A DNA stretch of 23,900 nucleotides from a virus, in the IMG/VR virus record IMGVR_UViG_3300031227_003385, positions 1 to 23,900 of that record; one strand, 5' to 3'. Within the stretch, counting starts at the first letter, position 1. Each line of letters opens with the position of its first letter. This document shows, piece after piece, positions 1 through 23,900 of the stretch. The position numbers and the translations under genes are program-made. Below the pieces are notes generated by a model, which had not been told where the DNA came from, made no database searches, and saw only the letters and a program-made list of their open reading frames with translations.

Positions 1-2
1 TT

Positions 3-1160
3 GGTCTTGGTTTCTGCGCTGGATATTACCAGTACCGGAAATGCAAAAGCATAGCTGAGGCGATTAACAGATCGAAAAATCGCAGTAAATTTAAGTTCGT
101 GTTGGGTGGTCATGGTCCGGCTGGATCGCCTGAGTTCTTTATTGATAAGTTTGATGCTGACCATGTGGTTTATGGTCCTGGTGAGTTTTTTATGGATGAT
201 TTAAACGATCCTGACCACGTTATTTACTCAGACAGATACCATAACATTGACAATTATGAGTGGCCTGATTACGCCAATTTTCCCATTGATATCTATAAGC
301 GTATATCATGGCCCACATCTAAACCAAGTGACTTCTGTATGCCTGTTCTATCCGGTCGCGGCTGTCCTTACAAATGCACGTTCTGTTTCAGGATGGATGA
401 AGGTTTCAGGCCGAGAAGTCCAGAGGCGGTAATTGATGAAATGGAATATTTGTGGAGAAATCACCAGGTGAATCATTTTCAGTTCAGTGATGAACTCCTG
501 ATGTCCAGCTCTGGCCGAACGGTTGAATTCTGTGAGTCGATTATCAGAAGCAAGCTTTTCAAGGAATGCAAAAACCTGAAATGGGACTGTAACGGGCGCT
601 TAAACTTTGCCATACCTGAAGTGCTAACGCTTATGAAAAAAGCCGGATGTGAGTATGTGAATTACGGGGTTGAGGCTTTGGATAATGAAGTGCTGGCCCG
701 GATGAATAAAAAGCTGACAGTCGAGAAGATCACAACAGGGGTTGAGGCAACGCTCAAGGCTGGACTTGTGCCGGGGTTGAATATCTTGTGGGGTAGCATT
801 GGGGATACCGTTGAAACGCTCGACAAGGGGGTCTCTTTTTTGCATAAATATGATACCTGCGCGGAGCTTAGGACCATACGGCCTGTCGCGCCATATCCCG
901 GGACTGAGCTTTATAAATACGCGGTTGAAAATGGGTTGATCAAGGACGCTGAGGATTTTTACGAAAATAAGCACACGAACAGCGATCTTTTTACGTGTAT
1001 GCTGATGGATATGGATATGGATGACGCTCATTTGCAATTGTGTGCTGCAAATGGCTCCCTTTATATTAATTATTTATCGGCCAAAAATTCAGACATGATA
1101 GAGGCAACAAGCAAATTTTACCAAAACGGCGGTGAATTTCGCGGATTTCGGGAGGTGTGA
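3..1160 (+). CDS. B12-binding-type radical SAM protein, 5' truncated
   Basis: The frame is open from the window's first bases, so the gene starts upstream and at least 385 residues are visible. Radical SAM enzymes bind a 4Fe-4S cluster and cleave S-adenosylmethionine; the CX3CX2C signature is seen as CPYKCTFC (codons from 363 to 386). Before it, LGGHGPAG followed by a PE..., DHVVYGPGE stretch resembles the end of the cobalamin-binding Rossmann domain that precedes the radical SAM barrel in B12-dependent enzymes; the DxHxxG part would lie outside the window. Further on, the NYGVEALDNEVLARMNKK stretch is typical of this superfamily. It heads a tightly packed plus-strand accessory block, and a second radical SAM gene lies 1.4 kb downstream. 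The substrate cannot be read; methylation or rearrangement of a lipid, sugar or peptide are all possible. The superfamily is certain; the B12 subclass is likely. Confidence 0.88.
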   Translation, partial: GLGFCAGYYQYRKCKSIAEAINRSKNRSKFKFVLGGHGPAGSPEFFIDKFDADHVVYGPGEFFMDDLNDPDHVIYSDRYHNIDNYEWPDYANFPIDIYKRISWPTSKPSDFCMPVLSGRGCPYKCTFCFRMDEGFRPRSPEAVIDEMEYLWRNHQVNHFQFSDELLMSSSGRTVEFCESIIRSKLFKECKNLKWDCNGRLNFAIPEVLTLMKKAGCEYVNYGVEALDNEVLARMNKKLTVEKITTGVEATLKAGLVPGLNILWGSIGDTVETLDKGVSFLHKYDTCAELRTIRPVAPYPGTELYKYAVENGLIKDAEDFYENKHTNSDLFTCMLMDMDMDDAHLQLCAANGSLYINYLSAKNSDMIEATSKFYQNGGEFRGFREV

Positions 1161-1161
1161 A

Positions 1162-1452
1162 ATGATTAAAACATACGAATTAAAAGACCATGAAAAGGCG
1201 TTAAATATTGTGAAATTAACGTTTAGTTGCTCGGAAGAAACAGAAGGGTTTGTTGATAAAATGTTATTTAGAAAGTCGAAAAAGTATTCTGTTGTTGTTT
1301 TTTATCACATTGAAAACACAGTCCATATGACCGGAAACTTGTTTTATTCTCACGGCGTTTCTGTACACCCGCTATTATGGAGCATTTTTAATAACCTGAT
1401 AAAAATCAACGGGATTAAAGAATTTTATGAAAAAGGAGGCAAGATGAAATGA
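1162..1452 (+). CDS. small hypothetical protein
   Basis: This encodes 96 residues. The ATG at 1162 is chosen because GGAGGT (1151-1156) lies just upstream, inside the end of the radical SAM gene; an earlier in-frame ATG at 1132 lies within that gene and has no such site. The protein is mixed basic/acidic with a hydrophobic core strand (YSVVVFYHI) and a helical second half ending in FYEKGGKMK. I do not recognise a family. Its 3' end overlaps the M15 peptidase by an ATGA-type junction, so the two are probably translationally coupled. An accessory fold related to GNAT-like phage proteins is conceivable but unsupported. Confidence 0.7.
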   Translation: MIKTYELKDHEKALNIVKLTFSCSEETEGFVDKMLFRKSKKYSVVVFYHIENTVHMTGNLFYSHGVSVHPLLWSIFNNLIKINGIKEFYEKGGKMK

Positions 1453-1745
1453 GCTTAAATAAACAGCAATTCCAATTCACGTTTTTAATCGGGCAGTTGA
1501 TAAATTATGCCTATAATAACGGGTATACGCTCACTTTTGGTGATGCTTATGCCAACCATGGACACAAGAAAGGAAGCTTTCATTATAACCGGCTGGCGGT
1601 TGATTTTAACCTGTTCAGGAACGGGGTATACCTGTTCGAAACAGCCGATTATTTAATGCTTGGCGAATTTTGGGAATCCATCGGTGGTACGTGGGGTGGA
1701 CGGTTTAAAAATAAAGACGGTTGCCATTTTAGCTTAGGAGAATGA
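1449..1745 (+). CDS. M15-family peptidase (phage endolysin type)
   Basis: This 98-residue protein matches the small phage M15 peptidases (L-alanyl-D-glutamate or D-Ala-D-Ala type) that cut peptidoglycan crosslinks at lysis. The zinc-site pattern is visible: H45 and D52 in HYNRLAVDF and H93 in the final GCHFSL. Between them lies the conserved stretch LGEFWESIGGTWGGRF (71-86), which is characteristic of this phage subgroup. No signal peptide is seen, so a holin would be needed for release, and none is evident next door. GGAGG (1435-1439) sits 9 bp before the ATG. Lysis genes in P22-like phages commonly form a cassette with holin and spanin; here the peptidase lies among radical SAM and Tat-leader genes instead. 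Confidence 0.88.
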   Translation: MSLNKQQFQFTFLIGQLINYAYNNGYTLTFGDAYANHGHKKGSFHYNRLAVDFNLFRNGVYLFETADYLMLGEFWESIGGTWGGRFKNKDGCHFSLGE

Positions 1746-1746
1746 A

Positions 1747-2133
1747 TTGAACAGACGAAACTTTTTGAAAATCATAGGCGCAGGTATTGGGGGTTCGCTT
1801 ATTCTGCCAAATTTCGATATAGTTTCACCGTTGGCCGAAGTGTCGGAGGATAACGTGTTGAGCCATATTAGGGCTATTTGCTATTGGGATATGAATGTTT
1901 CTGGAAAGGAGTATGTTAGATATGATATCTCATATGGTGATGAACATATTTATGCGGAATCTCTCATAGAATTTTACCAGAGAAAAGACTACAAAGAGAC
2001 ACATCATATACCTATGATTGAGGCGTTAAAAAGATATCTGGACGGTAAAAAAATCAAGAAATTTAGAATTTTAGATATGACACCGGGCCATGTCAATCCG
2101 GCATGGTTTAGTGAAGCATTAAGGAGGTGTTAA
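1747..2133 (+). CDS. hypothetical protein with twin-arginine (Tat) leader
   Basis: This encodes 128 residues from a TTG start, chosen because AGGAG (1736-1740) is correctly placed and no nearby in-frame ATG keeps the leader. The N-terminus MNRRNFLKIIGAGIGG is a textbook Tat signal: an RRxFLK motif then a glycine-rich hydrophobic stretch to about residue 21. The mature part (YWDMNVSGKEYVRYDIS..., then a basic YLDGKKIKKFRILDMTPGH segment) matches no family I recognise. If exported, the product would fold in the cytoplasm and act in the periplasm of a Gram-negative host. Tat leaders are unusual in phage genes. The next gene carries a similar leader, suggesting duplication or acquisition from a host operon. 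TGA of the peptidase gene and this TTG are separated by one base. Confidence 0.7.
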   Translation: MNRRNFLKIIGAGIGGSLILPNFDIVSPLAEVSEDNVLSHIRAICYWDMNVSGKEYVRYDISYGDEHIYAESLIEFYQRKDYKETHHIPMIEALKRYLDGKKIKKFRILDMTPGHVNPAWFSEALRRC

Positions 2134-2134
2134 T

Positions 2135-2434
2135 ATGAACAGGCGAAAATTTCTAAAATCGATTATCAAAGGCGTGGCGGTTGGCACAATCGCGCCTATG
2201 GCTCTGGTTAAGTCGCTTCCTGGGATATCAAAGGCTATGGTTTCGACGCCTGGCATGAGAGCTACATTAGGGAATACTTTATTGACCCCACAGATTATCG
2301 CACAGGAAGCCCTAAGAATGCTTCAAGAGGATTTGGTTCTGTCCAAGCTGGTGCATAAGGAATATGACAGCCCAATCAAAAAATTAGACACTATTAAAAT
2401 CAGGCGTCCACCGAAGTTTAAAATTACTAAATAG
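2135..2434 (+). CDS. chimera: Tat leader fused to coat-protein N-terminus
   Basis: This encodes 99 residues from an ATG with a strong AAGGAGGT site (2121-2128). Residues 1-30 or so form a second Tat-type leader (MNRRKFLKSIIKGVAVGT). Residues 47-99 align with residues 5-58 of the major coat protein encoded at 11595: NTLLTPQIIAQEAL against NSLLTPSIIAKEAL, and IKIRRPPKFKITK against ITIRKPVKFKVTK. By eye about half of the positions are identical. The gene stops with TAG exactly where the coat protein would continue. It therefore looks like an accident joining an export leader to a piece of a different phage's coat gene. Whether it is translated and does anything is unknown. An interfering coat fragment is possible, but a Tat leader would tend to send it out of the cytoplasm. 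Confidence 0.6.
   Translation: MNRRKFLKSIIKGVAVGTIAPMALVKSLPGISKAMVSTPGMRATLGNTLLTPQIIAQEALRMLQEDLVLSKLVHKEYDSPIKKLDTIKIRRPPKFKITK
2273..2431 (+). pseudogene. coat gene remnant, N-terminal piece
   Basis: This is the coat-derived part of the chimeric gene at 2135. It matches coat residues 5-58 with one single-residue gap. The DNA differs from the intact coat gene at very many positions, including non-synonymous ones. It is therefore a diverged homolog, probably from a related phage, and not a recent copy of the gene at 11595. It is followed in the same reading frame by a second coat piece after a TAG codon. Confidence 0.75.
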
Positions 2435-2443
2435 GAGGTAGGC

Positions 2444-2554
2444 ATGGGGGTTTTGCAGTTGGGCGATATCTTCACAGTAGAGGGTTTCTTCGAACCTGGC
2501 ACTACTAAACTTAAACAATTCAGGAATACAGAAGAAGTAACAGGAGGTGCTATA
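2444..2554 (+). pseudogene. coat gene remnant, I-domain piece
   Basis: These bases encode VLQLGDIFTVEGF followed by LKQF, matching coat residues 257-286 (VLNVGDVFTVAGV, then LRQF), with a gap where the coat has a longer loop. About 200 coat residues are missing between this piece and the one ending at 2431, so the ancestral gene suffered an internal deletion. The piece has its own ATG at 2444 with AGGAGG (2433-2438) and runs in frame into the SPASM radical SAM gene. It could therefore be read as a 37-residue extension of that enzyme. I treat it as a remnant because a better start exists at 2555. Confidence 0.72.
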
Positions 2555-3385
2555 ATGTACGGACTCAGCGGAGTAAATATTGAATTAACGTCAAGGTGCC
2601 AGAAAAGCTGCTGGATGTGCGGAAGGCGCAAGCTGGAAAGAGAACACCCTGAAAAATGCGATTGGGGAGACATGCCTTTCGATATGGTTCAAAACCTATC
2701 TGAAGAAATACCGAAGGGTGTATTTGTCCAGTTCCATTGGAATGGTGAGCCGCTTATGTACCCGAAATTATTAGATGCGCTGACTTTGTTCAGGAATCAC
2801 CATACCGGGCTGGATACTAACGGTAAGTTGTTATTTGAAAAGGCTTACGAGCTTATCGGGTATATCGACACGCTGACAATTTCGGTTATTCAGGACGATC
2901 CAGAGGCGGTTGAACAGTTTGATATTGTATCAAAATTCCTTGATCTAAGAGGTGACAGAAAACCAATGGTTATCTTCAGGATACTAGGGGATGTTTTGAC
3001 ATCGGCATGGGAGGTCTTAGCCAAGCACCATAATTGCCAGATAGTAACCCGCACCCTACACAGCCCGGATATGTCCAAAGACTACGAAAAGCCGGTTACG
3101 ATTCCCGAAACAGGGGTATGTCAGGAAATGTTGCATAAGCTGGCTATTGATCGGTTTGGTAACGTATCGCCTTGTGTGAGGTATGATCCTGACGGCGTTA
3201 ACAGGCTTGGAAGGGTTGATTTATGTTATCTTGGGGAAAATCCTGACTGTTGGGGAGATCCTAATATTAAAGAGGTTTGGTATGGAGATAAGCGCAAAGA
3301 ATGGGTCAAGGCCCACATGGAAGGTAGGCGGGAAGATGTGCCGCTGTGCGGTGGGTGCAGCTATTGGGGGGTGCCTTGTGGGTAA
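2555..3385 (+). CDS. radical SAM protein with SPASM-like C-terminus
   Basis: This encodes 276 residues from the ATG at 2555, chosen for AGGAGG (2542-2547) 7 bp upstream and because the protein then begins directly with the barrel's first strand. The 4Fe-4S signature is C15, C19, C22 in TSRCQKSCWMCGRRK. HWNGEPLMYPKL supplies the GEP-type strand that contacts SAM. The C-terminal third has spaced cysteines (a CQEM... segment, DRFGNVSPCVRYD, and finally VPLCGGCSYWGVPCG), the layout of a SPASM/twitch auxiliary cluster domain. SPASM enzymes modify peptides, proteins or small molecules. The substrate is unknown. The small gene just upstream could in principle be a peptide substrate, but it carries a Tat leader and coat sequence and no RiPP-like core. 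The 3' end overlaps the next gene by 8 bp. Confidence 0.88.
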   Translation: MYGLSGVNIELTSRCQKSCWMCGRRKLEREHPEKCDWGDMPFDMVQNLSEEIPKGVFVQFHWNGEPLMYPKLLDALTLFRNHHTGLDTNGKLLFEKAYELIGYIDTLTISVIQDDPEAVEQFDIVSKFLDLRGDRKPMVIFRILGDVLTSAWEVLAKHHNCQIVTRTLHSPDMSKDYEKPVTIPETGVCQEMLHKLAIDRFGNVSPCVRYDPDGVNRLGRVDLCYLGENPDCWGDPNIKEVWYGDKRKEWVKAHMEGRREDVPLCGGCSYWGVPCG

Positions 3386-3737
3386 CTACAGAAGGGAATC
3401 TATCCCTAAAATAATAATATGGATCGGCTTGTTTATGTTGGTCGCTGTTCCCACCTTCTTTTTACTTAAGACGGCAGAGCGCTCTTTTCTTGATGCAGTT
3501 AATGAATTCCCAATGGAAAACGACAAACCGTTATATATCATCATTAGCAAGTCGGTCGCTTATCCTGATATGATCAAAATGTGCGCTTATGAAATAAAAG
3601 TAGAGCCTATGAATAATATATGGTGCAGGGATGGCATAAAAGAGATTGGTGATGATATCTTAACCAGGGTGTGGTTTGACATAGACGGCAACGTGTACGG
3701 CCGCGGCGTAACGCTGGTGTTTAAGCATGCCATGTAA
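3378..3737 (+). CDS. one-pass membrane protein, unknown function
   Basis: This encodes 119 residues from a GTG at 3378 inside the end of the radical SAM gene, with a G-rich site (3366-3371). The frame is open further upstream, but those codons overlap the radical SAM gene and lack a ribosome-binding site. After a short basic N-terminus (MGNYRRESIPK) comes one hydrophobic segment of about 19 residues (IIIWIGLFMLVAVPTFFLL). The rest is soluble, so a type II or uncleaved-anchor membrane protein with a periplasmic domain is likely. The soluble domain includes two cysteines (MCAYEIKV, IWCRDGIK). No family is recognised. An inner-membrane lysis or exclusion role would fit a phage but is only a guess. 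Confidence 0.65.
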   Translation: MGNYRRESIPKIIIWIGLFMLVAVPTFFLLKTAERSFLDAVNEFPMENDKPLYIIISKSVAYPDMIKMCAYEIKVEPMNNIWCRDGIKEIGDDILTRVWFDIDGNVYGRGVTLVFKHAM

Positions 3738-3954
3738 AAAAGTATCTTACAACACAAAAGCTATTGCTCTGATGTGCGCGGCCAGGTTCTTAAAGCATAG
3801 CGATGTGAAAATAAAATTCTTGAGGGCTTATAAATGCCCTATTTGTAAAAAATGGCACTTAACTAAACAACAGGAAAGGGGTACACATGGATCACGACAA
3901 AACAACAGTATACAGATGGAGAATAGAAAAGCTAAAAGATCAAAAGTTGATTGA
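3727..3954 (+). CDS. small zinc-ribbon-like protein
   Basis: This encodes 75 residues. The central part, ALMCAARFLKHSDVKIKFLRAYKCPICKKWHLTKQ (given in two pieces: residues 15-32 and 33-49), resembles a widespread family of small phage proteins. Those end in a CPxCxxWHLT knuckle after a helix rich in Ala and basic residues. A single CxxC plus the following His may bind zinc. The tail after the knuckle (QERGTHGSRQ...) shares DNA with the start of the next gene in another frame and is probably unstructured. The start overlaps the preceding gene by 11 bp and has no strong ribosome-binding site, so coupling is likely. Confidence 0.6.
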   Translation: MPCKKVSYNTKAIALMCAARFLKHSDVKIKFLRAYKCPICKKWHLTKQQERGTHGSRQNNSIQMENRKAKRSKVD

Positions 3955-4132
3955 CTTCTTGCCGACAATTGAGATGGGCAGAAAGTCAGACATGGAGATT
4001 TTAAGATCATGGATGGGATATTTTAGATCTATAAAATCTCCATACGTTGTATTGAAAAAGAGTGGGAAAAAAGAGCTTGTTTTATACAAATTGTGGAAGG
4101 CTGGTGATTTTTGGTTAACACTTGATGTTTAA
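3887..4132 (+). CDS. small hypothetical protein
   Basis: This encodes 81 residues from ATG 3887, preceded by AGGAAAGGGG (3872-3881). The sequence is highly charged and starts with a helical segment (TVYRWRIEKLKDQKLIDFLP) followed by GRKSDMEILRSWMGYF and a C-terminal part rich in strand-forming residues. No family is recognised. The first 68 bp overlap the end of the zinc-ribbon gene. The methyltransferase gene starts 10 bp after its stop. Confidence 0.6.
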   Translation: MDHDKTTVYRWRIEKLKDQKLIDFLPTIEMGRKSDMEILRSWMGYFRSIKSPYVVLKKSGKKELVLYKLWKAGDFWLTLDV

Positions 4133-4142
4133 AGGAGGAAAG

Positions 4143-5009
4143 ATGAAAAACGAAGAAAAATTTTGTAAATGTGGTCAAAAGATGATTTATGACACCATTT
4201 CAGACACGTCAAAATGCTACAAGTGCAACGAAGTTAAAACGAACGAAGACCTAAAAGAAGTCTACAACAAAGGAGAGCTTGAATTCTATCCCGGGTTTAT
4301 GGAGTCGCTCATGCTGTTACAGATGATCGCGCCGGATACCTGGCAGGGTAAAACAGTGCTTGAGATCGGATGCGGTGAGGGACATTTGGCGAGTATGATT
4401 CATTATGCCGGGGCTACTTCTGTTCGTGGTGTGGATTATTCTAAAAGTGCGATTAAAAAGGCCACGACGTATTATAACAAGCCTGACCTGACGTTCAAGG
4501 AGCATGATATACCCTATGTAAATAGCAAGTATGAGCCACAGGACGTGATAGTCATGCAAGGAGTCCTTGAACACTTAGACGATCCGTTCAGGGTCCTTAA
4601 AACCATCATGAATAAAAACCTGACCACAACCGGCACCATGATTCTCAGCGTCCCAAACTGGTCAAATCCGAGGGGTTATGTTTATCATACTTGTAGAATA
4701 CTCTATGATGCTAAAATGACGCTCACAGACCTGCATTTCTTCGGAACGCGGGATTTTATCGAGTTTTCGGACAAAAACGGGTATAAACTCACAGCTGTGA
4801 CAACTGACATTGGCTTAGGCATGGGTGAGGATATGATTAAGGATTTAACCAGACGCTTGCCACTTGCAGACCCAAACGTTAAGCCTGAGAGCGTTAAACA
4901 GCTTATGGCGTTCATGGATAAGAACATTCCGTATACTCAGGAGGGTGAGCTTTCAGGGGCCACGATTGGGTATAAATTGGAGAAAATGCCGGTTCAGGGA
5001 GGTGCTTGA
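4143..5009 (+). CDS. SAM-dependent class I methyltransferase with N-terminal zinc ribbon
   Basis: This encodes 288 residues from ATG 4143, with AAAGGAGG (4131-4138) just upstream. Residues 8-28 carry paired cysteines (CKCGQK and CYKC), a likely zinc ribbon. Motif I of the Rossmann methyltransferase fold is VLEIGCGEG (72-80). The acidic residue that binds the ribose hydroxyls is D98 in GVDYS. Post-motif features include QGVLEHLDDP (139-148), the common phrase of methyltransferase family 11/23 members. Zinc-ribbon methyltransferases of this kind are frequent in sugar and natural-product pathways, so together with the radical SAM genes a glycan or small-molecule modification pathway is plausible. 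The substrate is unknown. It overlaps the next gene by one base (TGATG). Confidence 0.87.
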   Translation: MKNEEKFCKCGQKMIYDTISDTSKCYKCNEVKTNEDLKEVYNKGELEFYPGFMESLMLLQMIAPDTWQGKTVLEIGCGEGHLASMIHYAGATSVRGVDYSKSAIKKATTYYNKPDLTFKEHDIPYVNSKYEPQDVIVMQGVLEHLDDPFRVLKTIMNKNLTTTGTMILSVPNWSNPRGYVYHTCRILYDAKMTLTDLHFFGTRDFIEFSDKNGYKLTAVTTDIGLGMGEDMIKDLTRRLPLADPNVKPESVKQLMAFMDKNIPYTQEGELSGATIGYKLEKMPVQGGA

Positions 5010-5239
5010 TGTCTGACCAAGAAGAAACAAGGGCGGTTTTTTGGGAAAAGAGAGCTAAGATAGCCCAAGATTCTTCTGATTATTATCAAGAGGAATTAGT
5101 CAAGGCTCATGCCTTATTGGGTAGGGTGATTCATCAGATAAGTGAGCGTTGGGATTCGGTAAATCTGACTAAATATCATCCAACTGATAATCTGGCCGGT
5201 AAACGAACGCTAATGAATCCGAAAGGGGGTCAAGGCTAA
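5009..5239 (+). CDS. small conserved-looking phage protein upstream of terminase
   Basis: This encodes 76 residues from ATG 5009, preceded by AGGGAGGT (4996-5003). The TTG three bases earlier is less suitable. The first two thirds are a charged, probably coiled-coil helix (VFWEKRAKIAQDSSDYYQEE, then LLGRVIHQISERW). The end (NLTKYHPTDNLAGKRTLMN) looks like a flexible tail of the sort found in small phage proteins of unknown role. It is the last gene before the terminator at 5288 and closes the accessory block. Confidence 0.65.
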   Translation: MSDQEETRAVFWEKRAKIAQDSSDYYQEELVKAHALLGRVIHQISERWDSVNLTKYHPTDNLAGKRTLMNPKGGQG

Positions 5240-5287
5240 GATCGCTAAGGGGAAGAAATAATTTAATAAGTACCATTGATATACAAT

Positions 5288-5319
5288 AAGCCCGGTTTGG
5301 TAACATTCCGGGCTTTTTT
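5288..5319 (+). terminator. rho-independent terminator
   Basis: A perfect 8-bp stem, AAGCCCGG (5288-5295) with CCGGGCTT (5308-5315), encloses a 12-base loop and is followed by more T residues. It lies 48 bp after the last accessory gene, separating that block from the packaging and head operon. Confidence 0.85.
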
Positions 5320-5330
5320 GTACCCATACC

Positions 5331-5344
5331 GTCAAAATTTTGAC
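5331..5344. promoter_or_regulatory. 14-bp perfect palindrome, operator-like
   Basis: GTCAAAATTTTGAC reads the same on both strands. A related copy starts 42 bp further on. The right half, followed by A, also makes TTGACA, a consensus -35 hexamer, but no good -10 lies 16-18 bp downstream. The position between a terminator and the small terminase gene suits an operator or a terminase recognition site. Confidence 0.5.
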
Positions 5345-5372
5345 ACAATTGGGTTAAAACCGTACCAAAGGC

Positions 5373-5386
5373 GTCAAAAACTTGAC
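5373..5386. promoter_or_regulatory. second palindrome-like copy, operator or promoter region
   Basis: GTCAAAAACTTGAC is a near-palindromic variant of the element at 5331, 42 bp away start to start, or about four helical turns. TTGACA at 5382-5387 could be a -35 box. The hexamer 17 bp further is TAACCT, a weak -10, so a promoter here would need an activator. No gene other than terS lies immediately downstream. Confidence 0.45.
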
Positions 5387-5442
5387 ATATGTGAAATAGG
5401 CTGTTAACCTTGGGTAAACGTGTAAATAAAGCTGAGGTTAAG

Positions 5443-5868
5443 ATGGCTAAGCTAACAGTTAGAAAAAAGGAAAAGTTCTGTAAGATACTCGAAGCTACTG
5501 GAAATATAACCAAAGCGGCGCTGAGCATAGACTTAGCTCGCAACTCCCTGTACGCTGCCAAGGCCAGGTGTGAGCCTTTTTCTAAGATGTGGGACAATGC
5601 TTTCGATGCTTTCATTGATCGCTTAGAAGAAGAAGGATTCAACCGAGCGTTCGGGGCTGAGGAACAAAAGCTATTCACAGAGAAGGGTAAAGAAGTACTG
5701 ATTAAATCCAAGCATTCTGACACACTCCTGATATTCATGCTGAAAGGCAACCGCGAGAAGTACCGAGATCGACACGTCTTAGAAACAGATCCAGATAAAC
5801 CACTTGTAGTTGAATTGAAATTCGTTTTACCGGGTGACAATGACAACAGCAAAAACAATACAACCTGA
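5443..5868 (+). CDS. terS: terminase small subunit
   Basis: This encodes 141 residues. ATG 5443 is preferred because GAGG (5434-5437) is well placed; the frame extends to a TTG at 5410 without a clear site. A helix-turn-helix is visible at about residues 22-42 (ITKAALSIDLARNSLYAAKA), as in TerS proteins that bind the packaging site. The middle is helical and charged (DRLEEEGFNRAFGAE), consistent with oligomerisation, and the tail (ELKFVLPGDND...) is acidic. It lies immediately before the large terminase gene and overlaps it. TerS selects the phage DNA and hands it to TerL at the portal. Confidence 0.87.
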   Translation: MAKLTVRKKEKFCKILEATGNITKAALSIDLARNSLYAAKARCEPFSKMWDNAFDAFIDRLEEEGFNRAFGAEEQKLFTEKGKEVLIKSKHSDTLLIFMLKGNREKYRDRHVLETDPDKPLVVELKFVLPGDNDNSKNNTT

Positions 5869-7162
5869 GTTTCCAGAAAAGCTTAGTTTCCTGTTTAAGC
5901 GCCTACGCTACAAAATAGCGAGGGGTGGCCGTGGTTCTGCCAAGTCTTGGAGTTTTGCCAGGGCTTTGTTGATTATCGGCGTAGAGAGGAAGATACGTAT
6001 CCTGTGTGCCAGGGAAGTTCAGCTTTCAATCAAGCAATCAGTCCATAAGCTACTGAAGGACCAAATAGAGCTAATGGAACTGTCTGAATACTATGAGGTA
6101 TTGGAGAGTGGTATCGGGTGCATTAACGGTACAGAGATCAATTTTACAGGCCTGTCTACACTCACGGTTGACACAATTAAATCATTTGAGGGTGTTGACA
6201 TATGCTGGATTGAAGAAGGGCAGGCAATATCTAAACGGTCCTGGGATATCCTAATCCCAACCATTCGAAAAGAAGAATCTGAAATCTGGATCACCTATAA
6301 TCCTGACCTTGAAACAGACGAAACCCATCAACGATTTACAATCCATCAACCTAAGCACTGTATCAACGCTGAAATGAACTGGCGTGACAATCCCTGGTTC
6401 AGTGGAGTACTGGAAGAAGAAAGACTGCACTGTAAAGAGAACAGCCCCGACGATTACGATAATATATGGGAAGGCAAATGCAGATCCGCAGTTGATGGAG
6501 CTATCTATTTCAAGCAGATCCAGGAAGCAGAGACACAGGGCCGTGTGTGCAACGTGCCGTATGATCCAATGTTGAAAGTACATGTGGTGGTCGATCTTGG
6601 GTTCAATGATGCTATGTCAATCGGTATGATCCAGAAGCATGTATCAGGCTTAAGGCTCATAGATTACATAGAGGAAAACCAGAAGACGCTTGATGAATAC
6701 TCCACGTTGCTGAAAGAAAGAGATTACAATTGGGGTAAGGTCTACCTACCATTTTCAGATGGGTTCTCAAAGGACGTTAAGACCGGCAAGGGGTGTGATG
6801 ATATATTCAAGGCCCTTGGGTGGGATGTGGTCAACAAGACAGAGATTGCGTCAGCGGCAGTCGAGGATGGCATTAAGCAAACCAGGATGTTGTTCCGTCA
6901 AATGTATTTCGACAAGGATAAATGCGCTGGTCTAATCGAGGCCCTAAGAAGATACAGACGGCATATAAACAGAAAGACCAACGCCGCCGGAAGTCCAGTG
7001 CATGACGATTTTTCACATGGTGCTGACATGCTCCGGTACGTGGCTATAAATATAGACCATATGACCAATGAAGATGTCGACCGTAAAGAGATCCTAAAGA
7101 AACTATCAATCACCAAATCAAGACTATACGCCGGTGACAATTCCGGCGGCTGGATGGGATAA
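5834..7162 (+). CDS. terL: terminase large subunit (PBSX/Terminase_3-like)
   Basis: This encodes 442 residues. It is the packaging motor ATPase and nuclease, docking on the portal. Walker A is GGRGSAKS (31-38); Walker B with the catalytic acid is VDICWIEE (121-128). The RNase H-like nuclease domain shows its metal-binding acids in VVDLGFNDA (252-260, D254), PFSDG (D309) and HDDFSHGADMLRY (390-402). Length fits this family. The start is GTG 5834 or ATG 5840, both inside the end of terS; neither has a strong separate site, so the two terminase genes are probably coupled. The portal start overlaps the stop by one base. Confidence 0.95.
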   Translation: MTMTTAKTIQPEFPEKLSFLFKRLRYKIARGGRGSAKSWSFARALLIIGVERKIRILCAREVQLSIKQSVHKLLKDQIELMELSEYYEVLESGIGCINGTEINFTGLSTLTVDTIKSFEGVDICWIEEGQAISKRSWDILIPTIRKEESEIWITYNPDLETDETHQRFTIHQPKHCINAEMNWRDNPWFSGVLEEERLHCKENSPDDYDNIWEGKCRSAVDGAIYFKQIQEAETQGRVCNVPYDPMLKVHVVVDLGFNDAMSIGMIQKHVSGLRLIDYIEENQKTLDEYSTLLKERDYNWGKVYLPFSDGFSKDVKTGKGCDDIFKALGWDVVNKTEIASAAVEDGIKQTRMLFRQMYFDKDKCAGLIEALRRYRRHINRKTNAAGSPVHDDFSHGADMLRYVAINIDHMTNEDVDRKEILKKLSITKSRLYAGDNSGGWMG

Positions 7163-9087
7163 TGAGCGATAAAGCCAAAGATCAAGACATACACGAAGAC
7201 CTGAAAGACGACTTCAAGGAATCATACGGCGCGTTCTCGGAAATGCACACAGAAATGGTGGATGATCAGGAGTTTATAGCCGGTAACAACCATTGGCCTA
7301 AGCCCGTCAAGGATGATCGTGAGGGTGATGATAGACCATGCCTGGTGATCAACAAGCTTCCCGCATATGCCGACCAGCTTCAAGGCGATGTTAGACAAAA
7401 CCGAATGCAGATTAAAATCAGAGCAGTTGACAGCCAAGCAGACCCGAAGACAGCCACAGTCCTACAGGGCATGGTTAAGAACATAGAAACCGTTTCGAAC
7501 GCTCAGTCTGCTTATATCACCGCAATGGATCAAGTCGCGGTGTGCGGCAAGGGTGCATGGCGGGTTGTAACAGAATACACAGACGATGATACGTTTGATC
7601 AGGATATTTTCATACGCAGAATAAAAAATTCGCTCACTGTCTTTCCTGACCCAATGGCCAATAATTGGTCATATGATGATGGCGGGTATATGTTTATCAC
7701 TGAGGAAATCAGACGGTCAGAGTTTAAAGCCACATGGCCGAACGCTGACCCTTGTAACTTTGAGGATAGCGGGGATGATGACCTGATATGGTATCAGCAA
7801 GAAACTGTCCGAATCGCTGAGTGCTACAAAAAGGTGATGAAGAAATCTAAGCTTTACGCGGTCAGGACGGTCGATGGCGAATTGCTTACACTTAGGGACC
7901 TGAAAGGGCTTGCCGAAGGATATGAGATCATTAAAGAACGCGACGTGGTATCTCATGATATCAAGCATTACAAGCTGTCAGGTAAGGAAATCCTTGAAAC
8001 TAAAGATTACCCGGGTAAATGGTTCCCGATAGTCCTGATTTGGGGTAAAGAGCTTAATATTCAAGGCAGGACCATTTATAGAGGCATTGTCAGACACGCA
8101 AAGGACAGCCAGCGCTTATACAATTATTACAGATCACAAGGTGCTGAAGCGGTCGCGCTGTCTCCAAAGGCTCCATTTATTGCCACAGCGAAACAGGTTG
8201 AAGGCTATGAGCAAATATGGCAAGGGGCGAATAAAAAGAATCATGCAGTTCTCTTGTATAATCCTGACCCTGAAGCACAAGGAGCGCCACAGAGACAATA
8301 CGGCAAGCCGGTCGAAACTGGCATACAAAACGAGGTCATGATAGCAGACCAGGAGCTACACGACACGACAGGCTTACAGCAATCGTCATTAGGTCAGAGA
8401 TCCAACGAGAAGTCAGGCATTGCCATATCAGAGCGTAAAAAACAGGGTGACAGGGGTCAATTTGCTTATGTTGATAATCTTGCCAGGGGCATAGCTTACG
8501 GCGGCAAGGTGGTGGTTGATTTGGTCCCGCATTATTGGGACACAGCACGAACCGCACGATTAGGGCTTGATGATGGCGGGACAGAGTTTGTGCAGGTCAA
8601 TGAGGAGTTTGTGGACGATAAGAACAAAACGGTAAAGCACGATCTGAAAGTCGGCAAATATGATGTGGTTGTGGACGTTGGGCCAGCTTACCAGACACAG
8701 CGTGAGGAATCAGCAAATATTATGCTTGAGTTCATAGACAAGTATCCGGCAAGCGCTCCGCTGGTGGGTGATATCCTGGCCGGTAATTTGGACTTTGCCG
8801 AAGCGGAGAGAGTAGCCAAGCGCCTGAAAACAATCGTGCCCCCTGACGCGCTTGAGGCTTCCGATGATGTAGATCCGGTAGATGATAACGAGCCTCCCAA
8901 AGAACCGCCTCCACCTAACCCGGTGGAACAGTTAGCAATTGCAAAGGCTGAGGCTGAAGTTGAAGGCCAGATACTTGAGAACAAAAAGACAGAGGCCGAG
9001 ATTGCAAAAATACAGGCTGAGACTGAGAAAGTCGGCATAGAGTCAAGAGAAACGGTTTACGGATTAGATAATGATCAAACTAAATAA
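7162..9087 (+). CDS. portal protein, P22 gp1-like
   Basis: This encodes 641 residues. The dodecameric portal forms the DNA channel at one head vertex and binds the terminase. The N-terminal part has the FIAGNNHWPKPV and RPCLVINKLPAYADQLQGD phrases, followed by the VRQNRMQIKIR strand typical of P22-type portals. The core includes YPGKWFPIVLIWGKEL and GIVRHAKDSQRLYNYYRSQ, also hallmark stretches. The C-terminus (about residues 590-641) is a proline-rich linker then a charged coiled coil (QLAIAKAEAEVEGQIL, KTEAEIAKIQAETEK), a short version of the barrel found in P22 gp1. ATG overlaps the TerL stop (TAATG). Confidence 0.95.
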   Translation: MSDKAKDQDIHEDLKDDFKESYGAFSEMHTEMVDDQEFIAGNNHWPKPVKDDREGDDRPCLVINKLPAYADQLQGDVRQNRMQIKIRAVDSQADPKTATVLQGMVKNIETVSNAQSAYITAMDQVAVCGKGAWRVVTEYTDDDTFDQDIFIRRIKNSLTVFPDPMANNWSYDDGGYMFITEEIRRSEFKATWPNADPCNFEDSGDDDLIWYQQETVRIAECYKKVMKKSKLYAVRTVDGELLTLRDLKGLAEGYEIIKERDVVSHDIKHYKLSGKEILETKDYPGKWFPIVLIWGKELNIQGRTIYRGIVRHAKDSQRLYNYYRSQGAEAVALSPKAPFIATAKQVEGYEQIWQGANKKNHAVLLYNPDPEAQGAPQRQYGKPVETGIQNEVMIADQELHDTTGLQQSSLGQRSNEKSGIAISERKKQGDRGQFAYVDNLARGIAYGGKVVVDLVPHYWDTARTARLGLDDGGTEFVQVNEEFVDDKNKTVKHDLKVGKYDVVVDVGPAYQTQREESANIMLEFIDKYPASAPLVGDILAGNLDFAEAERVAKRLKTIVPPDALEASDDVDPVDDNEPPKEPPPPNPVEQLAIAKAEAEVEGQILENKKTEAEIAKIQAETEKVGIESRETVYGLDNDQTK

Positions 9088-9670
9088 ATGCGACAGAGAC
9101 GTGAAGATATCAAATGAGATTGCATTCATCCTTGGTGACGGTTGGAGCGCCCAGAACGATCTTGAGAAAATGCGAGACTTCCACCTGCAGGTTGATTATT
9201 CAAGCCTGGGTAGGTCCATAAAGCTTTTAGATCGTTGCTCACACTGGTTTAACGTGGACGCCGACTGTGCCATTCATTGGGCTGGTACGTTACCGGAAAT
9301 AAGACCAGAGGGTGGTATGCCTATCAAACACACCCTGGGCGAGTGTCGGAATTTTGACGCTGATTGGGATATCATAGGTAAGTTGTGGAAATTAGACGAA
9401 ATTATGTGGCATGGCTCGTCGGCTCTGTTCGCTGTCATGGCATGTCACGAAATGGGATATAAGAAAATTGTACTTGGTGGTTGTCCTCTTGATTCGAAAG
9501 GGCATTGGTACTGGTCAGACCTTGACGTTCCTGGGCCTATCTGGAACGCAGAGACGTATCAATCCTGGTTTGAGTACATTAGGACGGAACCATCAAGCAA
9601 AGTACGTTCATTTAGCGGTTATACGGCTCAGATGTTGGGCGAACCTACAAGGGAGTGGTTACTTGAATAA
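9071..9670 (+). CDS. GT42/DUF115-like protein, paralog 1
   Basis: This encodes 199 residues starting inside the end of the portal gene. It is one of three related proteins in the window. It shares FILGDGWS near the N-terminus, a Ser/Gly-rich turn followed by an aliphatic strand, HEMGYKKIVLGGCPLD, then GHWYW, and a C-terminal SGYTAQMLGEPTREWL. The pattern of G-x-G near the start plus SGxxAxxxAxxxGxxxIxLxGxD in the middle resembles sialyltransferase family GT42 and the DUF115/MptE-like Rossmann proteins. A nucleotide-sugar or pyrophosphate-transfer activity is therefore plausible. Similarity is by motif only and is not proof of activity. The gene sits between portal and scaffold. Confidence 0.62.
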   Translation: MIKLNKCDRDVKISNEIAFILGDGWSAQNDLEKMRDFHLQVDYSSLGRSIKLLDRCSHWFNVDADCAIHWAGTLPEIRPEGGMPIKHTLGECRNFDADWDIIGKLWKLDEIMWHGSSALFAVMACHEMGYKKIVLGGCPLDSKGHWYWSDLDVPGPIWNAETYQSWFEYIRTEPSSKVRSFSGYTAQMLGEPTREWLLE

Positions 9671-10313
9671 AAACACTATTTACCCGACAAAAGTTGTAAT
9701 TACAAAGCCGGATCAAAGATACACACCTGAGGAATTGGAACGCGCTGACCTTAGACCGGAACCAAAAAGGGATGTTCTCCTGATTGTTGGTGATGCGACC
9801 GACGTGATTGGCGATCTGAGACAGTTTATTGATATCGGGGTTGAGTTTGACACCATGGCACTCAACTACAGCGCTAAGATTATACCATGGAGCATTCAGC
9901 ATTTTGTAGCCGGTGATTCTCACATGCGAGACATGCAGAAACAGGCCAAAAAGCTTGATGACAGGGTGGTTAAACATTGCTGGAATCCTAATAGCTTTGG
10001 GTTCGATGTGCGATGGATTAGGCGATTCGGGGGAGGCTGGACCGGCACAACCGCAATGCTTGGGTTAAAGGTAGGAATCGCTCTTGATTATCTTCGGATA
10101 GTCCTTGCCGGTATTCCCATGGATAACTCAGGTAATTGGTACGCTCCGGCGCTTCCTGATGATGATGTAAAAAAGGATAAGGATCATAGACACCATTTAT
10201 GGAAATGGACAGAGATAGCCGGTCGGCCGCTTGGTAGATTTATCCGGTCTATGTCTGGTAACACTTTAGATTTATTCGGTGAGCCTACGAAAGATTGGCT
10301 CGAAATGAAATGA
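9663..10313 (+). CDS. GT42/DUF115-like protein, paralog 2
   Basis: This encodes 216 residues from TTG 9663, chosen for GGGAG (9651-9655) 7 bp upstream. The frame is open further left, but that part lies wholly within paralog 1. Shared features with paralogs 1 and 3 are DVLLIVGDATDVIGD near residue 45, GGWTGTTAMLGLKVGIALDY, RIVLAGIPMDNSGNWYAP and SMSGNTLDLFGEPTKDWL. The first glycine motif is degenerate (GDATD in place of GDGxS), so this copy may have changed substrate or lost activity. The 8-bp overlap with paralog 1 suggests tandem duplication and coupling. Confidence 0.62.
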   Translation: MNKNTIYPTKVVITKPDQRYTPEELERADLRPEPKRDVLLIVGDATDVIGDLRQFIDIGVEFDTMALNYSAKIIPWSIQHFVAGDSHMRDMQKQAKKLDDRVVKHCWNPNSFGFDVRWIRRFGGGWTGTTAMLGLKVGIALDYLRIVLAGIPMDNSGNWYAPALPDDDVKKDKDHRHHLWKWTEIAGRPLGRFIRSMSGNTLDLFGEPTKDWLEMK

Positions 10314-10325
10314 AAGGAAAATAGC

Positions 10326-10550
10326 ATGGCTAAGAAATCTAAGACATACACACAAGACGAGTTAGCGTTGAAGCCAGGGGATATAAAACCAATTTCTATT
10401 GAGTCGATTAAAAAAGCAACGCAGATAGTGGTCAACACGCTGCTGCTTAAACATTTAAAAGCGCTCATTAACGCCGCAAAAAGCAATGACGCCAATTTGA
10501 TCGAGTGCGTAGCTGATTCGGCACAGGCATTTATTGATAGCATAGAATAG
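10326..10550 (+). CDS. small hypothetical protein before scaffold
   Basis: This encodes 74 residues from ATG 10326 with AAGGAAA just upstream. It is a short basic N-terminus followed by two predicted helices (ESIKKATQIVVNTLLLKHL, then NLIECVADSAQAFIDSIE). No family is recognised. The gene lies between the GT-like pair and the scaffold, and it ends with a TAG stop. Confidence 0.65.
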   Translation: MAKKSKTYTQDELALKPGDIKPISIESIKKATQIVVNTLLLKHLKALINAAKSNDANLIECVADSAQAFIDSIE

Positions 10551-10565
10551 AAAGGACCAAAGCAA

Positions 10566-11579
10566 ATGGCAGATGAACAAACCCCGAAGGACGGGATCGA
10601 AGTTGTTTCAAACGATTCCCTACTTCAGACACCAGACACGCCGGTTGAGGAAGACACACCCGCCGTCGAGCCTGAGAAATTGGAAGAAACCCCTCCTGTT
10701 GAACCTGTGGAAGAAATACAGGCCACAGAACCGGAGGCAGAACCAACAACCACAGAACCAATAGAAAACATCCCGGCAGGTACAGAGCCGGAGGCAACAG
10801 AGCCAGTGGCTACGGTCCCTGGTCAAGAAATAGATACCGAACCTGTAACCGTGGAGTCACTTCAGAAGGAAATCATTAAGCTGAATAATCGCCACGGATA
10901 TATGCAGAGACAGATTGAAAAAGGCGGGACCAAGATTATTGACAAAGAAGTACCTATGGTCACGCCTGAGCCAGACCCGACACCAGTGGTGCCAGACTTT
11001 AAGGACCCAAAGCCGTCTCAGGATGACTTTGAGAATTTCGACGAATACAACGATGCTCTTTTAGACTGGAAGGTTGACGCGAAGCTGGCGCAGCAAGAAG
11101 CGGAAAAGACAGCGAAGGAAAATGATGTTGTGGAAAAGGGACTTGTTCAGGATTTCCACAAGAGGCTTGCAGAGGGCGAGGAAAAATACCCTGACTTTGC
11201 AGAGTCAATCACTGACGTAACGGTCCCTTTTAATCATGGCATTGTGAACCTGATACGGGAGACTGACAACCCTGCTGACGTTTCTTATTACCTTGCTAAG
11301 AATAGAAAGGACTGCGCCGCAATAAGTCAAATGACACCAGCAAGAGCAGCAATGGCAATCATAAAAATTGACAAAAAGTTCACAGCGGAGCCGGTTGAAA
11401 AACTGCCATCCGAAGAGCTTGAAAAGATAGCAAGTAAACAAAAATCAATATCATCGGCCCCTGCGCCAATTGTGCCGATAGGCTCTCGCGAGACTGTTAT
11501 TAAAGACAAGAACAAAATGACACAGCGAGAGTATGAACTGACGCGCACGGCAGAGAAAAAGGCCGCTGGTATTTTATAA
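10566..11579 (+). CDS. scaffolding protein
   Basis: This encodes 337 residues, a little longer than P22 gp8. It is identified from position directly before the coat gene and from composition. Residues about 13-95 are a low-complexity Glu/Pro/Thr stretch with repeated (A)TEPEA-like units. LQKEIIKLNNRHGYMQRQIEK is a coiled coil typical of phage scaffolds. EEKYPDFAESI and PADVSYYLAKNRKDCAAISQM match the conserved middle of scaffolds in P22-like phages. The C-terminus is basic and helical (REYELTRTAEKKAAGIL), as expected for the coat-binding end. Scaffold guides coat assembly into the procapsid and leaves before packaging. Confidence 0.82.
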   Translation: MADEQTPKDGIEVVSNDSLLQTPDTPVEEDTPAVEPEKLEETPPVEPVEEIQATEPEAEPTTTEPIENIPAGTEPEATEPVATVPGQEIDTEPVTVESLQKEIIKLNNRHGYMQRQIEKGGTKIIDKEVPMVTPEPDPTPVVPDFKDPKPSQDDFENFDEYNDALLDWKVDAKLAQQEAEKTAKENDVVEKGLVQDFHKRLAEGEEKYPDFAESITDVTVPFNHGIVNLIRETDNPADVSYYLAKNRKDCAAISQMTPARAAMAIIKIDKKFTAEPVEKLPSEELEKIASKQKSISSAPAPIVPIGSRETVIKDKNKMTQREYELTRTAEKKAAGIL

Positions 11580-11594
11580 CCGGAGGTAATTATA

Positions 11595-12857
11595 ATGGCT
11601 GGTACAAACTCATTACTTACCCCATCGATCATAGCCAAGGAAGCTTTAATGCTTCTGAAAAATCAGCTTGTGTTTGGGGGTAAAGTTCATCGGAAGTACA
11701 AGGAGGAATTTGTCAAGGTTGGTGGGTCAATCACGATCCGTAAGCCTGTTAAATTCAAGGTTACAAAGGGACGTACCCGCGTAACTTCAAGAGTCACTGA
11801 AAAGAGCATTCCGCTCACGGTTGCAACCCAGGCCCATGTGTCTTGGGATTTCACCACTGTTGACCTGACCTTAACAATCGAAAACTATAACGAGCGATAC
11901 TTAAACAACGCGGTTGCTGCAATTGCGAATACGATTGATGCTGACCTTGCCGCGCTTTATAAGGACGTTTACAACACTGTGTGGGAGTCTACTGGATACG
12001 TTGATCCGCATTCCTTCATCGTGCTTGGTAAAGCAGCTCAAAAATTGGATGAGGAATCCGTACCCGCCGATAATCGTTGTCTGGTATTGAATCCTTCGGC
12101 TCATTGGTCCATGGCTAACGCCCTTAGAACTGTATATGTTCAGGACATTGCCAAACCTGCATTACGCAAAGGGTATCTTGCTACAATCGCTGGCATGGAA
12201 ATATTTATGGACCAGAATGTCCAGAGTCATACTGCCGGTAATTGGGGTACTGGATCTGGTACCGATGGTACAGGCGTTGAAGTAGCAACAGGCGTTGCGA
12301 GTGCTGGCGAGACTGGCACAACCGCGATTGCACTTTGCGATTTTGACATAACAACTACTAACGTGCTTAATGTGGGCGATGTTTTCACGGTCGCTGGTGT
12401 TTATGCTGTTAATAACATGTCAGGTAATAGTACCGGGCAGCTTCGACAGTTTGTTGTAACCACGGCTGCATCTGCTGGATCTACCGGGACGACTACCGAG
12501 TCCGCTATTACTGTCCATATTGATCCGCCAATGATCGACACAGGCCCGTACAAGACAATTGATACCATGCCTGTTGGTGGCGCGGCTGTTGATATCGTTG
12601 GTCAGATAATCAAGCAAACTCCAGAGAACCTTGCGTTTCACAAAAATGCGTTCGCGCTGGTTGTTATTCCTCTTGAAATTCCTGATGGTGCGAGCTTTGC
12701 AGCAAGGGCAACAGATAAGGACACTGGCCTGAGTATTCGGATCCTTAAATGGTACGATGGCGATAACGATGTAGAGAGTATTCGCCTTGACGTGCTGTAT
12801 GGCGTTAAAACTCTTTATCCTGAACTTGCTTGCCGTTTACTTGGCGCGCAGGTCTGA
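11595..12857 (+). CDS. major coat protein, P22 gp5-like
   Basis: This encodes 420 residues. GGAGGT (11582-11587) precedes the ATG. The N-terminal phrase NSLLTPSIIAKEALMLLKNQ and the ITIRKPVKFKV strand are hallmarks of P22-type coat proteins (HK97 fold). VLNVGDVFTVAGVYAVN (257-273) followed by QLRQFVV is the typical I-domain strand pair. A Gly/Thr-rich loop (about 213-245) precedes it. The C-terminus (SIRILKWYDGDNDVESIRLDVLYG) fits the same family. Pieces of a diverged second coat gene are found at 2273-2554. Confidence 0.94.
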   Translation: MAGTNSLLTPSIIAKEALMLLKNQLVFGGKVHRKYKEEFVKVGGSITIRKPVKFKVTKGRTRVTSRVTEKSIPLTVATQAHVSWDFTTVDLTLTIENYNERYLNNAVAAIANTIDADLAALYKDVYNTVWESTGYVDPHSFIVLGKAAQKLDEESVPADNRCLVLNPSAHWSMANALRTVYVQDIAKPALRKGYLATIAGMEIFMDQNVQSHTAGNWGTGSGTDGTGVEVATGVASAGETGTTAIALCDFDITTTNVLNVGDVFTVAGVYAVNNMSGNSTGQLRQFVVTTAASAGSTGTTTESAITVHIDPPMIDTGPYKTIDTMPVGGAAVDIVGQIIKQTPENLAFHKNAFALVVIPLEIPDGASFAARATDKDTGLSIRILKWYDGDNDVESIRLDVLYGVKTLYPELACRLLGAQV

Positions 12858-12874
12858 TTTAACCTTTTAACCAC

Positions 12875-12901
12875 ATGGTGGGGTCTAACCGGCCCCACCA
12901 T
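12875..12901 (+). terminator. strong stem-loop after the coat gene
   Basis: A perfect 9-bp stem, ATGGTGGGG (12875-12883) with CCCCACCAT (12893-12901), encloses a 9-base loop that could add two more pairs. Only a short T-run follows, so it may be a partial terminator, or an mRNA-stabilising hairpin that keeps coat message abundant. The next gene's ribosome-binding site (TAGG, 12903-12906) lies directly at its base. Confidence 0.6.
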
Positions 12902-12912
12902 TTAGGATGCAA

Positions 12913-13398
12913 ATGTCAGAGCTTAATATCGAGACATACAGCGGGATCATTAAAAAAGATGGTATATTTTTTAAAGCGTATGGGTCAGCAAGGCACAAGG
13001 CGTATCCTGTATGGAAGTATCATAAATACCTTGAGCCGATCATAGTCAAGAATACCAACGAAGACGAGGCGGCTGTCCTGAAGGGCTACAAACACCTTGA
13101 CGTAACAGTAGAAAGAGGATCGTTTCTATTTAACTACATGATCGATCTTGAGGACTTCACAGAGCGACAATTAAGCGTTTATATTCAAGACGAGTTTGAC
13201 CTTGACTTACCACCAGAGGCCGGGATTGAAAAGCTTATCCAAGCAGTATGGAAACTCACATTAAACCACCCTGACAATAAAGATCGGATTGTTCTCTTAG
13301 CTCAGTCTGTCAAGATGAACTATGACGAAACGGTCCTTGAAATTCGCAAATTAGCATCAAATTTTGAAGAAACAGAAAGCGAGGTTTTTTATGCCTGA
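12913..13398 (+). CDS. hypothetical head-region protein
   Basis: This encodes 161 residues from ATG 12913, with TAGG at 12903-12906; an in-frame ATG at 12907 is the alternative. It starts with strand-rich sequence (YSGIIKKDGIFFKAYGSARH, KYLEPIIVKN). An acidic middle (LEDFTERQLSVYIQDEFDLD) and a helical end follow. No characterised family is recognised. The position between coat and the gp4-like gene suggests a head-completion or decoration role, which is inference from location. Confidence 0.7.
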   Translation: MSELNIETYSGIIKKDGIFFKAYGSARHKAYPVWKYHKYLEPIIVKNTNEDEAAVLKGYKHLDVTVERGSFLFNYMIDLEDFTERQLSVYIQDEFDLDLPPEAGIEKLIQAVWKLTLNHPDNKDRIVLLAQSVKMNYDETVLEIRKLASNFEETESEVFYA

Positions 13399-13627
13399 TC
13401 CAATGGACGGTAAGATAGGTTTTACAAATGATGGTAAGGTTTTCTATATGGCGGCCGAGGCTGTCGGAAACGGCGAGACAAGACCGATAATTCTTACATG
13501 GGAACCAACAATCGCTATTGGGATAGCAGAACACTTACACCACGCGGCCATAAAAGCCCAAGAAGCAATGATGGAGGCAAAAGAAAATGACAGCCCAGGA
13601 ATTGATAAAAGCGGCTCTCCGGATTGA
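13391..13627 (+). CDS. small hypothetical protein
   Basis: This encodes 78 residues from ATG 13391, set by GAGG (13381-13384); an upstream in-frame ATG at 13364 lies within the preceding gene. It has an N-terminal beta part (GKIGFTNDGKVFYMAAEA), an ILTWEPTIAIGIAEHLHHAA helix and an acidic tail. The family is unknown. It overlaps the previous gene by 8 bp and the gp4-like gene by 41 bp. Confidence 0.6.
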   Translation: MPDPMDGKIGFTNDGKVFYMAAEAVGNGETRPIILTWEPTIAIGIAEHLHHAAIKAQEAMMEAKENDSPGIDKSGSPD

Positions 13628-14285
13628 CGTAAAGTCCGGACAGGGACAAACGCCGAGCGACTTCATTATGACTAACTGCCTTGAGGCATTACTCATTATG
13701 CTCAGGTCTTTGGCTGTTGGTGATATGTTCAAGGTGGATGTTGATTCGTTCACACTGGATGGATCAACAAGCTACACCATCGGCTCCGGTGCGACTTTCG
13801 ACACTACCAGGCCGACAAAGATTTTAGGCGGGTATACGAGAGGCTCCGGCATTGACGTCCCGTTTAAAGTCATAGGTGAGGCCAGGTATAGAAGTCTTGG
13901 GTACAAGGATACCGCAGCCGGTGACATGGCGTATCTTTGGTATAATCCGGCTTATGGGTCAACCAAGTTCGGAACGGTCTATGTGTACCCTCCTGCAAGC
14001 GGCACGCTGTACCTACACAACCTGAAACCATTGGCCGAACCTACAGGACTTACGAGCAACGTGCTGTTTCCACCTGAATATGACATGGCTATTAAGTTCA
14101 ATCTTGCAATTCATATTTCACCCGAATTTGGCCGGACGCCCTCAGCAACCACGATCAAACTAGCAAAGGATGGATTGGATCAATTAAGGTCCTATCACGC
14201 CTCTCTGAGGGCCGAGGAAACCATGCTGTCAGACCTTGCAGGAATGTTTAACAGACGATCAAGGGGCGGGTATAGGGGGCAGTGA
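13587..14285 (+). CDS. head-completion / tail accessory protein, gp4-like
   Basis: This encodes 232 residues. It begins with a helix (TAQELIKAALRIDVKSGQ), then a CLEALLIMLRSL helix and a beta-rich middle with RYRSLGYKDTAAGDMAYLWY and GTVYVYPPASGTLYLHNLKP. It ends in a helix carrying an RRSRGGYRGQ tail. This order, and the position between coat and gp10-like genes, match head-to-tail adaptors of P22 gp4 type that bind under the portal after packaging. P22 gp4 is shorter (166 residues), so the match is to the wider group. GGAGG (13573-13577) precedes the ATG. Confidence 0.65.
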   Translation: MTAQELIKAALRIDVKSGQGQTPSDFIMTNCLEALLIMLRSLAVGDMFKVDVDSFTLDGSTSYTIGSGATFDTTRPTKILGGYTRGSGIDVPFKVIGEARYRSLGYKDTAAGDMAYLWYNPAYGSTKFGTVYVYPPASGTLYLHNLKPLAEPTGLTSNVLFPPEYDMAIKFNLAIHISPEFGRTPSATTIKLAKDGLDQLRSYHASLRAEETMLSDLAGMFNRRSRGGYRGQ

Positions 14286-14287
14286 TA

Positions 14288-14569
14288 ATGAAAGACACAA
14301 TCGAGGCGGCCGTCATATCTGTTTTCACAAGCTTGGGATTTATCGGGTTGTTGTTCAGGTGGCAAAATGGCAAGACTGAGAAGATTGAGAAAAAAATGGA
14401 TGATCTTGACGAAAAGTATCTGACAGGCAAGGAACATAAATTATTGTGTGATAACGCAACTCTTAGGCTTGAACAATCCTTTGAGCAGCATTTTACAACA
14501 TTGAGTAATGAGGTTTTTAAGTCAATTCGATCATTAGAGAAAACCATAAACGGTAAGAATAATGGCTAA
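14288..14569 (+). CDS. small membrane-anchored coiled-coil protein
   Basis: This encodes 93 residues from ATG 14288, preceded by AGGGGG (14274-14279). One N-terminal hydrophobic segment (AVISVFTSLGFIGLLF, about 8-23) is followed by a charged coiled coil to the end (TEKIEKKMDDLDEKYL, then SNEVFKSIRSLEKTI). The layout resembles small phage membrane proteins such as spanin-like or holin-associated proteins, but no specific family can be assigned. It is the last plus-strand gene before the HNH insertion. Confidence 0.65.
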   Translation: MKDTIEAAVISVFTSLGFIGLLFRWQNGKTEKIEKKMDDLDEKYLTGKEHKLLCDNATLRLEQSFEQHFTTLSNEVFKSIRSLEKTINGKNNG

Positions 14570-14578
14570 AATAGAAAT
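14562..14578 (+). pseudogene. 5' stub of a gene interrupted by the HNH insertion
   Basis: An ATG at 14562 overlaps the stop of the preceding gene and reads M-A-K-I-E up to the 11-bp repeat at 14568-14578. On the other side of the insertion the second copy of the repeat continues I-V-K-V-T-A-stop, ending at 15214 with an ATGA overlap into the gp10-like gene. Joining at the repeat gives an 11-codon frame. This may be a leader peptide, or the ends of a longer gene whose middle was lost. It is inference from the repeats; the frame is too short to be convincing by itself. Confidence 0.35.
14568..14578. repeat. 11-bp direct repeat, left of HNH gene
   Basis: AAAATAGAAAT here recurs at 15185-15195, and the two copies bracket the antisense HNH gene. 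The repeat could be a duplication or short homology formed when the endonuclease gene was inserted. It is AT-rich, so chance remains possible. Confidence 0.5.
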
Positions 14579-14590
14579 GACGCTCAAAAC

Positions 14591-15145
14591 TTATATATGC
14601 ACCCAATTTGTTCTTTTTTTTATGCGGCCTATTTCTGACTGTCCTACGTTGTGCTTTTCCGCTAAAAAACGGTATGTTGTTCCGTTATTAAGAGCCTCTC
14701 GTATTTCTATCACGTCTGCTTCTGTTAGCTTCGCGGATGGATTTTTTGAACCATTACGATTATATGATCTGTTTTTCAACTTCATGTCTTTAATATTATC
14801 TAATTGTGTGCCAAGAAACAAATGTTCTGGATTTACACATGATGGATTATCGCATTTATGGAGAACACAAACACCATGATAGTTTTCTTTCATTTTTGGA
14901 ATATGGCCATGATGTATTCCATAGCTAAAACGGTGGGCTTTATATCTTACGCCATTTTTATTAAAGACTCCATACCCACCAGTTTTGGACTTAGAGGCTG
15001 TCCAAAGCCAACAACCATTAATGTTGTCTTTATCAACTTTCGCCCAAAAAGAACAGTGCGTGGAGCAATGATTGTCGGTTGCGTTTTTTGGGCTAAACAA
15101 CACCTTGCAATATTTACAAGGCTTTCTTTTAAAATGATTTGGCAT
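14591..15145 (-). CDS. HNH homing endonuclease
   Basis: This encodes 184 residues and is the only convincing minus-strand gene in the window. An N-terminal zinc knuckle (C10, C13, C27, C31) is followed by CWLWTASKSKTGGYGVF, the standard opening of phage HNH_3-type endonucleases. The catalytic region has H96, N105 and H108 in VLHKCDNPSCVNPEHLFLGT. The C-terminal part (about 119-184) is a DNA-binding domain with a helix-turn-helix (YRFLAEKHNVGQSEIGRI). TAAGGAGTC (reverse strand, 15151-15159) is its ribosome-binding site. Such genes spread by cutting alleles that lack them. The plus-strand frames opposite it are shadows. Confidence 0.93.
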   Translation of the reverse strand: MPNHFKRKPCKYCKVLFSPKNATDNHCSTHCSFWAKVDKDNINGCWLWTASKSKTGGYGVFNKNGVRYKAHRFSYGIHHGHIPKMKENYHGVCVLHKCDNPSCVNPEHLFLGTQLDNIKDMKLKNRSYNRNGSKNPSAKLTEADVIEIREALNNGTTYRFLAEKHNVGQSEIGRIKKRTNWVHI

Positions 15146-15172
15146 ATTATGACTCCTTATAAGTTTTTAAAT

Positions 15173-15201
15173 ATTATAATACACAAAATAGAAATTGTCA
15201 A
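15173..15201 (-). promoter_or_regulatory. consensus sigma70 promoter for the HNH gene
   Basis: On the minus strand, TTGACA (15196-15201) and TATAAT (15173-15178) are separated by exactly 17 bp, a perfect consensus promoter, with the HNH ribosome-binding site about 14 bp beyond the -10. The -35 abuts the ribosome-binding site of the gp10-like gene on the other strand. The right direct repeat lies inside the spacer. Confidence 0.88.
15185..15195. repeat. 11-bp direct repeat, right of HNH gene
   Basis: This is the second copy of AAAATAGAAAT (first at 14568-14578). It lies within the spacer of the HNH promoter and 15 bp before the gp10-like start codon. Confidence 0.5.
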
Positions 15202-15210
15202 GGTGACGGC

Positions 15211-16614
15211 ATGAAAATTGAGCTGCCATTTGTGGGTGGCGCATATACCGCAAGATCAAAGAACCTGAGCGCCCAGGAATGTCAAAATTTTTACGTTGAG
15301 ATCGACAAGGAAGGCGGTAAAAATATTGTCTCCCTGATCGGTACACCTGGCATGAAATTGTGGAAAAACGTGGCTAATGGTGGAGAACTGAGAGCCGGTG
15401 GCTTGCATGTGATGGGTGAGTATCTTTATTCTGTTATTGACAAAACTATTTACCGGATAAGCAAGACAAAGGTTGTGACAAATTTAGGCGACATCAACAC
15501 ATCAACGGGTCAAGTTTGGATGGGTAACAACGGCACGTATGTCGTTATCGTTGACGGTGAGGATGGATGGTACATATCAGGCACGACATTGACACAAATC
15601 ACTGACGCGAGCTTTCCGACTCCGGCAGGGATGGACTATCAGGACGGTTTCTGGCTGGTCCTTAAAAAAGACACAGACGAGATATATTATAACACGTCTG
15701 CTGATGATCCAACGGCATGGGACGCGACCGACTTCTTTGTCGCTGAGGGTTCAGGCGATAAGATGCGCGGGTTAATATCGAGTAATAGAATTATCAGGAT
15801 GTACGGATTTGAAAGTACTGAAATTTGGTACAAGTCTGCATCCGGTTTTGATAGAAACCCAGGCGGCTTTATGGAGATAGGTTGTGGCTCTGTTGGTTCA
15901 ATATCAGAGATCGAGGGCGTTAATCTATGGCTGGATAACAAAGGCCGTGTGTGTCAAACTGCTGCCCTATCCTACGCGCCTGTTTCCACATATCAAATTG
16001 ATTACCAGCTAAGCAAATTAACCAATAAGGAAAATTCAGTCAGCTATTGTTATTCCCAGGAGGGCCATAATTTTTACGTGCTTACTTTCCCCGATGATAA
16101 TAAGACATTCTGCTACGATATTAAAACCGGATTTTGGCACACCAGAGCCAGCACTATAAGAGACTTGAGACACAATGGTAACTGTCACGCGCTGTTTAAC
16201 GAAAAGAACATTGTGGGCGGGAATGGAGACGGAAACCTGTATGAATATGATCTTGACACATACGCAGACAATGGAATCCCGTTTCGGTCCATAAGATCAG
16301 CCCAGGCAGCACAGAAAGACAAGGGTAACATATTTGTAAATTATTTCGAGCTTGATTTTGAATCAGGCGTGGGCCTTTCTTCCGGTCAGGGTTCGGACCC
16401 TAAAGCCATGCTGGAATATTCCTGGAACGGTGGTCAAACGTGGTCAAACGAGATTTGGGAGGGTATCGGTAAAATAGGAGCATACGCGGATAAAGTCAGG
16501 TTTGATCAGCTAGGATCCGGCTATAACGGGTTTGTGCCACGGATTACGATCAGCGATCCGGTTAAACGAGTAATTATAAACGCTTATCTTGACGGAGAGG
16601 TCGGGTATCACTAA
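15211..16614 (+). CDS. packaged-DNA stabilisation protein, P22 gp10-like
   Basis: This encodes 467 residues, close to the 472 of P22 gp10. It forms the tail hub that plugs the portal channel after gp4-type proteins bind. The N-terminus (FVGGAYTARSKNLSAQECQN) is typical of this family, as are SLIGTPGMKLW near residue 45 and AGGLHVMGEYLYSVI. Repeated beta-propeller-like strands run through the middle (FPTPAGMDYQDGFWLVL, GRVCQTAALSYAPVSTYQI, TFCYDIKTGFWHTRAS). The C-terminal SWNGGQTWSNEIWEGIG also matches. AGGTGA (15201-15206) is the ribosome-binding site, lying beside the antisense HNH promoter, so HNH transcription could interfere here. Confidence 0.9.
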   Translation: MKIELPFVGGAYTARSKNLSAQECQNFYVEIDKEGGKNIVSLIGTPGMKLWKNVANGGELRAGGLHVMGEYLYSVIDKTIYRISKTKVVTNLGDINTSTGQVWMGNNGTYVVIVDGEDGWYISGTTLTQITDASFPTPAGMDYQDGFWLVLKKDTDEIYYNTSADDPTAWDATDFFVAEGSGDKMRGLISSNRIIRMYGFESTEIWYKSASGFDRNPGGFMEIGCGSVGSISEIEGVNLWLDNKGRVCQTAALSYAPVSTYQIDYQLSKLTNKENSVSYCYSQEGHNFYVLTFPDDNKTFCYDIKTGFWHTRASTIRDLRHNGNCHALFNEKNIVGGNGDGNLYEYDLDTYADNGIPFRSIRSAQAAQKDKGNIFVNYFELDFESGVGLSSGQGSDPKAMLEYSWNGGQTWSNEIWEGIGKIGAYADKVRFDQLGSGYNGFVPRITISDPVKRVIINAYLDGEVGYH

Positions 16615-17321
16615 TGAGTCAAAAAGATCCACCATTCTTAGAACCGATTAAAAAAACACTTACGTTCAACGATCCGTGGTTTGAATGGTTCAGGGAAGTC
16701 CAAACCAACATGAACACGTTGATTCTTGATGATGGTGTCAAGGATAACATTCCTGTGTTTGACGGCGCTGGTGGGCTTGAGGACAGCGGAAAGGCGATCC
16801 CTGATGGCGCGGTGGTTGGTACCACTGACTTTCAGACTCTTTCAAATAAGATCATAACGGCCCCTGTTGTCACAAATGGTGTGTTTACTTCCCCGACTTT
16901 GGTTGATCCTATACTTTTCGGTCTGCTTGCCGATATGCCATTGGGCCTTAATGCGGCACTTGAAATGGTCAACGTTTATGGTCACAAGGTAACAATTGTT
17001 AACCATACTGCAGATGTAACATTGACGGTATCTGACCTAAGAAAAGTACACATATTTGATTGTTCTGTTGGGGAAAGAGCGGTTACATTACCGAGCGTTG
17101 CGGCCAGTAATTTAGGCGAGTGGGTAGAGTTTGCCAGGACCGGAGCTTACAGGCTGAGAATATTCGCGGCCGATTCTGATCAAATCATGGACAGTAAGGC
17201 CGGTGGAAGCGTTGAGAGCTTTGATACGGTGCATTCATTGCACAGGATAGGTTTGAGACTTTTAGAAGCTGCAAAGTGGTGGTTTGGGTTTGAAAACTTT
17301 GGAGTATGGGCTACGAGGTGA
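16614..17321 (+). CDS. tail fibre/appendage protein
   Basis: This encodes 235 residues. An N-terminal FNDPWFEWFREVQTNMNTL segment may attach to the tail. It is followed by VFDGAGGLEDSGKAI and GTTDFQTLSNKIITAPVVTN, a phrase pattern common in phage fibre shafts (TDxQTLxNKxI). The C-terminal half is beta-rich with DLRKVHIFDCSVGERAVTLP and a terminal WWFGFENFGVW, resembling small fibre head domains. It overlaps the gp10-like stop by one base (TAATG). In P22 this position holds the gp26 needle; this protein looks more fibre-like than needle-like. Confidence 0.65.
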   Translation: MSQKDPPFLEPIKKTLTFNDPWFEWFREVQTNMNTLILDDGVKDNIPVFDGAGGLEDSGKAIPDGAVVGTTDFQTLSNKIITAPVVTNGVFTSPTLVDPILFGLLADMPLGLNAALEMVNVYGHKVTIVNHTADVTLTVSDLRKVHIFDCSVGERAVTLPSVAASNLGEWVEFARTGAYRLRIFAADSDQIMDSKAGGSVESFDTVHSLHRIGLRLLEAAKWWFGFENFGVWATR

Positions 17322-17324
17322 ATT

Positions 17325-17522
17325 ATGAAAAGATTAATTTTAGTTTTAGTATTTATGATGATTACGGCGCTTTCATTTGCTGATGTAACCTATACGATTA
17401 AGCGGGTTACACCAGACGGTGATATTATACTTTATACTATTACAGTACCGGACGGAACGGATATTTATGCGGAGGTCGCACCAGTAGTAGAGCCTTTGAT
17501 TATACCGCTAAACCCTCAGTAA
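17325..17522 (+). CDS. small secreted protein with Sec signal peptide
   Basis: This encodes 65 residues. MKRLILVLVFMMITALSFA is a clear Sec leader with likely cleavage after SFA, leaving a 46-residue periplasmic peptide (DVTYTIKRVTPDGDII..., ending PLIIPLNPQ). GAGGTG (17315-17320) precedes the ATG. A phage-encoded periplasmic peptide could affect lysis or superinfection, but no lipobox or known family is visible. The 3' end runs into the remnant of a beta-helix gene read in another frame. Confidence 0.65.
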   Translation: MKRLILVLVFMMITALSFADVTYTIKRVTPDGDIILYTITVPDGTDIYAEVAPVVEPLIIPLNPQ

Positions 17523-17616
17523 CCCCGTTTGAAACTGATTTCGACGGGGTGCCGAGGACAGGCAAATATCCAGGAGATGTACCAGATATAGGAGCGTTTG
17601 AATACACAGGAGAATA
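17523..17616 (+). pseudogene. remnant: C-terminal end of a beta-helix protein
   Basis: No start codon or complete gene lies in this stretch, but the frame beginning at 17525 reads PFETDFDGVPRTGKYPGD then VPDIGAFEYTGE and stops at 17616. The DFDGxPR...DIGAFEY pattern is the standard C-terminal ending of secreted or tail-associated right-handed beta-helix proteins. The same frame continues a little upstream (FDYTAKPSVT) within the end of the secreted-protein gene, but there is no helix body. It is most likely the stump of an appendage gene replaced by recombination. A weak ACCCCGT/ACGGGGT stem (17522-17550) also lies here. Confidence 0.65.
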
Positions 17617-19149
17617 ATGCTATTAATTTTTAAAGTAGGTACAAAATATCCAGATGACCCGACACGAGGATGGCGTGACGGTCAGTTAGTAGATATACGC
17701 CCTGATAATGGTAGGACGAAATGGCCTAACTGTTTCTGTGTTATCAGAACCCCTCATGACTATTGGAAAATGAGAGGTTCAACAGACTGGAAAAGTACGC
17801 AGAAATCTGTGCTTGATTTTAAAAAGCTACTTTGTGTTCCAGACAACACAGGGAAATATCAGTGGGAATTTGGTTATGATGAAAAGACAGCACCACGAAG
17901 AAAGCGAGATAGATTTGTTGATTTTAAAAGACTGCTTGACGACAAGACTATAAGCGCAGCAACATTTGACGGTATCTATGATTTTTCAAAACGCAATAAT
18001 GATATCTATATAGATAAGGATTTAGATTCGTGTCTTCTACATGAAGAAAGTTATAGCAGACTACCTTCTGATTACTATTTACAACATGGGTCAATAACAT
18101 CTGGCACACACCCAATAGGTGCTGGTGAAACCTATGAGACTGTTACGGAATTTGAAGCCGCTATCGGCGCAACGATGACAGGGAATTTAACGGGTGAACA
18201 CAAGGACGAAGAAACCGTAATAGCGGGAGTTGTCACTTTTGATACAAATACAGCAACATATCTTTTAAAACTTACCGCAGCAAGTGGGGCAGAGCATAAC
18301 GGCACTTTTGGCGCAGATACGTGGGAGGCCGGTGATGGGGCAAGAATTACCTACGGGGCTTTTAATAGAATAAATTTTCAAGAAACAGGCTCTATGGATG
18401 ATGTAGAAGTTTCAAACCTGGTGTTAGATATCCAGGCTGCGAGTACGTATGGCATATATTTTAATACAGGGTCATCATCAGGGGTTTATACAGCAAATCG
18501 ATGTGTATTGAAGGGAAGCAGTTCGTCAAGTTATGGTATACGACAAGCTCTTGTAAACACAAGCATTACAAACAACATTGTTTATGATGTAGGGGATAGC
18601 GGTGACGAAGGTGGAATAGTTACATTCACACATAGTCTAACCCAAGATATTTTAAACAATACAGTAATCGGTTGTTATAACGGATTATATCAACAGGACA
18701 ATTTCTACAATCCAGGGGTTTTAACAACTAAAAATAATCTCGTTCAGAACAGTGGAGGCGCGGATTTCGGTGATGCTGGCGCAGGGTTCGGAATAACAGG
18801 CCGTAACGTAAGCGAAGACGCAACAAGCCCCGATGCGGCCTACAGATCAAAAGATCTTCACACAAATTCAGTTTTTAAAAACTACGGGAGTGATGATTAC
18901 CGGCTTGATTCTGGTGGGGATGCAACAAACTTAGCAATAGTTGATGACGGCGAAAACCTCTATGGATCTGGCGTAACAAAAGATGTTGAGGGTACAGCAA
19001 GGGACAACGGAACGCCGTTTTGGATTGGCGCGAGTCATATTGTCGCGGCGGCGGGTGGCAACGCCTACACAGCAAACGGATCAGTAACCCCCACCGGAGC
19101 GCTCGACAGAAAACTAAACATGCTCAGAACACTATCAGGTGAATTATGA
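17617..19149 (+). CDS. tail appendage with beta-helix domain
   Basis: This encodes 510 residues from ATG 17617, preceded by GGAG in the remnant's last codons. The first 150 residues are a separate domain (TRGWRDGQLVDIRPDNG, WPNCFCVIRTPHDYW), possibly a particle-binding or linker head. From about 180 to 430 the sequence has beta-helix character: VEVSNLVLDIQAASTYGIYF, TSITNNIVYDVGD, DILNNTVIGCYNGLY and TTKNNLVQNSG each resemble one coil of a pectate-lyase-like solenoid. Then DVEGTARDNGTPFWIGA matches the usual closing motif. The last 30 residues, GSVTPTGALDRKLNMLRTLSGEL in two halves, repeat the unit found in the protein at 20527. Host-surface recognition or glycan cleavage is the expected role; no catalytic residues can be named. 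Confidence 0.72.
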   Translation: MLLIFKVGTKYPDDPTRGWRDGQLVDIRPDNGRTKWPNCFCVIRTPHDYWKMRGSTDWKSTQKSVLDFKKLLCVPDNTGKYQWEFGYDEKTAPRRKRDRFVDFKRLLDDKTISAATFDGIYDFSKRNNDIYIDKDLDSCLLHEESYSRLPSDYYLQHGSITSGTHPIGAGETYETVTEFEAAIGATMTGNLTGEHKDEETVIAGVVTFDTNTATYLLKLTAASGAEHNGTFGADTWEAGDGARITYGAFNRINFQETGSMDDVEVSNLVLDIQAASTYGIYFNTGSSSGVYTANRCVLKGSSSSSYGIRQALVNTSITNNIVYDVGDSGDEGGIVTFTHSLTQDILNNTVIGCYNGLYQQDNFYNPGVLTTKNNLVQNSGGADFGDAGAGFGITGRNVSEDATSPDAAYRSKDLHTNSVFKNYGSDDYRLDSGGDATNLAIVDDGENLYGSGVTKDVEGTARDNGTPFWIGASHIVAAAGGNAYTANGSVTPTGALDRKLNMLRTLSGEL

Positions 19150-19244
19150 TTAAATGGATTAAAAAATTATTTAGCAAACCACATAAAAAAGGAGAAAAAA
19201 GATGTTACAAGGTAAAGTTAAAGCGTACTTTAAGGCTTGGTTAA
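19146..19244 (+). CDS. possible micro-protein
   Basis: A 32-residue frame begins with an ATGA overlap at the end of the beta-helix gene and reads MIKWIKKLFSKPHKKGEKRC, then basic sequence to a stop at 19244. Short peptides starting MIKWIKKLF are common in phage and bacterial genomes, and the amphipathic start could bind membranes. It overlaps the next gene by 43 bp, and the AAGGAG within it (19189-19194) serves that gene. I see no strong ribosome-binding site of its own. Confidence 0.35.
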   Translation: MIKWIKKLFSKPHKKGEKRCYKVKLKRTLRLG

Positions 19245-19846
19245 ATCTCATTCTGGCCGCTATCAATGCCTGGACGAAATCGACAATGAAACAGCGCAGG
19301 ATCGCAAGGCTTGTGAGATCCGGAATTACACCACAGGGCATACCCACAGATGAGATTTTCGAAGCGCTGAAGATCACAAGGGGTAACGCCACTGAAATGT
19401 TCGGGTTCCTGTCTGCTAAGGTTTTTGACCCACAGGGGAATTTAAAACAGGACCTTGGATTACAGAGCGTTCAGGAAATCACAGCGGTTTTTTCTAAATT
19501 GCTTGTGGATGGCATGATGGACAGCGCGGTATCCGCTGACCTGGATCATTTTAACTTCCACGCTATGGGTTCAGGATCAACCGCCGAAACGGACACGGAA
19601 ACAGCCCTTGTGACTGAGAAGGCTGTTAAACAGGCCGGTTCACAAACGCATGGGGCCACGTCTGAGATTTACCGGAGCGTTAAAACCATGACTGCCACAT
19701 CCTCTTTCGGTGTGCGCGAGCATGGTATATTCAACACCCTGACAGGTGGCACATTGCTTGATAGATCCCTGGTTACTGCCATTGACTTGAATACTGATGA
19801 TGAAGTCGCTTGGACCTATGAATTGACAGTAAATGCAGGTGGTTAA
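19202..19846 (+). CDS. phage structural protein, tail region
   Basis: This encodes 214 residues, with AAGGAG (19189-19194) upstream. A basic N-terminal helix (YFKAWLNLILAAINAWTK) leads into a domain with FNFHAMGSGSTAETDTETAL, SQTHGATSEIYRSVKTM, FGVREHGIFNTLTGGTLLDR and DEVAWTYELTVNAGG. This series of phrases is common to a widespread phage structural family of unknown exact place in the virion, in which the strands GT.LLDRS and TYxLTV close the domain. Location among appendage genes supports a tail role. Confidence 0.68.
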   Translation: MLQGKVKAYFKAWLNLILAAINAWTKSTMKQRRIARLVRSGITPQGIPTDEIFEALKITRGNATEMFGFLSAKVFDPQGNLKQDLGLQSVQEITAVFSKLLVDGMMDSAVSADLDHFNFHAMGSGSTAETDTETALVTEKAVKQAGSQTHGATSEIYRSVKTMTATSSFGVREHGIFNTLTGGTLLDRSLVTAIDLNTDDEVAWTYELTVNAGG

Positions 19847-20533
19847 ATGAAATCTCTCAAATGTTCATGGTCTAAAAAATACATGCTTCCAGAGACGGCC
19901 AGGAAAAACCGGAGCATTGCGGAAGTGCATAAACTCAGGTGTATTAATTCGGCAGATCCGAGCTTGATGCGAAGGCGCGATACTGTCCTGATTACTGGTG
20001 ATGGCGCAAGCTTGCCGGACGATGTTAAGAAGTTTGAATCCTGGGATATGCCTCATGACGTGTATTGCATTAATCGAAGTATGCTTTATTTCCAACGGCC
20101 TATAAATCATTGGGCGGCGGTTGACGCTGAGGAAAGTATGTGGTTTGCCAAGTACCTTAATTCAGACGTCAGGCCGAACGGTCACATGATTTACAGGCAT
20201 ACCATAGGCGTATGTCAGCATGTTTACAACGTGGCGTGGGAAATAGATGCGGAAGATTTAAACGACTATTCAAGCCGTATTTGGGCGGGTAATTCCGGTT
20301 ATTTTGGAATCCTGACAGCCATAGCTATGGGTTACAGCCGGATAATCATAGCGGGTATGCCATTAGACAGAAAGCCCCACTGGTACGAACCAGAGAGCGA
20401 AACGGGGCCGAATTGGATAGGCGCGGCTTACACTCAATGGATGGATTTTAAAATGAAGGTTCCCGAAGCTGACCGGGTGAGATCAATGTCAGGATACAGC
20501 GCTTTTATATTAGGAGAAGCTAAACCGTGTTAA
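19847..20533 (+). CDS. GT42/DUF115-like protein, paralog 3
   Basis: This encodes 228 residues. This copy keeps the clearest form of the family motifs: TGDGASLPDDV (50-60) resembles the GNGPSL nucleotide loop of GT42 sialyltransferases, then CINRSMLYF (74-82). GNSGYFGILTAIAMGYSRI followed by IIAGMPLDRKPHWYEPE (138-174) matches their SGxxxxAxAxxLGYKEIYLSG region. Compared with the paralogs at 9071 and 9663 it ends early, GEAKPC in place of GEPTREWL, where the next gene begins. AGGTGG precedes the ATG. It lies among tail genes, 9.5 kb from the other two. Sugar transfer to virion or cell surface is the favoured guess. Confidence 0.66.
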   Translation: MKSLKCSWSKKYMLPETARKNRSIAEVHKLRCINSADPSLMRRRDTVLITGDGASLPDDVKKFESWDMPHDVYCINRSMLYFQRPINHWAAVDAEESMWFAKYLNSDVRPNGHMIYRHTIGVCQHVYNVAWEIDAEDLNDYSSRIWAGNSGYFGILTAIAMGYSRIIIAGMPLDRKPHWYEPESETGPNWIGAAYTQWMDFKMKVPEADRVRSMSGYSAFILGEAKPC

Positions 20534-21219
20534 CTGGTTCATTACTTCGGAAAATATTAGCACACAGGACCGTGGCTGGCACTATATCACTTGCTGGTAG
20601 CGTTGCAGGTATTTTCAAAACGGTTGCATCAAAGGCCGGAACGCTGTCATTTTCGGGGGCGTATTCTTATATAAAGACAGCCCATTCAAGCGTGACCAAA
20701 GCAGGAGCGCTGGCACTTACCGGAGCGCTGACCTATACGGTTTCATTGTTTCAACAATTATATACCGCTTCGGGCGTCTTGTCTCTTACAGGTGCAATTT
20801 ATAGAAAGATAAACGCGCTCAGAACGAAATCCGGAACCCTGACTCTTTCTGGTGCTATTTCTTACCTGACTGGTAATAGATTTACAGGTGAAGGCTCCTT
20901 GACTCTTTCTGGAATTGTTACAGGGGTAAGAAGCGTTATACAGGTTTCATATACTGCTTCTGGTGCTTTAGGACTGACCGGAAACGCGTTTGACTTACAG
21001 AGGCTTTCCGGCGCATTGGGGTTAGCCGGTGCCTTAACATATGTAGCTAACCCGATAATAAGCCGGTATCATTTTGGGGTGGATAATGTCGGAGCTTCTT
21101 ATATTGGCGATCCTTCGACTGATGGGTCATGGAGGCATATACAAAGCGGAGATAATTTAAACGTAGAAAAGCGCGAGGCTGGCTTGTGGGTTAAGAAAGG
21201 GGCGTTTTTGCCCTCTTAG
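20527..21219 (+). CDS. repeat protein with SGxLxLTGA units, tail-associated
   Basis: This encodes 230 residues from a GTG overlapping the previous stop; AGGAG (20512-20516) is 10 bp upstream. About eight imperfect repeats of 16-23 residues fill residues 12-170, each centred on a (S/A)G-x-L-x-L-(T/S)-G-A core: AGTISLAGS, AGTLSFSGA, AGALALTGA, SGVLSLTGA, SGTLTLSGA, EGSLTLSGI, SGALGLTGN, SGALGLAGA. A distinct C-terminal domain follows (GSWRHIQSGDNLNVEKREAG, LWVKKGAFLP). The alternation of small and aliphatic residues suggests a beta-solenoid or stacked fibre shaft. The same unit closes the beta-helix protein at 17617. Confidence 0.68.
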   Translation: MLTGSLLRKILAHRTVAGTISLAGSVAGIFKTVASKAGTLSFSGAYSYIKTAHSSVTKAGALALTGALTYTVSLFQQLYTASGVLSLTGAIYRKINALRTKSGTLTLSGAISYLTGNRFTGEGSLTLSGIVTGVRSVIQVSYTASGALGLTGNAFDLQRLSGALGLAGALTYVANPIISRYHFGVDNVGASYIGDPSTDGSWRHIQSGDNLNVEKREAGLWVKKGAFLPS

Positions 21220-21233
21220 TTTGGAGATTTAAA

Positions 21234-21977
21234 GTGGCTTTTGAAGCAGAAAAAATTTATGTCACAACAAACGGAAAGGTGCAACTTCGTGATTCTGGCA
21301 TAGGTATATATTCTCAAGCTGACAGTTTTCTCGACTTCTTTGCTGACGGTGCTGTTAGGATCGGTGATAGTTCTGCAGGAGCGCCGACGAATTACGCAAA
21401 CTTTGCGCCTGATGGAGAACTAACGCTTGTCGGTACTGCAAGAGTTTGGAAAAGTCTGGACCTAACGCCAGGGACTACAGGCCACCCAACTACTGACCCA
21501 CCGGATACGATTGACTATCAGAATGTACCATTTGATGCCTTTGATGATGGCACAGAGGAGCAAGTATTTTTTATGTGGAGTGTAGCCCATGACTTCGCTG
21601 TCGGTGCTGCAAGCGTAAAGGGTTATTTTGGCGGGATGGTATCAAATGAGGCAGGTCTTGAGTATGTAGCTATGGGTTTCCAGTGGACGAAAATAAGCCC
21701 TGGCGATACGTTTGATATATCCACACCAGATGGTGGTGGTGCTCTTAATATAACCATTGCTAACGGGGAGGGTGATTATGTGTGGCATAATAGCCAAACG
21801 GGGACAGTTGATACCACAGGGTGGGCGGTTGATGATATAATAATATTCAGGTTTTTCAGGGATGTTGATGATGTTTATTCGGCCGTTAGTGACCATGACG
21901 ACGATTATACTGGCGATGTGCTTATCGGTAGCTATCACTTGGAATATTTATCGGATAAATTAGGAGCGGCGTCATAG
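21234..21977 (+). CDS. fibre-like structural protein
   Basis: This encodes 247 residues from GTG 21234, set by GGAG (21223-21226). The N-terminus KVQLRDSGIGIYSQADSFLD followed by FFADGAVRIGDS is a pattern common in phage fibre and virion-surface proteins. From DYQNVPFDAFDDGTEEQVFF onward it forms a jelly-roll-like beta domain (YFGGMVSNEAGLEYVAMGFQ, DEV-type strands, DDIIIFRFFRDVDD, LIGSYHLEYL). That domain resembles capsid or tail surface adhesins that bind glycans. The exact role is unknown. Confidence 0.65.
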   Translation: MAFEAEKIYVTTNGKVQLRDSGIGIYSQADSFLDFFADGAVRIGDSSAGAPTNYANFAPDGELTLVGTARVWKSLDLTPGTTGHPTTDPPDTIDYQNVPFDAFDDGTEEQVFFMWSVAHDFAVGAASVKGYFGGMVSNEAGLEYVAMGFQWTKISPGDTFDISTPDGGGALNITIANGEGDYVWHNSQTGTVDTTGWAVDDIIIFRFFRDVDDVYSAVSDHDDDYTGDVLIGSYHLEYLSDKLGAAS

Positions 21978-21979
21978 AC

Positions 21980-22414
21980 ATGATACGAAAAGCCGAAATA
22001 AAAGATTTATCGAAATTAGCAGAGATAGCCGGTATTTTCTCAAAAATATCCAAGTTTGTATCAGTTGATATGGAGATATTTTGCAAGAGTTGGGCGGGGT
22101 TTATAGAAAATGAGCTTGGCGTTATATTTGTATCTGAAAAAGATAACGAAATTACCGGCTGTATTGGCGGGTTAAAGTTTAATGACCCAAACAGCGGGGT
22201 TTTGATGGCGTCCGAATTGTTCTGGATTGTTCACCCTAATCACAGAGGAATAGGTTTGGGCCTATTAAAAGCATTTGAGGGATGGGCGAAAGACAATGAT
22301 TGTAAAAAAGTAGTAATGGTTCACATATCTGATTGTATGCCTGAAGTCGTTAAAAAAATATACGAAAGAAAGGGCTACGAAAAGATGGAAACCCATTATA
22401 TAAAGGGGGTTTGA
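21980..22414 (+). CDS. GNAT-family N-acetyltransferase
   Basis: This encodes 144 residues. The acetyl-CoA pyrophosphate loop is HRGIGLG (88-94), in the standard context ELFWIVHPNHRGIGLGLLKA. The flanking strand IFVSEKDNEITGCIGG and the C-terminal IYERKGYEKMETHYIK complete the GNAT fold. The substrate is unknown. Similar GNATs are seen between tail and ejection genes in several P22-like phages and may modify a virion or host component. GGAG (21962-21965) is rather far from the ATG at 21980, so initiation may depend on the preceding gene, whose stop is 2 bp away. Confidence 0.88.
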   Translation: MIRKAEIKDLSKLAEIAGIFSKISKFVSVDMEIFCKSWAGFIENELGVIFVSEKDNEITGCIGGLKFNDPNSGVLMASELFWIVHPNHRGIGLGLLKAFEGWAKDNDCKKVVMVHISDCMPEVVKKIYERKGYEKMETHYIKGV

Positions 22415-22415
22415 T

Positions 22416-23300
22416 ATGGCTATTGGAACAGGCACAGCGATAGCACTAGGGGTTAGCGCTTTAATCGGAGCGGGCGCGTCAAAGCAATCATCTGACGCGC
22501 AAGGCGCATCAACAAGAAAGGCACGACAGGCCGGAACAGCGGCGGCAGGTCAGGCCACAGACGTACAACTCGAAATGTATTACCAGGGCAGGGACGATTT
22601 AGCCCCATGGCGTGAGGCCGGGGCGAACGCGCTTGAGCAGCTATACGGTAAAAAAACGTATGGTCTTGATGATCCAGGCGATGCACCAGAGCAAAGCGAG
22701 TTTGCTGGCAAGCCAGGTGGAACGGTGAATTTTAAAGCAGCCACGGACAAATGGGAGGCTGACGTAAAAGCCTATGAAGATTCAGCCACGTATCAACCAG
22801 GCTTAATTCAAGATCCGAGTGGGTTTGATCCAACAAAGCAACCCGGTTATAAATTCGGGTTTGAGAACTTCATTCAGAAGCCATACGAGCAAGCAGCCGC
22901 GGCGGGTGGAAAGCGGCTGAGTGGTCAAACATTGAAAGATTTAACCGGGTATGCTTCTGATTACGGATCAACAAAATACGATAATTATCTGAGTAAATTT
23001 ATGAATGTTGCCGGTATGGGTCAGGCATCTGCGGCGGGATCTGCTAACCTTGCTCAGAACGCAGGAAATCAGATAGGTCAGAATATCATGGCCGGTGGCG
23101 CTTACAACCAGGCCGGAATTATCGGGCAGGGAAACGCGAACGCGCAGGGGATTGCAGGTATGGCCGGGGCAGGGCAGAACGCATTACAAAGCTATATGGA
23201 TTATAAGATTTTACAGAAAGTCGGTGGTGGGACCAACGCGCTCAGTGGAATGAATATATCTAACCAGTTAGGCGCTAACACTGGCGGGGCTTTCATTTAA
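22416..23300 (+). CDS. DNA-ejection protein, P22 gp7-like
   Basis: This encodes 294 residues. AAAGGGGGT precedes the ATG. Hydrophobic N-terminus AIGTGTAIALGVSALIGAGA, then MYYQGRDDLAPWREAGANAL and QPGYKFGFENFIQKPYEQAA. GKRLSGQTLKDLTGYASDYG, then a long Ala/Gly/Asn/Gln-rich tail (IMAGGAYNQAGIIGQGNANA), completes the phrase order of small ejection (pilot) proteins that leave the head with the DNA and help form a channel across the envelope. The following gene is a second such protein. Confidence 0.82.
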   Translation: MAIGTGTAIALGVSALIGAGASKQSSDAQGASTRKARQAGTAAAGQATDVQLEMYYQGRDDLAPWREAGANALEQLYGKKTYGLDDPGDAPEQSEFAGKPGGTVNFKAATDKWEADVKAYEDSATYQPGLIQDPSGFDPTKQPGYKFGFENFIQKPYEQAAAAGGKRLSGQTLKDLTGYASDYGSTKYDNYLSKFMNVAGMGQASAAGSANLAQNAGNQIGQNIMAGGAYNQAGIIGQGNANAQGIAGMAGAGQNALQSYMDYKILQKVGGGTNALSGMNISNQLGANTGGAFI

Positions 23301-23315
23301 TAATTAGGAGTAAAT

Positions 23316-23900
23316 ATGCCACAGCAACCAGGGAACGTTTTAAACTACATGCAGCAAGCCGGAGCGCTAAAGGGTTATGATCCTGTACAGAGCCAAGAAA
23401 GAGCTACGAACGTCTTAGGCGCTCAGGCAGGCATTGAGGGCCAGAAACTAACCAGTGAAATGAAGCGTATCGAGATAGGCCGAAGCGCATTGAAGCAGGT
23501 CACAGGCAAGGACGATTATCAGGGGTATAGAAATTTCATGGTGGGTAAGGTTGGCATGAACCCTGAGCTATTCCCGCAGAGCTTTGAGGATGATGATAAG
23601 TTTGAGGAATGGAAAGGAAACACGCTTTTATCTGTTGAGCAGCTTATAAAATCCAAGCAGGGTGAGCCGTTCTGGATGCACAAGACCAATACAGATGGAT
23701 CGAAAGTCAAGGTCAAGGTTAACTCTGTTGAGCAGCTTAAACGATGGAAGGCCGATGGCGCCATTGATAAGACTTGGAGCCTGGGCGAACCTATAAAGTC
23801 AACGAAAATTGACAAGCCTTTGAAAACCTGGGTTACACCTGATGGGGAAACGGTTAATTTACCTAACACCACAGCCCCACCAAAGGGCAGTACGCCATAT
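23316..23900 (+). CDS. second ejection/internal virion protein, 3' truncated
   Basis: This starts at ATG 23316 with AGGAG (23306-23310) and runs off the window; 195 codons are visible without a stop. The N-terminus (VLNYMQQAGALKGYDPVQSQ, then GAQAGIEGQKLTSEMKRIEI) has the helical, Gln/Ala-rich character of ejection proteins of the gp20/gp16 type. Next comes a charged domain with LFPQSFEDDDKFEEWKGNTL. The opposite-strand frame here is a shadow. Which P22 protein it equates to cannot be settled from this part. Confidence 0.75.
   Translation, partial: MPQQPGNVLNYMQQAGALKGYDPVQSQERATNVLGAQAGIEGQKLTSEMKRIEIGRSALKQVTGKDDYQGYRNFMVGKVGMNPELFPQSFEDDDKFEEWKGNTLLSVEQLIKSKQGEPFWMHKTNTDGSKVKVKVNSVEQLKRWKADGAIDKTWSLGEPIKSTKIDKPLKTWVTPDGETVNLPNTTAPPKGSTPY

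Follow-up and report, generated by a model that had tools for sequence, protein, structure and literature searches.

Two small neighbouring genes of a phage with a P22-type coat protein, here called A and B, begin with twin-arginine-type leaders and run on into coat or coat-like sequence, and the same pair occupies the same site in a second, diverged phage, L102. The window in which they were found is the 23,900-nucleotide stretch of the IMG/VR virus record IMGVR_UViG_3300031227_003385 that was analysed; all of its features cited below lie on the plus strand. Gene A and the leader of gene B show protein-level selection. Our preferred reading, to which we give an even chance, is that A and B are coat-derived leader genes that have been kept, having arisen by fusion and trimming and serving a leader-directed role in the envelope.

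Results

Coat sequence in and behind gene B

Gene B (2135-2434; TAG stop at 2432) encodes 99 amino acids, in which a leader beginning MNRRKFLK (residues 1 to about 42) is fused to a segment corresponding to coat residues 5-58 (nucleotides 2270-2431, gene B residues ~46-99). This correspondence, already proposed in a sequence-only reading of the window, was borne out by the profile of the major head protein phrog_283 (E 4.4e-9) and by a custom coat HMM built without the window, L102 and a third phage, L088, against which the tail scored 58.1 bits (0 of 1500 shuffles reached this). The window phage carries its own intact coat gene at 11595-12857 (PF11651, E 1.5e-51; phrog_283, E 6e-83), and the gene B tail is 50% identical to residues 5-58 of that protein. 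Pfam PF11651 gave the tail 17.8 bits, below its 24-bit cut-off, and covered only positions 3-54 of 423; the tail thus matches the P22-type coat family in sequence (phrog_283, custom HMM) without reaching the gathering score expected of a full-length subunit. Together these searches support the assignment of gene B residues ~46-99 to the N-terminus of a P22-type coat.

A second segment, at about 2447-2538, follows the gene B stop in the gene B frame, behind its own Shine-Dalgarno sequence and an ATG at 2444. The 37 codons in question had been matched to coat residues 257-286; against the custom HMM the segment scored 6.6 bits, a weak value that none of 1500 shuffles attained (shuffle maximum 2.3), with its best fit at coat ~256-290. 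It gave weak matches to 30 of 94 coats; of ~596 non-coat small ORFs drawn at random, only one had 10 or more. The segment resembles coat ~256-290, weakly but above chance, and its coat identity is drawn from the profile score together with its position just downstream of gene B, with which it shares both the frame and the order of the coat sequence. When either segment was searched for placement in a non-coat family, the gene B tail fell within the coat family, and 2447-2538 on its own found no family among the phrog or Pfam profiles. The sequence-only reading had described both pieces as diverged from the intact coat. Residues ~256-290 are presumably the start of the inserted I-domain of P22-type coats; the PDB entry 6mnt (126 aa) could be aligned with coat 255-338.

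The radical SAM/SPASM gene downstream (2555-3385) has a native start with its own Shine-Dalgarno sequence, and homologues in L102, L100 and L007 align from this point. The ATG at 2444, with its well-placed Shine-Dalgarno sequence, is a second potential start 37 codons upstream and in frame (2444-2569), and reading from it runs on into the SPASM gene. An extended SPASM protein whose N-terminus derives from coat is possible from this arrangement.

Gene A is also coat-like

Gene A (1747-2133) carries an RRNFLK twin-arginine-type leader followed by ~100 weakly coat-like amino acids, and is homologous to L102 11472-11888 (33% identity; tblastn E 3e-13). Its likeness to coat had been overlooked in the earlier reading. 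Weak phmmer matches to coats were obtained for the window gene (39 of 91 matches) and for the L102 gene (67 of 137), against none for 11 control genes in either case. None of 1500 shuffles reproduced the coat signal of the window gene, which had 14 coat matches in the comparison with random ORFs described above (at least 10 in 1 of ~596). The L102 gene A is collinear with coat ~46-120 (Smith-Waterman 69, null 39 +/- 4), as in VATQYHVS against VATQAHVS of the coat, and by eye the collinearity extends to ~150. By these comparisons gene A is likewise coat-like, clearly so in L102 and with a weaker signal in the window. For gene A residues 40-70, coat 46-70 and coat 365-395 fit about equally, so that a collinear reading of the window gene is not certain; gene A as a coat C-terminus, or as coat pieces in a changed order, was kept only as an alternative alignment. 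AlphaFold2 models of gene A reached a pLDDT of 46, too poor for a fold search.

In sequence, the tails of A and B and the 2447-2538 piece are like the P22-type coat (PF11651/phrog_283). They differ from it in that only ~30-105 residues are kept, that a leader precedes them in A and B, and that a separate intact coat is present; in length, the tails of A and B fall short of a complete HK97-type subunit.

Leaders of the two genes

An RRxFLK motif stands at the N-terminus of all four leaders (A and B, window and L102) and is followed in each by a moderately hydrophobic stretch, as in Tat signal proteins (TIGR01409/PF10518). Unlike in those proteins, the model scores are below cut-off and the cargo is a coat piece; three of the four leaders were matched, with 16.2 and 13.2 for TIGR01409 (cut-off 16.7) and 16.6 for PF10518 (cut-off 22.7). 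We infer from the motif that the leaders would direct export of the A and B products.

The gene pair in L102

The ends of the L102 contig (G001), 1-3233 and 39578-42810, overlap over 3,233 bp at 99.5%, and the contig is likely a permuted, near-complete genome; an apparent extra coat at the contig end was rejected as part of this overlap, with no second gene. Like the window phage, L102 has one intact coat gene. Its two radical SAM genes, the same as in the window, enclose two adjacent leader genes, A and B, and a small M15 gene; here the leader pair stands apart from the SPASM gene. The two gene B leaders are 50% identical over L102 residues 1-42. The tail of L102 gene B corresponds to coat 91-120 (24.8 bits, custom HMM; 0 of 1500 shuffles), so that the pieces kept by the two phages, 5-58 and 91-120, do not overlap.

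Radical SAM neighbourhood

The cassette of the window is bordered upstream by a B12-binding-type radical SAM gene (3-1160), whose 5' end is cut by the window, and contains a small M15 peptidase/endolysin gene (1449-1745; PF13539, E 3e-8) with a homologue next to the L102 leader pair. Another M15 homologue, in L057, belongs to a lysis-like cluster that precedes terL (its membrane genes were assigned by eye, none being named by Pfam). Both radical SAM genes are shared by five phages, at a spacing of 0 bp in L100, 93 bp in L093, 203 bp in L007, 1395 bp in the window and 2152 bp in L102, and no coat sequence lies between them in the first three. The order in L007 and L100 is B12-type radical SAM, SPASM radical SAM, methyltransferase, terminase; L093 has the first three, the only ones covered by that comparison. 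In L102 the terminase and portal follow the two radical SAM genes, and a methyltransferase search gave no match. The short, coat-free spacing in relatives, together with a SPASM start at 2555 that matches its homologues, indicates that the coat pieces arrived with a separate cassette. Relatives of the SPASM gene occur in many bacterial genomes, which shows that its occurrence does not depend on coat sequence, and no A/B-like or coat-like gene lay beside it in the bacterial genomes scanned. Modification of the coat piece by a radical SAM enzyme, as a peptide precursor, was not favoured, since the SPASM homologues in L007, L100 and L093 have no adjoining coat piece and many others are bacterial.

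Upstream of the radical SAM genes in L007 (3723-6593) and in L154 (10571-14155) there is a sugar module consisting of a cytidylyltransferase, an aminotransferase-like gene and a NeuB-family gene; it resembles surface-glycan synthesis (by Pfam for two L007 genes, by eye for the rest).

Other coat-derived reading frames

Scans of viral contigs for further A/B genes returned L102 only, and the pair is thus known from two phages. We also searched 12,363 small ORFs, all from regions retrieved around coat or radical SAM genes, with 21 coat queries; the clear outliers beyond cut or split coats were window gene B, L102 A and B, and two ORFs of L088. One of the latter (6388-6801) is a 137-aa mini-coat made up of coat HMM positions 1-25, 64-111 and 340-383 (E 2.4e-17); the other (6801-7007) encodes 68 aa with the coat C-terminal strand. 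Like A and B, they are small, coat-derived and near the terminase, in a phage with an intact coat; unlike A and B, they have no export-type leader, keep other coat pieces and lie between terL and portal. A match upstream of the L016 coat was full of stops and was attributed to chance, and L077 ORF 2122, with 14 weak coat matches, was set aside as a false positive. The P22-type coat gene of L106 (5995-7510; MW202674.1) is annotated in two parts with ~220 bp between them; this gap lies inside one coat gene and the case is unrelated.

Selection and origin

Comparison of the window with L102 gave 67, 49 and 87 differences at codon positions 1, 2 and 3 of gene A (p 0.003) and 13, 10 and 28 at those of the gene B leader (p 0.001), a third-position excess that places both under protein-level selection. 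In gene A the excess spans the whole length, coat-like tail included; for gene B the test covers the leader, the coat pieces being different in the only two phages compared. The reading frames are open in all four genes; in neutral runs to 50% identity, a 54-codon piece stayed stop-free by chance in ~18%.

The coat part of B groups weakly (support 79/95) with the coat subfamily of the window, L007, L011 and L016, on a branch of 1.22, 12 times the median of 0.1 (tree on 57 columns). A fast-evolving duplicate from the phage's own coat subfamily seems more likely than a foreign coat, although the tree does not make this firm. With the B coat part inside its own subfamily on a long branch, the source in another P22-like phage that had been postulated is not needed.

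Discussion

We reasoned that one or two coat-gene copies of the phage's own subfamily may have been fused behind twin-arginine-type leaders and then trimmed differently in each phage, B retaining 5-58 plus a stranded 256-290 in the window and 91-120 in L102. Once freed from head-building, the copies would have changed fast. Most likely the leader continues to bring the product to the inner membrane or periplasm, or to anchor it there, and the coat-derived tail would be a small domain put to new use at that site, perhaps for lysis or to block another phage.

The main rival, which we regard as possible but clearly less probable, accepts A and B as real leader genes and takes their coat pieces for inert recombination leftovers that differ because nothing keeps them. 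The non-overlapping B pieces of the two phages, the very long branch of the B coat part, the stranding of 256-290 behind the gene B stop and ahead of the SPASM start, and the chance with which a neutral piece of this length stays open would all fit such leftovers, whereas the four open frames and a third-position excess that runs through the coat-like tail of gene A speak for maintained tails. The sequence-only reading had suggested that the fragments are kept as interfering peptides. That they are kept has become more likely, given selection on A and the B leader and the recurrence in L102; for interference, the results point neither way. Cytoplasmic coat-derived modulators of assembly, or peptides binding the intact coat of the same or a competing phage, strike us as unlikely: the pieces are indeed segments of the assembling subunit, and L088 keeps its mini-coat free of any such leader, but a twin-arginine-type leader would remove the product from assembling heads and L088 may represent a separate event. 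Least plausible, and in our judgement very improbable, is the proposal of the sequence-only reading that a coat gene of another phage took up the accessory radical SAM genes, by insertion or by recombination through it. The 2447-2538 piece, abutting the SPASM gene in frame, speaks for this proposal, which runs counter to the coat-free, closely spaced radical SAM genes of L100, L093 and L007, to the separation of the leader pair from the SPASM gene in L102, and to the divergence of the B fragment on its own branch.

Shortened copies of genes are well known from mosaic phage genomes. Among the papers searched, none described an adjacent pair of genes, common to two diverged phages, in which export-type leaders are fused to pieces of coat. 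It is conceivable, though we put it forward only tentatively, that duplicated coat genes have become, in phages, a class of small envelope-targeted proteins, each an export leader with a reused coat segment, for lysis or for use against other phages. Should the products prove functional, they would represent a capsid protein reused outside the capsid.
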